Origin: an uncultured Nocardioidaceae bacterium
GTDB lineage: Bacteria > Actinomycetota > Actinomycetes > Propionibacteriales > Nocardioidaceae
Length of the DNA stretch: 64,000 bases
Direction: 5' to 3'
Assembly: GCA_902805855.1 (NCBI GenBank)
Contig: CADCUJ010000103.1
Coordinates: forward strand, 1-64,000
The position numbers and the translations under genes are program-made. A model generated the notes under the pieces. It searched no databases. It worked only from the letters and a program-made list of their open reading frames with translations, and was not told where the DNA came from. Below are positions 1 through 64,000 of the stretch, in pieces (within the stretch, counting starts at the first letter, position 1; every line of letters begins with the position of its first letter).

Positions 1-515
1 TGGACGAGGACCGCGAAGAGGGCTCGACGGTGACCATCTGCGGCCTGATCACCTCGGTCCAGCGCAAGCTCACCAAGCGGGGGGACGCCTGGGCCATGAT
101 CACCGTCGAGGACCTCGAGGGCGGCATCGACGTACTGCTGTTCCCCAGCGTCTACCAGCTCAGTGCCACGCTGCTCGTCGAGGACGCGATCGTCACGGTT
201 CGAGGGCGGCTCAGCCGGAGCAAGGACCAGCCCGAGCTGCACGGCCAGGAGGTCAGCGTGCCGGCTCTCGGCGACGGCCCGTCCGGGCCGGTCCTGATCA
301 GCCTGCCGTCGACCCGATGCACCCCGCCGGTCATCGAGCAGCTCAAGGAGGTGCTCGGCACCCACCCCGGCGTCACCGAGGTTCAGCTGCGGCTGCTGAC
401 GAAGGCGTCGACGACGGTGCTCAGGCTCGACGACGGGCTGCGGGTGCGCGCGACGCCGGCCCTGTTCGCCGACCTCAAGGCCCTGCTGGGGCCCAGCTGC
501 CTGACCGGCTCGTGA
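1..515 (+). CDS. dnaE: DNA polymerase III alpha subunit, C-terminal end (partial)
   Basis: The frame is open from the left edge (first full codon at 3) and ends in TGA at 513-515, giving about 170 residues of the C-terminal end. The stretch GLITSVQRKLTKRGDAW followed by LEGGIDVLLFP is the nucleic-acid-binding OB fold found near the C-terminus of replicative DnaE proteins, after the polymerase core. The protein is the catalytic subunit of the replicative polymerase. The polymerase and PHP domains lie outside the window. The stop overlaps the GTG start of the next gene, which suggests translational coupling. A DnaE2-type paralogue is not excluded because only the end is visible. Confidence 0.92.
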   Translation, partial: DEDREEGSTVTICGLITSVQRKLTKRGDAWAMITVEDLEGGIDVLLFPSVYQLSATLLVEDAIVTVRGRLSRSKDQPELHGQEVSVPALGDGPSGPVLISLPSTRCTPPVIEQLKEVLGTHPGVTEVQLRLLTKASTTVLRLDDGLRVRATPALFADLKALLGPSCLTGS

Positions 516-1021
516 CCCGCCGGCCGGTCCTCTCATCGAGGCCGGTGCTGCAAGACGCGCTGGCCGTCCTCGGCACCGCCCTCCTCCTCGGCCTGTGCTG
601 CGGGGTCTTGTGGTGGGTGCTCGTGGATCCGGCGACCTTCACCAAGCTCGCCGACGGCGGATCCATGGGCGAGTCCCAGCTGGGGAGGCAGTTCGATGGC
701 GACGGGTGGTACGCCGTCATCGCTGCGGTCGCCGGCGTGCTCGCCGGAGCGGTGCTGACCTGGTGGCGGGCTCGTGACTTCGTGCTCACCACGCTGCTGC
801 TCGTCTTGGCGGCAGCCGTGGCCGCCGTGACCATGTCCCTGACTGGACGGCTGCTGGGACCCGGGGACCCCGAGGCGGCGCTTGCGGCCGCGGAGGTGGG
901 GGAGCGCGTGCCCGTACAGCTCGAGGTGACCGCGGCGGTCACCTACCTGGTCTGGCCGATCGCGATGCTGGTCGGCGCGCTGATGGTGCTCTGGTCACAG
1001 ACGGGGGAGGACACCGATTGA
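512..1021 (+). CDS. Small integral membrane protein downstream of dnaE
   Basis: The start GTG at 512 overlaps the dnaE stop (GTGA), giving 169 residues. Four hydrophobic stretches are visible, at about residues 17-36, 65-85, 93-113 and 140-160. A loop of about 28 residues between the first two contains a DGDGW motif, and the C-terminus is short and acidic. I do not recognise a named family. Small membrane proteins in this position after dnaE occur in related actinobacteria, but no function follows from that. The overlap implies that it is made together with DnaE. Confidence 0.7.
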   Translation: MTRRPVLSSRPVLQDALAVLGTALLLGLCCGVLWWVLVDPATFTKLADGGSMGESQLGRQFDGDGWYAVIAAVAGVLAGAVLTWWRARDFVLTTLLLVLAAAVAAVTMSLTGRLLGPGDPEAALAAAEVGERVPVQLEVTAAVTYLVWPIAMLVGALMVLWSQTGEDTD

Positions 1022-1101
1022 CGAATTCGCCGGGCGGCCGGACCGCATCACGAGTAGCCTGAGGCCCTCTCGTCGCACCGCACCTGTCCGGGGGCCGCCA
1101 C

Positions 1102-2790
1102 ATGTCAGGGACCACGCCGCAGCAACCCACCGAGGGTCCCGAGTACCTCGGTTCCGGTGAGCCGACCAGCCGAACCGCGGCCGGTGGTTCCGGCAGGAAG
1201 TGGGGGGCGCTGGGCGGGGCCGCGGTCGCCGTCGCGGCGGTCGTCGGGATGGGTGGCTGGGGTGCCTATGCGCTGTTGTCCGGTGGCGGAAGCCAGCCAG
1301 CCGAGGCGATCCCGGCGAACGCGATCGGCTACCTGAGCATCGACCTCGATCCCTCGGCGTCCCAGAAGATCGAGGCCCTTTCGATCCTCAGGAAGTTCCC
1401 GGGGATCGAGCAGGAGCTCGACATCTCCGACCGAGACGACCTCCGGCGATACGTGTTTGAGAAGATCCAGGACGAGGGGACATGCACCGACCTGGACTAC
1501 GACCGCGACGTGCAGCCCTGGATCGGCGACCGGATCGCGTTCGCCGCCATCCCCGAGGGACAGAACGAGGTCGTGCCCCTGGTGGCTGTGCAGGTCAGCG
1601 ACCGCGACGCCGCCGCTGCCGGCATCGACGCGCTGGCCCGGTGTGGCTCGAGGGGCCGAGGTGCCGGGGCCGAGGAGCCCGGCCTGGGCTATGCCTTCAG
1701 TGGGGACTACGCACTGCTCGCGGAGACCGACAAGCAGGCCCGCTCGTTCGCCGACGCGACCACACAGGGGGCGCTCGCCGACGACGACGCCTTCAATGAG
1801 CGGATGGCCTCGGCCGGGGACCCGGGGATCGTCACCATGTACGCCTCCGCGGACGCGCCCGGCCACCTGTTCGACATGATGAACACCTTGGACCAGGGCA
1901 TAGCCGAACCCCTGGTCGTCGCCGACGCGGCCCAGGTCCAGGACGCGGCGGTGGCGGCGCCGGCCGCCGGCTCCCCGCCGGACCCGATGAGCGAGCAGAT
2001 GAAGAAGCTCTACGAGAACTTCGACGGGGCTGCCGGCGTCGTACGCTTCGAGGACGGCGCTGTCGAGCTGGAGTACGCGGCCGCCGGGATGCCGACCGGC
2101 CTGCCCGGCACCGTGGCCGGTGCAGGAACCGCGATCACCGAGCTGCCCGCGAGCACCGGCGCCGCGTTCTCGCTCGCCCTGCCTGATGCGTGGCTGGCGG
2201 ACTACCTCGAGCAGCTCTCCGTCGCGATGGGCGAGGGGGTGAACCTCGAGGACATGCTGGCCCAGATGGAGGCCGAGACCGGCCTGGAGCTGCCCGAGGA
2301 CATCGAGACCCTTCTCGGTGAAAGCGTCACGGTCGCCTACGACGCCGAGAACGACATGCAGGCCCTGGAGCGCTCCGAGGACGGGCATGAGCTGCTGGCC
2401 GGCGTCCGGGTCCAAGGCGACCCCGACGAGATCACGTCGGTCGTCGACAAGATCAAGGCACGGCTCGGCCCCGCGGCCGAGGGCCTGCACGTCGAGGAGG
2501 GCGACGACGTGGTCGCCTTCGGGCTGAACCGGGGCTATGTGGACGCGCTCACCGGCGACGGCTCGCTCGGTGAGGACGCGGCGTTCCAGGACGTGGTCCC
2601 CAACGCCGAGAGCGCCGGAGCGGTGCTGTTCGTCAACTTCGACGCCGGCGACGGCTGGATGTCCGAGGTGGCGGAGGCGTCCGGCGACGAGGACTTGCAG
2701 GAGAACCTCGAGCCCCTCGACGCGCTCGGGATCAGCGCGTGGGACGACGACGACGTCGAGCACTCCCTGTTCCGGCTCACCACCGACTAG
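1102..2790 (+). CDS. DUF3352 domain-containing membrane-anchored protein
   Basis: The protein has 562 residues. It has a short polar cytoplasmic N-terminus of about 35 residues and one membrane anchor at about 40-63. A large extracytoplasmic region then begins with PANAIGYLSIDLDPSASQK, the typical opening of the actinobacterial DUF3352 family. The outer region is acidic and carries a run of alanine and proline near residues 275-295. There is no lipobox, so it is probably a signal-anchor protein exposed on the cell surface. The family has no established function. A TAGCCT element lies about 45 bases upstream. The reverse strand is open over almost the whole gene, but only as a shadow of codon bias. 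Confidence 0.82.
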   Translation: MSGTTPQQPTEGPEYLGSGEPTSRTAAGGSGRKWGALGGAAVAVAAVVGMGGWGAYALLSGGGSQPAEAIPANAIGYLSIDLDPSASQKIEALSILRKFPGIEQELDISDRDDLRRYVFEKIQDEGTCTDLDYDRDVQPWIGDRIAFAAIPEGQNEVVPLVAVQVSDRDAAAAGIDALARCGSRGRGAGAEEPGLGYAFSGDYALLAETDKQARSFADATTQGALADDDAFNERMASAGDPGIVTMYASADAPGHLFDMMNTLDQGIAEPLVVADAAQVQDAAVAAPAAGSPPDPMSEQMKKLYENFDGAAGVVRFEDGAVELEYAAAGMPTGLPGTVAGAGTAITELPASTGAAFSLALPDAWLADYLEQLSVAMGEGVNLEDMLAQMEAETGLELPEDIETLLGESVTVAYDAENDMQALERSEDGHELLAGVRVQGDPDEITSVVDKIKARLGPAAEGLHVEEGDDVVAFGLNRGYVDALTGDGSLGEDAAFQDVVPNAESAGAVLFVNFDAGDGWMSEVAEASGDEDLQENLEPLDALGISAWDDDDVEHSLFRLTTD

Positions 2791-2825
2791 TGGCACCGCT
2801 GGGTCCCCGTACGAGCGGGAGGACG

Positions 2826-3518
2826 TCAGTTCGGGGACCAGCCGGTGCGTGCCACCTCGGTGGCGGGCAGTGAGGGGATCGCCGTCATGGCACGCATCTC
2901 CTCGCGCAGCGCGTGGCGCAGCAGGATGAGCCGCTCCCGCGCGCTGTCCACCTCCAGCAGCGACTGCCGCTCCCGCAAGGTGAGCAGGCAGGTCGCGGCC
3001 AAGCCGTAGGACAAGTACGTCGGATCCTTTGGAAGCTCGCCGTCCATCACCTCGGTGCCCCGGAGCTCGGAAAGCTGTGTCCGGTAGGCGTGGAAGGTCG
3101 CGAGTGCCTTCACCGCCTCCTGCCTGGTCTCCGCGGCGCCTGCGGAGGTGCCTGCGGTGGTGCCTGCGTCCTCGAGAAGCTCCACGGTCCCGGTCAGGTA
3201 GGGGCCGGAGATGTCCATGGACTCCAGGCGCATGCGTTGGCGCCCGACGACCTCGATGTCGAATCGCCCGTCCGGGTACGGCGCCACCGACGTCATCTGC
3301 GCGACGCAGCCGAACCGGTGCACCGACTGCGCCCCGTGGGAACCGACCTCGTAACCCTCACGGATCGCCACGATGCCGAACACCCGTGCGGACTTGTCCG
3401 GCATCGTCAGCAGGTGGTGCACGAGAGCCCGGTACCTGTCCTCGAACACGTGCAGCGGCATCGTCACACCGGGGTAGAGCACGGTGTTCAGGGGGAACAT
3501 CGGCAGGTGGTCGCGCAC
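2826..3518 (-). CDS. LON substrate-binding domain-containing protein
   Basis: This 230-residue protein resembles the N-terminal domain of Lon protease standing alone, without the ATPase or peptidase parts. The start MFPLNTVLYPGVTMPLHVFE is the standard first strand and turn of the LON (PUA-like) domain. A helical stretch fills the C-terminal half. Such proteins are usually annotated as LON peptidase substrate-binding domain proteins; their partner is not known. The GTG start at 3518 is preceded at six bases by TAGGTT on the same strand, which fits a leaderless message. It is divergent from hisD across only 26 bases. Confidence 0.85.
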   Translation of the reverse strand: MRDHLPMFPLNTVLYPGVTMPLHVFEDRYRALVHHLLTMPDKSARVFGIVAIREGYEVGSHGAQSVHRFGCVAQMTSVAPYPDGRFDIEVVGRQRMRLESMDISGPYLTGTVELLEDAGTTAGTSAGAAETRQEAVKALATFHAYRTQLSELRGTEVMDGELPKDPTYLSYGLAATCLLTLRERQSLLEVDSARERLILLRHALREEMRAMTAIPSLPATEVARTGWSPN

Positions 3519-3524
3519 GCCGTC

Positions 3525-3530
3525 AACCTA
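3525..3530 (-). promoter_or_regulatory. -10 element of the LON-domain gene (leaderless type)
   Basis: TAGGTT on the minus strand lies six bases before the GTG at 3518, so transcription would begin at or next to the start codon. No convincing -35 is seen. Confidence 0.5.
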
Positions 3531-3532
3531 CC

Positions 3533-3538
3533 TACACT
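3533..3538 (+). promoter_or_regulatory. -10 element of hisD (leaderless type)
   Basis: TACACT lies six bases before the hisD ATG at 3545. It is back to back with the divergent -10 at 3525-3530, with two bases between them. Confidence 0.55.
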
Positions 3539-3544
3539 TGAGGC

Positions 3545-4852
3545 ATGATTCGCCGGATCGACCTGCGGGGTCCTGCACGCGCAGAACCCGCCGACTACCG
3601 CTTCGCGTTGCCGCGTGCCGAGCTCGACGTGGAGGCCACCCTCGACGTCGTCCGACCGATCTGCGACGAGGTGCGTCATCGGGGCGTCGAGGCGATCCGC
3701 GAGTTCTCGGCGAAGTTCGACGGTGTCGAGCAGGACGACATCGCCGTACCGCCCTCCGCTCTGAGCGCGGCGTTGGACGAGCTGGACCCCGACGTGCGAG
3801 CGGGACTCGAGGAGTCGATCCGGCGGCTGCGGAAGACCTGCGAGGCCGAGCTCGAGCCGGAGGTGGTCACCTCCGTGGTGCCCGGCGGCAGCGTCACCAG
3901 GCGGATGGTCCCGGTCGCCAGGGTCGGGTTGTACGTCCCCGGCGGGATCGCTCCACTGGTCTCCAGTGTCGTGATGAACGCGGTGCCGGCTCAGGTGGCG
4001 GGGGTCGGTTCGATCGCGCTCACGTCCTCGCCACGTGCGGACAGCGGAGGAGGGCCGCACCCGACGATCCTGGCCGCTTGCGCGCTGCTGGGCATCGACG
4101 AGGTGTACGCCGTCGGCGGCGCGCAGGCGGTGGCGATGTTCGCCTACGGTGCCGGTGCCTGCCGACCGGTCGACCTGGTCACCGGTCCGGGGAACATCTA
4201 CACGGTCTCGGCGAAGCGGCTGCTCAAGGGGGTCGTCGGCATCGACTCCGAGGCCGGTCCCACCGAAATCGCCGTCCTCGCCGACGAGACCGCTGACCCG
4301 GCTCACGTCGCGGCCGACCTGCTCAGCCAGGCCGAGCACGACCCGATGGCCGCGTCGGTGCTGGTGACCCCCGCGGAACGGCTGGCCGACGAGGTCGAGG
4401 CCGAGCTGGACAAGCAGGTCTCGGTGACCAAGCACGTCGACCGGGTCCGCGCGGCTCTGTCCGGCAGCCAGTCCGGCATCGTCCTCGTCGACGACGTCGA
4501 CCAGGGTCTCGCTGTCGTGGACGCCTACGCCGCGGAACACCTGGAGATCCAGACTCGCGAGGCCGCCGCAGTCGCAGCGCGCGTGCGGAACGCCGGCGCG
4601 GTCTTCGTCGGCCCGCACACCCCGGTCTCGCTGGGCGACTACTGCGCCGGGTCCAACCATGTCCTCCCGACCGGGGGCTGCGCGGCCCACTCCTCGGGGC
4701 TGTCGGTGCGGTCGTTCCGCAAGGCGGTGCAGGTCGTCGAGTTCACCGAGGAGGCCCTGCGCGAGGTCGCTCCCCGGGTGACCAGCCTCGCCGACGCCGA
4801 GGACCTGCCCGGGCACGGCGCCGCGGTCCGGGCACGTCTCGAGGGCCGATGA
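3545..4852 (+). CDS. hisD: Histidinol dehydrogenase
   Basis: This 435-residue enzyme catalyses the last two steps of histidine synthesis, oxidising L-histidinol to L-histidine with NAD and bound zinc. Visible family marks are the nucleotide-binding stretch [14 protein letters not shown], the catalytic Glu-His in QAEHDP near residue 264, and AEHLEI near residue 330, which supplies a zinc ligand. The length is normal for the family. It is the first gene of a tightly overlapping his operon: its TGA overlaps the ATG of hisC in ATGA. The promoter appears to be the leaderless one just upstream. Confidence 0.97.
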
Positions 4853-5919
4853 TGGAGCTGCCGCTGAGGGCGGAGCTGCGGGGGGTCAAGGCGTACGGCG
4901 CGCCCCAGCTCGACGTGCCCGTCGCCCTGAACGTCAACGAGAACCCCTACCCGCCCAGCGAGGCGGTCGCGCTCGAGGTGGCAGCAGCGGTGGCAGCTGC
5001 CACGCGCAGCCTCAACCGGTATCCCGACCGGGAGCTCACCGAGCTCCGGGCCGGGCTGGCCGACTACCTCGGGCACGCGCTCGCCCCGGAGCAGGTGTGG
5101 GCGGCCAACGGCTCCAACGAGGTGATGCTGCAGATCCTGCAGGCCTTCGGCGGTCCGGGCCGGGTGGCCGTCTCGTTCGCCCCCACGTACTCGATGTACC
5201 CCGAGTACGCCCGCGACGCCGCGACAGGGTGGGTCGTCGGGCACCGGGAGGCCGACTTCTCGCTCGACGTCTCGCACGCTCTGTCGGTCATCGATGAGCA
5301 CCGTCCGACCGTCGTGCTCCTGCCTTCACCGAACAACCCGACCGGCACCGCGCTGCCACTCGACACCGTCGCCGCGCTCTGCCAGGCCACCCCAGGGGTG
5401 GTGGTGGTCGACGAGGCGTACGGAGAGTTCCGCAGAGCCGGTACGCCGACCGCTCTCGAGCTGCTGCCTTCGGCGCCCAACCTGGTCGTCACCCGGACGA
5501 TGAGCAAGGCGTTCGCGTTGGCCGGGGCACGGCTCGGGTACCTGGCCGCGTCTCCGGAGATCTGCGACGCCCTGCGCCTGGTGCGGCTGCCCTACCACCT
5601 GTCCGCGGTCACGCAGGCGGTGGCGCTCGTCGCGCTGGCACACGCCAAGGAGCTGCTCGCCCGGGTCGAGGATCTGCGTGCTGAGCGGGATGAGACGGTG
5701 TCCTGGCTGCGTTCCCAAGGTTTCACCGTTGCCGACAGCGACGCGAACTTCTGCCTGTTCGGCGAGTTCGAGGACCGGCACTCGGTCTGGCAGGGTCTGC
5801 TGGACCGAGGGGTGCTGATCCGGGAGACCGGACCTGAGGGCTGGCTGCGGGTCTCGATCGGGACCCGTTCGGAGATGGCGGCGTTCCGCGTCGCCCTGAC
5901 GGAGGTCACGGGCTCATGA
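4849..5919 (+). CDS. hisC: Histidinol-phosphate aminotransferase
   Basis: This 356-residue PLP-dependent class I/II aminotransferase interconverts imidazole acetol phosphate and histidinol phosphate. The N-terminus has [10 protein letters not shown], the substrate-binding opening of HisC. SPNNPTGT and [10 protein letters not shown] bind the cofactor ring, and the Schiff-base lysine is K220 in MSKAFALAG. Two adjacent ATGs (4849 and 4852) are possible; the first overlaps the hisD stop by four bases and is preferred. The gene overlaps hisB by four bases at its end. Confidence 0.96.
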
Positions 5920-6563
5920 GCCGTTCCAAGACATCGCCGAGGACATCGGTCGGGCGCCGTACGGCGCGCATCGAGCGCGCCACCAAGGAGTCGAAGATCG
6001 TGCTCGAGCTCGATCTCGACGGCACCGGGCGTGCCGAGGTCGCCACCGGCGTCGGCTTCTACGACCACATGCTGTCCTCGCTGGCCCGGCACGCACTCAT
6101 CGACCTGACTGTCGCCGCCGACGGGGACACCCACGTCGATGCCCACCACACCGTCGAGGACACCGCCATCGTGCTCGGGGAGGGACTGCGCGAGGCACTC
6201 GGCGACAAGCAGGGCATCCGCCGCTTCGGCGACTGCCTCGTGCCGCTCGACGAGGCGCTGGTGCAGTGCGCGGTCGACGTGTCCGGGCGCCCGTACTGCG
6301 TGCACACCGGCGAGCCCGAGGCGCAGGCGTTCGTGGCGATCGGGGGCGGCGATGGGGCCGCCTACCAGGGCTCGTTGACCCGGCACGTCTTCGAGACCCT
6401 CGCGTCGAACGCCCACATTGCGCTGCACGTCCGAGTGCTGTCCGGGCGCGACCCGCACCATCTGGTCGAGGCGCAGTTCAAGGCCGTCGCGCGGGCCCTG
6501 CGCGACGCGATCGCGCTCGACCCCCGCGAGGGTGGCGTGCCCAGCACCAAGGGAAGCCTGTGA
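5916..6563 (+). CDS. hisB: Imidazoleglycerol-phosphate dehydratase
   Basis: This 215-residue, single-function HisB lacks the phosphatase domain that is fused in enterobacteria. It dehydrates imidazoleglycerol phosphate to imidazole acetol phosphate with bound manganese. The two metal-binding repeats are visible as [13 protein letters not shown] and [14 protein letters not shown], and the later HLVEAQFKA completes the active site. It starts at the ATG inside the hisC stop overlap, and its TGA overlaps the GTG of hisH. Confidence 0.96.
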
Positions 6564-7207
6564 CGGCGGACGTCTCGAGACCGGCCGTCGTCGTCCTCGA
6601 CTACGGCTCGGGCAATGTGCGCTCGGCAGTGCGCGCCCTGGAGCGAGCCGGTGCCAGCGTCACGCTGACCGCGGACCGGGCCACCGCCATGGACGCCGAC
6701 GGGCTCGTCGTGCCCGGGGTCGGCGCGTTCGCGAGCTGTGTCGCGGGACTGCGGGCGGCCAACGGGCACGAGGTGATCGGCCGCCGGCTGGCCGGAGGGC
6801 GAGCGGTGCTCGGAATCTGCGTCGGCATGCAGGTCCTGTTCGCACATGGCGTGGAGCACGGGCAGGACACCCCCGGGCTCGACGAGTGGCCAGGTGTCGT
6901 CGAGCGGCTGCAGGCCCCGGTGGTGCCGCACATGGGCTGGAACAGCGTCGAGGCACCTGCCGGGTCGACGCTGTTCCGCGGCGTCGAGGCCGACCGGTTC
7001 TACTTCGTGCACTCCTACGGCGTGCGGGACTTCACGCTGCAGACCAAGGGACGCACCCGGGCACCCCTGGTGACCTGGGCCGAGCACGGCGGCGACCGTT
7101 TCGTGGCCGCGGTGGAGAACGGGCCGCTGTCTGCCACCCAGTTCCATCCCGAGAAGTCCGGCGACGCAGGGGCCGCCCTGCTGCGCAACTGGGTGGAATC
7201 GCTGTGA
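6560..7207 (+). CDS. hisH: Imidazole glycerol phosphate synthase, glutaminase subunit
   Basis: The GTG at 6560 gives 215 residues and overlaps the hisB stop. HisH is the class I glutamine amidotransferase half of the HisFH synthase and passes ammonia to HisF. The oxyanion and nucleophile region is [10 protein letters not shown] with Cys87, and the His-Glu pair is H196 and E198 in [15 protein letters not shown] is a typical HisH motif. HisF is encoded about 1.1 kb downstream, after a small membrane protein gene and priA. Confidence 0.95.
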
Positions 7208-7551
7208 GCAAGGAGCGGGCCCGGCGTCGCGAGGAGCGGGACCGCGAGGCGGCGATCAGGACCGCTGCGCGAGCAGCCGAGCAGGAACGGCGCGAGCGCC
7301 GGCTGGCCCGGCGAAGGTCGGTGACCGGGAAGCTACCGGTGTTCTCGGCGACCGGCCGGAACACGGGCAGGCAGAGCGGCGTTCTGGCGCACCGACGCCG
7401 GGTGCGCACGGGACTCCTGCTGGTCCTGCTGGTGGCGCTCAACGTGCTGGTGTGGGTGCTGCGACCGGACTGGGAGGCGAGGTTGGGTGCACTGGTGTTC
7501 ACCGTCCTGGCCGCGCCCCTACTCGCGGGCCTGGTGCTCCGCAGCCGCTGA
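7204..7551 (+). CDS. Small basic membrane protein between hisH and priA
   Basis: The GTG at 7204 overlaps the hisH stop and gives 115 residues. The N-terminal half is very rich in Arg, Glu and Ala ([20 protein letters not shown]) and is probably a charged helix or coiled coil. Two hydrophobic helices follow, at about residues 66-85 and 92-112. I do not know a named family. The position inside the his cluster and the coupling suggest co-expression with histidine synthesis rather than a catalytic role. Confidence 0.7.
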
Positions 7552-7601
7552 CGTTCGCGTCCCGCAGCAGCGGGCGGCTCAGCAGGAGCGAGCCCGGTGC
7601 C

Positions 7602-7607
7602 TAGGCT
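7602..7607 (+). promoter_or_regulatory. -10 element of priA (leaderless type)
   Basis: TAGGCT lies seven bases before the ATG at 7615. It supports that start over the upstream in-frame GTG at 7597, and it suggests that priA-hisF can be transcribed separately from hisDCBH. Confidence 0.5.
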
Positions 7608-7614
7608 GGTCGTC

Positions 7615-8358
7615 ATGAGTGCGCATCTCGAGCTTCTGCCCGCTGTGGACGTGGCCGCCGGCCAGGCGGTCCAGCTGGTCCAGGGTGTCGCGGGTTCGGA
7701 GAAGCGCTTCGGCGACCCGGTCGAGGCGGCGCTCAACTGGCAAAGGCGAGGTGCTGGATGGATCCACCTGGTCGACCTCGACGCCGCCTTCGGCCGCGGC
7801 GAGAACCGGAGGCTGCTGGCCCAGATCATCGGTGCGCTCGACATCGACGTCGAGGTGAGCGGAGGGATTCGGGACCAGACCTCGCTCGAGGGCGCGCTGG
7901 CAGCGGGCGCCCGCCGGGTCAACATCGGGACGGCCGCCCTGGAGGACCCGCAGTGGTGCGCCGCCGCGATCGCCGAGCACGGTGACCGGGTGGCGGTCGG
8001 GCTCGACGTTCGTGGCCGGACCCTGGCCGCGCGCGGGTGGACCCGGGAGGGTGGCGACCTCTACGACGTCCTGGCCCGGCTGGACGCCGAGGGCTGCGCT
8101 CGCTACGTGGTCACCGACGTGAACAAGGACGGAATGCTGGCGGGGCCGAACCTCGAGCTGCTGCGCAGCGTGTGTGCCGCGACGGACCGACCGGTCGTCG
8201 CCTCCGGCGGCATCACCGAGCTCGCCGACCTCGAGCAGCTGGCCGCGCTGGTGCCCGCAGGCGTCGAGGGAGCGATCATCGGAACCGCGCTGTACGAGGG
8301 CCGGTTCACCCTCGAGGAGGCGTTGGCGTTGACCGGGCCGGCGCCCGGCTCGCCATGA
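7615..8358 (+). CDS. priA: Phosphoribosyl isomerase A (HisA/TrpF bifunctional)
   Basis: This 247-residue half-barrel isomerase has the repeat structure of HisA. It converts ProFAR to PRFAR in histidine synthesis. In actinobacteria the PriA form also performs the TrpF step on phosphoribosyl anthranilate. The catalytic acids are D12 in LLPAVDV and D168 in VVTDVNKDG. No trpF gene lies in the trp region of this window, which supports the dual role but does not prove it. An upstream GTG at 7597 would add six residues; the ATG matches the family opening better. The stop overlaps the hisF ATG. Confidence 0.92.
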
Positions 8359-9119
8359 GCCTCGCAGTCCGGGTGATCGCCTGCCTCGACGTGGACGAAG
8401 GGCGCGTGGTGAAGGGCGTGAACTTCCAGCAGCTGCGCGACGCGGGCGATCCTGTCGAGCTCGCCAAGGTCTACGACGCCGAAGGCGCCGACGAGCTCAC
8501 CTTCCTCGACATCTCGGCCTCGCACCAGGCCCGGAAGACCACTATGGAGATCGTCTCCTCGACGGCGGAGCAGGTGTTCATCCCGCTGACCGTCGGCGGA
8601 GGGGTCTCCAGCGTCGACGACGTCGACCGGCTGCTGCGGGCGGGCGCGGACAAGGTCGCGGTGAACACCGCAGCCATCAACCGGCCAGAGCTGGTCGCGG
8701 AGGTCGCAGACAGGTTCGGCAGCCAGGTGCTGGTGCTCTCCGTCGACGCCCGTCGCGCGCCTGGGACCGACTCGGGGTTCGAGGTCACCACCCACGGCGG
8801 CCGCAGGAGCGCGGGCGTGGACGCCGTCGCCTGGGCCGCCCGGGTCGCCGACCTGGGTGCGGGCGAGATCCTGTTGAACGGCATGGACGCCGACGGCACC
8901 CGCGACGGGTTCGACCTGGACCTGATCCGCCTGGTGCGAGAAGCGGTCACCATCCCGGTGGTCGCGAGCGGCGGCGCCGGCAGGCTCGAGCACTTCCCCC
9001 CCGCGGTCGACGCCGGTGCGGACGCCGTGCTGGCTGCCACCGTCTTCCACTTCGGCACCCTGCGGGTCGGTGAGGTGAAGCAGCGCCTGGCTGAGGCAGG
9101 CAGCGCCGTTCGCTCCTGA
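8355..9119 (+). CDS. hisF: Imidazole glycerol phosphate synthase, cyclase subunit
   Basis: This 254-residue beta/alpha barrel uses ammonia from HisH to convert PRFAR to imidazole glycerol phosphate and AICAR. Family marks are [16 protein letters not shown] at the N-terminus with the catalytic D12, [11 protein letters not shown] in the middle, LSVDARR with the second acid, and [14 protein letters not shown]. The four-base overlap with priA means that the two are translated together. hisG and hisE are not in the window, so the pathway is split on the chromosome. Confidence 0.96.
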
Positions 9120-9151
9120 CCAGGCTGCCGAAGGAAGATTCGCGCGATCCG

Positions 9152-9157
9152 TAGGGT
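9152..9157 (+). promoter_or_regulatory. -10 element for the ABC exporter genes
   Basis: TAGGGT here would give a short leader of about 23 bases before the GTG at 9187. That leader contains a Shine-Dalgarno sequence, AGGAG, at 9178-9182. Confidence 0.4.
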
Positions 9158-9186
9158 TGACGAAGGACAGTGACGACAGGAGATCG

Positions 9187-11100
9187 GTGACCGACCCCAC
9201 GAGCCAGCGCGCACGGATCGCGTCCGGCACCATGCGCGAAGGCCTCGCGGTGCTGGGTGTCGCGATCCGACGGGAGCCGTGGATCTTCACCCTGTCCACC
9301 CTCGGCAGCCTGCTGTTCGGGGCCTTGACCGTCGCGGACGCGTGGGTGCTGGGCTGGGCCACCGACGAGGTGGTGCTGCCGGCGTTCGAGACCGGCACCA
9401 CCACGGGCAAGGGGCTGATCGCGATCCTGGCGCTCTTCGTCGCCGTGGCGATCCTGCGCGCGGTCGGGATCGTGGCGCGGCGGCTCGGCGCCGGGGTCAT
9501 GCAGTACCGCATGCAGGCGCACTACCGACGCTCGGTCACCCGCCAGTACCTACGACTGCCGATGTCGTGGCACCAGGAGCATCCGACCGGGCAGCTGTTG
9601 TCCAATGCGAACGCCGACGTGGAGGCGGCATGGGCGCCGATCGCTCCGCTGCCGATGGCGGTCGGCACGATCGCGATGATGGTCATCGCGGTGGTCCAGA
9701 TGCTGGTCGCGGACGTGGTGATGGCGCTCGTCGGACTGTTGGTGTTCCCGTTGGTGATCCTTGCCAACGTCGCGTTCCAACGGCTCCAGTCTCCGCTGAT
9801 CACCCGTGCCCAGGCTCTGCGTGCGGAGGTCAGCGAGGTCGCGCACGAGTCCTTCGACGGTGCGCTGGTGGTCAAGACACTCGGTCGCGAGGGAGAGGAG
9901 ACCGAGCGGTTCGCTCAGCGGGCGCACGCACTGCGAGACGTCGCGGCGAGGGCGGGAAAGGTCCGTGCGGCCTTCGACCCGACGCTCGAGGCACTGCCCA
10001 GTCTCGGTGTGCTCGCCGTGCTCAGCGTGGGCGTCTACCGGGTGCTGAACGGACAGACCGACGCGGGCGACGTGGTCACGGTCGCCTACCTGCTGACCAT
10101 CGTCGCCTTCCCGATCCGCTCCCTCGGCTGGTTGCTCGGCGAGTTCCCCCGCAGTGTCGTCGGCTTCGAGCGCGTCGGCAGGGTGCTCGAGGCGACCGGC
10201 GAGATGCGGTACGGCGACCAGGTGATCGCCGACACCGGGAGTGGTGCGCGGCTCGACGTCCGCGACCTCGGCTACGCCTACGAGGCCGACCAGGACCTCC
10301 TCACCGACCTCAGCTTCACCGTCGAGCCGGGCCGCACGGTGGCGGTCGTGGGCGCCACCGCATCGGGCAAGAGCACGTTGACGGCGCTGCTGCTGCGGCT
10401 CGTGGACCCGGCGACCGGACGGATCTGCCTCGACGGGCAGGACCTGAGAGAGCTCGCGGCCGGGACGCTGGCCGACCACGTGGCGTTGGTGCCGCAGCAC
10501 TCCTTCCTGTTCGACGACACGGTGCGCGGCAACGTGACCCTGGGCGCGGACATCGGCGACGACGAGATCTGGGAGGCGCTGCGCACCGCGCAGGCCGATG
10601 GCTTCGTGGCGGCGCTGCCCGACGGCCTCGGCAGCAGGCTCGGTGAGCGCGGGACCACTCTGTCCGGTGGTCAGCGTCAGCGGCTGTCCCTGGCCCGCGC
10701 GCTCGTCCGCAGGCCACGACTGCTGGTGATGGACGACGCCACCTCGGCGGTCGACCCCGAGGTGGAGGCGCGGATCCTGGCCGCGCTGCGCAACGGTGCC
10801 ACCCGAGGTGGGACGGTGCTCGTGGTGGCCTACCGCAAGGCGACCATCTCCCTGGCGGACGAGGTCGTTTACCTGCGCGACGGCCGAGTCGCCGACCAGG
10901 GCACGCACGCCGAGCTGCTCGAACGCTCGCCCGGGTACGCGCACCTGGTCAACGCCTACGAGCACGAGCACGACCAGGAGAACGGAGCCGACGCCGGCCC
11001 GGTCACTGGCCAGGTAACTGGCTCAGGCACTGGCTCAGGCACTGGCTCAGGAACAGGCGCAGCCGCGGGCACGGACAGCGCCGAGGTGGCGCGCCGATGA
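9187..11100 (+). CDS. ABC exporter half-transporter with degenerate ATP site
   Basis: This 637-residue protein has an N-terminal type I exporter membrane domain (about residues 20-325) and a C-terminal ATPase. The Walker A is GATASGKST from residue 389 and the signature is a canonical LSGGQRQR. Walker B reads LLVMDDATS with Asp517 where the catalytic Glu is usual, and the H-loop has Tyr549 in AYRKAT in place of His. It pairs with the next gene (ATGA overlap) as a heterodimer. The C-terminal tail is low complexity, rich in Gly, Thr and Ser. The GTG start follows AGGAG; a TTG at 9157 is less likely. The substrate is unknown, either a drug or a lipid. Confidence 0.88.
   Translation: MTDPTSQRARIASGTMREGLAVLGVAIRREPWIFTLSTLGSLLFGALTVADAWVLGWATDEVVLPAFETGTTTGKGLIAILALFVAVAILRAVGIVARRLGAGVMQYRMQAHYRRSVTRQYLRLPMSWHQEHPTGQLLSNANADVEAAWAPIAPLPMAVGTIAMMVIAVVQMLVADVVMALVGLLVFPLVILANVAFQRLQSPLITRAQALRAEVSEVAHESFDGALVVKTLGREGEETERFAQRAHALRDVAARAGKVRAAFDPTLEALPSLGVLAVLSVGVYRVLNGQTDAGDVVTVAYLLTIVAFPIRSLGWLLGEFPRSVVGFERVGRVLEATGEMRYGDQVIADTGSGARLDVRDLGYAYEADQDLLTDLSFTVEPGRTVAVVGATASGKSTLTALLLRLVDPATGRICLDGQDLRELAAGTLADHVALVPQHSFLFDDTVRGNVTLGADIGDDEIWEALRTAQADGFVAALPDGLGSRLGERGTTLSGGQRQRLSLARALVRRPRLLVMDDATSAVDPEVEARILAALRNGATRGGTVLVVAYRKATISLADEVVYLRDGRVADQGTHAELLERSPGYAHLVNAYEHEHDQENGADAGPVTGQVTGSGTGSGTGSGTGAAAGTDSAEVARR
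11017..11051 (+). repeat. 12-bp tandem repeat in the ABC transporter tail
   Basis: Three near-perfect copies of ACTGGCTCAGGC lie at 11017-11028, 11029-11040 and 11041-11051. They encode a Gly-Thr-Gly-Ser repeat at the C-terminus of the first half-transporter. Confidence 0.85.
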
Positions 11101-12920
11101 GCCAGGCCGCACCAGCTTCCGAGAACGCCAAGGCGAGCACCACCCTGGATACCGGCGAGTCGATCGGCGCCTGGCGCACGATCGGACGGGGGGTCGCGTT
11201 CTCGCCCGAGCTCAAGGAGGGCCTGGCGCTCACGCTGTTCTTCGCGGTGGCCGCCACGCTCGGGAGGGTGGTGGTGCCCGTCGCCGTCCAGCAGACCCTC
11301 GACAACGGCCTGAACGCCCCGGGCGGACCGGACACCGGCTTCATGACGACGATGGCCGTGGTCGCTGCGGTGGCCATCGTGGTGACCGGCGTGGCGTCGT
11401 ACCTGATGACCTCCCGGTTGTTCGCTGCCGCTGAGCGGGGGCTGGCCACCTTGCGGGTCAAGGCGTTCCGCCACGTGCACGACCTGCCCCTGCTGACCCA
11501 GAACACCGAGAGCCGTGGCGCCCTGGTCTCCAGGGTGACCAGCGATGTGGACCAGGTCTCCCAGTTCCTCATCTTCGGCGGGATCATCGCGGTCGTCAGC
11601 GTCGGGCAGGTCGCGGTGGCAACGGTGATAATGGCCGTCTACAGCTGGCAGCTGACCATCGTCGTGTGGCTGTGCTTCGCGCCGCTGTTCTTGTCGCTCA
11701 GGTACTTCCAGCGCAAGCTGTCCGAGGCGTACCGGGTGGTACGACGCCAGGTCGGCGTCATGCTCTCCGCAATCTCCGAACCGGTCGTCGGGGCGGCGGT
11801 GGTCCGCTCCTACGCGATCGAGTCCCGGACCCAGGAGCGGATCGACGAGGCGATCGACCGGCACCGTCAGGCCTCGACCAGGGCGCAGGGCCTGACCGCC
11901 TTCTCGTTCTCGCTCGGCGGGGTCTCCGCGGGGCTGGCCAACGCCGGCGTCCTGATCTTCGGGGTGCTGCTCGGCATCGCCGGTGACATCACCGCCGGCG
12001 AGGTGCTCGCCTTCGCGTTCCTGGTCACCTTGTTCGTCGGGCCCGTGCAGATGGGGACCCAGGTGCTCACCGAGGCGCAGAACGCGATCGCCGGCTGGCG
12101 ACGGGTGATCGGCATCCTGGAGACACCCGCCGACGTCGTGGATCCGGGTGCGACCGGGACGGTGCTGCCCCGGGGGGCGGTCTCGATCGAGTTCTCCGAC
12201 GTCGGCTTCGCCTACCCCGGCGGCAAGCCGGTCCTGCACGACGTCTCCCTGCGCATCGAGCCCAGCACGCGCGTGGCAGTGGTCGGGGAGACCGGCTCCG
12301 GCAAGACGACACTGGCCAAGCTGCTCACCCGGTTGATGGACCCCACGACGGGCTCGGTGCTGCTGAACGGGGTCGACCTGCGAATGGTGCCGTTCGACTC
12401 GCTGCGGGAGCGGGTGGTGATGGTCCCGCAGGAAGGGTTCTTGTTCGACTCGACGCTGGCCGCGAACGCCCGCTACGGCAAGCTGGGTGCCAGTGACGAG
12501 GAGATTCGGGCCGGCGTCGACGAGCTCGGCCTGACCGACTGGCTGGCGGCCCTGCCCCACGGCCTGGAGACCCGGGTGGGGCAGCGAGGCGAGTCGCTCT
12601 CGGCAGGGGAGCGGCAGCTGGTCGCTCTCGTCCGGGCACACCTCGCCGACCCCGACCTGCTGGTGCTCGACGAGGCGACCAGCGCCGTGGACCCGGCCCT
12701 GGAGATGCGGATAGGCCGAGCGCTGGAACGGCTGATGAGCGGTCGAACCTCGGTCACGATCGCGCACCGGCTGACCACTGCCGAGAACGCTGACGAGGTG
12801 ATCGTCGTCGACGCCGGCCGGATCGTGCAACGGGGGACCCACGACCGGCTGGTCGCCGACGGAGGCGTCTACGGCAGGCTGCATGCCTCTTGGGTCGCCC
12901 AGCACCAGTCGGCCGACTGA
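11097..12920 (+). CDS. ABC exporter half-transporter with intact ATP site
   Basis: This 607-residue protein has the same architecture as its upstream partner. Walker A is GETGSGKTT near residue 397, Walker B is LLVLDEATSAVD with the catalytic Glu, and the H-loop is TIAHRLTT with His. Its signature loop deviates, reading LSAGERQ instead of LSGGQ. Combined with the partner's canonical signature and defective Walker B and H-loop, this gives one working and one degenerate composite ATP site, as known for heterodimeric exporters. The two genes lie between hisF and hisI and have no evident link to histidine synthesis. Confidence 0.9.
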   Translation: MSQAAPASENAKASTTLDTGESIGAWRTIGRGVAFSPELKEGLALTLFFAVAATLGRVVVPVAVQQTLDNGLNAPGGPDTGFMTTMAVVAAVAIVVTGVASYLMTSRLFAAAERGLATLRVKAFRHVHDLPLLTQNTESRGALVSRVTSDVDQVSQFLIFGGIIAVVSVGQVAVATVIMAVYSWQLTIVVWLCFAPLFLSLRYFQRKLSEAYRVVRRQVGVMLSAISEPVVGAAVVRSYAIESRTQERIDEAIDRHRQASTRAQGLTAFSFSLGGVSAGLANAGVLIFGVLLGIAGDITAGEVLAFAFLVTLFVGPVQMGTQVLTEAQNAIAGWRRVIGILETPADVVDPGATGTVLPRGAVSIEFSDVGFAYPGGKPVLHDVSLRIEPSTRVAVVGETGSGKTTLAKLLTRLMDPTTGSVLLNGVDLRMVPFDSLRERVVMVPQEGFLFDSTLAANARYGKLGASDEEIRAGVDELGLTDWLAALPHGLETRVGQRGESLSAGERQLVALVRAHLADPDLLVLDEATSAVDPALEMRIGRALERLMSGRTSVTIAHRLTTAENADEVIVVDAGRIVQRGTHDRLVADGGVYGRLHASWVAQHQSAD

Positions 12921-13004
12921 CCCCCACGACGGGCACGGGAGCCTTTCCGGCAGCGGTGCCAGCACGCCGGGGCGTCTGCGGTGGGGTCGGCTGCGATCGG
13001 TTGC

Positions 13005-13010
13005 GACAAT
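13005..13010 (+). promoter_or_regulatory. -10 element of hisI (leaderless type)
   Basis: GACAAT lies six bases before the ATG at 13017. The surrounding TGCGACAATGG resembles the element before the GlxA-type gene at 45972. Confidence 0.4.
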
Positions 13011-13016
13011 GGGCAG

Positions 13017-13373
13017 ATGAGTGAGCTCGAGCCACAGATCGCCGACCGGCTGAAGCGCGACGCCCAGGGACTGGTGCCCGCGGTCGTGCAGCAGCACGAC
13101 ACCGGCGAGGTGCTGATGCTCGGCTGGATGGACGACGAGGCGCTGGCACGTACCTTGCGCAGCGGCCGGACGACGTTCTGGTCCCGCTCCCGGCGAACGT
13201 ACTGGGTCAAGGGCGAGACCTCGGGGAACCGGCAGCGGGTCACCGAGGTCCGCCTGGACTGCGACGGTGACACCGTGCTGGTGAAGGTGGACCAGGATGG
13301 TCCTGCCTGCCACACCGGGGACCGCACCTGCTTCGACGCGGGCCTGCTCCCGCTGCGGTCCGCCGGTGGCTGA
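13017..13373 (+). CDS. hisI: Phosphoribosyl-AMP cyclohydrolase
   Basis: This 118-residue, single-domain HisI lacks the HisE pyrophosphohydrolase fused in enterobacteria. It opens the purine ring of phosphoribosyl-AMP in the third step of histidine synthesis, with zinc. Family marks are [32 protein letters not shown] and the metal-binding [10 protein letters not shown] with the distal [12 protein letters not shown]. The next gene starts within its last codons (GTG at 13366), so hisI leads the group of trp-associated membrane genes that follows. Confidence 0.95.
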
Positions 13374-13995
13374 CCGAGCCGCTCCGGCAACGAACGAGCG
13401 GAGCCGCGACCGCACCTTCGCCCCGACCGTGCTGGTCGGGTTGGTGGCTGCGGTGCTGACGGCGGTGGCCGGCACTCGCGACTGGGCCACCTCCAGCGGC
13501 GATCCCGCCGCGATCGAGGTGGCCGCCGCCGCCAGCGGTTCCGACACCGCACCGCTGGCAAGCGCACTCGCCCTGCTGGCGCTCGCGTCCTGGGGAGTCG
13601 TGCTGGTCACCAGGCGGCACCTGCGACAGGTGGTCGCCCTGGTCGGTTGTGCGGCATCGATCGGTGTGCTGGTGGCGGTCGTGGACGCCTTCGACACCGC
13701 CCAGGACGACGCACTCGAGGCGCTGATGGGCCAGCCCGGCGTCGGTGACACGTTCGCGACCTCGCTGACCGCCTGGTACTACCTCACCGGCGCCTCAGCG
13801 GCAGTCGGCGCCGCCGCGTTCGCGGTGGCGGTGTGGCGTTGCGCCGGGTGGCCGGCGATGGGAAGCAGGTACGACGCCCCGTCCGCACGTGCGGGGAGCA
13901 CGGCGTCGGCCAGAGACGGTGACGCCGGCCAGGACGTCCAGGACGGCGAGGACATGTGGCGAGCACTCGACCGGGGGCAGGACCCCACTTCGTAG
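13366..13995 (+). CDS. Trp biosynthesis-associated membrane protein (TIGR02234-like)
   Basis: This 209-residue membrane protein starts at the GTG overlapping the end of hisI. It has four probable membrane helices, at about residues 21-38, 63-82, 88-108 and 137-160, and a polar C-terminal tail. The segment [11 protein letters not shown] after the first helix and the position between hisI and trpC match the actinobacterial family described as conserved in trp regions. The role is unknown. In many relatives trpE lies between hisI and this gene; here it is absent. Confidence 0.75.
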
Positions 13996-14076
13996 GATCG
14001 TGTTGTCCGTGCGGCCCGCGACGGGGTGCACTACGTTGAGGCCCACCCGACGTGTCCCGAAGGAGCGATCACCCAC

Positions 14077-14274
14077 ATGGCTCACCACGGCAACACCCCG
14101 GCCGCGTGGACCGGTGTCGTCATCATCTTGATCGGTTTCGTGGTCGGCGGCATCGGCCTGGTCATCGACAACATGTTGGTGTTCTGGGTGGGTGCCGCGC
14201 TGTGTCCGGCCGGGGCGCTGATCGGCAAGGTGATGGCCAGGATGGGGATGGGCGCCTCGCCGGTGGACCACTAG
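14077..14274 (+). CDS. HGxxPAAW family small membrane protein
   Basis: The ATG at 14077 follows AAGGAG at a good distance and gives 65 residues. The N-terminus MAHHGNTPAAWTG carries the motif that names this actinobacterial family. Two hydrophobic helices follow, GVVIILIGFVVGGIGLVI and the segment from MLVFWVGAAL. An upstream ATG at 14026 would add 17 non-conserved residues and is less likely. The family is regularly found in trp clusters but has no known function. Confidence 0.82.
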   Translation: MAHHGNTPAAWTGVVIILIGFVVGGIGLVIDNMLVFWVGAALCPAGALIGKVMARMGMGASPVDH

Positions 14275-14277
14275 GCG

Positions 14278-14715
14278 ATGACGAACACGCTTGCCGTCGA
14301 GCCTCGACGCGCCACCCGCTGGCGGCGCATCCGGGGCCCGGTGCTCCTCGCCGGCGGGTTGCTGGTCGCCAGTGTCGCGCTGCACGTGCGCGACCCGCAC
14401 CAGGGTGGCAGCTGGGGCTTATGCCCCTGGCTGGTGCTCACCGGGACCTACTGTCCGGGCTGCGGGGGGCTGCGGGCGGTCAACGACCTGACCCGCGGCG
14501 AGCTCGGTGCGGCAGCGTCGAGCAACCTGCTGCTCGTCGGCGCCGTCCCCCTGGTGGCCTTCTCCTGGGGTCGGTGGCTCCTCGACCGCTGGCGGGACAC
14601 GCAACGGCCGGTGAGCAGCCGCCGGGCACTCGTGCTCTCTGCCGGTTTCCTGCTCCTCGCGCTCACCTTCGCGGTGGCGCGCAACACGACGTGGGGCGCC
14701 TGGCTGGGGCCCTAG
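14278..14715 (+). CDS. DUF2752 domain-containing membrane protein
   Basis: This 145-residue protein starts three bases after the HGxxPAAW gene. Its mark is CPWLVLTGTYCPGCGGLRA, the Cys-rich DUF2752 motif that lies after the first membrane helix. Two further hydrophobic helices follow. The Cys-Pro-x-Cys-Gly-Gly pattern suggests metal binding or thiol chemistry at the membrane, but this is inference. It is convergent with the following DUF4190 gene. Confidence 0.85.
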   Translation: MTNTLAVEPRRATRWRRIRGPVLLAGGLLVASVALHVRDPHQGGSWGLCPWLVLTGTYCPGCGGLRAVNDLTRGELGAAASSNLLLVGAVPLVAFSWGRWLLDRWRDTQRPVSSRRALVLSAGFLLLALTFAVARNTTWGAWLGP

Positions 14716-14736
14716 GGCGTGTCGGTCGGCCCGCGG

Positions 14737-15183
14737 CTACGGCGTCGTTGTCTCGAGCCCGCTGTCGAAGCTCAGCAGTCCCCCGGCGAACAGAAGCGCG
14801 CTGAGAATGCTGAGGACGATGCCGATGATGCCGAGGACCACCCCAGCGGTCGCCATGCCGCGACCGCCCTGGGTGCCACCGGACTGGTCGATCTCCCGGC
14901 GACCCATCCGGCCGAGGATCAGGGCCGGGATACCGGTCAGCAGTCCACAGCACAAGGGGGACAAGATGCCCAGGATCATCGCCCAGAGCGCCTTCTGGTT
15001 GGTCCCCGACTGTGCGTACCCGCCACCGCCTCCAGGCGGGGAAGAGTAGCCACCGCCTCCAGGCGGGGAAGAGTAGCCACCGCCACCGGGCGGGGGCGGG
15101 TAGGAACTGCCGCCACCGGGCGGCGGTGGGTACCCGCCCGAGGGTGGCTCGTTCCCGGGGGGTGGGGGTGGCGGATGGCTCAT
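14737..15183 (-). CDS. DUF4190 domain-containing protein with proline-glycine repeats
   Basis: This 148-residue protein has a cytoplasmic N-terminal arm of about 60 residues made of repeats such as PPPGGGG and GYSSPPGGGG, and then two membrane helices separated by a short loop (GRMGRREIDQSG). The two-helix part matches DUF4190. A good Shine-Dalgarno sequence (GGAGGAG on the minus strand) precedes the ATG at 15183. The arm is encoded in part by a perfect 27-bp duplication. A second DUF4190 gene lies just upstream in the same direction. The function is unknown. Confidence 0.82.
   Translation of the reverse strand: MSHPPPPPPGNEPPSGGYPPPPGGGSSYPPPPGGGGYSSPPGGGGYSSPPGGGGGYAQSGTNQKALWAMILGILSPLCCGLLTGIPALILGRMGRREIDQSGGTQGGRGMATAGVVLGIIGIVLSILSALLFAGGLLSFDSGLETTTP
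15023..15076 (-). repeat. 27-bp perfect tandem duplication
   Basis: Two identical 27-base units at 15023-15049 and 15050-15076, followed by a degenerate third, encode the nine-residue unit around GGGGYSSPP. Such repeats can expand or contract by slippage. Confidence 0.9.
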
Positions 15184-15266
15184 CGGGACCCTCTCCTCCT
15201 TCGCTCTGCGGTGTCGGCTCGTCGGACGCTACCGCGCCACACGTCCCGAGGCGTGGAGGCGCCTCG

Positions 15267-15620
15267 TCAGAAGCCGTAGTCGTCGTACGGCGACCTGGGG
15301 TCGGTGGTGAAGTCCGCGTTGCCGGTGAACACGGCCAGCACGAGGAACGTGACGGCAAGCAGGCCGATCACCATGGCCACCACGCCGGTGATCATCCCGG
15401 CGAGAGCCAGCCCCTCGCCGCCCTCGCGTCCCTCACTCGCGCGGACGCGGCGACGGCCGGTGGCCCCCAGGAAGAACGCCACCAGGCCGGTGAGACCGCC
15501 GAACCCACAGGTGCAGCCGGCCAGTACCAGGGCGACGACCCCGCTGACGAGGGAGGCCAGCGCCAAGGTGTTGGTCGCGGGCGCGGGCAGGTCCGGCGGG
15601 TAGCCCTGTGAGTGGGTCAT
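15267..15620 (-). CDS. DUF4190 domain-containing protein
   Basis: This 117-residue protein has a short polar N-terminus and two membrane helices (about residues 20-49 and 72-95) around a basic loop, TGRRRVRASEGREGGEG. It is shorter than the neighbouring DUF4190 protein and lacks the Gly-Pro arm. GGACGGAG precedes the ATG at 15620. It is divergent from trpC. The two DUF4190 genes look like an old tandem pair. Confidence 0.8.
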   Translation of the reverse strand: MTHSQGYPPDLPAPATNTLALASLVSGVVALVLAGCTCGFGGLTGLVAFFLGATGRRRVRASEGREGGEGLALAGMITGVVAMVIGLLAVTFLVLAVFTGNADFTTDPRSPYDDYGF

Positions 15621-15726
15621 CTGCTCCGTCCTGCTGCTGCGCGACCGCCTGGACGGCTGGGACCGGCCACATGAGAGTCTAGAGAACTGCCAGACCCGGT
15701 GACGACTCCAGACAGGGGGTGCCTTG

Positions 15727-16533
15727 ATGTCCGTGCTCGACGCGATCCTCGACGACGTTCGCGTCGACCTGGCCGAGCGTCAGAGCACCACGTCGTTGGA
15801 GGACCTGAAGGCGGCGGCCAGACGAGCACCCGAGGCCAGGAACCCCATCGCCACCTTCCTCGCCGACGGTGTCAGCGTGATCGCAGAGGTCAAGCGGTCC
15901 AGTCCGAGCAGGGGTGAGCTCGCCGCGATCAAGGACCCGGCCGCGCTCGCTGTCGACTACGAGGCCGGCGGCGCGGCCACGATCAGCGTGCTGACCGAGG
16001 AGCGACGCTTCGGCGGCCGGCTCGAGGACCTTCGTGCGGTCCGAGCGGCGGTGAGCGTCCCGGTGCTGCGCAAGGACTTCACGCTCACGTCCTACCAGCT
16101 GTGGGAGGCGCGCGCTGCCGGTGCGGACCTGGCGCTGCTGATAGTGGCCGCGCTCGACCAGAACCAGCTCGAGTGCCTGGTCGACCGGGCGACCTCGATC
16201 GGGCTGACGCCTCTGGTCGAGGTGCACGACGAGACGGAGGTGGAGCGCGCGCTCGACGCAGGAGCGCGCGTGGTCGGGGTGAACGCACGCAACCTGAGGA
16301 CCCTGGCTGTCGACCGGAGCACGTTCGCACGGCTGGCGCCGCGCATCCCCGACGACGTGGTCCGAATCGCCGAGTCCGGCGTGCGCGGACCGCGCGACGT
16401 GTTCGAGTACGCCAAGCAGGGGGCTGACGTCGTGCTGGTCGGGGAGAGCTTGGTGGTCGGCAAGGACCCGCGCACGGCCGTCGCCGACCTGGTGTCCGCC
16501 GGGGCGCACCCGTCCGTGAGGCACCGCGACTGA
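15727..16533 (+). CDS. trpC: Indole-3-glycerol phosphate synthase
   Basis: This 268-residue, single-function TrpC closes the indole ring from CdRP. Active-site marks are [12 protein letters not shown] (Lys and the phosphate-binding Ser), VLRKDF with the catalytic Lys, [10 protein letters not shown], and AESGV near the end. A TTG at 15724 is in frame just before the ATG, which follows AGGGGGT. trpB begins one base after the stop, so trpC-trpB-trpA form one unit. Confidence 0.96.
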
Positions 16534-16534
16534 C

Positions 16535-17767
16535 ATGTCCGCGCTGCCCGACGAGACCGGTCACTTCGGACGCTTCGGCGGCCGCTTCATGCCCGAGGCG
16601 CTGATCGCCGCGCACGAGGAGCTGGCGACCGCATGGCGCGAGGCGATGGCTGATCCTGGCTTCACCGCCGAGTTCGACCGCATGCTGCGCGAGTACGCCG
16701 GCACGCCCAGCCTGTTGTACGACGCCACCCACCTGTCCGAGGAGGCCGGCGCCCGCATCCTGCTCAAGCGCGAGGACCTCAACCACACCGGTGCGCACAA
16801 GGTGCGCAACGTGCTCGGACAGGCTCTGCTGACCAAGCGGATGGGCAAGCGGCGGGTGATCGCCGAGACCGGGGCGGGCCAGCACGGGGTCGCCACCGCG
16901 ACCGCCTGTGCCTACCTCGGACTCGAGTGCGTGATCTACATGGGGGAGGTGGACACCGCGCGGCAGTCGCTCAACGTGGCTCGGATGCACCTGCTCGGTG
17001 CGGAGGTGATCCCGGTGACCTCCGGGTCCCGCACCCTCAAGGACGCGATCAACGAGGCCCTTCGGGACTGGGTCGCCAGCGTGGACGACACCCACTACAT
17101 GCTTGGCACCGCCGCCGGCTCACACCCGTTCCCCGCGATGGTGCGTGACTTCTGCCGCGGCATCGGCGACGAGGCCCGCGCTCAGTGCCTCGAGCTCACC
17201 GGCGCCCTGCCGGACTCGGTCGCCGCCTGTGTCGGCGGAGGCTCGAACGCGATCGGGCTGTTCACCGCGTTCGTCGAGGACCCCGCGGTCGCCATCTTCG
17301 GCTTCGAGGCCGGCGGCGACGGCGTCGACACCGGCCGGCACGCCGCGACGATCAACGCCGGCCAGGTCGGGGTGCTCCACGGCGCGCGCACCTACGTGCT
17401 GCAGGACGAGGACGGCCAGACCACCGAGTCGCACTCGATCTCAGCAGGCCTGGACTACCCCGGCGTCGGCCCCGAGCACGCCTGGCTGGCGGAGACCGGC
17501 CGGGCCAGCTACCGACCGGTGACCGACGCGGCCGCGATGGACGCCATGGCACTGCTCTCCCGCGCCGAGGGGATCATCCCTGCGATCGAGTCGGCGCATG
17601 CGGTCGCGGGCGCGCTGGAGGTCGCCGAGGAACAGCCCGGCACCACGATCCTGGTGAACCTGTCCGGTCGCGGAGACAAGGACATGGGCACCGCGATCGA
17701 GTGGTTCGGCCTCGGCCAGCAGCGTCCGGACCGCGAGCACGCGGGCAACAAGGACCACCCGGCATGA
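16535..17767 (+). CDS. trpB: Tryptophan synthase beta chain
   Basis: This 410-residue PLP enzyme condenses indole with serine. The Schiff-base lysine is K89 in [20 protein letters not shown] is the substrate carboxylate loop, and [10 protein letters not shown] binds the cofactor phosphate. The start [20 protein letters not shown] is the usual TrpB1 opening. The end overlaps trpA by four bases (ATGA), which fits a complex made in equal amounts. Confidence 0.97.
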
Positions 17768-18561
17768 CGGTCCGGACCGCCTTCGAGAAGGCGGCCGCGG
17801 AGGACCGGGCCACGCTCGTCGGGTACCTGCCCGCCGGTTTCCCGGACGTGCCTGGCGGCATCGACGCACTTCGCCTGATGGTCGACTCCGGCTGCGACGT
17901 GCTGGAGGTCGGGCTGCCCTACAGCGACCCGGTGATGGACGGCCCGACCATCCAGGCTGCGGCGCAGCAGGCACTGGGGAACGGAGTCCGGACCAGTGAT
18001 GTGCTGCGTACGGTCGAGGCGGTCGCTGCGGGTGGCGCCCCCACCCTGGTGATGACCTACTGGAACCCGGTGGAGAGGTACGGCGTCCAGCGGTTCGCGC
18101 GCGACCTGGCCGCGGCCGGGGGCGCGGGCTTGATCACCCCGGACCTCGTCCCCGACGAGGCCGGCGAGTGGGAGGCAGCGGCCGACGAGCACCACCTGGA
18201 CAAGGTCTTTCTGGTCGCTCCGTCGACCACCGACGCTCGACTGGCAATGACCACCGAGCACTGCCGCGGGTTCGTCTACGCCACCGCTGTCATGGGGGTG
18301 ACCGGAGCACGCGAGGCGAGCAGCGGTCTCGCCGGCCCGCTGGTCCGGCGCGCGCGGGCGGTCACCGACCTGCCGGTCGGAGTGGGGCTCGGAGTCTCCG
18401 ACGGTCGCCAGGCGGCCGAGGTCGCGGCCTACGCCGACGGCGTGATCGTGGGATCGGCGTTCGTCCGCCGCCTGCTCGACGCAGATGACCGGAAGCGCGG
18501 GCTCGAGGCTCTCGCAGAGCTGACGCGCGACCTCGCGGACGGGGTACGGGTTCGTGCGTAG
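17764..18561 (+). CDS. trpA: Tryptophan synthase alpha chain
   Basis: This 265-residue barrel protein cleaves indole-3-glycerol phosphate and channels indole to TrpB. The catalytic Glu is in [16 protein letters not shown] and the second acid is the Asp of [13 protein letters not shown] and [15 protein letters not shown] match conserved TrpA strands. The SCO1-like gene starts within its last codons, so it is probably transcribed from the trp unit. Confidence 0.96.
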
Positions 18562-19216
18562 CGCTCCAGCAGCACTCGCCCTGGCCGCCGTACTCCTGCT
18601 CACCGGATGTGGCGCGTCGACGCCGGAAGAGGCTGCACCCGCGACCGGAGTCACCGTCGAGGACGACGACGGGATGCACGGCGCGGTGCTCGCCGAGCAG
18701 TACCGGATGCCGGACGTCTCACTGACCGCGACCGACGGATCGGCGTACTCGCTCTCCCAGGGTCCCGATGCCGCGCTGACGCTGGTCTTCTTCGGCTACA
18801 CGCAGTGCCCGGACATCTGCCAGGTGGTGATGGCCGACATCACCTCCGCGCTGGCCCGGCTCGACGCGCCGACGCGCGAACAGGTCGCGATGCTGTTCAT
18901 CACCAGTGACCCGGCCCGAGACGACCCGGCGACCTTGCGGGAGTACCTCGACCGGTTCGACCCCTCGTTCGAGGGACTGACCGGTCCACTGGCGCGGATC
19001 GTGCGGGTCGGCGAGCGGCTCGGCGTCGCCATCGAGAAGGGCCCGCGGCTGCCGTCGGGAGGGTACGAGGTGGCGCACGGGACGCAGATCGTCGGTGTCG
19101 AGGCCGACGGCCGCGCGCCGATCGTGTGGACTCAGGGGACATCCGCCGAGCAGCTGGCCCACGACATCGTCCGGCTCCTCGACGCAGGTGGCGACACCCG
19201 TGGGAGCGCCGGATGA
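18554..19216 (+). CDS. SCO1/SenC-family lipoprotein
   Basis: The GTG at 18554 gives 220 residues. The N-terminus has a lipoprotein signal ending in LLLTGC (Cys19). A thioredoxin-like fold follows with FFGYTQCPDIC, the Cys-x3-Cys copper motif of SCO proteins, and a distal His in VAHGTQIV. SCO proteins deliver copper to, or maintain thiols of, cytochrome c oxidase subunit II. The gene overlaps trpA and lgt at its two ends. Lgt would attach the lipid to this very protein. Confidence 0.88.
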   Translation: MRSAPAALALAAVLLLTGCGASTPEEAAPATGVTVEDDDGMHGAVLAEQYRMPDVSLTATDGSAYSLSQGPDAALTLVFFGYTQCPDICQVVMADITSALARLDAPTREQVAMLFITSDPARDDPATLREYLDRFDPSFEGLTGPLARIVRVGERLGVAIEKGPRLPSGGYEVAHGTQIVGVEADGRAPIVWTQGTSAEQLAHDIVRLLDAGGDTRGSAG

Positions 19217-20109
19217 CCTTCGCCTCCATCCCGAGCCCAGGCGAAGGGGTCTGGTACCTCGGCCCGGTGCCGATCCGCGCCTACGCGCTGTGCATCGTCC
19301 TCGGCGTCGTCGTGGCCATCTGGATCGGTGAGCGGCGCTGGGAGGCGCGAGGCGGGCGTCGCGGTCAGGTCGGCGACGTCGCGATCTGGGCGATCCCGTT
19401 CGGCCTGGTCGGTGGTCGGCTCTACCACGTGATCACCGACTACGAGCTCTACTTCGGGGAGGGACGAGAGCCGATCACGGCGCTCTACGTCTGGCAGGGC
19501 GGCCTCGGCATCTGGGGTGCGGTCGCGTTGGGGGCCCTCGGCGCGTACATCGGGTGCCGCCGCGCCCAGATGAGGTTCCTCCCGTTCGCCGACGCGGTGG
19601 CACCGGGCATCCTCGTGGCGCAGGCCCTGGGTCGCTGGGGGAACTGGTTCAACCAGGAGCTGTTCGGCAGGCCCACGTCGCTGCCGTGGGCGTTGGAGAT
19701 CGAGCCCGGGTCGCGGCCCGAGGGCTACGAGCAGTTCGAGACCTTCCATCCCACCTTCCTCTACGAGTTCGGCTGGAACCTGGGGATCGCCGCACTGGTG
19801 GTCTGGGCCGACCGCAGGCTCAACCTCGGATTCGGCCGGGTCTTCGCGTTGTACGTCGCCGGGTACACGGCCGGGCGGGGGTGGATCGAGCACCTGCGGA
19901 TCGACGACGTCCAGCTCGACGACGTCTTCGGCCTCCGGGTCAACGTGTGGGTCTCGATCGTGGTCTTCCTCGCGGCCGTGTCCTACTTCGCCGTGTCCTC
20001 CCGGCGGCATCCCGGGCGCGAGGCGACGGTGCTGCGGGAGCTGGAGGACGAGCCGGCGCCGGGTCCGGACGGGGATGACCGGGCCGACCGGGACAACCAG
20101 GTCAGGTGA
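19213..20109 (+). CDS. lgt: Prolipoprotein diacylglyceryl transferase
   Basis: This 298-residue membrane enzyme attaches diacylglycerol to the lipobox cysteine of lipoproteins. The signature GRWGNWFNQELFGRP is the Lgt motif, and the early VGGRLYHVITD carries conserved catalytic-side residues. About seven membrane helices are visible. The C-terminal tail is charged, rich in Asp and Arg, and cytoplasmic. lgt after trpA is a common actinobacterial order; here an SCO1-like lipoprotein gene lies between them, with overlaps on both sides. Confidence 0.95.
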   Translation: MTFASIPSPGEGVWYLGPVPIRAYALCIVLGVVVAIWIGERRWEARGGRRGQVGDVAIWAIPFGLVGGRLYHVITDYELYFGEGREPITALYVWQGGLGIWGAVALGALGAYIGCRRAQMRFLPFADAVAPGILVAQALGRWGNWFNQELFGRPTSLPWALEIEPGSRPEGYEQFETFHPTFLYEFGWNLGIAALVVWADRRLNLGFGRVFALYVAGYTAGRGWIEHLRIDDVQLDDVFGLRVNVWVSIVVFLAAVSYFAVSSRRHPGREATVLRELEDEPAPGPDGDDRADRDNQVR

Positions 20110-20144
20110 GGCTCGCCTTCGGTGAAATCGTCACCGCGGGCGGC

Positions 20145-20150
20145 TAGTTT
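20145..20150 (+). promoter_or_regulatory. -10 element of the VIT-family gene (leaderless type)
   Basis: TAGTTT lies seven bases before the ATG at 20158. It supports this start over the in-frame GTG at 20122. Confidence 0.45.
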
Positions 20151-20157
20151 CGAGGTC

Positions 20158-20883
20158 ATGACCAGCGAGGGACCCGCCGCGACCGCCATCGACCACGAGC
20201 ACCCTGATGTGACCGGGGGTTGGCTGCGGCCGGCGGTCTTCGGCGCCATGGACGGTCTGGTCTCGAACCTGGCCCTGGTGGCCGGTGTCGCCGGTGGTAC
20301 CCGGGACGCCGGCGACTCGGCGGCCGTCGTGCTCGCCGGCCTCGCCGGCCTGGCCGCCGGCTCCTTCTCGATGGCCGCGGGGGAGTACACCTCGGTGGCC
20401 AGCCAGTCGGAGGCCGCCGCGCGGGAGATCGAGAAGGAGCGGGTGGAGATCCTCCGAAATCCGGAGGGCGAGGCCCGCGAGCTCGCCGCGATGTACGTCG
20501 CCAAGGGGGTCGACCAGGACCTCGCACTCGACGTCGCCCGGCAGATGCACCGCGACGTCGACAACGCCGTCAACGTGCACGCACGCGAGGAGCTCGGGCT
20601 CGACCCCGACGACCTGCCCTCGCCGACCGTCGCCGCCGTCTCCTCCTTCCTGTCCTTCGCCCTGGGAGCGCTGATCCCGGTGTTGCCCTACCTGCTCGGG
20701 GCCTCGACCCTGCTGCCCGGTCTGGTGGTCACCTTGGTGGCGCTGTTCGGATGTGGTGCGCTGGTCACCCAGGTGACCAACAAGTCGTGGTGGTACGGCG
20801 GCCTGCGGCAGACGGTCCTCGGCCTGGCCGCAGCGGGGGTGACCTACGCCATCGGCGCGGCCGTCGGCACCAGTCTCGGCTGA
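20158..20883 (+). CDS. VIT1/CCC1-family transporter
   Basis: This 241-residue membrane protein has the vacuolar iron transporter fold. The first helix segment is GAMDGLVSNLALVAGVAGGT, followed by AGSFSMAAGEYTSVASQSE, the signature of the family. A charged amphipathic middle region (about residues 82-145), rich in Glu, could bind metal as in plant VIT1. Three more helices follow. In bacteria these proteins are expected to move iron or manganese, but the substrate cannot be read from the sequence. Confidence 0.88.
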   Translation: MTSEGPAATAIDHEHPDVTGGWLRPAVFGAMDGLVSNLALVAGVAGGTRDAGDSAAVVLAGLAGLAAGSFSMAAGEYTSVASQSEAAAREIEKERVEILRNPEGEARELAAMYVAKGVDQDLALDVARQMHRDVDNAVNVHAREELGLDPDDLPSPTVAAVSSFLSFALGALIPVLPYLLGASTLLPGLVVTLVALFGCGALVTQVTNKSWWYGGLRQTVLGLAAAGVTYAIGAAVGTSLG

Positions 20884-21000
20884 AGCGGCTGATGTTGTTG
20901 TAGGCTTGCACGACTCTGCATGGGCCAACGTCGTCCCGCGGATGACCAGACCCGTCGAGCGCCATCCCGGGCTCGGCGTCACGACGACGGAGAGTGACGC
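20884..21000 (+). promoter_or_regulatory. gltB: Leader region of gltB
   Basis: This 117-base gap holds a TAGGCT -10-like element at 20901-20906, which would give a leader of about 90 bases, and the ribosome binding site GGAGAG just before the gltB ATG. A short inverted repeat, CGAGC and GCTCG, lies in the leader. No known riboswitch was recognised. Confidence 0.3.
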
Positions 21001-25543
<4,543 letters not shown>

Positions 25544-25551
<8 letters not shown>

Positions 25552-27010
25552 CCCCAGAGGCTTCCTCAGGGATGGCCGCGAGGTCGCCTCGCGACGTCCG
25601 GTCACCGAGCGGGTGCGGGACTGGAACGAGGTCTATCCCGGGGGCGCCGGTCGGGCCCTGCTGCCGATCATCACCAAGCAGGCCGGCCGGTGCATGGACT
25701 GCGGGATTCCGTTCTGTCACCAGGGATGTCCGCTCGGGAACATCATCCCGGAGTGGAACGACCTGGTCTGGCGTGACGACTGGGAAGGCGCGATCGAGCG
25801 GCTGCATGCCACCAACAACTTCCCGGAGTTCACCGGCCGGCTGTGCCCTGCGCCGTGCGAGACCGCGTGCGTGCTCGGCATCAACCAGGACCCCGTGACG
25901 ATCAAGAACGTGGAGGTCGCGATCGCCGACCGAGCCTTCGACTCCGGCCACGTGCGGCCGCAGCCGCCGGAGTGGCTGACCGGCAAGACGGTGGCGGTGG
26001 TCGGGTCCGGTCCCGCGGGTCTGGCCGTGGCCCAGCAGCTGACTCGTGCCGGTCACACCGTCGCCGTCTACGAACGAGCCGACAAGATCGGTGGACTGAT
26101 GCGCTACGGCATCCCCGAGTTCAAGATGGAGAAGAAGTACCTGGATCGCCGACTGGACCAGATGCGACGCGAGGGCACCGTCTTCCGCGCCGGCACTGAG
26201 GTCGGGGTCGCGATGACCGGGGCCGAGCTCCGCGATCGCTTCGACGCCGTGGTGCTCGCCATCGGGGCTACCGTCGCGCGCGACCTCCCGATCCCCGGCC
26301 GCGAGCTCGGCGGGATCCATCAGGCGATGGACTACCTTCCGCAGTCGAACCGTGCCTGCCTCGGAGAACCCGTCGAGGACCAGGTCGTGGCGACCGGCAA
26401 GAACGTCGTGATCATCGGCGGGGGCGACACCGGGGCGGACTGTCTGGGCACCGCCCATCGGCAGGGTGCAGCCTCGGTGACCCAGCTGGAGATCATGACC
26501 CGGCCTGCCCAGGAGCGCCCGGAGACGATGCCCTGGCCGACGTACCCGATGACCTACCGGGTCTCCTCGGCCCACGAGGAGGGCGGTGAACGCGTCTACG
26601 CGGTGTCCACCAAGGAGTTCCTGGGCGACGAGGCCGGCCACGTGCGGGGGCTGCGGCTGGTCGAGGTGCAGCTGCGAGAGGGCCGCTTCGAGGAGGTGGC
26701 CGGCTCCGAGCGCGAGATCCGGGCGGAGCTGGTGCTGTTCGCGATGGGGTTCACCGGGCCGCAGCGCGACGGCGTGGTCGCCCAGCTCGGTGTCGACCTC
26801 GACAGCCGGGGCAACGTGGCCCGGGACGCCGCCTACATGTCGAGCGTGGACGGGGTCTTCGTCGCCGGTGACGCCGGACGCGGACAGTCGTTGATCGTGT
26901 GGGCGATCGCCGAGGGCCGAGCCTGTGCTGCCGGGGTGGACAGGTACCTGACCGGCGCGACGACGCTGCCCGCGCCGGTTGCGCCGACCGAGCGTCCGCT
27001 GCTGGTGTAG
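25544..27010 (+). CDS. gltD: Glutamate synthase small subunit
   Basis: This 488-residue flavoprotein feeds electrons from NADPH to GltB. The N-terminus has two cysteine clusters, [17 protein letters not shown] and [12 protein letters not shown], which hold the 4Fe-4S centres. FAD binding is by [20 protein letters not shown] binding is by [13 protein letters not shown], and the closing FAD motif is [11 protein letters not shown]. Overlap with gltB implies coupled translation of the heterodimer. Confidence 0.96.
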
Positions 27011-27015
27011 CGGAC

Positions 27016-27021
27016 TACGCT
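27016..27021 (+). promoter_or_regulatory. -10 element of pyk (leaderless type)
   Basis: TACGCT lies six bases before the ATG at 27028, in the 17-base gap after gltD. Pyruvate kinase may therefore have its own promoter. Confidence 0.45.
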
Positions 27022-27027
27022 CGGTAC

Positions 27028-28476
27028 ATGCGGAGAGCCAAGATCGTCTGCACCCTCGGCCCTGCGACGTCGACACCGGAACGCGTCCGGCAGCTCGTCG
27101 ACGCGGGGATGGATGTGGCCCGGCTGAACCTCAGCCACGGCACCCATGACGACCACGAGGAGGTCTACCGGCTGGTCCGCAAGGCCGCGGACGAGTCCGG
27201 CAGGGGCGTGGGTGTCTTCGCGGATCTTCAGGGTCCGAAGATCCGGCTCGGCAAGGTCGCGGACGGTCCCGTCGAGCTGGAGGAGGGGCGTACGTTCACG
27301 ATCACCACCCGCGACGTCCCCGGCGATGTCGAGATGTGCTCGACCACGTACGACGGCCTGCCCGGTGACGTCTCCGTCGACGACGAGATCCTCATCGACG
27401 ACGGCCAGGTGCGGCTGCGGGTGACCGCCGTGGACGAGACCGACGTGCAGTCTGTCGTCGTCGTCCCGGGCCCGATCAGCAACCACAAGGGCATCAACCT
27501 GCCCGGCGTCGCGGTGTCGGTCCCGGCGCTGTCGGACAAGGACATCGAGGACCTGCGCTGGGCACTGCACCTGTGCGTGGACTTCGTGGCGCTCTCGTTC
27601 GTCCGCTCTGCGCACGACGCCGAGGACGTGCGCCGGGTGATGCGGGAGGAGGGCGTCTTCCTGCCGGTGATCGCCAAGATCGAGAAGCCGCAGGCGATCG
27701 ACCACCTCGACGAGGTGGTGGCCGCGTTCGACGGGTTCATGGTCGCCCGCGGGGACCTGGGCGTGGAGTGTCCGCTGGAGGACGTGCCGTTCCTTCAGAA
27801 GCAGGTGATCGAGAAGGCCCGGGTGAACGCGAAGCCGGTGATCGTGGCCACCCAGATGCTCGAGTCGATGATCACCAACCCGAGGCCGACCCGCGCCGAG
27901 GCGTCCGACGTGGCCAACGCGGTGCTCGACGGCGCCGACGCGGTGATGCTCTCCGGTGAGACCAGCGTCGGCCAGCACCCGATCGAGACCGTCCGGACGA
28001 TGGCGCGCATCGTGTCCTCCACCGAGCGCCACGGGCTGTCGCGGATGGCGGGCATCGACTGGGACCCACGCACCCGGGGAGGTGTGATCGCCAAGGCGGC
28101 CTGCGAGGTGGCGCAGCGCGTCGGCGCGAAGTACCTGGTCGCATTCACCCAGAGCGGCGACTCGGCCAAACGGCTCTCACGGCTTCGGGGCGAGATTCCG
28201 GTGCTTGCCTTCACCCCCGAGTCGGTGGTGCGCTCACAGCTGTCCTTGACCTGGGGCGTGGAGACCTTCCAGACCGCATCTGTCGAGCACACCGACGAGA
28301 TGGTGCGCCAGGTCGACGAGGCGCTGCTGCACACCGGTCGGGTGCAGGAGGGTGAGCTGGTGGTGATCATCGCCGGCAGCCCGCCGGGCATCCCCGGGTC
28401 GACGAACGCGTTGCGGGTCCACCGGATGGGCGACGCGATCAACGAGGTCGCCCCTGCCTACCGCCGCCTCTCCTGA
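27028..28476 (+). CDS. pyk: Pyruvate kinase
   Basis: This 482-residue enzyme transfers phosphate from phosphoenolpyruvate to ADP. The opening RRAKIVCTLGPATSTPERV, the substrate loop LNLSHGTHDDH, FADLQGPKIR, the catalytic Lys in IAKIEKPQA, and the metal-binding MVARGDLGVE are all visible. ATQMLESMI and GADAVMLSGETSVGQHP complete the barrel. The C-terminal allosteric domain is present at normal length. A tRNA gene follows on the opposite strand. Confidence 0.97.
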   Translation: MRRAKIVCTLGPATSTPERVRQLVDAGMDVARLNLSHGTHDDHEEVYRLVRKAADESGRGVGVFADLQGPKIRLGKVADGPVELEEGRTFTITTRDVPGDVEMCSTTYDGLPGDVSVDDEILIDDGQVRLRVTAVDETDVQSVVVVPGPISNHKGINLPGVAVSVPALSDKDIEDLRWALHLCVDFVALSFVRSAHDAEDVRRVMREEGVFLPVIAKIEKPQAIDHLDEVVAAFDGFMVARGDLGVECPLEDVPFLQKQVIEKARVNAKPVIVATQMLESMITNPRPTRAEASDVANAVLDGADAVMLSGETSVGQHPIETVRTMARIVSSTERHGLSRMAGIDWDPRTRGGVIAKAACEVAQRVGAKYLVAFTQSGDSAKRLSRLRGEIPVLAFTPESVVRSQLSLTWGVETFQTASVEHTDEMVRQVDEALLHTGRVQEGELVVIIAGSPPGIPGSTNALRVHRMGDAINEVAPAYRRLS

Positions 28477-28494
28477 CGGGGACTCGGCTCACGG

Positions 28495-28568
28495 TGCCCC
28501 GAGTGGGATTCGAACCCACACTGGGTGGTGTTTGAGACCACTGCCTCTGCCGGTTGGGCTATCGGGGC
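28495..28568 (-). tRNA. tRNA with anticodon CAA (tRNA-Leu by anticodon), short variable loop
   Basis: The minus strand folds as a full cloverleaf of 74 bases. The acceptor stem is GCCCCGA with TCGGGGC, the anticodon stem is GTGGT with ACCAC around the loop CTCAAAC, and the T arm is GTGGG-TTCGAAT-CCCAC. The anticodon CAA reads UUG leucine codons, and the discriminator base is A. The variable region is only about five bases, CCAGT, although bacterial leucine tRNAs normally carry a long variable arm. The genomic sequence after the discriminator is CCG, so CCA is not fully encoded. The gene is convergent with pyk. Confidence 0.88.
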
Positions 28569-28589
28569 TCTCGCAGAACGGTAACCGAC

Positions 28590-29441
28590 TCAACGACAAG
28601 CACGCTCGAGCAGGGCGTTGGCCCGTACCTGGGTTCGCAACGACGGGACCAGGGGCACTGTGCGCAGCTCGTCGTCGTGGAACCGGAGCTCGCTGCGCCA
28701 GGCGAACGTCTGGCTGCTCTGACCCAGCGCGTGCTCGTCGCAGCGGAGCGGGCGAAGCTCCACCGGGTACCAGCCGTGCTCCGACCCAGAGCGCAGCACC
28801 GAGGGCTCGGCGAGCCGGAGGTCGAACATCACCGACCCCCGGAGGCGAGCCACCTCGACCTCCGCGCTGCCGCCACGGCGGGTCAGGTCGAGCCTGCCGA
28901 CAAGGTACGACGACCTGCCGACCCCGGCACGTCGCCAGGTGTCGTCGAGAGCGACCCCGAGCCGGTCCCCGACGTACTCCTTGTCGCAGGAACGTCGCCA
29001 TACCTGTCGCAGGATCGCCTGTCCGAACGGATCGAGTCGTGAGCGGGCCGTCGTAGCGCCGACCTCGACCAGACCGTGTGCCGGCCCGGAGCCATCCGCG
29101 CAGACCGGGGGCGGCAGGCTCATCCGCAGGTCGAGCGTCTGCCCGGGGGCGATGGTCGTGTCGTAGTCCTGCCGGTAGCGACCGCCGTACCCGACCCAGT
29201 CGACGCCGATCCCCGTGGGGGAGAGCACCTCGTCGTCGTGGTTGGTCACTCGCAGCAGCGCCCGGCGGGTGCCTTCGTCGGAGCGGTACTGCAAGAAGGA
29301 CAGTGACACCGAGGGCGACGGGGCGACGACGGGCTCGTCGGCCGGAGGATCGGAGCCGGGGCTGCAGCCGAAGGTCATCAGCAGGGCGGCTGCGCACCAG
29401 CAGAGGGCCGTTCGGCTTGAGCCGAGGCGGCGGACGTGCAT
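28590..29441 (-). CDS. Hypothetical lipoprotein
   Basis: The ATG at 29441 gives 283 residues with a signal ending in LLMTFGC (Cys26), a lipoprotein lipobox. The mature part has no domain I recognise. It seems all-beta in places, with SLSFLQYRSDEG near the start and pairs of cysteines that could form disulfides outside the cell. An upstream start at 29486 would cover the promoter of the divergent regulator gene and is rejected. It is divergent from the PdtaR-like gene across 32 bases. Confidence 0.72.
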   Translation of the reverse strand: MHVRRLGSSRTALCWCAAALLMTFGCSPGSDPPADEPVVAPSPSVSLSFLQYRSDEGTRRALLRVTNHDDEVLSPTGIGVDWVGYGGRYRQDYDTTIAPGQTLDLRMSLPPPVCADGSGPAHGLVEVGATTARSRLDPFGQAILRQVWRRSCDKEYVGDRLGVALDDTWRRAGVGRSSYLVGRLDLTRRGGSAEVEVARLRGSVMFDLRLAEPSVLRSGSEHGWYPVELRPLRCDEHALGQSSQTFAWRSELRFHDDELRTVPLVPSLRTQVRANALLERACR

Positions 29442-29447
29442 GGCCTC

Positions 29448-29453
29448 ACTATG
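29448..29453 (-). promoter_or_regulatory. -10 element of the lipoprotein gene (leaderless type)
   Basis: CATAGT on the minus strand lies six bases before the ATG at 29441. Confidence 0.4.
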
Positions 29454-29459
29454 CCGCAC

Positions 29460-29465
29460 TAGCCT
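29460..29465 (+). promoter_or_regulatory. -10 element of the PdtaR-like gene
   Basis: TAGCCT lies eight bases before the GTG at 29474, a spacing one to two bases longer than at most other starts in the window. Confidence 0.4.
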
Positions 29466-29473
29466 GGGTTGCC

Positions 29474-30094
29474 GTGAGCTCCACACCGCCCGTTGCTCGC
29501 GTGGTGATTGCCGAGGACGAGACCCTCATCCGGCTCGACCTCGCCGAGATGCTCGAGGAGGAGGGGTACCACGTCGTCGGTCAGGCGGCGGACGGGGAGA
29601 GGGCCGTCGAGCTCGCCGAGCAGCTGCGTCCCGACCTCGTCCTGCTCGACGTCAAGATGCCCAAGCTCGACGGGATATCGGCAGCCGAGCGGATCGCCGA
29701 GCAGCGCATCGCCGCGGTGGTGATCCTGACCGCCTTCAGCCAGCGGGACCTGGTGGAGCGGGCGAGGGACGCCGGTGCGATGGCCTACCTCGTCAAGCCG
29801 TTCACCAAGGCCGACCTGGTGCCCGCGATCGAGGTGGCGCTGAGCCGGTTCGTCGAGCTCAGGCAGCTGGAGTCGGAGGTCGAGGGACTGAGCGACGCGC
29901 TGGCGACCAGGAAGCAGGTGGACCGGGCAAAGGGCGTGCTGCAGCGCCAGCTGCGGCTGAGCGAGCCCGAGGCGTTCCGCTGGATCCAGAAGACCGCGAT
30001 GGACCTGCGGGTGTCGATGCGGCAGGTCGCGGACGGTGTGCTGGCCCACGGCCCCACGCTCACCGGCAGCGCCGAGCCCCGAAGCGAACCCTGA
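29474..30094 (+). CDS. pdtaR: ANTAR-domain response regulator (PdtaR-like)
   Basis: This 206-residue protein has an N-terminal receiver with acidic pocket IAEDETLIR, phosphoacceptor Asp in LVLLDVKMPKLDG and Lys in AYLVKPF. A coiled-coil link of about 25 residues leads to a C-terminal ANTAR RNA-binding domain, VDRAKGVLQRQLRLSEPEAF. PdtaR proteins act after transcription starts, by binding nascent RNA. The usual partner is an orphan histidine kinase such as PdtaS, which is not in the window. The gene symbol is assigned by similarity to the mycobacterial protein. Confidence 0.88.
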   Translation: MSSTPPVARVVIAEDETLIRLDLAEMLEEEGYHVVGQAADGERAVELAEQLRPDLVLLDVKMPKLDGISAAERIAEQRIAAVVILTAFSQRDLVERARDAGAMAYLVKPFTKADLVPAIEVALSRFVELRQLESEVEGLSDALATRKQVDRAKGVLQRQLRLSEPEAFRWIQKTAMDLRVSMRQVADGVLAHGPTLTGSAEPRSEP

Positions 30095-30314
30095 AGCCAG
30101 CCTGAAGCCAGCCCTGAAAGGGGCCCCGGAAGCGAGCCTCACGAGCGAGGGGGAGGGGCGCAGCCGCAGGTCACGATCTGACAACGACAGAGTGGAGAAT
30201 TCGGGCGAGGTCAATGACTATGTGCCGTTGACCGGCTAGGTTCGCTCCATCACAACTGACGTGGGACCTTGCCGAACGGCCGGTCCCGCACTTACGTCCT
30301 AAGACGGAGGCTCA
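30095..30314 (+). promoter_or_regulatory. livK: Upstream region of livK with promoter and leader hairpin
   Basis: This 220-base gap holds a possible promoter, TTGACC at 30228-30233 and CACAAC at 30251-30256 with a 17-base spacer. An inverted repeat follows at 30261-30268 and 30282-30291 (GTGGGACC against GGTCCCGCAC, one bulge), and GGAGG lies shortly before the livK ATG. The hairpin would sit at the start of the message. No known riboswitch was recognised. The -10 is weak. Confidence 0.35.
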
Positions 30315-31634
30315 ATGAAACGCCCAACCCGCGCCTGGCGCATGGCCTCAGCCCTCGCGGCGACCGCGCTGGTGCTGACTGCCTGCGGCGGGGAGACCGA
30401 AACCCCCGCCGGCAACGAAAACACCGACTCCGCCAGCCCGACCGAGGACGAGAGCGGGGGAGACACCGGGGGAGACAGCGGCGCGGTGCCCAAGGGTGAC
30501 GGAACCCTCACCTTCGGAAGCCTGCTGCCCCAGACCGGCGACCTCGCCTTCCTCGGCCCACCGGAGTTCGCGGGCGTCGACCTCGCCGTCGAGGAGATCA
30601 ACGAGGCCGGCGGCGTGCTGGGCAAGGATGTCGCGGAGGTCGACGCCGACTCCGGAGACGGCACGCCCGACATCGCCGGTGCAGAGGTGGACAAGCTACT
30701 GAACGCCAACGCGGACGTGATTATCGGTGCCGCTGCCTCGGGTGTCTCGATCACGGTCATCGACAAGATCACCGGAGCGGGGGTCGTGCACTTCTCGCCG
30801 GCGAACACCGCCGCGGGCTTCGACACCTACGACGACAACGGGCTGTACTTCCGCACGGCTCCCTCCGACGTTCTCCAGGGAGAGATCCTGGCGAACCTCG
30901 CGATCGAGGACGGCCACGACAACATCGCGATCATGGGTCGTCAGGACTTCTACGGCGAGGGACTGTCCGAGCGAGTTCAGGAGGTCGTGGAGCAGAAGGG
31001 CGCCACCGTCAGCGAGTTCGTCCTGTACGCGGCGGACGCGCAGAACTACACCGCCGAAGTAGCGCAGGTCGCCGCTTCCAAGCCGGACGCGCTCGTGCTC
31101 GTCGCGTTCGAGGAGACCACGAAGATCATCCCGCAGCTGATCGCCAAGGGGATCGGCCCGCAGGACATCCAGATCTACTTCGTGGACGGCAACCTGGCCG
31201 ACTACTCCGAGGAGAACTTCGACCTGTCCGGCGTCAAGGGCACCGTTCCGGGCGCTGCTGAGCCGGACCCGGAGTTCATCAAGCGGGTCAACCAGGTGAA
31301 CAAGCCGTTGGACGAGCTGACCTACGCGGCGGAGTCCTACGACGCCACGATCATCAGCGCGTTGGCCGCCATCCAGGCGGGTAGCGACTCCGGCAAGGCC
31401 ATCGGTTCGGAGATCGTCAACGTCACCAAGGACGGCACGGAGTGCACGACGTTCGCCGACTGCGTCAAGCTGCTCGACCAAGGTGAGGACATCGACTACA
31501 AGGGCCCGTCCGGTCCCACCGACATGACCGACACGGGCAGCCTGGTCGCTGGCACCTACGCCATCCAGGAGTACCAGAAGGGCAACACCTACGAGCAGGT
31601 CGACTCTGTCTCCGGTGTCGTTCCGAGCGGCTGA
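30315..31634 (+). CDS. livK: Branched-chain amino acid-type ABC substrate-binding lipoprotein
   Basis: This 439-residue protein has a lipoprotein signal ending in LVLTACGG (Cys24). A low-complexity acidic linker (about residues 29-60) is followed by a type I periplasmic-binding fold, opening with LTFGSLLPQTGDLAFLGPPE. Ligand may be leucine, isoleucine or valine, or another amino acid or amide, since this family is broad. It is the binding protein for the livHMGF genes on the opposite strand, which are convergent and separated by a strong terminator. Confidence 0.9.
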   Translation: MKRPTRAWRMASALAATALVLTACGGETETPAGNENTDSASPTEDESGGDTGGDSGAVPKGDGTLTFGSLLPQTGDLAFLGPPEFAGVDLAVEEINEAGGVLGKDVAEVDADSGDGTPDIAGAEVDKLLNANADVIIGAAASGVSITVIDKITGAGVVHFSPANTAAGFDTYDDNGLYFRTAPSDVLQGEILANLAIEDGHDNIAIMGRQDFYGEGLSERVQEVVEQKGATVSEFVLYAADAQNYTAEVAQVAASKPDALVLVAFEETTKIIPQLIAKGIGPQDIQIYFVDGNLADYSEENFDLSGVKGTVPGAAEPDPEFIKRVNQVNKPLDELTYAAESYDATIISALAAIQAGSDSGKAIGSEIVNVTKDGTECTTFADCVKLLDQGEDIDYKGPSGPTDMTDTGSLVAGTYAIQEYQKGNTYEQVDSVSGVVPSG

Positions 31635-31649
31635 CCCAGCCGCCGTATG

Positions 31650-31666
31650 GCTGGTCAGCGACCAGC
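31650..31666. repeat. Inverted repeat after livK
   Basis: GCTGGTC-AGC-GACCAGC is a perfect 7-bp inverted repeat, 16 bases after the livK stop. Its CTGGTC half-site is shared with the larger inverted repeat upstream of livH. It may be an operator-like site, or only a small hairpin before the terminator. Confidence 0.5.
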
Positions 31667-31680
31667 AAAGCACCGAAGCA

Positions 31681-31721
31681 CCGAAGGCCCGGCCGCCACG
31701 GCCGGGCCTTCGGGCTTTCTT
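31681..31721 (+). terminator. Strong intrinsic-type terminator between livK and livF
   Basis: A perfect 14-bp stem, CCGAAGGCCCGGCC with GGCCGGGCCTTCGG, encloses a five-base loop (GCCAC) and is followed by GCTTTCTT. It lies between two convergent genes and could stop transcription from both sides, although the T-rich tail favours the plus strand. Confidence 0.88.
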
Positions 31722-31785
31722 CGGCGCTGCTTTGTGGGCTGCTGCTGGGCTGCGGTTGACCGGCGGTTGACCGGGCGGTGACTGC

Positions 31786-32598
31786 TCAGGTCTTCGCGAG
31801 GGTGCCCAGGTAGAGCTCGATGACCTTCGGGTCCTTGGACAGCTCGGAGCCGGTCCCTGTGTAGGCGTTGCGTCCCTGGTCCATCACGTAGCCTCGTTCA
31901 CAGATCTGGAGGCAGCGGCGAGCGTTCTGCTCGACCATCACCACCGAGACCCCTGCGCGGTTGATCCGGCGGGTCTGCACGAACACCTCGTCCTGCAGCA
32001 CCGGCGACAGGCCGGCCGACGGCTCGTCGAGCAGCAGCACGGAGGGCTCGGCCATCAGGGCCCGCCCCATGGCCACCATCTGACGTTCGCCGCCGGACAA
32101 CGAGCCGGCGCGCTGGTTGCGTCGGTCGACGAGAGTGGGGAACAGGCCGCCGACGAAGTCGAAGCGTTTGCGGAAGGTCTTGGGCCGCTGGTAGACGCCC
32201 ATCTCCAGGTTCTCCTGGATGGTCAGGGACGGGAAGACGTTGTTGGTCTGCGGCACGAAACCGATGCCCTTGCTCACCAGCGCGTCCGCCCGATCGTTGG
32301 TGACCTCCTCGCCCCTGAGCCGAACGCTCCCCGAGCTCACCCGGACCAGCCCGAAGAGCGCCTTGAGGAGGGTGGACTTGCCGGCCCCGTTCGGACCGAT
32401 GATGCCGACCAGCTCACCTTCCTGGCAGTAGAGGTCGGCCCCACTGAGGATGTTCACACCGGGCAGGTAGCCGGCCACCAGGTCGTCCGCGCGCAGCACG
32501 GCGCCCTCAGCAGCCTTCAGGTGCTCGCGACGCCCGGGAATCTCGTCCTGACCGGTCGTGTCGATGATGCCGTCGTGCCCGCCGCTGTCGCCGCTCAC
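31786..32598 (-). CDS. livF: Branched-chain amino acid ABC transporter, ATPase LivF
   Basis: This 270-residue ATPase has Walker A GPNGAGKST, signature LSGGERQMVAMGRAL and Walker B VLLLDEPSAGL. The LivF subfamily is shown by the segment VSKGIGFVPQTNNVFPSLT. The N-terminus is about 35 residues longer than usual and polar. It is the last gene of the livH-M-G-F unit and overlaps livG by four bases. Confidence 0.93.
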   Translation of the reverse strand: MSGDSGGHDGIIDTTGQDEIPGRREHLKAAEGAVLRADDLVAGYLPGVNILSGADLYCQEGELVGIIGPNGAGKSTLLKALFGLVRVSSGSVRLRGEEVTNDRADALVSKGIGFVPQTNNVFPSLTIQENLEMGVYQRPKTFRKRFDFVGGLFPTLVDRRNQRAGSLSGGERQMVAMGRALMAEPSVLLLDEPSAGLSPVLQDEVFVQTRRINRAGVSVVMVEQNARRCLQICERGYVMDQGRNAYTGTGSELSKDPKVIELYLGTLAKT

Positions 32599-33563
32599 TT
32601 GCGCTCCTCGGTCTTGGTCGTCCCGGCGATCTCCGCCTCGGCCGCTGCGATGATCTCCTCCTCAACGTCCTCACTGAGGTCCTGGTCGTGGTGCGAGCCG
32701 AGGTAGGCGTCGATCACGCTCTTGTTCGCCATCACGGAGTCGGGCGGGCCCTCGGCGACGATCGTGCCTTGAGCCATCACGATGACCCAGTCAGAGATGT
32801 CGCGGACCATGTCCATGTCGTGCTCTACGAACAGCACAGTGCGTCCCTCGTCACGCAGCGACTTCACGTGGCCGAGCAGGGACTGCTTGAGCGCCGGGTT
32901 CACCCCCGCCATCGGCTCGTCGAGCATCACCAGCTCCGGGTCCGCCATCAGCGCCCGCGCCATCTCCAACAGCTTGCGCTGGCCTCCGGACAGCGACCCG
33001 GCGAAGTCGTTGCGCTTCTTGTCCAGCAGGAAACGCTCGAGGAGCTTGTCGGCCTTGTCGGTGATCTGTCTTTCCTGACCGCCCCATCTCTGGAGCAGGG
33101 CCGAGAGGAAGCGCTCGCCTGACTGACCGGTTGCACCCAGCCGCATGTTCTCCACGACGTGGAGCTTCGCGAGCACCTTGGTCAGCTGGAAGGTACGCAC
33201 CATGCCCATCCGGGCAACCTGGTAGGCGGGGACACCGGACAGGGGCCGGCCGTTGAACGACCAGGTCCCGGACTGCGGCTTGTCGAAGCCGGTCAGCACG
33301 TTGAAGAACGTGGTCTTGCCGGCGCCGTTGGGCCCGATCAGAGCGGTGATCACGCCCCGTTGGATCTCCACGTGCTCGACGTCGACCGCCGTGAGGCCAC
33401 CGAACTGTCGGGTCACGTTGTCCGCGACGACGATCGGGTCGGGCTTGGCAGAGCCCGGTCTGTGGTCGACCTGGTTCAGCGCCTCGCGCGCAGCAGTGCT
33501 GTCGGCCCTGGACCCGTTGCCCGGCGTGTCCCCGGCAGCGGCGGTGGTCTGCTCAGCGGGCAT
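32595..33563 (-). CDS. livG: Branched-chain amino acid ABC transporter, ATPase LivG
   Basis: This 322-residue ATPase has Walker A GPNGAGKTT, signature LSGGQRKLLEMARAL and Walker B LVMLDEPMAGV, with the LivG-type insert between them. The first 45 residues are a polar extension not needed for the ATPase fold, and the C-terminus has an acidic tail (EDVEEEIIAAAEAE). It overlaps livM by eleven bases. LivF and LivG together drive the LivH-LivM channel. Confidence 0.93.
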   Translation of the reverse strand: MPAEQTTAAAGDTPGNGSRADSTAAREALNQVDHRPGSAKPDPIVVADNVTRQFGGLTAVDVEHVEIQRGVITALIGPNGAGKTTFFNVLTGFDKPQSGTWSFNGRPLSGVPAYQVARMGMVRTFQLTKVLAKLHVVENMRLGATGQSGERFLSALLQRWGGQERQITDKADKLLERFLLDKKRNDFAGSLSGGQRKLLEMARALMADPELVMLDEPMAGVNPALKQSLLGHVKSLRDEGRTVLFVEHDMDMVRDISDWVIVMAQGTIVAEGPPDSVMANKSVIDAYLGSHHDQDLSEDVEEEIIAAAEAEIAGTTKTEERK

Positions 33564-34551
33564 CGATCGCCAGCTCCCTTCGGTCCCCGAAGATCCCTTG
33601 TGGTCGGAAGATCATCAACAGCATCAGGCCCAGTCCCAAGAAGATGAACCGCATCAGGCTCGCCTGGGTGGAGGTCATGATGGAGGCCGGGATGAGCGGG
33701 TCGGCACCACCTGTCGCCTGGGCGAAGAAGATGCCGAGCCCGCTGATCAGGAACCAGAAGATGATCGATCCGGCAACCGGCCCGAGCACCCGGGCTGCTC
33801 CACCGATCAGGAGCACGGTGTAGGCGAAGAAGGTGACGTCCGTGGCGAAGAACGACGGTCCGATCGAGGCCGACCTCAGTGCGGTGATGAATCCGGCCAG
33901 CGCGCCGAACAGCCCGCCGAGCATCAGCGCCTGCATCTTGTACGAGTAGACGTTCTTGCCGAGAGACCGCACCGCGTCCTCGTCCTCGCGGATGGACTTC
34001 AGCACCCGCCCCCAGGGACTGCGCATCAGCAGCCAGATGACGACGCAGGAGATGGCGACCAGGACCCAGCCGACCGTCATCACCCAGAAGTCGAAGGCGC
34101 TCCAGGTGACCAGTCCCGGGATGCCGATCGACCCGGTGTAGGGGTTGAGCGCACGGAACGGCTCGATGAAACCGGTCAGGCCGTCCTGGCCCCCGAACGT
34201 GTCCGACAAGGTTGCGGCCCCGATCGACTGCCGGATGATCTCCGCTGCGGCGATGGTCACGATCGCCAGGTAGTCGGCTCGCAGGCGAAGCGTCGGGACA
34301 CCGAGGAGAAGGGCCAGCACGACGGTGAGCAGCAGTCCGGCCAGCGCCCCCAGCCACAGGCTCAGGCCGAGCACGATGGGGAAGGACACCAGTGCGTAAC
34401 CGGCGACCATCATGAAACCGGCCTGCCCGAAGTTGAGCAGCCCGGTGTAGCCGAAGTGCACGTTGAGCCCGATCGCTGCCAAGGCGTAGATGACCGCGGT
34501 AGGACCGAGGGCTGACTGGAGCGAGAGGCTCAGGATGGTTTGAAAGTCCAT
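33553..34551 (-). CDS. livM: Branched-chain amino acid ABC transporter, permease LivM
   Basis: This 332-residue membrane protein has about nine hydrophobic helices. The segment LNVHFGYTGLLNFGQAGFM is the LivM family mark in the second helix region, and GRVLKSIREDEDAVRSLG is the cytoplasmic coupling loop that contacts the ATPases. The length is normal. It starts 16 bases after livH. Confidence 0.93.
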   Translation of the reverse strand: MDFQTILSLSLQSALGPTAVIYALAAIGLNVHFGYTGLLNFGQAGFMMVAGYALVSFPIVLGLSLWLGALAGLLLTVVLALLLGVPTLRLRADYLAIVTIAAAEIIRQSIGAATLSDTFGGQDGLTGFIEPFRALNPYTGSIGIPGLVTWSAFDFWVMTVGWVLVAISCVVIWLLMRSPWGRVLKSIREDEDAVRSLGKNVYSYKMQALMLGGLFGALAGFITALRSASIGPSFFATDVTFFAYTVLLIGGAARVLGPVAGSIIFWFLISGLGIFFAQATGGADPLIPASIMTSTQASLMRFIFLGLGLMLLMIFRPQGIFGDRRELAIDAR

Positions 34552-34567
34552 TGTCGCGTTGCCTTCC

Positions 34568-35941
34568 TCAGCCGACCCGCTGAGCCCTGCCGAGCAGACC
34601 CTGGGGCCTGATCAGCAGGACGATGATGAGTACGAGCAGTGCACTGACGAACTTGAACTCGGCCGGCACGAGCAGGGTGGAGAGCTCGGTCAACAGGCCG
34701 ATGATGAAAGCGCCGACGATGGCTCCCCAGATGGTGCCCAGACCACCGAGCACTGTCGCGGCGAAGATCAGCAGCAGCAGCTTGAAGCCGATCTGGTAGT
34801 CGAAACCCTGGGTGAGGCCGAGGAGCGCACCGGCCAGCCCGGCAAGCGCGGCGCCACCGATCCAGACCAGGTTGATGACACGCTCCACGTTGATCCCGGT
34901 CGCGGAGGACAGCGCAGGGTTGTCGGCGACCGATCGGGTCGCCTTGCCCAGCCGGGTGAACTGGAGCAGCGACGTCACCGCCACAAGCATGGCCATCCCG
35001 ACCAGGGCGACGATGAGCTCCTTGGGTGTGAGCAGGATCGGGCCGATCTCCCATGGCTGGGTGGCTGAGAACTGGGAGTAGTTCCGGCTCTGCGCCCCGG
35101 CGAGGTACTGGTAGACGTTGCGGAGGAAGATCGAGAGACCGATGCTGACGATCATCATCGCGATCACCCCGGTCCCCCGGCGTCGTAGCGGGCGCCACAG
35201 ACCTGCATCGTTCACCCAGCCGAACACTCCGGAGAGCACGAACGCCGCGACGACCGCCACTGCGACAGTGATGTTGATCCCACCGACCCGGATCGCTCCG
35301 GGAAGCTGGTCGACGGCGAAGGCGGCGAGTGCCCCGAAGGTGACGAGCTCACCGTGGGAGAAGTTCGTCAGTCCGGTGGTGCCGAAGATCATCGAGAGCC
35401 CGAGTGCCGCCATGGCGAGCAGGACCGAGAAGACGATCCCGCCCACGAAGAGCTGCGCGGCTTGGACTCCGATCCCGGAACCGGCGCCCTCCGCCGCGCC
35501 GATCGGGAAGGTGACCGACTGGTCGGAGTCCAGGTTGATGGCCACCGTGCGCTCGAGGACCTCCGGCTGGGTGTCCTCCGGCAGACTCTGCTCGTCGATC
35601 CTCACCGTGAACGACTGGCCGAGGTTGTCGATGGCGGTGCCCGGCAGATCGACGATCGCCGTCCCGTCGGCTCCGGTCGTCCCTTCGCCGACGACCTGAC
35701 CGGAGGAGTCCTCGACGATCGTGGTCACGCCCTCGACGGGGGTCTGTGGCTCGTCGCGGCGGTCACAGATCCGGACCAGGATGGAGATGGAGTCGTCGTC
35801 GGTCGCCTCCGGCAGGGCGCACTCTGCGCTGCCCCCTGCGGAGACGCTGGGAACCGCGGCCTGGGCGGACCCGGAAAGGACGACCACTGCGACGAAGAAG
35901 GCGGCGAACAGCGCTGCGATTCGGGTAAGGCCGACGTGCAT
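34568..35941 (-). CDS. livH: LivH permease with an N-terminal extracytoplasmic domain
   Basis: This 457-residue protein is about 150 residues longer than a normal LivH. Residues 1-29 are a signal peptide ending in SGSAQA. Residues about 30-150 form a secreted beta-rich domain with two cysteines (AECALPE and VRICDRR) and the strand pattern SSGQVVGEGTTGADGTAIVD, which resembles Ig-like or CnaB/SpaA folds. The permease then begins at AAQLFVGGIVF and contains GLTNFSHGELVTFGALAAF. GACAGGAG stands before the ATG. The extra domain may dock LivK or sense ligand; that is inference. Confidence 0.88.
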   Translation of the reverse strand: MHVGLTRIAALFAAFFVAVVVLSGSAQAAVPSVSAGGSAECALPEATDDDSISILVRICDRRDEPQTPVEGVTTIVEDSSGQVVGEGTTGADGTAIVDLPGTAIDNLGQSFTVRIDEQSLPEDTQPEVLERTVAINLDSDQSVTFPIGAAEGAGSGIGVQAAQLFVGGIVFSVLLAMAALGLSMIFGTTGLTNFSHGELVTFGALAAFAVDQLPGAIRVGGINITVAVAVVAAFVLSGVFGWVNDAGLWRPLRRRGTGVIAMMIVSIGLSIFLRNVYQYLAGAQSRNYSQFSATQPWEIGPILLTPKELIVALVGMAMLVAVTSLLQFTRLGKATRSVADNPALSSATGINVERVINLVWIGGAALAGLAGALLGLTQGFDYQIGFKLLLLIFAATVLGGLGTIWGAIVGAFIIGLLTELSTLLVPAEFKFVSALLVLIIVLLIRPQGLLGRAQRVG

Positions 35942-35980
35942 GGGTCTCCTGTCGCCTCATCTGGGTCGATGTCTCGCGGG

Positions 35981-36028
35981 ACTATAGCGACAAGTGACCA
36001 GCGCCATAACCCAGCTCGCCCTGGTCAC
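35981..36028 (-). promoter_or_regulatory. livH: livH promoter with an overlapping inverted repeat
   Basis: On the minus strand a good -10, TATAGT, lies at 35981-35986, with a weak -35 at 36004-36009 and a 17-base spacer. An 8-bp perfect inverted repeat, GTGACCAG at 35994-36001 and CTGGTCAC at 36021-36028, spans the -35. Such a site fits a dimeric regulator blocking or recruiting RNA polymerase. The rest of the gap from 35942 to 36159 shows nothing else. Confidence 0.5.
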
Positions 36029-36159
36029 TCACCCCATGTTCACGAGATCGGGAATCACACTATGGCATCGGCGCGATGCTGTGCCGTACCTGCGCACAAC
36101 AATGCTGCATCGCAGGCTGTTGGCTTGGCGTCTGCAACGAGTCTCGCCCCTCGCATCCC

Positions 36160-36918
36160 TCACCGCAGTGCGGCGACGGCGAGGCTCAGCAGCGGTGCCA
36201 CCACCAACGCGGGAAGCAGGTCTCCGACCGGCAGCTGCTTGAGCCGGAGCAGCCGCAGGGCGACGCCGACCAACAGCAGGCCGCCGACGGTGGTCATCGC
36301 GGCGAGCTGGGCGTCTGCGAGAACGTCGCCGAGGGCGGCGCCGAGCAAGGTGAGCGATCCCTGCACGAGCAGGATGCTGATCACGCTCGCACCAACACCC
36401 CAACCCAACGACGCCGCGAAGGCGATCGAGGCGAAGCCGTCCAGCGCGGACTTGAGGTACAGCTGGTCCGCACCGTTGCCCAGTCCCTCGTTGAGCGAGC
36501 CCAGGATGGTCAGCGGCCCGACGCAGAACACCAGTGAGCTCGATACGAACCCCTCGATGAACCGCTGCCGGTCTCTCCGGTTCTCAGCATCGCGTGAGCG
36601 AGCGCGCAGCCGTTCTTGGAGCCAGCCGCCGAAGCCCTCGAGCCGGTCCTCGATCCGCAGCAGCGAACCGGCGATCCCGCCCAGGAGCAGGGAGCCGAGC
36701 ACGATCAGCGTCGGCGCGCTGCTTCCGACCGCACTGGCCCAGTCGGCGTCGGCGACGCGCGCCGCCGAAGTGGCTGCGATGAGCAGGGTGACCAGGCCGA
36801 GTCCGTCGGTGACCACGTCGCGGCTGCGCTGGGAGAGCCGGTGACCGACGCCGACGCCGATCACCGTGCCGACGAGCACGGCGACGATGTTGACCAGCGT
36901 GCCGACTCCAGGGAACAC
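36160..36918 (-). CDS. DUF554 family membrane protein
   Basis: The GTG at 36918 gives 252 residues. The N-terminal GTLVNIVAVLVGTVIGVGVG and the central FIEGFVSSSLVFCVGPLTIL, followed by LKSALDGFASIAFAASLGWG, match the DUF554 family of putative transporters. About seven helices are visible. A purine-rich ribosome binding site, GAGAGGGGG, precedes the start. The function of the family is not established. It is transcribed in the same direction as the liv genes but lies upstream of their promoter. Confidence 0.85.
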   Translation of the reverse strand: MFPGVGTLVNIVAVLVGTVIGVGVGHRLSQRSRDVVTDGLGLVTLLIAATSAARVADADWASAVGSSAPTLIVLGSLLLGGIAGSLLRIEDRLEGFGGWLQERLRARSRDAENRRDRQRFIEGFVSSSLVFCVGPLTILGSLNEGLGNGADQLYLKSALDGFASIAFAASLGWGVGASVISILLVQGSLTLLGAALGDVLADAQLAAMTTVGGLLLVGVALRLLRLKQLPVGDLLPALVVAPLLSLAVAALR

Positions 36919-37072
36919 CGGACCCCCTCTCTACCGCTTCGATGGTGGTAGTCGTACCCTGACGCTCGGACCACCGGGGGGTGGGTCTCGCGGCACGACC
37001 TCAGGCACGCCAAGCGAATCACGCAGCGTGCCGTTGGTCGCGACGCGCCTGAGGACTGAAGGGTGAGAGCCG

Positions 37073-37666
37073 GTGACGCGTAGCTCGGTGCACGTCCGCG
37101 ATGCCAGGCCTGCTGATGCCGCTGCTCTGCTCCGCATCTGGACAGAGGCCTCGCAGCGCGCCGTCGAGCTGCAACCTACCGCGAAGGCGGACGCGGAGGC
37201 GTCCTCCGCGCTGGCGCGGATCGCAGCCGAACCCGACGAGCGTCTCGTCGTAGGGCTCGTGGACGACGACGTGGTGGGCGCGATGCATCTACGCCGAGCG
37301 CCGGTCTCGCCGATCCACAGCGAAACCGCCATCCACGCCAGCTTTCTGCACGTGCTCGACCAGTGGCGGCGCCGCGGGGTCGGCAGAGCCCTGCTGGAGG
37401 CGGCGGTGAGCTGGGCCGAGGAGAAGGACACCACGCACGTCCTGGCAGCCTCGACGACGAGCTCCCGCGACACGAACCGGTTCATGGCGCGACTCGGTCT
37501 GGGCCCGGTGGCGATCATCCGCGGCGCCCCGGTTCACGTGCTGCGAGCGAAGCTGCCCCGGGAGGTGCCCGCGGGATCGCGCGGAGGTACCCGTTCGCAC
37601 CCCCAGCTCAGCCGGGTCCTGGCGCATCGCCGCTCTCAGAGGCGGCGGGCAGCAGGACGCACGTGA
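37073..37666 (+). CDS. GNAT family N-acetyltransferase
   Basis: This 197-residue protein has the GNAT fold. The acetyl-CoA site is WRRRGVGRALLEAAVSWAEE, with the usual R-x-x-G-x-G/A pattern, and the following strand carries an Asn near TNRFMARLG. The substrate is not evident. The last 35 residues are basic, look unstructured and run 59 bases into the convergent thioesterase gene, so the true end of the folded part is near residue 160. GAAGGGTGAGAG precedes the GTG. Confidence 0.75.
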   Translation: MTRSSVHVRDARPADAAALLRIWTEASQRAVELQPTAKADAEASSALARIAAEPDERLVVGLVDDDVVGAMHLRRAPVSPIHSETAIHASFLHVLDQWRRRGVGRALLEAAVSWAEEKDTTHVLAASTTSSRDTNRFMARLGLGPVAIIRGAPVHVLRAKLPREVPAGSRGGTRSHPQLSRVLAHRRSQRRRAAGRT

Positions 37667-38111
37667 TCCGCGCCGTACACACGCGTCTGCCCTGCTCGTC
37701 GCTGACCACGACTTCGTAGCAGGTGCTGGAACGGCCCAGGTGCACCGCCTGCGCGACGCCGGTGACCACTCCGTCTCTGGCCGAGCGGTGGTGGGTCGCG
37801 TTGATGTCGACGCCGACCGCGACCCGGTCGGGATGAGCATGGATCGCCGAGCCGATCGATCCCAGGCTCTCGGCGAGCACGACGGACGCGCCACCGTGGA
37901 GCAGGCCGTAAGGCTGGGTGTTCCCCATCACCGGCATCGTCGCCACGAGGCGGTCCGCCGAGGCCTCCACCAGCACGACCCCCATCTTCTCGTTCAGCGC
38001 ACCCATCGCGGAGCCACGGAGGAACTCGGCGGTGTGGCCGGCGTCGGTCTGCTCGGTGTCGGGGTGCTCGGTGTCGGGGTGCTCGGTCCCGTCGGGGTGG
38101 GCCTGGTGCAT
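37608..38111 (-). CDS. PaaI-type hotdog thioesterase
   Basis: The ATG at 38111 gives 167 residues. The core has PYGLLHGGASVVLAESLGS, the HGG motif with catalytic side residues of the PaaI/4HBT hotdog family, and VGVDINATHHRSA typical of this branch. The substrate would be an acyl-CoA. The first 28 residues are an acidic, His-rich repeat (EHPDTEHPDTEQTD) encoded by 15-bp tandem units. It is convergent and overlapping with the GNAT gene and divergent from polA. Confidence 0.82.
   Translation of the reverse strand: MHQAHPDGTEHPDTEHPDTEQTDAGHTAEFLRGSAMGALNEKMGVVLVEASADRLVATMPVMGNTQPYGLLHGGASVVLAESLGSIGSAIHAHPDRVAVGVDINATHHRSARDGVVTGVAQAVHLGRSSTCYEVVVSDEQGRRVCTARITCVLLPAASESGDAPGPG
38051..38080 (-). 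repeat. 15-bp tandem repeat in the thioesterase gene
   Basis: Two perfect 15-base units (38051-38065 and 38066-38080) plus a degenerate third encode the EHPDT repeat near the N-terminus of the thioesterase. Confidence 0.85.
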
Positions 38112-38158
38112 GCGGTCATTGTGGTTCACGTGGACTGAGCATGGTCGGTGGGGCGGGC

Positions 38159-38164
38159 TAGGGT
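38159..38164 (+). promoter_or_regulatory. -10 element of polA (leaderless type)
   Basis: TAGGGT lies seven bases before the GTG at 38172 and overlaps the alternative upstream GTG at 38163, so it decides the start. Confidence 0.5.
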
Positions 38165-38171
38165 GATCTCC

Positions 38172-40880
38172 GTGCCAGACCAGCCTGCAGCCCAGCACGA
38201 GCCACCGGGGCAGGGCCCCCGGCTCCTCCTGCTCGACGGCCACTCGCTGGCCTACCGGGCCTTCTTCGCGCTGCCGGTGGAGAACTTCTCGACCACGACG
38301 GGCCAGACCACCAACGCCGTCTACGGCTTCACGTCCATGTTGATCAACGTGCTGCGCGACGAGCAGCCCACGCACGTCGGCGTCGCGTTCGACAAGTCAC
38401 GGCAAACCTTCCGGCTCGAGCAGTATGCCGACTACAAGGCCAAGCGGAACAAGACACCCGAGGAGTTCAGCAGCCAGCTGCCGCTGATCAAGGAGGTGCT
38501 CGATGCGCTCCGGATCAAGCACCTCGAGGTCGAGGGCTACGAGGCCGACGACATCATCGCCACGCTCACCACGCAGGCGACGGCCGAGGGCATGCAGGTG
38601 CTGGTCTGTTCCGGTGACCGGGACGCCTTCCAGCTCGTCGACACCTTGACCACCGTGATCTACCCGATGCGAGGCGTCTCGGAGATGAAGCGGATGACGC
38701 CGGCTGCGGTCGAGGAGCGCTACGGCATCCCGCCGTCGCGGTACCCCGAGATGGCGGCCCTGGTCGGCGAGACCTCGGACAACCTGCCCGGGGTGCCCGG
38801 GGTGGGGGAGGGGTACGCCGCCAAGTGGCTCAACCAGTTCGACGGCTTGGACAACCTGATCGCACGCGCCGATGAGATCACCGGCAAGAAGGGAGAGTCG
38901 CTGCGCGCGCACCTGGGTGACGTGATCCGCAACCGCCAGCTCAACCGGCTGGTCTGTGACATCGCTTTGCCGGCCACGCCGACCGACCTCGTTCAGCAGC
39001 CGTGGGACCGCCACGCCGTGCACACGCTCTTCGACAGCCTCGAGTTCCGCGTCCTTCGCGACCGGTTGTTCGAGACGCTGAGCTCCGAGGAGGACGTCGA
39101 GCAGGGCGGCTTCGAGCTCCAGGGCACCCACCTCGCCGAGGGTGAGCTCGCGGACTGGCTCAGGGAGCACGCCGTGGCGGGCCAACGGGTCGGGCTCCAG
39201 GTGCACGGCAGCTGGCGATCCGGTGCCGGTGACGTGCACTCGCTCGCCCTGGCCACGACGGACGGAGCGGCGGCGTGGGTCGAGGTGGAACGGCTCGGTG
39301 CCGAGGACGACAAGACGCTTGCGGACTGGCTGGGCGACCCGTCGTACCCCAAGGTGATGCACGACGCGAAGGGTCCGATGCTGGCGCTGGCCGCACGCGG
39401 GTGGCAGCTCACAGGTCTCGAGCGCGACACCGCGCTCTCTGCCTACCTTGCCCGCCCGGACCAGCGCTCCTATGACCTGGCGGACCTCACCGTGCGCTAC
39501 CTCAAGCGAGAGCTGCGCAGGCAGGAGGAGGACCCGGGCCAGCTGAGCTTCGAGTCGGTGCTCGAGGACAGCGCCGGCGACAGCTGGATGCTCCAGGCGC
39601 GTGCGGTCCTCGATCTCGCTGCCGCGCTCGACCAGGAGCTCGAGGACCGCGGCGGCACCCGGCTGCTCGGCGACGTGGAGCTGCCGCTGGTGCTCGTGCT
39701 CGCGGAGATGGAGCGGATCGGCGTCGCGGTCGACGTCGCGCACCTCGAAGCCCTGGAGGCCGAGTTCGCAGGCGGGGTGAAGAAGGCCGCGGACGAGGCG
39801 TTCGACGTGATCGGCAAGGAGATCAACCTCGGTTCCCCGAAACAGCTCCAGGTGGTGCTGTTCGAGGAGCTGGACATGCCGAAGACCAAACGCACGAAGA
39901 CCGGCTACACGACCGACGCCGACGCGCTGCAGCAGCTCTTCGTGAAGACCGAGCACCCGTTCCTCCTCGCGCTGCTGCGTCACCGCGATGTCTCCCGGCT
40001 CCGGCAGACCGTCGAAGGGCTGCTCAAGACCGTCGCCTCCGACGGCCGGATTCACACCACCTTCAACCAGCTGATCGCGGCCACCGGCCGGCTCTCGAGC
40101 ACGGACCCCAACCTCCAGAACATCCCGATCCGCACCGAGGAAGGCCGTCGCATCCGCGAGGCGTTCGTGGTCGGCACGGGGTATGACTCGCTGATGACCG
40201 CCGACTACAGCCAGATCGAGATGCGGATCATGGCGCACCTTTCGGAGGACGCGCTGCTGATCGAGGCGTTCAAGTCCGGCCGCGACTTCCACGCGGTGAC
40301 CGCGGCCCGCGTGTTCGGTGTGGACGCCGACGCGGTGACTCCGCAGATGCGCGCCAAGATCAAGGCGATGAACTACGGACTCGCCTACGGCTTGTCCGCG
40401 TTCGGCCTGTCCAACCAGCTCGGCATCGAGACCGCCGAGGCGCGGGCGCTGATGGAGGAGTACTTCGAGACCTTCGGCGGCGTGCGCGACTACCTCGCCG
40501 GGATCGTCGAGGAGGCCCGCAAGTGCGGGTTCACCGAGACGATCATGGGTCGTCGTCGGTACCTGCCGGACCTGACCAGCGACAACCGGCAGCGCCGGGA
40601 GATGGCCGAGCGGATGGCGTTGAACGCGCCCATCCAGGGTTCGGCGGCGGACATCATCAAGGTGGCCATGCTCAAGGTCGACGAGAGCATCCCTGCGGCG
40701 GGCCTCGAGTCACGGATGCTGCTGCAGGTGCACGACGAACTGGTGTTCGAGGTGGCCCCAGGTGAGGGGGATGCGCTGGAGGCGCTGGTGCGCCAGCAGA
40801 TGGCCGCGGCTGCAGAGCTCACGGTCCCACTCGACGTGTCGGTGGGCACCGGCCACAGCTGGCACGAGGCGGCCCACTAA
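38172..40880 (+). CDS. polA: DNA polymerase I
   Basis: This 902-residue enzyme has an N-terminal 5' nuclease (LLLLDGHSLAYRAFFALP, then YEADDIIATL and CSGDRDAFQLVD). A middle domain with the 3'-5' exonuclease fold has lost the Asp-x-Glu motif, as is usual in actinobacteria. The C-terminal polymerase has motif A DYSQIEMRIMAHLS near 677, motif B RAKIKAMNYGLAYG from 727, and motif C QVHDELVFEV with H854 and D855. It fills gaps in repair and removes RNA primers. Proofreading is therefore not expected. Confidence 0.96.
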   Translation: MPDQPAAQHEPPGQGPRLLLLDGHSLAYRAFFALPVENFSTTTGQTTNAVYGFTSMLINVLRDEQPTHVGVAFDKSRQTFRLEQYADYKAKRNKTPEEFSSQLPLIKEVLDALRIKHLEVEGYEADDIIATLTTQATAEGMQVLVCSGDRDAFQLVDTLTTVIYPMRGVSEMKRMTPAAVEERYGIPPSRYPEMAALVGETSDNLPGVPGVGEGYAAKWLNQFDGLDNLIARADEITGKKGESLRAHLGDVIRNRQLNRLVCDIALPATPTDLVQQPWDRHAVHTLFDSLEFRVLRDRLFETLSSEEDVEQGGFELQGTHLAEGELADWLREHAVAGQRVGLQVHGSWRSGAGDVHSLALATTDGAAAWVEVERLGAEDDKTLADWLGDPSYPKVMHDAKGPMLALAARGWQLTGLERDTALSAYLARPDQRSYDLADLTVRYLKRELRRQEEDPGQLSFESVLEDSAGDSWMLQARAVLDLAAALDQELEDRGGTRLLGDVELPLVLVLAEMERIGVAVDVAHLEALEAEFAGGVKKAADEAFDVIGKEINLGSPKQLQVVLFEELDMPKTKRTKTGYTTDADALQQLFVKTEHPFLLALLRHRDVSRLRQTVEGLLKTVASDGRIHTTFNQLIAATGRLSSTDPNLQNIPIRTEEGRRIREAFVVGTGYDSLMTADYSQIEMRIMAHLSEDALLIEAFKSGRDFHAVTAARVFGVDADAVTPQMRAKIKAMNYGLAYGLSAFGLSNQLGIETAEARALMEEYFETFGGVRDYLAGIVEEARKCGFTETIMGRRRYLPDLTSDNRQRREMAERMALNAPIQGSAADIIKVAMLKVDESIPAAGLESRMLLQVHDELVFEVAPGEGDALEALVRQQMAAAAELTVPLDVSVGTGHSWHEAAH

Positions 40881-40890
40881 CGGCAGCGGC

Positions 40891-42138
40891 TCATCGGAGG
40901 TGCTTGCCCAGGCTGGAAACCAGGAGCACGACGAGCACCGCGGACTCGACCACGGCGACGCACCCGAGCAGGAACGGCACCGAGTCGGTGAACGGCACCA
41001 CTGCCAGCAACCCCACCAGGCCGGCCCAGAGCACGACGACCGCCCGCCGGTGCTGCCTGGCCAGCACGCTGTAGGTCATCAGCTGGATCATCGCCAGCAA
41101 CGTCCCGACACCGGCGAAGGCCCAGAGCAGCGGCTCGAGGTCGACGTAGGCCTGTCCACCGATGAAGACGATGGCGAGGTCGGAGAACAGCCAGGCGCCG
41201 AAGGTGGCCGACAGGCCGATTCCGAGCACGACCAGCAGCGCCGCCAGGTGGACCCGTCGGCGAACGCCTGCCGACATCGTCGGGAACGCGACCACCACCA
41301 CGAACTGCGGCAGGAAGAGCACGGCCTTGGCCAGGATCAGCCCTCCCGCGTACAGCCCGCTCTGCCGGTCGTCGAGCACGGCACGCGCGATCACGACATC
41401 GGCGCTGGAGAGCGCGAAGAAGGCGAGCAGCATGTGCGAGCTGTGGCCCACCTCGCGCAGGACGCCACCCCTCGCCCAGGGCGCCGACTCGTCGGGATGT
41501 CGTGGTGGCCGAGCCCGCCGCAGGCTCAGCCGGTCGGGATGTCGCAGTGCGTACCACCCCACGACGGTCGGGACGACGGCACCGAGAGCGACCCCGAGCA
41601 TGGCCGCGACCGTCTCCGGCCGGATGAGAAGCGCGCCGACCCCGAAGCCGAGCCTGCCCAGTCCCATTGCGATGTAGATGCCGGCCAGGCCGAGCCACCG
41701 CCGCTCGCCTTGGAGGATGCCGGCCTGTCCCCCCATCACGGTCAGCGGGACTGCGGCCAGCGCCAGCAGCACGGCGGGTGCCCAGCTGTCGAGCCGCAAC
41801 GTCGCTACCACGACCGGTGTGCCCACGAGGGCGACCAGTCCCAGGCCCACCGCGAACCGGTAGCTCGCGGCGAGCACTCCGGACTCGATGTGCTCCCAGT
41901 CGTCGGGGGCCGAGGAGACCCGTCGCGCCCCGGTTGCCTGCAGACCCAGCGAGGCCACGCTGCTGACCATCAGCAGACCCATCAGGGCGGCCAGGGCGCC
42001 GTACTCGCTCGGGCCGAGCAGGCGAGCAGCGACGATCGTGAAGCCGTAGGTGGTGAGGTTCATGACGCCCATAGCCACCGCGATGACGCCGGTGCCGAGC
42101 AACCACCTCGGAAGGCGCGCCGTGTCGGCCTGGGTCAC
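40891..42138 (-). CDS. Polysaccharide flippase-type membrane protein
   Basis: The GTG at 42138 overlaps the stop of the upstream methyltransferase gene (GTGA on the minus strand), giving 415 residues. About twelve hydrophobic helices and the opening NLTTYGFTIVAARLLGPSEY match the Wzx/MurJ-like oligosaccharide flippase superfamily (MOP). It would move lipid-linked sugars across the membrane. No glycosyltransferase lies nearby, so the substrate is unknown. An upstream start at 42261 would lie inside the methyltransferase gene and is rejected. Confidence 0.82.
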   Translation of the reverse strand: MTQADTARLPRWLLGTGVIAVAMGVMNLTTYGFTIVAARLLGPSEYGALAALMGLLMVSSVASLGLQATGARRVSSAPDDWEHIESGVLAASYRFAVGLGLVALVGTPVVVATLRLDSWAPAVLLALAAVPLTVMGGQAGILQGERRWLGLAGIYIAMGLGRLGFGVGALLIRPETVAAMLGVALGAVVPTVVGWYALRHPDRLSLRRARPPRHPDESAPWARGGVLREVGHSSHMLLAFFALSSADVVIARAVLDDRQSGLYAGGLILAKAVLFLPQFVVVVAFPTMSAGVRRRVHLAALLVVLGIGLSATFGAWLFSDLAIVFIGGQAYVDLEPLLWAFAGVGTLLAMIQLMTYSVLARQHRRAVVVLWAGLVGLLAVVPFTDSVPFLLGCVAVVESAVLVVLLVSSLGKHLR

Positions 42139-42959
42139 TGGTGTCCCGGTCCGGCCGGCAAGGCCCCACGCAGGGTGCAGCAGAAGATCGCGGTGCCCGG
42201 GACGAGGGTTCCGCGCTGACGGCTCCAGGCCCCCCAGGTGCGGTCGTGGCCGGGCGGCCACTCGGGCTCTATGAGGTCGAAGAGCGCGAACCCCGCGCCC
42301 TCGACACAGCGGACCCAGTCGCCGAGCGTGCGGTGGTGCTCGACGTAGGTCACCGTGCCCTCCTCGTCCTGCTCGACGTAGGGCGTGCGGTCGAAGTACG
42401 GCCTGGTCACCCTCAGCCCGTCCGCCGACGGGTCATCGGGCAGGGTCCAGCGGATCGGGTGCGGGACCGAGAAGACGAAGCGCCCGCCCGGCCGGAGCAC
42501 CCGCGCCACCTCGCGCAGCACCAGACCGGCGTCCAGCACGAACGGGAGGGCGCCGTAGGCCGAGCAGGCGATGTCGAACGAGTCGTCGGCGGCGGGGATA
42601 CGCGTCGCGGTGGCGCACACGGCCGGCAGGGTGACCCCGGTGTCCTGGTCGATGCGACGGCTGTGCTGCAGCTGTCGCTGCGAGAGGTCGAGGCCGAAGG
42701 CCTCGGCGCCGCGGGAGACCAGCCAGCGGCCGCACTGGCCGGCGCCGCAGCCGATCTCCAGCACCCGGCGGCCAGACACGTCGCCGAGGAGGCGTGCGTC
42801 TTGTTCGTCGAGGCCCTCGGGTGACCAGACGAACCCGACGTCGCGCAGGAACTCGCCGTGCTCGGCCTGGTACTCGTCGGCGATGCGGTCCCAGTCGCCG
42901 CGGTTGGCGCGCTGGGTCTCGGCCTCGGAGACGGTACGGCGACCGGGCGCGACGCTCAT
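42135..42959 (-). CDS. Class I SAM-dependent methyltransferase
   Basis: This 274-residue protein has motif I VLEIGCGAGQCGRWL, the acidic motif II in AFGLDLSQRQL, and FDIACSAYGALPF for motif IV. It belongs to the Methyltransf_11/25 type, for which the acceptor can be a small molecule, lipid or quinone. The gene heads a two-gene unit with the flippase, which could hint at a modified glycan or lipid substrate; that is inference. It has a leaderless-type promoter and is divergent from the phosphotransferase gene. Confidence 0.85.
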   Translation of the reverse strand: MSVAPGRRTVSEAETQRANRGDWDRIADEYQAEHGEFLRDVGFVWSPEGLDEQDARLLGDVSGRRVLEIGCGAGQCGRWLVSRGAEAFGLDLSQRQLQHSRRIDQDTGVTLPAVCATATRIPAADDSFDIACSAYGALPFVLDAGLVLREVARVLRPGGRFVFSVPHPIRWTLPDDPSADGLRVTRPYFDRTPYVEQDEEGTVTYVEHHRTLGDWVRCVEGAGFALFDLIEPEWPPGHDRTWGAWSRQRGTLVPGTAIFCCTLRGALPAGPGHQ

Positions 42960-42965
42960 GCCAGA

Positions 42966-42971
42966 ACCCTA
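42966..42971 (-). promoter_or_regulatory. -10 element of the methyltransferase gene (leaderless type)
   Basis: TAGGGT on the minus strand lies six bases before the ATG at 42959. Confidence 0.5.
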
Positions 42972-42986
42972 CGGCGGCACCAGTCC

Positions 42987-42992
42987 TAGGGT
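42987..42992 (+). promoter_or_regulatory. -10 element of the phosphotransferase-like gene (leaderless type)
   Basis: TAGGGT lies six bases before the ATG at 42999, and supports it over the in-frame GTG at 42993. Confidence 0.5.
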
Positions 42993-42998
42993 GTGGTG

Positions 42999-43913
42999 AT
43001 GGCTGCCGACTCTGAACCGGACTCGGTGGGGTTCGGACTGAGACCGGCCGAAGGCGGGTTCAGCGGGGAGACGTTCGTCGCCGACGCGGCGGGGGAGCGG
43101 ACCGTCGTCCGCATCTACACCGAACGCGGCGCGCGTCGCGGGCCGAGCGCCCCCGAGATTGACGCCGCGGTCCTCGCCCTGGTGCGTGGCCTGCTGCCGG
43201 TGCCGAAGGTGCTCGAGGTACGTCGAGCAGCAGCAGGAGACCGAGCCCCTGGCATGCTGGTCACCAGCCACCTGCCGGGAACGCGTCTGGACCTGCTGCT
43301 GCCGACGCTGGACGAAGCGCGGCGACGCGAGGTCGGTGACCGTCTCGGTGCCCTGTTGTCCCGGCTCGCGCAGATGCCGATGCCGCGGCGTGGCCGGTTC
43401 GTCGACGGTGACCTGCGTGTCGAGCCGTGGAACGCCGACCTGCCAGAGCTCGTCGCCTCGCAGCGCTCGGGCACCGAGCTGGAGCAATGGCCGGCAGCGA
43501 CGTTCGACTCGCTGCGTCGGGTCGCAGACGACGCCCAGGGCCGACTCGATGCGGTCGACCGTACCTGCCTCGTGCACAGCGACTTCAACCCGAAGAACCT
43601 GCTGGTCGACCCCCGCACCCTCGAGGTCACCGGGCTGGTGGACTGGGAGTTCGCGCACGCCGGGCTGCCGGTGTCCGATCTCGGCAACCTGCTGCGCTTC
43701 GAGCGCTCCCCGGTCTTCGTCGGCGCTGTGCTCGGCGCGTATCGCGCCCAGGTCCCCGACGCTCCACACGACGTGCTCGAGGACGCCAGGGCGGCCGACC
43801 TGTGCGCGCTCGTGGACCTGGCCGGCCGCCGGCGGTCGAACCCCGTCGCGGCGCGCGCCCACGACCTGTTGCTCGCGATCGTCCGCACCGGCGACCTGCA
43901 CGCCGTACCCTGA
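42999..43913 (+). CDS. APH-like phosphotransferase family protein
   Basis: This 304-residue protein has the aminoglycoside phosphotransferase/choline kinase-like fold. The catalytic loop LVHSDFNPKNLLVD holds the HxDxxxxN pattern, and GLVDWEFAHAG holds the metal-binding Asp. The N-terminal Gly-rich loop is GGFSGETFVAD. Members phosphorylate diverse small molecules, including antibiotics, sugars and choline. Nothing in the context points to resistance, so the substrate is left open. Confidence 0.84.
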   Translation: MAADSEPDSVGFGLRPAEGGFSGETFVADAAGERTVVRIYTERGARRGPSAPEIDAAVLALVRGLLPVPKVLEVRRAAAGDRAPGMLVTSHLPGTRLDLLLPTLDEARRREVGDRLGALLSRLAQMPMPRRGRFVDGDLRVEPWNADLPELVASQRSGTELEQWPAATFDSLRRVADDAQGRLDAVDRTCLVHSDFNPKNLLVDPRTLEVTGLVDWEFAHAGLPVSDLGNLLRFERSPVFVGAVLGAYRAQVPDAPHDVLEDARAADLCALVDLAGRRRSNPVAARAHDLLLAIVRTGDLHAVP

Positions 43914-44141
43914 GCGGCACCGCTGGTCCCACGTTGGACTCCGGTGCACAGAGCCGCGTATCCTGTGGGATGCGCCAGAAGCCTGCCTGAGTCTCAGACG
44001 GAGCAGGTTCTCGCTCGCTATCAACCGGTCAGCCCGCGACAGCTCCAGCGGCGGATCGGGACCACCAGGCCACGGTAGTGAAAACGGCTTCGTACGCGCG
44101 CCCGCACGACTCCATCCATCCACCAAGGAACCCATCCCCCT
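43914..44141 (+). promoter_or_regulatory. rpsA: Promoter and long leader of rpsA
   Basis: A possible promoter has TTGGAC at 43934-43939 and TATCCT at 43959-43964 with a 19-base spacer. Transcription from there would make a leader of about 170 bases. The region before the ATG, CCACCAAGGAACCC, holds only a moderate ribosome binding site. S1 often controls its own synthesis, and this leader is a candidate target. The rest of the gap shows no gene. Confidence 0.4.
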
Positions 44142-45653
44142 ATGACGAGCAGCACACTTCCTCTTCCGGACACCGACAACGCCCCGCAGGTCGCGGTCAA
44201 CGACGTCGGTTCCGCAGAGGACTTCCTTGCCGCGATCGACAAGACCATCAAGTACTTCAACGACGGTGACATCGTCGACGGCACCATCGTCAAGGTTGAT
44301 CGGGACGAGGTCCTGCTCGACATCGGCTACAAGACCGAGGGCGTCATCCCCTCGCGTGAGCTGTCGATCAAGCACGACGTGGACCCCAACGAGGTCGTCG
44401 ACGTCGGCGACAAGGTCGAGGCCCTGGTCCTCCAGAAGGAGGACAAGGAAGGCCGGCTGATCCTGTCCAAGAAGCGCGCGCAGTACGAACGCGCCTGGGG
44501 GACCATCGAGCAGGTCAAGGACGAGGACGGAGTCGTCACCGGCACCGTGATCGAGGTGGTGAAGGGCGGCCTGATCCTGGACATCGGTCTGCGCGGCTTC
44601 CTCCCCGCTTCGCTGGTGGAGATGCGCCGGGTCCGTGACCTCCAGCCGTACGTCGGCCAGGAGCTCGAGGCCAAGATCATCGAGCTCGACAAGAACCGCA
44701 ACAACGTCGTGCTCTCGCGCCGCGCCTGGCTCGAGCAGACCCAGTCCGCTGTGCGGCAGGACTTCTTGACCCAGCTGCAGAAGGGCCAAGTGCGCAAGGG
44801 CGTCGTGTCCTCCATCGTGAACTTCGGAGCGTTCGTCGACCTCGGCGGCGTGGACGGCCTGGTGCACGTGTCCGAGCTGTCCTGGAAGCACATCGACCAC
44901 CCGAGCGAGGTCGTCGGGGTCGGCGACGAGGTGACGGTCGAGGTCCTCGATGTCGACATGGACCGCGAGCGGGTGTCCTTGTCGCTGAAGGCCACCCAGG
45001 AGGATCCCTGGCAGCACTTCGCGCGCACCCACCAGATCGGGCAGATCGTGCCCGGCAAGGTCACCAAGCTGGTGCCGTTCGGCTCGTTCGTCCGCGTCGA
45101 GGAGGGCATTGAGGGTCTGGTGCACATCTCCGAGCTCGCCGAGCGCCATGTCGAGATCCCCGAGCAGGTGGTGCAGGTCAACGACGACGTGATGGTCAAG
45201 ATCATCGACATCGACCTGGAGCGCCGCCGGATCTCGCTGTCCCTCAAGCAGGCCAACGAGACCACTGCCGCCGCCGAGTCGGAGGAGTTCGACCCGACTC
45301 TGTACGGCATGGCCGCGACCTATGACGAGCAGGGCAACTACGTCTACCCGGAGGGCTTCGACCCGGAGACCGGCGAGTGGCTCGAGGGCTTCGACGAGCA
45401 GCGCTCCATCTGGGAGGACCAGTACGCCAAGGCGCACGCCCGGTGGGAGGCGCACGTCCGGCAGCAGAACGAGGCGAAGGCGGCGGACGAGGAGGCCGGC
45501 GAGGCCACGTCGTACTCCTCCGAGGAGCCCGCTGCGCCGGCAGCCGCAAGCGAGGACGAGCCTCGGCCCGCGTCCCCGGGCGACAGCGGCTCGCTGGCCT
45601 CGGACGAGGCGCTGCAGGCGCTGCGCGAGAAGCTGACCGGCAACCAGCAGTAG
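44142..45653 (+). CDS. rpsA: 30S ribosomal protein S1
   Basis: This 503-residue protein has four S1 RNA-binding repeats at about residues 34-105, 120-190, 206-278 and 292-363, the number usual in actinobacteria (enterobacteria have six). GTIVKVDRDEVLLDIGYKTE opens the first. The last 140 residues are a Glu-, Ala- and Ser-rich tail without clear structure. S1 brings structured or weakly initiated messages to the 30S subunit, which is notable in a chromosome where many messages seem leaderless. Confidence 0.96.
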   Translation: MTSSTLPLPDTDNAPQVAVNDVGSAEDFLAAIDKTIKYFNDGDIVDGTIVKVDRDEVLLDIGYKTEGVIPSRELSIKHDVDPNEVVDVGDKVEALVLQKEDKEGRLILSKKRAQYERAWGTIEQVKDEDGVVTGTVIEVVKGGLILDIGLRGFLPASLVEMRRVRDLQPYVGQELEAKIIELDKNRNNVVLSRRAWLEQTQSAVRQDFLTQLQKGQVRKGVVSSIVNFGAFVDLGGVDGLVHVSELSWKHIDHPSEVVGVGDEVTVEVLDVDMDRERVSLSLKATQEDPWQHFARTHQIGQIVPGKVTKLVPFGSFVRVEEGIEGLVHISELAERHVEIPEQVVQVNDDVMVKIIDIDLERRRISLSLKQANETTAAAESEEFDPTLYGMAATYDEQGNYVYPEGFDPETGEWLEGFDEQRSIWEDQYAKAHARWEAHVRQQNEAKAADEEAGEATSYSSEEPAAPAAASEDEPRPASPGDSGSLASDEALQALREKLTGNQQ

Positions 45654-45670
45654 GGCGCTCCGCCCGGCGG

Positions 45671-45889
45671 TCAGGCGGTGCGCATCGACCCGGTGGCCGG
45701 GTCGAGCAGGTCGAACTTGCCGACCCGGGCCTCGAACAGGTCGGGGTCGTGGCTCGGCGGCAGCTCGCGGCGGGGGAGTCGGGACCCGTCGGTGGTGACC
45801 AGCCGCACGAGGTAGGCGGCGTACGCCGACAGCGCGAGGGTGGCCAGGACGATGAGGATGAGCGCTGAAGTTGTCATGGCAGTAATCAT
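45671..45889 (-). CDS. Small single-helix membrane protein
   Basis: The ATG at 45889 gives 72 residues. A second ATG at 45877 is possible. One hydrophobic helix, ALILIVLATLALSAYAAYLV, is followed by a polar tail with ARVGKFDLLDPATG. There is a good -10 (TATGCT) eight bases before the first ATG. I do not recognise a family. It is convergent with rpsA and divergent from the GlxA-type regulator. Confidence 0.6.
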   Translation of the reverse strand: MITAMTTSALILIVLATLALSAYAAYLVRLVTTDGSRLPRRELPPSHDPDLFEARVGKFDLLDPATGSMRTA

Positions 45890-45897
45890 GCTCTCGT

Positions 45898-45903
45898 AGC
45901 ATA
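45898..45903 (-). promoter_or_regulatory. -10 element of the small membrane protein gene
   Basis: TATGCT on the minus strand lies eight bases before the ATG at 45889, near the leaderless spacing seen elsewhere. Confidence 0.4.
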
Positions 45904-45958
45904 TCCGCCACGAGTGGCAGAAACGACACCTTGCATCGACTTCCTGCCAACAGTGTGC

Positions 45959-45964
45959 GACGAT
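45959..45964 (+). promoter_or_regulatory. -10-like element of the GlxA-type regulator gene
   Basis: GACGAT lies seven bases before the ATG at 45972 and overlaps the upstream ATG at 45963. It favours the later start. The element departs from TANNNT. Confidence 0.3.
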
Positions 45965-45971
45965 GGTCGCC

Positions 45972-46928
45972 ATGCTGACCAACGTGGCCGTCCTGGTCTA
46001 TGACGGGGTGGCGCCGTTCGAGGTGGGTGTGCTGTGCGAGGCGTGGGGCACCGACCGCTCCGACCAGGGACTCCCGGTCTTCGACTTCGCCCTGTGCACC
46101 CCCCGGCCCGGACGGGTGGAGACCACCGCGGGCTTCGCGCTCGACGTCTCAGACGACCTCTCCCGGGTCGCCGACGCCGACCTGGTGGCGGTCCCCGCCG
46201 TACCCCGGGGGGTGGCGGCCCCGGACGAGGTGGTCGAGGCACTCCGGGCAGCCGACACCCGAGGCGCCCGGCTGCTGTCGGTGTGCTCAGGGGCCTTCGT
46301 GCTCGGCCAGGCGGGTCTGCTGGACGGGCGGCGATGCACGACGCACTGGCGCTACACCGACGAGCTGGCCGCTCGCTTCCCCGAGGCGAAGGTGATCCCC
46401 GAGGTGCTCTACGTCGACGACGACCGGGTGGTCACCAGCGCCGGATCGGCAGCCGGGCTCGACGCCTGCCTGCACCTGTGGCGCGAGGAGTTCGGTGCCG
46501 CCGCGGCCAGCACCGTGGCCCGCCGAATGGTCGTCCCACCCCAACGTGAGGGCGGCCAGGCCCAGTTCATCGAGAACCCCGTGCCGGACTGCGACGCGGA
46601 GACGATGGGACCGCTGCTCACCTGGATCACCGAGAACCTCGCAGGGGACCTGGGCGTCGACCTGCTGGCCCGGCGCGCGAACATGTCCGGGCGTACCTTT
46701 GCGCGGCGGTTCCGCGCGGAGACCGGCACCACACCGCACTCCTGGATCACCAGCCAACGGGTGCTGCGAGCCGAGCAGCTCCTCGAGCAGACGGACCGAC
46801 CCGTGGAGTGGATCGCCCAGGAGGTCGGCTTCGGCAACGCGGCCACCCTGCGCCATCACTTCGGCCAGACCCGGTCGATCAGTCCGCAGCAGTACCGGCG
46901 AACGTTCCGAGGCGCTGCCTCGGCATGA
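45972..46928 (+). CDS. GlxA-type transcriptional regulator (DJ-1/PfpI plus AraC)
   Basis: This 318-residue protein starts with a DJ-1/PfpI-like domain, NVAVLVYDGVAPFEVGVLCE, with the elbow Cys in LLSVCSGAFVLGQAGLLDG. The C-terminal AraC domain has two helix-turn-helices, LGVDLLARRANMSGRTFARR and PVEWIAQEVGFGNAATLRHHF. The group controls catabolic genes in response to small nitrogenous or aldehyde compounds; the inducer is unknown here. It is convergent with the RibD-like gene, one base apart. Confidence 0.9.
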   Translation: MLTNVAVLVYDGVAPFEVGVLCEAWGTDRSDQGLPVFDFALCTPRPGRVETTAGFALDVSDDLSRVADADLVAVPAVPRGVAAPDEVVEALRAADTRGARLLSVCSGAFVLGQAGLLDGRRCTTHWRYTDELAARFPEAKVIPEVLYVDDDRVVTSAGSAAGLDACLHLWREEFGAAAASTVARRMVVPPQREGGQAQFIENPVPDCDAETMGPLLTWITENLAGDLGVDLLARRANMSGRTFARRFRAETGTTPHSWITSQRVLRAEQLLEQTDRPVEWIAQEVGFGNAATLRHHFGQTRSISPQQYRRTFRGAASA

Positions 46929-46929
46929 G

Positions 46930-47655
46930 TCACCGCCGGTAGCGCAGGAACATGAACTCGTCTTCCTCGCACACCTGTGCCAGCCGCATGTTCTTCGGCG
47001 CCACGTGGTCGGCGCCCGCGACGATCCGCGTGCCGCGACCGCCTGCCACCACTGGGCTCAGCGTCAGGCACAGCTCGTCGACCAGGTCGTCGGCGATCAG
47101 TTGCCCGAGCACCTGGGGACCGCCTTCGGACAGGATCCGGCCCAGGCCGCGTTCGGTCAGCGCGGCCACCGCAGCCCTCAGGTCGACCCGCTCCTGTCCG
47201 GCCACCACGAGCTCCGCGACCTCGGACGTGGCGGCCCGGCGACTGGCAGTGGCCGCGGCCGAGGTGACCACGATCGGCTGGTCGCTCGCGGCGGTGAACA
47301 CCGGAGCGCCGAGGTCGAGGTCGAGCCGGCCGCTCACCACGGCAAGGCGCGGCTGGGCCGACCGTCCCCCATCTGTCCGGTGGCGTCGCCACGGCTCGGG
47401 CAGTGCCAGCGACCCGTACCCCTCGGCGCGGACGGTGCCGGCGCCGACCAGGACCACCTCGGCCAGGGCTCGGAGGGTGACGAGCAGCCGCTGGTCGGCG
47501 GGACCGGTGAGCGCCCCGACCCGACCGGCCACCACCGCCGCACCGTCCACGCTGGAGACCATGTTCACCCTGAGGTGGGAGGACGGGTCGCCCTCCACGG
47601 CGTACGCCTCGGCCAGGCCGACGGGGCCAGTGGGTTCAGGGAAGAGCCGTCGCAC
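46930..47655 (-). CDS. RibD C-terminal domain (pyrimidine reductase-like) protein
   Basis: This 241-residue protein has the dihydrofolate reductase-like fold of RibD reductases. NMVSSVDGAAVVAGRVGAL, VLVGAGTVRAEGYG and RILSEGGPQVLGQL are the NADPH- and substrate-binding motifs. There is no deaminase domain. Stand-alone copies like this are common in actinobacteria and may act on other pyrimidines or folate-like compounds. The GTG at 47655 lacks a strong ribosome binding site (GAGCGAGG is near). Confidence 0.85.
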   Translation of the reverse strand: MRRLFPEPTGPVGLAEAYAVEGDPSSHLRVNMVSSVDGAAVVAGRVGALTGPADQRLLVTLRALAEVVLVGAGTVRAEGYGSLALPEPWRRHRTDGGRSAQPRLAVVSGRLDLDLGAPVFTAASDQPIVVTSAAATASRRAATSEVAELVVAGQERVDLRAAVAALTERGLGRILSEGGPQVLGQLIADDLVDELCLTLSPVVAGGRGTRIVAGADHVAPKNMRLAQVCEEDEFMFLRYRR

Positions 47656-47851
47656 GCGATGCCTCGCTCAGACCGGACCGTGGCCGCTCACGGCATCGGG
47701 CAGCAGGAACCGCCTGACCTTCCGCAGGCCCAGCTCGACATGCGCCACCGGGTCATCCTCGCAGGCATTCCCGCCGGCTCGGGACAGCCCTTTGTCCGCC
47801 TTGAGGCGATCGCGGCAGTTATTCGGGTGGTCAACGCCGGTCGGGCGGCTC
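47656..47851. other. Intergenic region without a recognised feature
   Basis: About 196 bases separate the divergent RibD-like and receiver-flavoprotein genes before the -10 at 47852. I see no hairpin of note, no repeat and no further coding signal on either strand. Confidence 0.5.
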
Positions 47852-47857
47852 TAGCCT
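47852..47857 (+). promoter_or_regulatory. -10 element of the receiver-flavoprotein gene (leaderless type)
   Basis: TAGCCT lies six bases before the ATG at 47864. Confidence 0.5.
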
Positions 47858-47863
47858 CGGAGC

Positions 47864-49582
47864 ATGGGAGGGGTACCCAGTGGCACTGTGTGGCCTGAGT
47901 CCCGTCCGCTCCTGCTCGCCGTCGAGACCGACCCTGCGACGCTGAGCCGGATCGAGGGCGAGCTGCAGCGCGGCTTCGGCAGCGACTTCCGGGTGCGCGG
48001 GGAGCTCACCGTCGAGGAGGCGCGCCGGGTCCTCGAGCGCGCCGAGGACAACGACGAGCGGGTCGCGTTGGTGCTGGTCGACCACAACATCCCCGTCGAG
48101 GGGCGCAACGAGCTGTTGAGCCGGGTCCGGGTGCTGCACCCGGACGCGCGACGCGCGCTGCTCATCGAGTGGGGCGCCTGGGCCGAACGCGAGACGGCGA
48201 ACGCGGTGCTCAGAGCCATGTCGCTGGGCGACATCAGCTACTACGTGCTCAAGCCATGGATCAACCGGGACGAGTACTTCCACCGGGTGGTCGCCGAGTT
48301 CGTGCAGGAGTGGTCGCGCAGCGAGGTGGCGAACTACCGGGAGGTCGTCGTCGTCGCCGATCGGCACTCCGCCCGTGCTCAGGTGGTCAGCAACCTGCTC
48401 CAGCGCAACGGGATCCCGCACGCGTTCCGGGAACGGGGAAGCCGGCTCGCGGACCTCGTCCTCGCCGAGCTGCCCGAGGAAGCAGCAGCCGCCCAGGTGC
48501 TGGTCTGGATGCCGGCCCTCGGAGGCACCACACTGATCGACCCCAGCGACGCCGAGGTGGTCCAGGCTTGGGGGCTGCCGACCTCCCTGGGCGACGAGGA
48601 CCGCGACTTCGACCTGCTCGTGGTCGGGGCCGGGCCGGCGGGGCTGGCAGCTGCGGTCTACGCCGCGTCGGAGGGTCTGCGGGTCGTCGCGGTGGAGCGG
48701 GAGTCGCTCGGCGGGCAGGCCGGGAGCAGCTCGCTGATCCGAAACTACCTCGGCTTCTCCCGAGGTGTCAGCGGCGCCGAGCTTGCGCAGCGCGGCTACC
48801 AGCAGGCCTGGGTGTTCGGGGCTCACTTCCTGCTGATGCGCGAGGTGGAGTCGATCACCCCGGACGACACCGGCTTCCTGGTGAAGATCAGCGACGTCGG
48901 GGAGGTAAGGGCTCGTGCCGTGGTGCTGGCCACCGGGGTCAGCTACCGGCGGCTGGGGGTGCCCGAGGTGGACGCGCTCACCGACGACGGCGTCTACTAC
49001 GGCTCCGGCGTGTCGGCGGCTCATGGCCTCAGCGGGCTGCGGGCCGCCGTGGTCGGCGGTGGTAACTCGGCAGGGCAGGCCGTGCTGCACCTGGCGCGCT
49101 ACTGCCAGCAGGTGGACCTGGTGATCCGAGGCGGCGACCTCAGCCGCGACATGTCGTCGTACCTGATCGAGACCATCGCAGCGACCAGCAACATCGTGGT
49201 GCACACCAACGTCGACGTCGTCGGCGCCGGGGGCGAGGGTCGGCTGGAATGGGTGACCCTGCGTGGTCGCGGGACCGGGTCGGAGGAGCGCATGCAGTCC
49301 GACGCCGTCTTCGTGATGATCGGGGCGCAGCCACGCACCGACTGGCTGCCGCCGCAGCTGGCCCGCGACGACCATGGCTACCTGCTCGCCGGGTACGACG
49401 CGGCCGCCTCGCCCGCCTGGCCGCTGGAGCGCCGCCCGCACCCCTACGAGACGACCGTCCCGGGGATCTTCGCGGTCGGTGACGTGCGCCTGGGCTCGGT
49501 GAAGCGCGTCGCCTCGGCGGTCGGTGAAGGTTCTGTGGTGATCTCGCAGCTCCACCAGTTCCTGGCCGAGCGCGATGGCTGA
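47864..49582 (+). CDS. Receiver domain fused to a thioredoxin reductase-like flavoprotein lacking CxxC
   Basis: This 572-residue protein has three parts. Residues 15-150 are a receiver domain with D73 in ALVLVDHNIP and K130 in YYVLKPW, but the usual Thr or Ser is replaced (LLIEWGAW). Residues 158-240 form a thioredoxin-like linker without cysteines. Residues 250-570 are a flavoprotein with FAD motif VVGAGPAGLAAAVY, LGGQAG, NADP motif VVGGGNSAGQA and closing GIFAVGDVR. Where thioredoxin reductases have Cys-x-x-Cys it has YGSGVSAA, so it cannot reduce thioredoxin by that route. It overlaps the cyclase gene by eight bases. Confidence 0.88.
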   Translation: MGGVPSGTVWPESRPLLLAVETDPATLSRIEGELQRGFGSDFRVRGELTVEEARRVLERAEDNDERVALVLVDHNIPVEGRNELLSRVRVLHPDARRALLIEWGAWAERETANAVLRAMSLGDISYYVLKPWINRDEYFHRVVAEFVQEWSRSEVANYREVVVVADRHSARAQVVSNLLQRNGIPHAFRERGSRLADLVLAELPEEAAAAQVLVWMPALGGTTLIDPSDAEVVQAWGLPTSLGDEDRDFDLLVVGAGPAGLAAAVYAASEGLRVVAVERESLGGQAGSSSLIRNYLGFSRGVSGAELAQRGYQQAWVFGAHFLLMREVESITPDDTGFLVKISDVGEVRARAVVLATGVSYRRLGVPEVDALTDDGVYYGSGVSAAHGLSGLRAAVVGGGNSAGQAVLHLARYCQQVDLVIRGGDLSRDMSSYLIETIAATSNIVVHTNVDVVGAGGEGRLEWVTLRGRGTGSEERMQSDAVFVMIGAQPRTDWLPPQLARDDHGYLLAGYDAAASPAWPLERRPHPYETTVPGIFAVGDVRLGSVKRVASAVGEGSVVISQLHQFLAERDG

Positions 49583-50975
49583 GCGTCTGCTGTCCTCTGG
49601 CACCGGCCTGGTCGGGTCCGCGGTCGTGCTGCTGACTCCGCTGGCCGGACTGGGGCTCCTACTGGGACGTCCCAGCCTGGACCTGTGGTGGGAGCACCAT
49701 CCGTCGCACTTCTGGCTGGTGCTGATCTCGGCCGGGCTCAGCGCCCTCCTGGCCTACGGCACCGGCGTCGCCGCGGTGCGCCGCGGCGACGCCCGCGTCC
49801 TGCTGGTCTGCTACGCCTTCCTGGCCGCAGCGGGTTTCCTGGCGCTGCACGCCCTGGCGACGCCCGGGGTCCTGCTGGACACGCCCAACGTCGGCTTCGT
49901 GGTGGCCACCCCCGTCGGCCTGACGGTCGGCGCGGTCTTCGCCGCCGCGTCCAGCCTCGACCTGTCCGGTGCGCGGGGGACTGCGATGATGAGGTGGGCG
50001 CGCGGGATCCGGCTGGGCCTGGTAGCGGCGATGCTGCTGTGGGCGGCCTTCTCGGTGCTCCAGCTGCCGCCACTGCACCGTCAGAGCGCGCCCGAGCAGG
50101 CCCACGGCGCACTGGCGGCGCTCGCGGTGGTCGCCATCGCGATGTACGCGGTCGCCGCTGCCCGGTACGTGCGGTTGTGGCTGGGCCGGTCCTCGCTGAT
50201 GCTGCTGTCGATGGCTGCCGCCTTCGTGCTCCTCGCCGAGTCCATGGTCGCCGTCGTGTTCGCGCGAAGCTGGCACCTGTCGTGGTGGGAGTGGCACCTG
50301 CTGATGCTGCTCGCCTTCGTACTGGTCGCGGCAGGAGCCCGGATCCAGTGGCACGAGGAGAGATACGCCGACCTCTACCTGTCCGACACGGTTTCCGGGA
50401 ACCGCGAGATCAGCGTCCTGTTCGCCGACCTGCAGGGATTCACCTCGTTCTCCGAGCAGCATCCCTCGGGCGAGGTCACCGCCATGCTCAACGAGTACTT
50501 CGAGACGGCGGTGCCGACCGTGCACCGCTTCGGTGGTGACGTGGACCGGATCATCGGTGACGCGCTGATGGTCACCTTCAACAAGCGTGGAGACCAGCCC
50601 GACCACGCGCAGAGAGCGGCGCGCACCGGACTCGCCTTGCAGCAGGCGACCGGCCGGGTCGGGCAGGCGCATCCGGCCTGGCCGCGGTTCCGGGTGGGCA
50701 TCGAGAGCGGTACTGCGTCGATCAGCCTGCTGGGGACAGAGGGCGGGCGGACGCACACAGTGATCGGCGACACCGTGAACACCGCCTCTCGGATCGAGGG
50801 CAGGGCACCGAGCGGCGGGGTCGCCCTGGGGCCGGGTGCCCGGGCGCTGCTTCCCGACGCCGTCACCCGCTCGCTCGGATTCCTGGAGCTGAAGGGGAAG
50901 GCCGAGCCCGTCGAGGCGCACCTGCTGGTTTCGCTCGGCGCCGAGCGGACAGCTCAAGGTCAGCGCACCTGGTGA
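49575..50975 (+). CDS. Membrane-bound class III adenylate/guanylate cyclase
   Basis: This 466-residue protein has about seven or eight N-terminal membrane helices (residues 12-256), a short cytoplasmic link and a class III cyclase domain (about 276-455). The metal-binding acids are D285 in VLFADLQGFT and D329 in RIIGDALMVTF. Transition-state residues N402 and R406 are in GDTVNTASRIE. The base-selecting positions are R325 and T395 rather than the Lys-Asp pair, so the choice of ATP or GTP is uncertain. It overlaps the flavoprotein gene and the coaE gene. Confidence 0.88.
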   Translation: MAERLLSSGTGLVGSAVVLLTPLAGLGLLLGRPSLDLWWEHHPSHFWLVLISAGLSALLAYGTGVAAVRRGDARVLLVCYAFLAAAGFLALHALATPGVLLDTPNVGFVVATPVGLTVGAVFAAASSLDLSGARGTAMMRWARGIRLGLVAAMLLWAAFSVLQLPPLHRQSAPEQAHGALAALAVVAIAMYAVAAARYVRLWLGRSSLMLLSMAAAFVLLAESMVAVVFARSWHLSWWEWHLLMLLAFVLVAAGARIQWHEERYADLYLSDTVSGNREISVLFADLQGFTSFSEQHPSGEVTAMLNEYFETAVPTVHRFGGDVDRIIGDALMVTFNKRGDQPDHAQRAARTGLALQQATGRVGQAHPAWPRFRVGIESGTASISLLGTEGGRTHTVIGDTVNTASRIEGRAPSGGVALGPGARALLPDAVTRSLGFLELKGKAEPVEAHLLVSLGAERTAQGQRTW

Positions 50976-51601
50976 GGGTCGGGCTGACCGGGGGAGTGGC
51001 CTCCGGCAAGAGCGCGGTGTCCGCGATGCTCGACGAGCTCGGCGCGGTGGTGATCGACGCCGACGTGCTGGCTCGCGAGGTCGTCGCCGCTGGGACCGAC
51101 GGCCTGCGGGAGATCGTCGAGGCGTTCGGGGCAGAGGTGCTGACGCAGGAGGGCGAGCTGGACCGGCCGGCGATGGGCGCTCGGGTGTTCGGCGATGAGG
51201 CGGCAAGGCGGCGGCTCGAGGCGATCATCCATCCCCGGGTGCGTGAGCGCGCTGCCATGCTCGAGCAGGCTGCGGGGAAGGACGCCGTGGTCGTGCACGA
51301 CATCCCACTCCTGGTCGAGACCGGTCAGTCGGCTGCCTTCGACGCGGTCGTCGTGGTCGACGTCCCGGTCGAGACCCAGGTGACCCGGATGGTCGAGGAC
51401 CGCGGGTTGAGTGCCGAGGACGCCAGAGCACGAGTCGCCACCCAGAGCTCTCGTGAGCAGCGGCTCGCTGTGGCCACGTACGTCGTCGACAACACCGGGA
51501 CGCTGGCGGACCTGCGGGACCGGGTCACCGAGGTCTTCTCCGAGCTCGCTGCGAGCGGCGGTGCTCCGAGCCCGTCCCGGCCCGACGAGTCGGACGGCTA
51601 G
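50972..51601 (+). CDS. coaE: Dephospho-CoA kinase
   Basis: The GTG at 50972 overlaps the cyclase stop and gives 209 residues. Walker A is GLTGGVASGKSAV, followed by DADVLAREVVAAG that binds dephospho-CoA, and IIHPRVRERA and DIPLLVETG typical of CoaE. It makes the last step of coenzyme A synthesis. The coupling to a cyclase gene is unusual; near rpsA and polA the gene itself is in a normal actinobacterial place. It is convergent with the sigma factor gene, overlapping by four bases. Confidence 0.95.
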   Translation: MRVGLTGGVASGKSAVSAMLDELGAVVIDADVLAREVVAAGTDGLREIVEAFGAEVLTQEGELDRPAMGARVFGDEAARRRLEAIIHPRVRERAAMLEQAAGKDAVVVHDIPLLVETGQSAAFDAVVVVDVPVETQVTRMVEDRGLSAEDARARVATQSSREQRLAVATYVVDNTGTLADLRDRVTEVFSELAASGGAPSPSRPDESDG

Positions 51602-52548
51602 GCGGCGAGGTCGGGGTCGGCGAGCTGACGCAGCTTGGCCAGCGCCTCCCTCTCGAGCTGACGCACCCGCTCGGCGGAGATTCCGTGCTTGGCGCCGATG
51701 TCGGCCAGCTTGTGCTGACGCCCGTCCAGCAAGCCGTACCGCGAGCGGATGATGTCGGCCGCCCGGTCGTCGAGCAGCTCCACCAACGTGCTGAGCCGGT
51801 CGCGGGACTCGCCGTCCAGGACCGTCGCGTCGGGTCCGGGCGCGGTCTCCTGGGCGATCAGGTCGCCCAGCGAGGTGTCGCCGTCCTCGTCGACAGGGGT
51901 GTCCAGGGACACGTGCTCCCGGCCCCAGGTCAGCAGGTCGACGACTCGGTCGACGTCCATGCCGAGCTCAGCGCCGATCTCCTCGGGCTCCGGGTCGCGG
52001 CCCAGCTGGCGCTCGAGAGTACGCCGGGCGGAACCGACCTGGTTGAGCTCCTCGACGACGTGCACCGGCAGGCGCACGACGCGAGCCTGCTGCGCGATGC
52101 CACGGGTGATCGCCTGGCGGACCCACCAGGTGGCGTACGTGGAGAACTTGTAGCCCTTCGCGTAGTCGAACTTCTCGACGGCGCGGATCAGGCCGGTGTT
52201 GCCCTCCTGGACCAGGTCGAGCATCGGCATCGCGCTGCGACCGTACTTGCGCGCGATCGAGACCACGAGGCGCAGGTTCGCGGTGATGAACTTCTGGATC
52301 GCGAGCTGGCCCTCGGCGGCGAGCCACCTGAGCTCCTCTTCCGAGGCGCGCTTGGGGGCCCCGCCCTTGCGGCGGCCCACCCGGCCTTCGGCCAACAGGT
52401 GGTCGGCCAGCAGACCGGCCTCGATCGTCTTGCTGAGGTCGACTTCGGTGATGGCGTCGAGCAGAGGGGTACGCGCGATCTCGTCGAGGTAGAGTCCGAC
52501 GCTGTCGCGGCCCTCGATCTCACGCGCAGGCGTGCGAGTGGTTGCCAC
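51598..52548 (-). CDS. Group 2 RNA polymerase sigma factor (RpoD family)
   Basis: The GTG at 52548 follows a perfect AGGAAGGAG and gives 316 residues. Region 1.2 is DSVGLYLDEIARTPLL, region 2 has LRLVVSIARKYGRSAMPMLD and [19 protein letters not shown], and region 4 ends with HGISAERVRQLEREALAKL. It lacks the long N-terminal extension of the principal sigma factor. Relatives such as mycobacterial SigB act in stationary phase and stress. A longer frame to 52686 lacks conserved residues. Confidence 0.93.
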   Translation of the reverse strand: MATTRTPAREIEGRDSVGLYLDEIARTPLLDAITEVDLSKTIEAGLLADHLLAEGRVGRRKGGAPKRASEEELRWLAAEGQLAIQKFITANLRLVVSIARKYGRSAMPMLDLVQEGNTGLIRAVEKFDYAKGYKFSTYATWWVRQAITRGIAQQARVVRLPVHVVEELNQVGSARRTLERQLGRDPEPEEIGAELGMDVDRVVDLLTWGREHVSLDTPVDEDGDTSLGDLIAQETAPGPDATVLDGESRDRLSTLVELLDDRAADIIRSRYGLLDGRQHKLADIGAKHGISAERVRQLEREALAKLRQLADPDLAA

Positions 52549-52724
52549 GTGCGCTCCTTCCTGGTCCGGGAGCCTTACCCACCGGTGATGTCCGTCATTC
52601 ACCTCAACGGCTAGACCACTGTTGTGATTCCCGATCCGGCGAGGTGGGTGAGCGACTTCCTGCACAGGGTTAGACGCGCGGGGCACCGGGGTGGTGCCCG
52701 TTCCGGCAAGTTCTCAGCGAACTC

Positions 52725-54869
52725 TTAGCTCCGCTGCAGTCGGTCGATGATCCAGGCCAGGCTGAACGCCTGGTCCTTCCAGGCGTTGTACCGCCCGCTG
52801 ACCCCGCCATGGCCGGCGGCCATCTCGGTCTTCAGCAGGAAGTCCCGCTCGCCGGTCGCGGTCTCGCGCAGCTTGGCGACCCACTTCGCCGGCTCGACGT
52901 AGAGCACCCTGGTGTCGTTGAGCGAGGTCTCGGCGAGGATTGCCGGGTACGCCTGCGCCTGTACGTTCTCGTACGGCGAGTAGGAGCGCATGTAGGCGTA
53001 GACCTCGGGACTCTCCAGCGGGTTGCCCCACTCCTCCCACTCGATCACCGTCAGCGGGAGGCTGGGGTCAAGGATCGAGGTGAGCGGGTCCACGAAGGCG
53101 ACATTGGCCACTATCCCCGCGAAGGCCTCCGGAGCCAGGTTCGCCACGGCACCCATCAGCAGGCCGCCAGCACTGCCGCCCTCGGCGACCAGCCGCTCCG
53201 GCGAGGTCCAGCCGGTCTTCACCAGGTGCTCCGCGCACGCCACGAAGTCGGTGAAGGTGTTCTTCTTCGCCAGCGTCTTCCCCTCCTCGTACCACCGCCG
53301 GCCCATCTCCCCGCCGCCGCGGACGTGCGCGATCGCGAAGCCGATACCCCGGTCCAGGAGGGAGAGCCGGGGGATCGTGAAGTAGGGGTCGATCGAGATC
53401 TCATAGGAGCCGTACCCGTACAGCACCATCGGGAGGCCGCCGTCGCCATCCGCCGGCGCGTCCTTGGGGCAGACGATCGAGATGGGGATCCGGGTTCCGT
53501 CCTCGGCCTCCGCCCACTCCCGATGCTGTTCGTAGGCCGCGGGGTCGAATGCGCCCAGCCGGGGATGCGGAAGCACCGGTGTCTGCTTGAGCAGGCGCAG
53601 GCTGCGGGTGACCACGTCGAAGTCGTAGATCGCCGGCGGGGTGGCCATCGTTGTGTAGCCGAGCCGGATCATCGGCGCGGAGAACTCCGGGTTGCCGGCG
53701 GTCCCGACGGCGTAGATCGCGTCGTCGAACTCGACCAGGTAGTCCTCGCCCAGTCCTTGGGGAGCGGACTCGGACAGCTCGATCACCCGCAGTCGGGTGA
53801 GGCCGTCACTGCGCTGGCTGACCACCAGGTGCCCGGAGAACGCATCCACGTCCTCGAGCCGGATCGCGGGGTCGTGGGGGAGCAGAGCAGACCACTGCTC
53901 GGATGAGGTGGCGTCCGCAGGGGCCTTCGCGATCTCGAAGTTCTCCGCCCCGTCGTTGTGCAGGACCAGGAAGCAGTCCTCGCCGCCGATCACCGCATGC
54001 TCGACGGCGTACTCGACGCCCTGCCGCCTGGGACTGACCACCCGGAACTCGCCGGTGGGGTCGTTCGCGTCGAGGACGCGGTACTCGCTGGTGACCTTCG
54101 AGCCGGCGCCGATCATCAGGTAGCGGTCGCTTCGGGTGCGCCCGACCGAGACCCAGAAGCGCTCGTCAGGCTCGTGGAAGACCACCGTGTCGTCGGCGGA
54201 GTCGGTGCGCAGCCGGTGTCGCCACACCTTGTGCGGGCGCCACGAGTCGTCCACGGTCGTGTAGAAGAGCATCGTCGCGTCGAGGTCCCAGGTGGCGCCG
54301 TACGCCGTGTTGGGGACCTGGTCGGGCAGCAGCTCACCGCTGCTCAGGTCCTTGACCTGAAGCAGGAACCGCTCGTCGCCGACGGTGTCGACGCTGAAGG
54401 CCAGCAGACCTCCGTCGGGACTGACCGAGTAGGCGCCGACCGAGAAGAACTCGTGGCCTTCGGCCAGCTGGTTGCAGTCGAGCAGCACCTCCTCGCCCGC
54501 AACCTCGGTGTCCGCGTCCAGCGCGGGCGGCGCCCAGTCGTCGGGTGAGCCGAGCGGGCAGCGACAGCCGATGCCGTACTGCATGCCCTCCACCGATCGC
54601 CAGTAGTACCAGTAGCCGCCCTTGCGCGAGGGGACCGACAGGTCTGTCTCCTTGGTGCGGGCCTTGATCTCGCCGAAGATCTCCTCGCGCAGCTCGGCCA
54701 GGTGCGCTGTCCGTGCCGCGGTGTAGGCGTTCTCGGCCTCGAGGTAGGTGATCGTCTCCGGTGACTCCTTGTCCCGCAGCCACTCGTACTCGTCGACGAA
54801 GGTGTCGCCGTGGTGCACGCGCTGTTTCGGCAGCTTCTTGGCGGTCGGTGGGACGGGCGGCTCGGGCAT
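52725..54869 (-). CDS. ptrB: S9 family peptidase, oligopeptidase B-like
   Basis: This 714-residue cytoplasmic serine peptidase has an N-terminal beta-propeller, opening with HHGDTFVDEYEWLRDKESPE, and a C-terminal alpha/beta hydrolase. The nucleophile is in AEGGSAGGLLMGAV, with GYGSYEISIDP forming the oxyanion side, the Asp in NDTRVLYVEPAKW and the His in AGHGGVSGRYN. Oligopeptidase B cuts short peptides after Arg or Lys; the prolyl branch is less likely from these motifs. It is divergent from the pxp genes across 29 bases. Confidence 0.88.
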   Translation of the reverse strand: MPEPPVPPTAKKLPKQRVHHGDTFVDEYEWLRDKESPETITYLEAENAYTAARTAHLAELREEIFGEIKARTKETDLSVPSRKGGYWYYWRSVEGMQYGIGCRCPLGSPDDWAPPALDADTEVAGEEVLLDCNQLAEGHEFFSVGAYSVSPDGGLLAFSVDTVGDERFLLQVKDLSSGELLPDQVPNTAYGATWDLDATMLFYTTVDDSWRPHKVWRHRLRTDSADDTVVFHEPDERFWVSVGRTRSDRYLMIGAGSKVTSEYRVLDANDPTGEFRVVSPRRQGVEYAVEHAVIGGEDCFLVLHNDGAENFEIAKAPADATSSEQWSALLPHDPAIRLEDVDAFSGHLVVSQRSDGLTRLRVIELSESAPQGLGEDYLVEFDDAIYAVGTAGNPEFSAPMIRLGYTTMATPPAIYDFDVVTRSLRLLKQTPVLPHPRLGAFDPAAYEQHREWAEAEDGTRIPISIVCPKDAPADGDGGLPMVLYGYGSYEISIDPYFTIPRLSLLDRGIGFAIAHVRGGGEMGRRWYEEGKTLAKKNTFTDFVACAEHLVKTGWTSPERLVAEGGSAGGLLMGAVANLAPEAFAGIVANVAFVDPLTSILDPSLPLTVIEWEEWGNPLESPEVYAYMRSYSPYENVQAQAYPAILAETSLNDTRVLYVEPAKWVAKLRETATGERDFLLKTEMAAGHGGVSGRYNAWKDQAFSLAWIIDRLQRS

Positions 54870-54875
54870 GGACAG

Positions 54876-54881
54876 ACCCTA
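54876..54881 (-). promoter_or_regulatory. -10 element of ptrB (leaderless type)
   Basis: TAGGGT on the minus strand lies six bases before the ATG at 54869. Confidence 0.5.
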
Positions 54882-54886
54882 GTCGC

Positions 54887-54892
54887 TACCTT
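54887..54892 (+). promoter_or_regulatory. -10 element of pxpA (leaderless type)
   Basis: TACCTT lies six bases before the GTG at 54899 and favours it over the next GTG at 54902. Confidence 0.4.
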
Positions 54893-54898
54893 GACGAG

Positions 54899-55606
54899 GT
54901 GGTGATCGACCTGAACGCCGACCTCGGCGAAGGTGTCACCGATGACGCCGGACTGCTCGAGGTGGTCACCAGCGCGAACGTGGCGTGCGGCTACCACGCG
55001 GGCGACGAGCCGACGATGCGACAGGTGTGCCAGCAGGCGTCCCGGTGGGGAGTTGCCGTGGGTGCCCAGGTCTCCTACGACGACCGGGCGAACTTCGGTC
55101 GGCTGGCTCTCGACGTACCTTTCGAGGTGTTGCGCGGCCAGGTCGCCGACCAGGTCGACGTGCTCAGCCGGATCGCAGCCGAGGCGGGCGTCGCCGTGTC
55201 CTACGTCAAGCCGCACGGTGCGCTCTACAACCGGGTGGTCGACGACGAGGAGCAGGCGCGCGCCGTGCTCGCCGGGTCCGGTGACCTGCCGGTGCTGGGT
55301 CTTCCCCCGTCGGCGATCCTGCGGATCGCGAGGCGCGAGGGGCGGACGACCTACGCCGAGGGCTTCCCCGACCGCGGGTATACCTCCGACGGGAGGCTGG
55401 TCCCGCGTGGCAAGCCGGGCGCTCTGGTCGAGGACCCCGCCACGATCGCTCAGAACGCGGTCGCGCTGGCAGGGTCCGGTGAGGTTGCCTCTGTGTGCGT
55501 GCACGGCGACTCCGAGGGGGCGGTCCGCAACGCCACCGAGGTACGACGGGCGCTGGAGCGCGCCGGGTTCACTCTGCGTGCGTTCGTGCGAGGACGACCG
55601 GGGTGA
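54899..55606 (+). CDS. pxpA: 5-oxoprolinase subunit PxpA
   Basis: This 235-residue protein of the LamB/YcsF family opens with VIDLNADLGEG and contains VTSANVACGYHAGDEPTM and YVKPHGALYN, the family marks. Together with PxpB and PxpC it opens 5-oxoproline to glutamate using ATP. The order here is A-B-C. The stop overlaps the pxpB GTG. The three overlaps in a row point to one transcript. Confidence 0.93.
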   Translation: MVIDLNADLGEGVTDDAGLLEVVTSANVACGYHAGDEPTMRQVCQQASRWGVAVGAQVSYDDRANFGRLALDVPFEVLRGQVADQVDVLSRIAAEAGVAVSYVKPHGALYNRVVDDEEQARAVLAGSGDLPVLGLPPSAILRIARREGRTTYAEGFPDRGYTSDGRLVPRGKPGALVEDPATIAQNAVALAGSGEVASVCVHGDSEGAVRNATEVRRALERAGFTLRAFVRGRPG

Positions 55607-56208
55607 GGTGCATCCGGGTCGGCGCTCACGCCCTGCTGGTGGAGGTAGCAGACGTGGCGGCGGCGACTGCGCTGTTCGCCGTGGCGCGCTCTCGCGACGT
55701 GCGCGCGGTCGACATCGTCCCGGCCGCGAGGACAGTGCTCTTCGACGGAGTGCCGGACGTGGAGTCCTTGGCCGCCGAGGTCGGTACCTGGTCCGCGGCC
55801 CCCACCGCGCAGCCCGAGCCGGCCGAGGAGGTCGAGGTGCCGACCGTCTACGACGGCGAGGATCTGGCCCACGTGGCGCGGCTGTGGGAGATGACGCAGC
55901 GAGAGGTGGTCGCGACCCACACTTCGACCGCGATGGTCGTCGCCTTCTGCGGGTTCGCCCCCGGCTTCGCCTACTGCACCGGCCTGCCTGCCCGGCTCAG
56001 CGTCTCCCGCCTGGACGCCCCGCGCCCCAAGGTGCCTGCAGGATCGGTGGGCCTGGCCGGGGAGTTCACCGGGGTCTACCCATCGGCGTCGCCGGGCGGT
56101 TGGCGGCTGCTCGGACGCACCGACCTGACGCTGTGGGACCAGGAGCGGGAACACCCCGCCACGCTGGCCCCGGGCACCAGGGTTCGCTTCGTGGAGGTCT
56201 CCGGGTGA
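55603..56208 (+). CDS. pxpB: 5-oxoprolinase subunit PxpB
   Basis: The GTG at 55603 gives 201 residues; a GTG at 55608 is not in frame. The Carboxyltransferase C/D family is shown by FCGFAPGFAYCTGLP and RPKVPAGSVGLAGEFTGVYP, with GGWRLLGRTDLTLW near the end. PxpB and PxpC form the kinase part of the oxoprolinase. The older name is allophanate hydrolase subunit 1-like. The gene overlaps pxpA and pxpC by four bases each. Confidence 0.92.
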   Translation: MRCIRVGAHALLVEVADVAAATALFAVARSRDVRAVDIVPAARTVLFDGVPDVESLAAEVGTWSAAPTAQPEPAEEVEVPTVYDGEDLAHVARLWEMTQREVVATHTSTAMVVAFCGFAPGFAYCTGLPARLSVSRLDAPRPKVPAGSVGLAGEFTGVYPSASPGGWRLLGRTDLTLWDQEREHPATLAPGTRVRFVEVSG

Positions 56209-57062
56209 CCGGCCGGCTGGTCACTGTCGTCGACCCCGGCCCGTTGACGACCGTGCAGGACAGGGGACGCCCCGGATGGGCGCACCTCGGGGTCCCGCGC
56301 TCCGGTGCCCTCGACCAGCCGGCTGCGTCGCTCGGGAACCGGCTCGTCGGCAACGAGGAGACAGACGCGGTGCTCGAGGCGATGGTCGGCGGCCTGGCCC
56401 TCGAGGTGTCCACGGCGATGACCGCCGCGGTCACCGGAGCGCACGCCGTCGTCGAGGTCGACGGGCGGCGCCAGGCGTTCGGGGAGCCGGTGTCGGTGCG
56501 TGGTGGCCAGACCCTGCGCATCGCCGGCCTGCACTGGGGACTGCGCTGCTATGTCGCCCTGGCCGGGGGAGTGGACGTACCGGTCGTCCTCGGCTCCCGG
56601 GCAACCGACACCCTGTCCGGCATCGGTCCGGCCCCGCTGGCGGCAGGTGACCAGCTGCCCATCGGCCCACCGAGAGGCCGACCCCGCGGGAGCGACGTCG
56701 ATGTCAGCGCCCCGCCGCCGTCGCCGGTGACGCTGCGGGTAGGTCGAGGACCCCGCGACGACTGGTTCTCCGGGGCTGCACTGGAGACACTGTCCCGGGC
56801 GACGTACACCGTGTCCGCCGACTCCAACCGGATCGGCCTTCGGCTGGACGGTCCGGCGCTGGAGCGGGCGCGGGTCGAGGAGCTGCCCAGCGAGGGGATC
56901 GTCCTGGGCGCGGTCCAGGTCCCCGCGGCCGGCACTCCGCTGGTGTTCCTAAACGACCACCCGACGACCGGCGGCTACCCGGTGCTCGGCGTGGTCGACC
57001 CGCACGACCTGCCGGCGTGCGCGCAGCTGAGCCCCGGCGACAGGGTGCGGCTGCGAGCCTGA
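56205..57062 (+). CDS. pxpC: 5-oxoprolinase subunit PxpC
   Basis: This 285-residue biotin-dependent carboxyltransferase-type protein opens with VVDPGPLTTVQDRGRPGWA, the mark of the AHS2/PxpC family. VALAGGVDVPVVLGSRATDT and FLNDHPTTGGYPVLGVV are further conserved parts. It starts at a GTG overlapping pxpB and ends four bases before the convergent dinB. The glutamate released by the PxpABC enzyme would feed the same pool as GltBD. Confidence 0.92.
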   Translation: MTGRLVTVVDPGPLTTVQDRGRPGWAHLGVPRSGALDQPAASLGNRLVGNEETDAVLEAMVGGLALEVSTAMTAAVTGAHAVVEVDGRRQAFGEPVSVRGGQTLRIAGLHWGLRCYVALAGGVDVPVVLGSRATDTLSGIGPAPLAAGDQLPIGPPRGRPRGSDVDVSAPPPSPVTLRVGRGPRDDWFSGAALETLSRATYTVSADSNRIGLRLDGPALERARVEELPSEGIVLGAVQVPAAGTPLVFLNDHPTTGGYPVLGVVDPHDLPACAQLSPGDRVRLRA

Positions 57063-57065
57063 GCC

Positions 57066-58550
57066 TCACGGGTCGGGCTGGGCGGGTGCGGCTCCACCAG
57101 GCGGCACCGGGTAGCGACCGCGTGGCTGGGGAGTCAGCTGGGGGTCGTCGGCGCGGAAGGTGGCGATCGGTCCAGGGCGGGTCTCGGCGGTCTCGAACCG
57201 GACGGTCACCCGGCCCAGACCCGACCCCCAGACCCATCCGGGACCGCGCTCGGCGTGGACGACGTCCATCCCCGGCGCCCATCGTCTGCCCCGGGTGATC
57301 CGCTCGACTGCCTCGTCGGCGAGGACCTCGTCACCGGGAGCCGCCTCGCCCGAGTCCGAGCCCTGGTCCGAGTCGGCGTCCGAGTCGGCGTCCGAGTCCT
57401 GGCCCGAGTCCGGATCCACGTCGGGGTCCGAGTCCGGGTTCGAGTCCTGGCCTGGGTCCGGGTCGGCCCCGGCGTCCGGGTGGCCGAAGAGCTCCTCCTG
57501 GATCCAGTCCGCGAGCCCGGAGACGCCGACCCCGAGCAGCCGCACCCCGCCGGAAGTGTCCACCTCGCCGAGCAGCGTGCGCGCCAGCCGGGCGACCACG
57601 CGCTCGCGGTCGGTCGGCGAGGGCAGCGTGACGGACCGGGAGTGCGTGGAGAAGTCGTGCAGGCGCACCTTGACCGTCACCGTCCGCCCGGACATCCGGG
57701 CCGCACGCAGTCGCTCGGCGACCTTCGCGGCCTGGCGGTCCAGCAGGCCCTCGAGCAGGCGACGCTCGACGAGATCGGTCTCGTAGGTGTCCTCGACGCT
57801 GATCGACTTGGCCTCGCGCTCGGCAACCACCGCCCGGTCGTCGTCGGCGCGGGCAAGCCGGTACAGCGCCTTCCCGTGTGCCTGCCCCACCAGCCGTACC
57901 AGCTCGTCCTCGGAGACGGCCTCGAGGTCGGCGACCGTGCTCACCCCGACCCGCCGGAGCCGCTCGGTGGTGGCGGGGCCGACGCCGGGGATCACGGTGA
58001 CCGACATCGGGCGCAGCATCTCTTGCTCGGTCCCGGGTGGTACGACGACCAGACCGTCCGGCTTGCGCAGGTCACTGGCGATCTTCGCCACCAGCTTGGA
58101 GGTGCCGACCCCCACGGAACCGCGGATGCCCCCGGTGACCTCGTAGACGTCCTCCTTCAGCGAGCGGGCAAGTCGGGTGACCGCCTCGACCGTGACTTCC
58201 TCGAGCCGCGCGGCTGTGAGATCGACGTAGGCCTCGTCGAGCGAGAGCGGCTCCACCAGGGGCGAGGTCTCGCGCAGCAGCGACATGACCGCCACCGAGG
58301 TCTCGCGGTAGGCGTCGAAGCGGCCGGACAGGAACGCCGCGTGCGGACAACGTGAGCGGGCCTCGGCGGTCGACATCGCCGAGCGCACCCCGAAGCGTCG
58401 CGCCTCGTAGGACGCGGTGGCGACCACCCCGCGGCCGCCGACACCACCGACCACCACCGGCTTGCCCCGCAGGGACGGCTTGTCGCGCTGCTCGACGGCG
58501 GCGTAGAAGGCGTCCAGGTCGATGTGGAGGATCGTCGGGTCCGCACGCAC
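57066..58550 (-). CDS. dinB: DNA polymerase IV with an acidic linker and extra C-terminal domain
   Basis: The GTG at 58550 gives 494 residues. The Y-family core has LHIDLDAFYAAVEQRDK, VVATASYEARRFGVRSAM and EPLSLDEAYVDLT, with the metal acids visible. The little finger ends near residue 355. An Asp-, Ser- and Pro-rich linker (about 357-405) follows, then a domain of about 85 residues with GMDVVHAERGPGWVWGSG and GRVTVRFETAE, which looks like a small SH3 or Tudor-type barrel. No clear beta-clamp motif was seen at the end. The polymerase copies damaged templates with low fidelity. Confidence 0.9.
   Translation of the reverse strand: MRADPTILHIDLDAFYAAVEQRDKPSLRGKPVVVGGVGGRGVVATASYEARRFGVRSAMSTAEARSRCPHAAFLSGRFDAYRETSVAVMSLLRETSPLVEPLSLDEAYVDLTAARLEEVTVEAVTRLARSLKEDVYEVTGGIRGSVGVGTSKLVAKIASDLRKPDGLVVVPPGTEQEMLRPMSVTVIPGVGPATTERLRRVGVSTVADLEAVSEDELVRLVGQAHGKALYRLARADDDRAVVAEREAKSISVEDTYETDLVERRLLEGLLDRQAAKVAERLRAARMSGRTVTVKVRLHDFSTHSRSVTLPSPTDRERVVARLARTLLGEVDTSGGVRLLGVGVSGLADWIQEELFGHPDAGADPDPGQDSNPDSDPDVDPDSGQDSDADSDADSDQGSDSGEAAPGDEVLADEAVERITRGRRWAPGMDVVHAERGPGWVWGSGLGRVTVRFETAETRPGPIATFRADDPQLTPQPRGRYPVPPGGAAPAQPDP
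57346..57480 (-). repeat. Degenerate Asp-Ser codon repeats in dinB
   Basis: The linker is made of short repeats of GAGTCC and GAGTCGGCG (plus strand), with a perfect 12-bp tandem at 57367-57390. It encodes DSDADSDADSDQ and similar segments. Confidence 0.8.
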
Positions 58551-58556
58551 CTCACC

Positions 58557-58562
58557 ATTGTT
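58557..58562 (-). promoter_or_regulatory. -10-like element of dinB (leaderless type)
   Basis: AACAAT on the minus strand lies six bases before the GTG at 58550. It departs from TANNNT at the first base but supports this start. Confidence 0.3.
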
Positions 58563-58677
58563 CCTGTTCGCCGCGGAATCGGCCGGATCCCGTGCACAGC
58601 CCGGTCTCGACCGGACGGTGTCCACAGCCGACCAGGCGGAGGCCCCCCTCGCCGGCGTGCTGCAGCACCGTTGCGGC

Positions 58678-59706
58678 ATGAGGCAGACGCGGACGGTACG
58701 AGTGAAGAATCCGGTGGACCTGTTGGCGATGGTCCCCTGCGTGCTCGGCTTCCATCCCGAGGACTCGCTCGTGCTGGTCACCACCGGCGAGGCGATGCAC
58801 GCCTTCCACGCGCGGGTCGACCTCCCCGACGACCCCTCCGACGTCCCTGCTGTCGTTGACTCGTTGAGCGAGGCCGTCCACCGCAACCCCGTCTCCGGCG
58901 TGGCGGTGGTCACCTACAGCGACGACCACGCACTCTGCCTCGAGGTGCTGGACGCCGTGCAGACCATGCTGGCCGAGCACGGCGCCCGGGTGGTCGTCGC
59001 GGTGCGCGCCGACGGCGAGCGGTGGTACTGCCTCGCCGGCACCGTCGACGAGCCGTGCTGTCCTCCGCAGGGCAGTGCTTACGACCTGACCTCCCACCCG
59101 CTGACCGCGCAGGCGGTGCTCGACGGGCAGGTGGTGCTGCGCAACCGGCGTGAGCTCGCCGAGTCACTGGCCGGGGCCGACCCCGCAGCCATCGCCGCGG
59201 TGGAGCAGGCAACGGGCCGGGCCCTGTCGCGGGGCCAGGCGGCGACTCGGCACCCGCTGGGGCCGCCCGACCCGGAGCAGGCCTGGGCCTTCGCGGTGGC
59301 GGAAGGTGTCTGGGTCCGGGAGCGGGTCCGTCGCTTTCTCGGCGACGGCCGGCCGGTCAGCGAAGAGGATGCCGGCCGGCTGCTGGCCGCGATGCGGACC
59401 ATCGACGTCCGGGACGTCGCGTGGGCCGAGATGAGCAGGGACAACGCCGCGAAGCACGTCCGCCTCTGGCGTGACCTGGTGCAGCGCTCGCCCGAGGACT
59501 TCGTCGCCGCTCCCGCAGCCCTGCTTGGCTTCGCGGCCTGGCTCACCGGTGACGGCGCCCTGGCCTGGTGCGCCGTGGATCGGTGCCTCCAGGTCGAGCC
59601 CGGCTACCGGCTCGCGGGACTGCTGTCCACCGCACTGGTGAACGCGGTGCCACCGTCGACGTGGCGACCGATCCCGAAGGAGGAGCTTGCCCTGTTCGCC
59701 GGCTGA
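58678..59706 (+). CDS. DUF4192 domain-containing protein
   Basis: This 342-residue protein opens with TVRVKNPVDLLAMVPCVLGF, the characteristic start of the actinobacterial DUF4192 family, followed by PEDSLVLVTTG. It is soluble by appearance, with no signal peptide or membrane helix. The C-terminal half is helical with CAVDRCLQVEPGY. The function is unknown. Upstream in-frame starts would overlap dinB and lack conserved residues. It is divergent from dinB. Confidence 0.85.
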   Translation: MRQTRTVRVKNPVDLLAMVPCVLGFHPEDSLVLVTTGEAMHAFHARVDLPDDPSDVPAVVDSLSEAVHRNPVSGVAVVTYSDDHALCLEVLDAVQTMLAEHGARVVVAVRADGERWYCLAGTVDEPCCPPQGSAYDLTSHPLTAQAVLDGQVVLRNRRELAESLAGADPAAIAAVEQATGRALSRGQAATRHPLGPPDPEQAWAFAVAEGVWVRERVRRFLGDGRPVSEEDAGRLLAAMRTIDVRDVAWAEMSRDNAAKHVRLWRDLVQRSPEDFVAAPAALLGFAAWLTGDGALAWCAVDRCLQVEPGYRLAGLLSTALVNAVPPSTWRPIPKEELALFAG

Positions 59707-59742
59707 CCGCGCGCGGTGGTCGCGGGCGGGGGTCGATGAGCC

Positions 59743-59748
59743 TAGGCT
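59743..59748 (+). promoter_or_regulatory. -10 element of the glutamate-cysteine ligase-like gene (leaderless type)
   Basis: TAGGCT lies seven bases before the ATG at 59756 and supports it over a start at 59687. Confidence 0.5.
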
Positions 59749-59755
59749 TCCCGGT

Positions 59756-61225
59756 ATGGGCGAAGAGGTGGCACAGCAGGAGTTCTCTCGCGAGGACCGC
59801 ACTCGCTACCGCGAGAAGGTGCGTCGTTGCCTCGACGTCTTCGCCCGGATGCTCAGGGAGTCGGCGTTCGACATCGACGCCCCGATGACCGGCCTCGAGA
59901 TCGAGCTGAACCTCGTCGACGACGCGGGCGACCCGGCGCTGAAGAACAGCGAGGCCCTGGAGGCGATCGCCAACCCGGACTTCCAGACCGAGCTGGGGCA
60001 GTTCAACCTGGAGATCAACGTCCCGCCGAAGCAGCTGTCGCAACGCGGCTTCAGCGCGTTCGAGGACGGGGTGCGCGCCAGCCTCAACGAGGCCGAGGCG
60101 AAGGCTTCGGCCGTCGGTGCCCACATGGTCATGATCGGGATCCTGCCGACCCTTGCCGAGGGGCACATGGCCCCGTCCTCGCTGAGCGGGAATCCCCGCT
60201 ACCAGGTGCTCAGCGACCAGATCCTCGCCGCCCGCGGAGAGGACATCGTGATCGACATCTCCGGCATCGACCGGCTGCGTACGACCGCGGACTCCATCGT
60301 CCCCGAGGCGGCCTGCACCAGCACGCAGTTCCACGTCCAGGTGAGCCCGGACGAGTTCTCTGCCTACTGGAACGCCTCCCAGGCGATCTCCGGGGTGCAG
60401 GTCGCGCTGGGGGCGAACTCGCCGGTCCTGCTCGGCAAGGAGCTGTGGCGCGAGACCAGGATCCCGCTGTTCGAGCAGGCCACCGACACCCGGAGCGAGG
60501 AGCTCAAGGCGCAGGGGGTACGGCCGAGGGTGTGGTTCGGCGAGCGGTGGATCAACTCGATCTTCGACCTGTTCGAGGAGAACGTGCGCTACTTCCCGGC
60601 GCTGCTGCCGATCACCGAGCAGGAGGACCCGCTGACCGTCCTCGAGCGGGGCGAGGCACCGGCGCTGGCCGAGATGCGCTTGCACAACGGGACGATCTAT
60701 CGCTGGAACCGCCCCGTCTACGACGTGGTGAACCAGATGCCGCACGTGCGGGTGGAGAACCGGGTGCTCCCGGCGGGGCCGACGGTCGCGGACACGATGG
60801 CGAACGCCGCCTTCTACTTCGGGCTGGTGCGCACGCTCGCCGAGCACGAACGGCCGCTGTGGTCGCAGATGTCGTTCAGCGCCGCGGAGGAGAACTTCCA
60901 CGTGGCCGCCCGACAGGGGATCGAGGCGAACGTGTACTGGCCGGGCCTGGGGCAGGTACCTGCGACCGAGCTCGTCGTACGTCGGTTGCTCCCCATGGCT
61001 CACAGCGGCCTCGACGCCTGGGGCGTGCAGCCGGAGGAGCGGGACCGGTTGCTCGGCATCATCGAGCAGCGCTGCATCACCGGGCAGAACGGTGCCTCCT
61101 GGTTCGTGCACCGGCTGCACGACCACACCGGCAGCGGCGAGGCCCGGGAGAAGGCGCTGGGCGCGACGTTGAACGAGTACCGCGCCAACATGCACTCCAA
61201 CCAGCCGGTGCACACCTGGTCCTGA
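59756..61225 (+). CDS. Glutamate-cysteine ligase family protein (GCS2-like)
   Basis: This 489-residue protein has the GCS2-type ATP-dependent ligase pattern: MTGLEIELNLVDDAG near the start, then GQFNLEINVPPKQLS with the metal-binding Glu, and a late RVENRVLPAGPTV. It probably joins glutamate to an amino or thiol compound. Actinobacteria mostly use mycothiol, and no glutathione synthetase lies nearby, so gamma-glutamylcysteine may not be the real product. An EgtA-like or other role is possible. Confidence 0.84.
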   Translation: MGEEVAQQEFSREDRTRYREKVRRCLDVFARMLRESAFDIDAPMTGLEIELNLVDDAGDPALKNSEALEAIANPDFQTELGQFNLEINVPPKQLSQRGFSAFEDGVRASLNEAEAKASAVGAHMVMIGILPTLAEGHMAPSSLSGNPRYQVLSDQILAARGEDIVIDISGIDRLRTTADSIVPEAACTSTQFHVQVSPDEFSAYWNASQAISGVQVALGANSPVLLGKELWRETRIPLFEQATDTRSEELKAQGVRPRVWFGERWINSIFDLFEENVRYFPALLPITEQEDPLTVLERGEAPALAEMRLHNGTIYRWNRPVYDVVNQMPHVRVENRVLPAGPTVADTMANAAFYFGLVRTLAEHERPLWSQMSFSAAEENFHVAARQGIEANVYWPGLGQVPATELVVRRLLPMAHSGLDAWGVQPEERDRLLGIIEQRCITGQNGASWFVHRLHDHTGSGEAREKALGATLNEYRANMHSNQPVHTWS

Positions 61226-61229
61226 GCCG

Positions 61230-61637
61230 TCACAGTCGCAGCCGCTTCCAGCTCCGCTGCTCTCCCGACCGCACGTCGAGCCAGCCGGACCGGGTGATCG
61301 CGTAGAAGCCATGCAGCAGGCGCCCGTGCATCGCGGACGCGATGAGGGCCGCGGCGAGCCATTGCAGGTCCATGTCGTGGGGCGCCGGACTGCCGGGCCG
61401 GGTCAACCATGCCTCGGGAGCTTCGGTCGAGGTTGCGGCGAGCATGCCGGAGACGACGTCCACGCACAGCCCGGAGTCCACGGCCGGCAGGTCCTGGGCT
61501 CGCACCACGAAGGACTCACGCCGGGCCCCGAGCAGGCCGACGCTGACCATGGGGTCGAAGATCCGACGGCTCTCCCGCGCCCGCAGGAGACCGACCTCGC
61601 GACGCAGGAGTGCCGACCGGTCGGCATGCGGGTGCAC
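61230..61637 (-). CDS. Hypothetical protein
   Basis: This 135-residue soluble protein has no family that I recognise. The N-terminus is helical and basic (ALLRREVGLLRARESRR). The C-terminal half contains LQWLAAALIASAMHGRLLHGFY, which could be a buried helix but is short for a membrane segment. The GTG at 61637 has a weak CAGGCT six bases upstream. It is convergent with the ligase gene and divergent from the universal stress protein gene. Confidence 0.55.
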   Translation of the reverse strand: MHPHADRSALLRREVGLLRARESRRIFDPMVSVGLLGARRESFVVRAQDLPAVDSGLCVDVVSGMLAATSTEAPEAWLTRPGSPAPHDMDLQWLAAALIASAMHGRLLHGFYAITRSGWLDVRSGEQRSWKRLRL

Positions 61638-61754
61638 CGTGCCAGCCTGCCCGCAATGCTCTGTGTCCGTTCACGCTCATCCACAGGCAGCCGACCCGCG
61701 ATGCTGCGGTAGCGTGCGCACAATCACCCGCTCGCGCGTCGGAGAGGACGGCCA

Positions 61755-62159
61755 ATGGGCACCATCGTCGTGGGGTACGTACCCAAGCCCGAAGGCCAGG
61801 CTGCGCTTCGCCGGGCCGCCGAAGAGGCCAAGATGCGTCATCGACGGCTGGTCGTGGTCAACTCCCACCGCGGCGGGCGGGAATTCGACCGCGACGAGGC
61901 ACTGGAGTCCGAGACCCAGCTCGACGAGGTCAAGCGCGAGCTCGATGCAGCGGGCGTCGAGCACGAGGTCCGCCAGCTGGTGCGCGGGCTGGACCCGGCC
62001 GAGGACCTGATCAACGTGGCCGCCGAGGTCGGTGCCGAGTTCATCGTCATCGGCCTCCGCAGGCGTTCGCCGGTCGGCAAGCTGATCTTGGGCAGCAACG
62101 CGCAACGGGTGCTCCTCGAAGCGCCCTGCCCGGTGCTCGCCGTCAAGGCCGAGGAGTAG
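61755..62159 (+). CDS. Universal stress protein (UspA family)
   Basis: This 134-residue single-domain protein has the opening GTIVVGYVPKPEGQAALRRA and the ATP-binding motif of the family near the end, GLRRRSPVGKLILGSNAQRV, followed by CPVLAVK. It is therefore expected to bind ATP. GGAGAGGA precedes the ATG, so this message is leadered. The role is general stress survival; no specific partner is shown. Confidence 0.92.
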   Translation: MGTIVVGYVPKPEGQAALRRAAEEAKMRHRRLVVVNSHRGGREFDRDEALESETQLDEVKRELDAAGVEHEVRQLVRGLDPAEDLINVAAEVGAEFIVIGLRRRSPVGKLILGSNAQRVLLEAPCPVLAVKAEE

Positions 62160-62212
62160 CGCTCGGTCCGGACCGGACCTCACCGGCCCAGCCGCCGCCG
62201 AGGGTTCTGCGG

Positions 62213-62218
62213 CATGCT
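62213..62218 (+). promoter_or_regulatory. -10-like element of the HhH-GPD gene (leaderless type)
   Basis: CATGCT lies six bases before the ATG at 62225. The first base departs from consensus. Confidence 0.3.
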
Positions 62219-62224
62219 TGCCGC

Positions 62225-62788
62225 ATGGGATTCCACATCACCGGCGACCCGGCCGCCGACAAGGTGCTCGACGAGTCGCCGTTCGCACTGCTGACGGCAA
62301 TGATGCTGGACCAGCAGTTCCCGATGGAGCGTGCGTTTGCCGGGCCGGCGAAGATCCTCGAGCGATTCGGCTCCCTCGACCCCCGGGAGATCGCGGAGGC
62401 CGACCCGGAGGAGTTCGCCGCCCTGTGTGCCACGCCGCCTGCCGTGCACCGCTTCCCGGGCTCGATGGCTGTGCGGATCCAGGCCCTGGCGGCGAAGGTG
62501 GTCGCGGAGTATGACGGCGACGCCGCGAAGCTCTGGGAGGAGGCCGCGTCGGGACGCGAGCTGCTCCGGCGCGTGCAGGCACTTCCCGGATTCGGCAAGC
62601 AGAAGGCGCAGATCTTCGTGGCACTGCTCGGCAAGCAGCTCGACGTACGTCCGGACGGATGGGCGGAGGCGGCCGGAGACTACGCCGAGCAGGGCACTCA
62701 TCGCTCGGTCGCCGACGTGGTCGACGCCGACTCGCTGGCGAAGGTACGAGCGGCCAAGAAGGAGAAGAAGGCTGCCGCCGGCCAGTAG
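62225..62788 (+). CDS. HhH-GPD-type protein
   Basis: This 187-residue protein resembles base-excision DNA glycosylases of the HhH-GPD superfamily. LLTAMMLDQQFPMERAFAGP corresponds to the start of the fold, and LRRVQALPGFGKQKAQIFVA is the helix-hairpin-helix. The usual catalytic Asp after the hairpin is in the region PDGWAEAAGDY but is not clear, and there is no iron-sulfur cysteine cluster. Repair activity is therefore uncertain. The C-terminus is Lys-rich. Confidence 0.8.
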   Translation: MGFHITGDPAADKVLDESPFALLTAMMLDQQFPMERAFAGPAKILERFGSLDPREIAEADPEEFAALCATPPAVHRFPGSMAVRIQALAAKVVAEYDGDAAKLWEEAASGRELLRRVQALPGFGKQKAQIFVALLGKQLDVRPDGWAEAAGDYAEQGTHRSVADVVDADSLAKVRAAKKEKKAAAGQ

Positions 62789-62833
62789 GCGCGCAGAAGC
62801 GGCCTTGACGTTCGCAACCGTCCGGCGTTTGGC

Positions 62834-62861
62834 TTGGTTTCGCGACGCACCGTGTCACAAT
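62834..62861 (+). promoter_or_regulatory. sigA: Possible promoter of the principal sigma factor gene
   Basis: TTGGTT at 62834-62839 and CACAAT at 62856-62861 have a 16-base spacer, giving a leader of about 57 bases. A TTGACA at 62903-62908 is a good -35 but has no -10 at the right distance before the start. Confidence 0.35.
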
Positions 62862-62924
62862 GGGACCGCGGCTCTTGACGTGTACGGGCTCGGCCGCGCC
62901 CCTTGACAGTAACGAGAGGTATTC

Positions 62925-64000
62925 GTGTCCTCGAGCTCGTCCCGCAAGACGCCTCGACCAGCGACTCTCTCCAGGCAGCATCTGAACTCTCAGCTCGAGC
63001 TAACGGGCGAGGAAGGTAACACCGTGGCTGTGTCCGACGAGTCCTCAGCACCGACGAAGAAGGTCTTCGCTGCGGCGGCGAGTCGTTCCTCGGTGAAGGC
63101 CCGCACCTCGAAGAAGGTGGCAGCGACGAAGCCCGAGGCGTCGACCGGCAAGACGGCAGCCAAGAAGGCACCGGCCAAGCGGGCGACGGCCAAGTCGAGC
63201 CAGTCTGCCGCGGCCGTGCCGGCCGCCGTCGTCAACGGGGCAGGACCCGGCCTCGAGGTCGGCCCGGACGGCAAGAAGCTGCTCCCGGACCTGCCCGACG
63301 AGGCCTTCGAGCGGGACCTGCAGGAGGACCCGACGCTGAAGGAGGACGAGAAGCAGAGCTTCGTCGTCTCCGCCGCCGACGAGACCGACGAGCCCGAGCA
63401 GCAGGTCATGGTCGCCGGTGCGACAGCCGACCCGGTCAAGGACTACCTCAAGCAGATCGGCAAGGTGCCGCTGCTGAACGCTGCGATGGAGGTCGAGCTG
63501 GCCAAGCGCATCGAGGCGGGTCTCTTCTCGGAGGAAAAGCTCGCCAAGGGCGGCAAGATCTCCACCAAGGCCCTCGACGAGCTGGAGTGGATCGCGGAGG
63601 ACGGACGCCGGGCCAAGAACCACCTGCTGGAGGCGAACCTGCGCCTCGTGGTCTCCCTCGCCAAGCGCTACACCGGTCGCGGCATGCTGTTCCTGGACCT
63701 CATCCAGGAGGGCAACCTGGGACTCATCCGCGCCGTGGAGAAGTTCGACTACACCAAGGGTTACAAGTTCTCCACCTATGCCACCTGGTGGATCCGTCAG
63801 GCGATCACCCGAGCGATGGCCGACCAGGCCCGCACCATCCGGATCCCGGTGCACATGGTCGAGGTGATCAACAAGCTGGCCCGGGTGCAGCGGCAGATGC
63901 TGCAAGACCTCGGCCGCGAGCCGACCCCGGAGGAGCTCGCCAAGGAGCTCGACATGACCCCGGAGAAGGTCGTCGAGGTGCAGAAGTACGGTCGCGAGCC
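62925..64000 (+). CDS. sigA: Principal RNA polymerase sigma factor, N-terminal part (partial)
   Basis: The frame runs off the right edge with about 358 residues visible. A Lys- and Ala-rich N-terminus ([13 protein letters not shown]) is followed by an acidic part. Region 1.2 begins at [16 protein letters not shown], region 2 at [20 protein letters not shown] with [20 protein letters not shown], and region 3 is started. The long N-terminal extension marks the essential SigA/HrdB. Two starts fit: GTG at 62925 after GAGAGG, and GTG at 63024 after GGAAGG. The first is given here. Confidence 0.93.

Follow-up and report, generated by a model that had tools for sequence, protein, structure and literature searches.

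The LivH-type permease encoded in the 64,000-nucleotide stretch of Nocardioidaceae DNA that we analysed (the window) carries an additional exported domain ahead of its permease core, and we confirm that this fusion is real. It makes fused LivH a conserved variant of a well-known importer, and apparently an undescribed one: our search covered the open-access literature and found no description there of a LivH-domain fusion.

The fused gene and its N-terminal extension

The gene and its parts are laid out as follows.

34568-35941, minus strand: fused LivH-type permease gene, 457 amino acids, ATG start (open reading frame; BPD_transp_2 match, E 1e-40)
35946-35950, minus strand: Shine-Dalgarno-like AGGAG, 4 nt 5' of the LivH ATG (upstream sequence)
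35855-35941, minus strand: signal peptide, about residues 1-29, ending SAQA-A, probably of SPase I type (judged by eye)
35498-35821, minus strand: exported beta-sandwich domain, residues 41-148, SdrD-B/CnaB/transthyretin-like, with the C41-C59 pair (domain model, structural and Pfam relatives, cysteine parity)
35471-35497, minus strand: short linker, residues 149-157, to the first permease helix (low pLDDT at 151-154)
34571-35470, minus strand: LivH permease core, residues 158-457, BtuC-like transmembrane fold (BPD_transp_2; VIA-align)

The earlier coordinates of the gene were correct, enclosing one uninterrupted reading frame of 457 codons from the ATG, which is preceded by a good Shine-Dalgarno site (AGGAGACCC-ATG; in its longer context, GACAGGAGACCC-ATG). 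The protein runs from a hydrophobic signal-peptide stretch with its SAQA-A end, through a tail bearing C41 and a beta-rich domain containing C59, across a linker and into a complete permease, of which BPD_transp_2 (PF02653) covers residues 166-441 at 140 bits against a gathering score of 26.8. It is the sole LivH-like match within the 2.64 Mb genome. The signal peptide was assigned from a modelled helix at residues 2-25, low model confidence at 24-39 and an n/h/c pattern that is preserved across orthologs.

The roughly 150 residues that precede the core are conserved at the protein level, both in 45 aligned orthologs and in 150 distinct fused sequences; across the 45, identity of the domain to the window copy ranges from 69% down to about 18%. 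Close pairs aligned gap-free give the domain a dN/dS of 0.14-0.47, which indicates purifying selection (the core gave 0.05-0.24 over the pairs listed; a pair whose domain was misaligned, giving a ratio of 2.6, was left out). The mature domain contains either no cysteines or two, with no exception in the 45-row ortholog set, and such pairing is what is expected of extracellular disulfides in an oxidising outer compartment. Six or seven odd counts in the 150-sequence sets all come from cysteines in or before the hydrophobic signal-peptide segment, into which the domain cut had been extended. A few relatives (L009 and L011, for example) have the second cysteine elsewhere in the chain, and the number is still paired.

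An annotation artefact, in which the true start would be the beginning of the permease core and everything before it untranslated or a separate frame, could draw on an in-frame GTG at codon 166 and an ATG at 177. This start is already contradicted by the conservation of protein sequence over the 150 orthologs, purifying selection, the conserved signal peptide, the cysteine parity and the Shine-Dalgarno-preceded ATG, and we reject it as extremely improbable. No separate upstream reading frame for the domain was listed in unfused relatives at the loci examined. The original prediction of a translated LivH with a signal peptide and an exported domain at its N-terminus is therefore well supported by the conserved protein sequence, the preserved n/h/c pattern and the start site. 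It had described about 120 beta-rich, cysteine-containing residues; the beta structure and the cysteines (C41, C59) are there, but the domain proper is shorter, nearer 100 residues (about 50-148).

Fold of the exported domain

AlphaFold2, run on the 45-row alignment, modelled the whole protein at a mean pLDDT of 83.4, with strands at residues 53-60, 73-77, 83-88, 94-98, 110-115, 130-134 and 141-147; in this model the first permease helix begins at 157. Predicted by itself, the domain forms a confident beta sandwich over residues 53-147 (mean pLDDT 91.9). VIA-align places this model closest to SdrD B (Z 11.2), a Bacillus anthracis TIE protein (11.1), CnaB2 (10.0) and the transthyretin-related YedX (9.9). 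Searching the PDB with the sequence profile of the domain brought up the same surface-protein modules, at weak scores that still exceeded noise (E 1.8e-07 and 6.8e-07), and 43 of the 45 members touched the Pfam family CarboxypepD_reg at E up to 0.1. The window domain itself stays below every Pfam gathering score, the best being bMG3 at 16.3 versus 34.9. On the strength of the model, then, the domain is predicted to belong to the SdrD-B/CnaB/CarboxypepD_reg prealbumin-like fold, and the CnaB- or SpaA-like strand pattern that had been read from the sequence was right as a description of that fold.

With SdrD B, CnaB, SpaA and transthyretin the LivH domain shares both the fold (Z about 10-11) and a YTV..D...LP.G sequence pattern. 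It differs from them as a single copy on an ABC permease, without a cell-wall anchor. The window copy also lacks any lysine, so that a CnaB-type isopeptide bond is not possible there; 49 of the 150 orthologous domains lack lysine as well. The near-invariant positions are G93, P121, V69, G81, P100, L120 and G148. Judged from the alignment, these glycines, prolines, valine and leucine at turns and in the core look structural rather than like a polar binding site.

The importer cassette, its spread and the origin of the fusion

Fused LivH lies at the head of a cassette whose other genes in the window are these.

33553-34551, minus strand: LivM-type second permease, without the extra domain (BPD_transp_2, E 3.1e-42, residues 19-276 of 332)
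32595-33563, minus strand: LivG-type ATPase (ABC_tran and BCA_ABC_TP_C)
31786-32598, minus strand: LivF-type ATPase (ABC_tran)
30315-31634, plus strand: LivK-type substrate-binding lipoprotein, convergent with the cassette (Peripla_BP_6, E 1.9e-33; lipobox LTAC)

With two permeases, two ATPases and a LivK-type binding protein, a gene content found complete in the window and in the cassettes of relatives, it qualifies by gene content as a complete importer of the branched-chain/hydrophobic-amino-acid type (HAAT). The nearest solved relatives of LivK are Leu/Ile/Val-type binding proteins, a resemblance that suggests a putative substrate class from sequence alone. The LivH core aligns with BtuC over 256 residues (VIA-align Z 16.2, rmsd 4.7). 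It reaches 134.6 bits against the LivH equivalog NF008011 and 140.1 bits against the UrtB equivalog TIGR03409, the best-scoring NCBIfam model for the core, and misses both curated cut-offs (379 and 250.3, respectively). E. coli LivKHMGF, the HAAT system of NF008011, has the same permease core, LivM partner, two ATPases and LivK-type binding protein; the window cassette differs in its extra exported domain and in a LivK gene that is convergent rather than first in the operon. UrtB, the urea importer permease, is the model that the core scores best against, but its 291 positions begin at LivH residue 162 and contain no such domain. No known RNA or riboswitch was found near the cassette at Rfam gathering scores. 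The neighbouring region (36160-40880) encodes a DUF554 protein directly upstream on the minus strand, a GNAT acetyltransferase, a 4HBT thioesterase and polA.

The domain profile finds matches in 196 of the 395 genomes sampled from the class and in 73 of 138 genera (E 0.001); one large family contributes weak matches that are likely to be domain proteins of no relation, and the true share is somewhat lower. When a full-length profile was run against the phylum, proteins scoring above about 390 bits nearly all had the domain, whereas those below 300 bits begin at the permease core. A scan with the single protein returned almost only actinobacteria. For viral contigs, the domain profile offered no sufficiently conserved stretch. 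At all of 100 further loci the domain lies within the LivH reading frame with LivM adjoining, always in a livH-M-G(-F) cassette; most of these loci came from searching the class with the domain profile, and the last 25 from searching the phylum with the full-length profile. Among the other loci, one whose domain region is masked as N (L056) was left out of the fused/unfused judgement. We rejected the possibility that the fusion is peculiar to one genome on account of the matches across class and phylum. The same fusion is present in other actinobacteria, and its absence from all relatives, which would have spoken against it, is not borne out. Nor is it the exception to ordinary LivH that it had been taken for: fusion is the standard state of LivH within a single large actinobacterial clade, which lessens the surprise.

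In 117 of the 120 loci that have LivK, its gene lies downstream of the cassette and converges on it, as it does in the window (30315-31634 against 31786-35941), whereas the usual operon places livK first. This recurrent layout indicates that the permease, its domain and LivK stay associated. Five loci (L145, L147, L148, L149 and L157) have a split cassette, in which livH-livM and livK-livF-livG lie on opposite strands and face each other. At another (L168:1141-2829) LivH has two domain-profile matches, apparently from a tandem duplication.

In a tree of 171 permease cores, built by a quick method and with long branches at the outgroup, the 150 fused proteins and one unfused protein (L122) form a single clade (SH-aLRT 99), and only two changes are required, one gain and one loss. 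The unfused member (L122:6968-7975) passes from a signal-peptide-like start straight into the permease, without the beta-sandwich domain; it is a secondary loss, a natural deletion with the cassette retained, and its signal-peptide-like start fits an N-out permease. The best explanation is that a transthyretin/SdrD-B-like domain joined LivH once, early in actinobacterial history.

Candidate roles of the domain

The signal peptide would export the N-terminus and leave the domain outside the membrane, on a short linker immediately before the first permease helix; this outside location and rigid placement are suggested by the signal peptide, the cysteine parity and the linker, whose length from the domain end to the equivalent of G168 has a median of 18 residues among orthologs (quartiles 18-21.75). 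C41 and C59, where present, would form a disulfide pinning the N-terminal tail to the first strand. So placed, and rather than sensing a ligand, the domain could serve as a fixed shoulder beside the outer opening of the two permeases, guiding the LivK lipoprotein as it docks or holding it steady. There is a partial precedent in MalF-P2 of the maltose importer, an extra extracytoplasmic folded region of a permease that contacts MalE (PMC3150292). However, P2 is inserted between helices of a different permease family and is not N-terminal with its own signal peptide, and we use it as an analogy only. By that analogy we tentatively favour docking as the most likely role, ahead of an assembly aid and then a contact with the envelope.

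We count for docking the unbroken fusion at the further loci, the convergent LivK, the single clade, the short and mostly constant linker, the confident fold and the zero-or-two cysteines. The stretch between the lipid-anchored Cys of LivK and its domain also points weakly that way, with a median of 34 residues in fused cassettes (n=113) versus about 23 in unfused ones (n=12), uncorrected for kinship. Against docking we count the lack of LivK-specific coevolution, the fast drift of the domain, its structural-looking conserved residues and the loss in L122 with the cassette kept. In a comparison of distances over 91 complete cassettes, with the other subunits controlled, domain and LivK gave a partial Mantel r of -0.155, and 997 of 1000 permutations were as high or higher; the test is weak and indirect, since short, fast-evolving domains make poor mirrors, and it lends docking no support. 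The proposal that the domain holds LivK accordingly found no backing in the LivK distances or in the near-invariant residues.

The same drift suits a second role. A signal peptide followed by a fast-folding exported domain might force N-out insertion of the first helix and protect the complex without contributing directly to transport. The domain does evolve faster than the core (median p-distance 0.677 versus 0.486) and keeps only core and turn residues; after control its distances follow the LivH core only (partial r 0.292, the same 91 cassettes), and L122 lost the domain yet retained the signal-peptide-like start. However, sister unfused LivH proteins do without the domain, and its retention in nearly all of the clade suggests more than generic help, so we regard an assembly aid as a serious but less probable alternative to docking.

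We think it unlikely that the domain is an envelope contact module that binds peptidoglycan or another surface polymer and keeps the importer in place. Its closest folds are indeed stalk modules of surface proteins in Gram-positive bacteria, but a single domain on a short linker (two copies at the L168 locus) implies a small reach, and a conserved surface motif was not seen. The remaining idea, that the domain is a ligand sensor gating the permease, takes up the ligand sensing of the original prediction and now seems very improbable. The domain does sit beside the channel, and transthyretin-fold proteins are able to bind small molecules; yet transthyretin pockets lie between the subunits of the tetramer, and the near-invariant positions offer no conserved polar or aromatic pocket residues.

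Returning to docking, it is tempting to speculate, though we would rate it rather doubtful, that HAAT importers in a large branch of the actinobacteria employ an outside LivH domain, permanently attached, as one element of the docking or gating cycle with a membrane-anchored LivK. Such a way of coupling binding protein and permease would be one that has not been described for this permease family. To curated models the protein is an ordinary LivH or UrtB and its extra domain goes unnoticed, even though roughly half of the genomes sampled in the class have domain matches. Should the domain take part in transport, it would offer a natural way into the question of how, in bacteria that lack an outer membrane, a lipid-anchored binding protein locates its permease. 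Should it play no part, the clade and its one natural loss still show that LivH tolerates an exported N-terminus.
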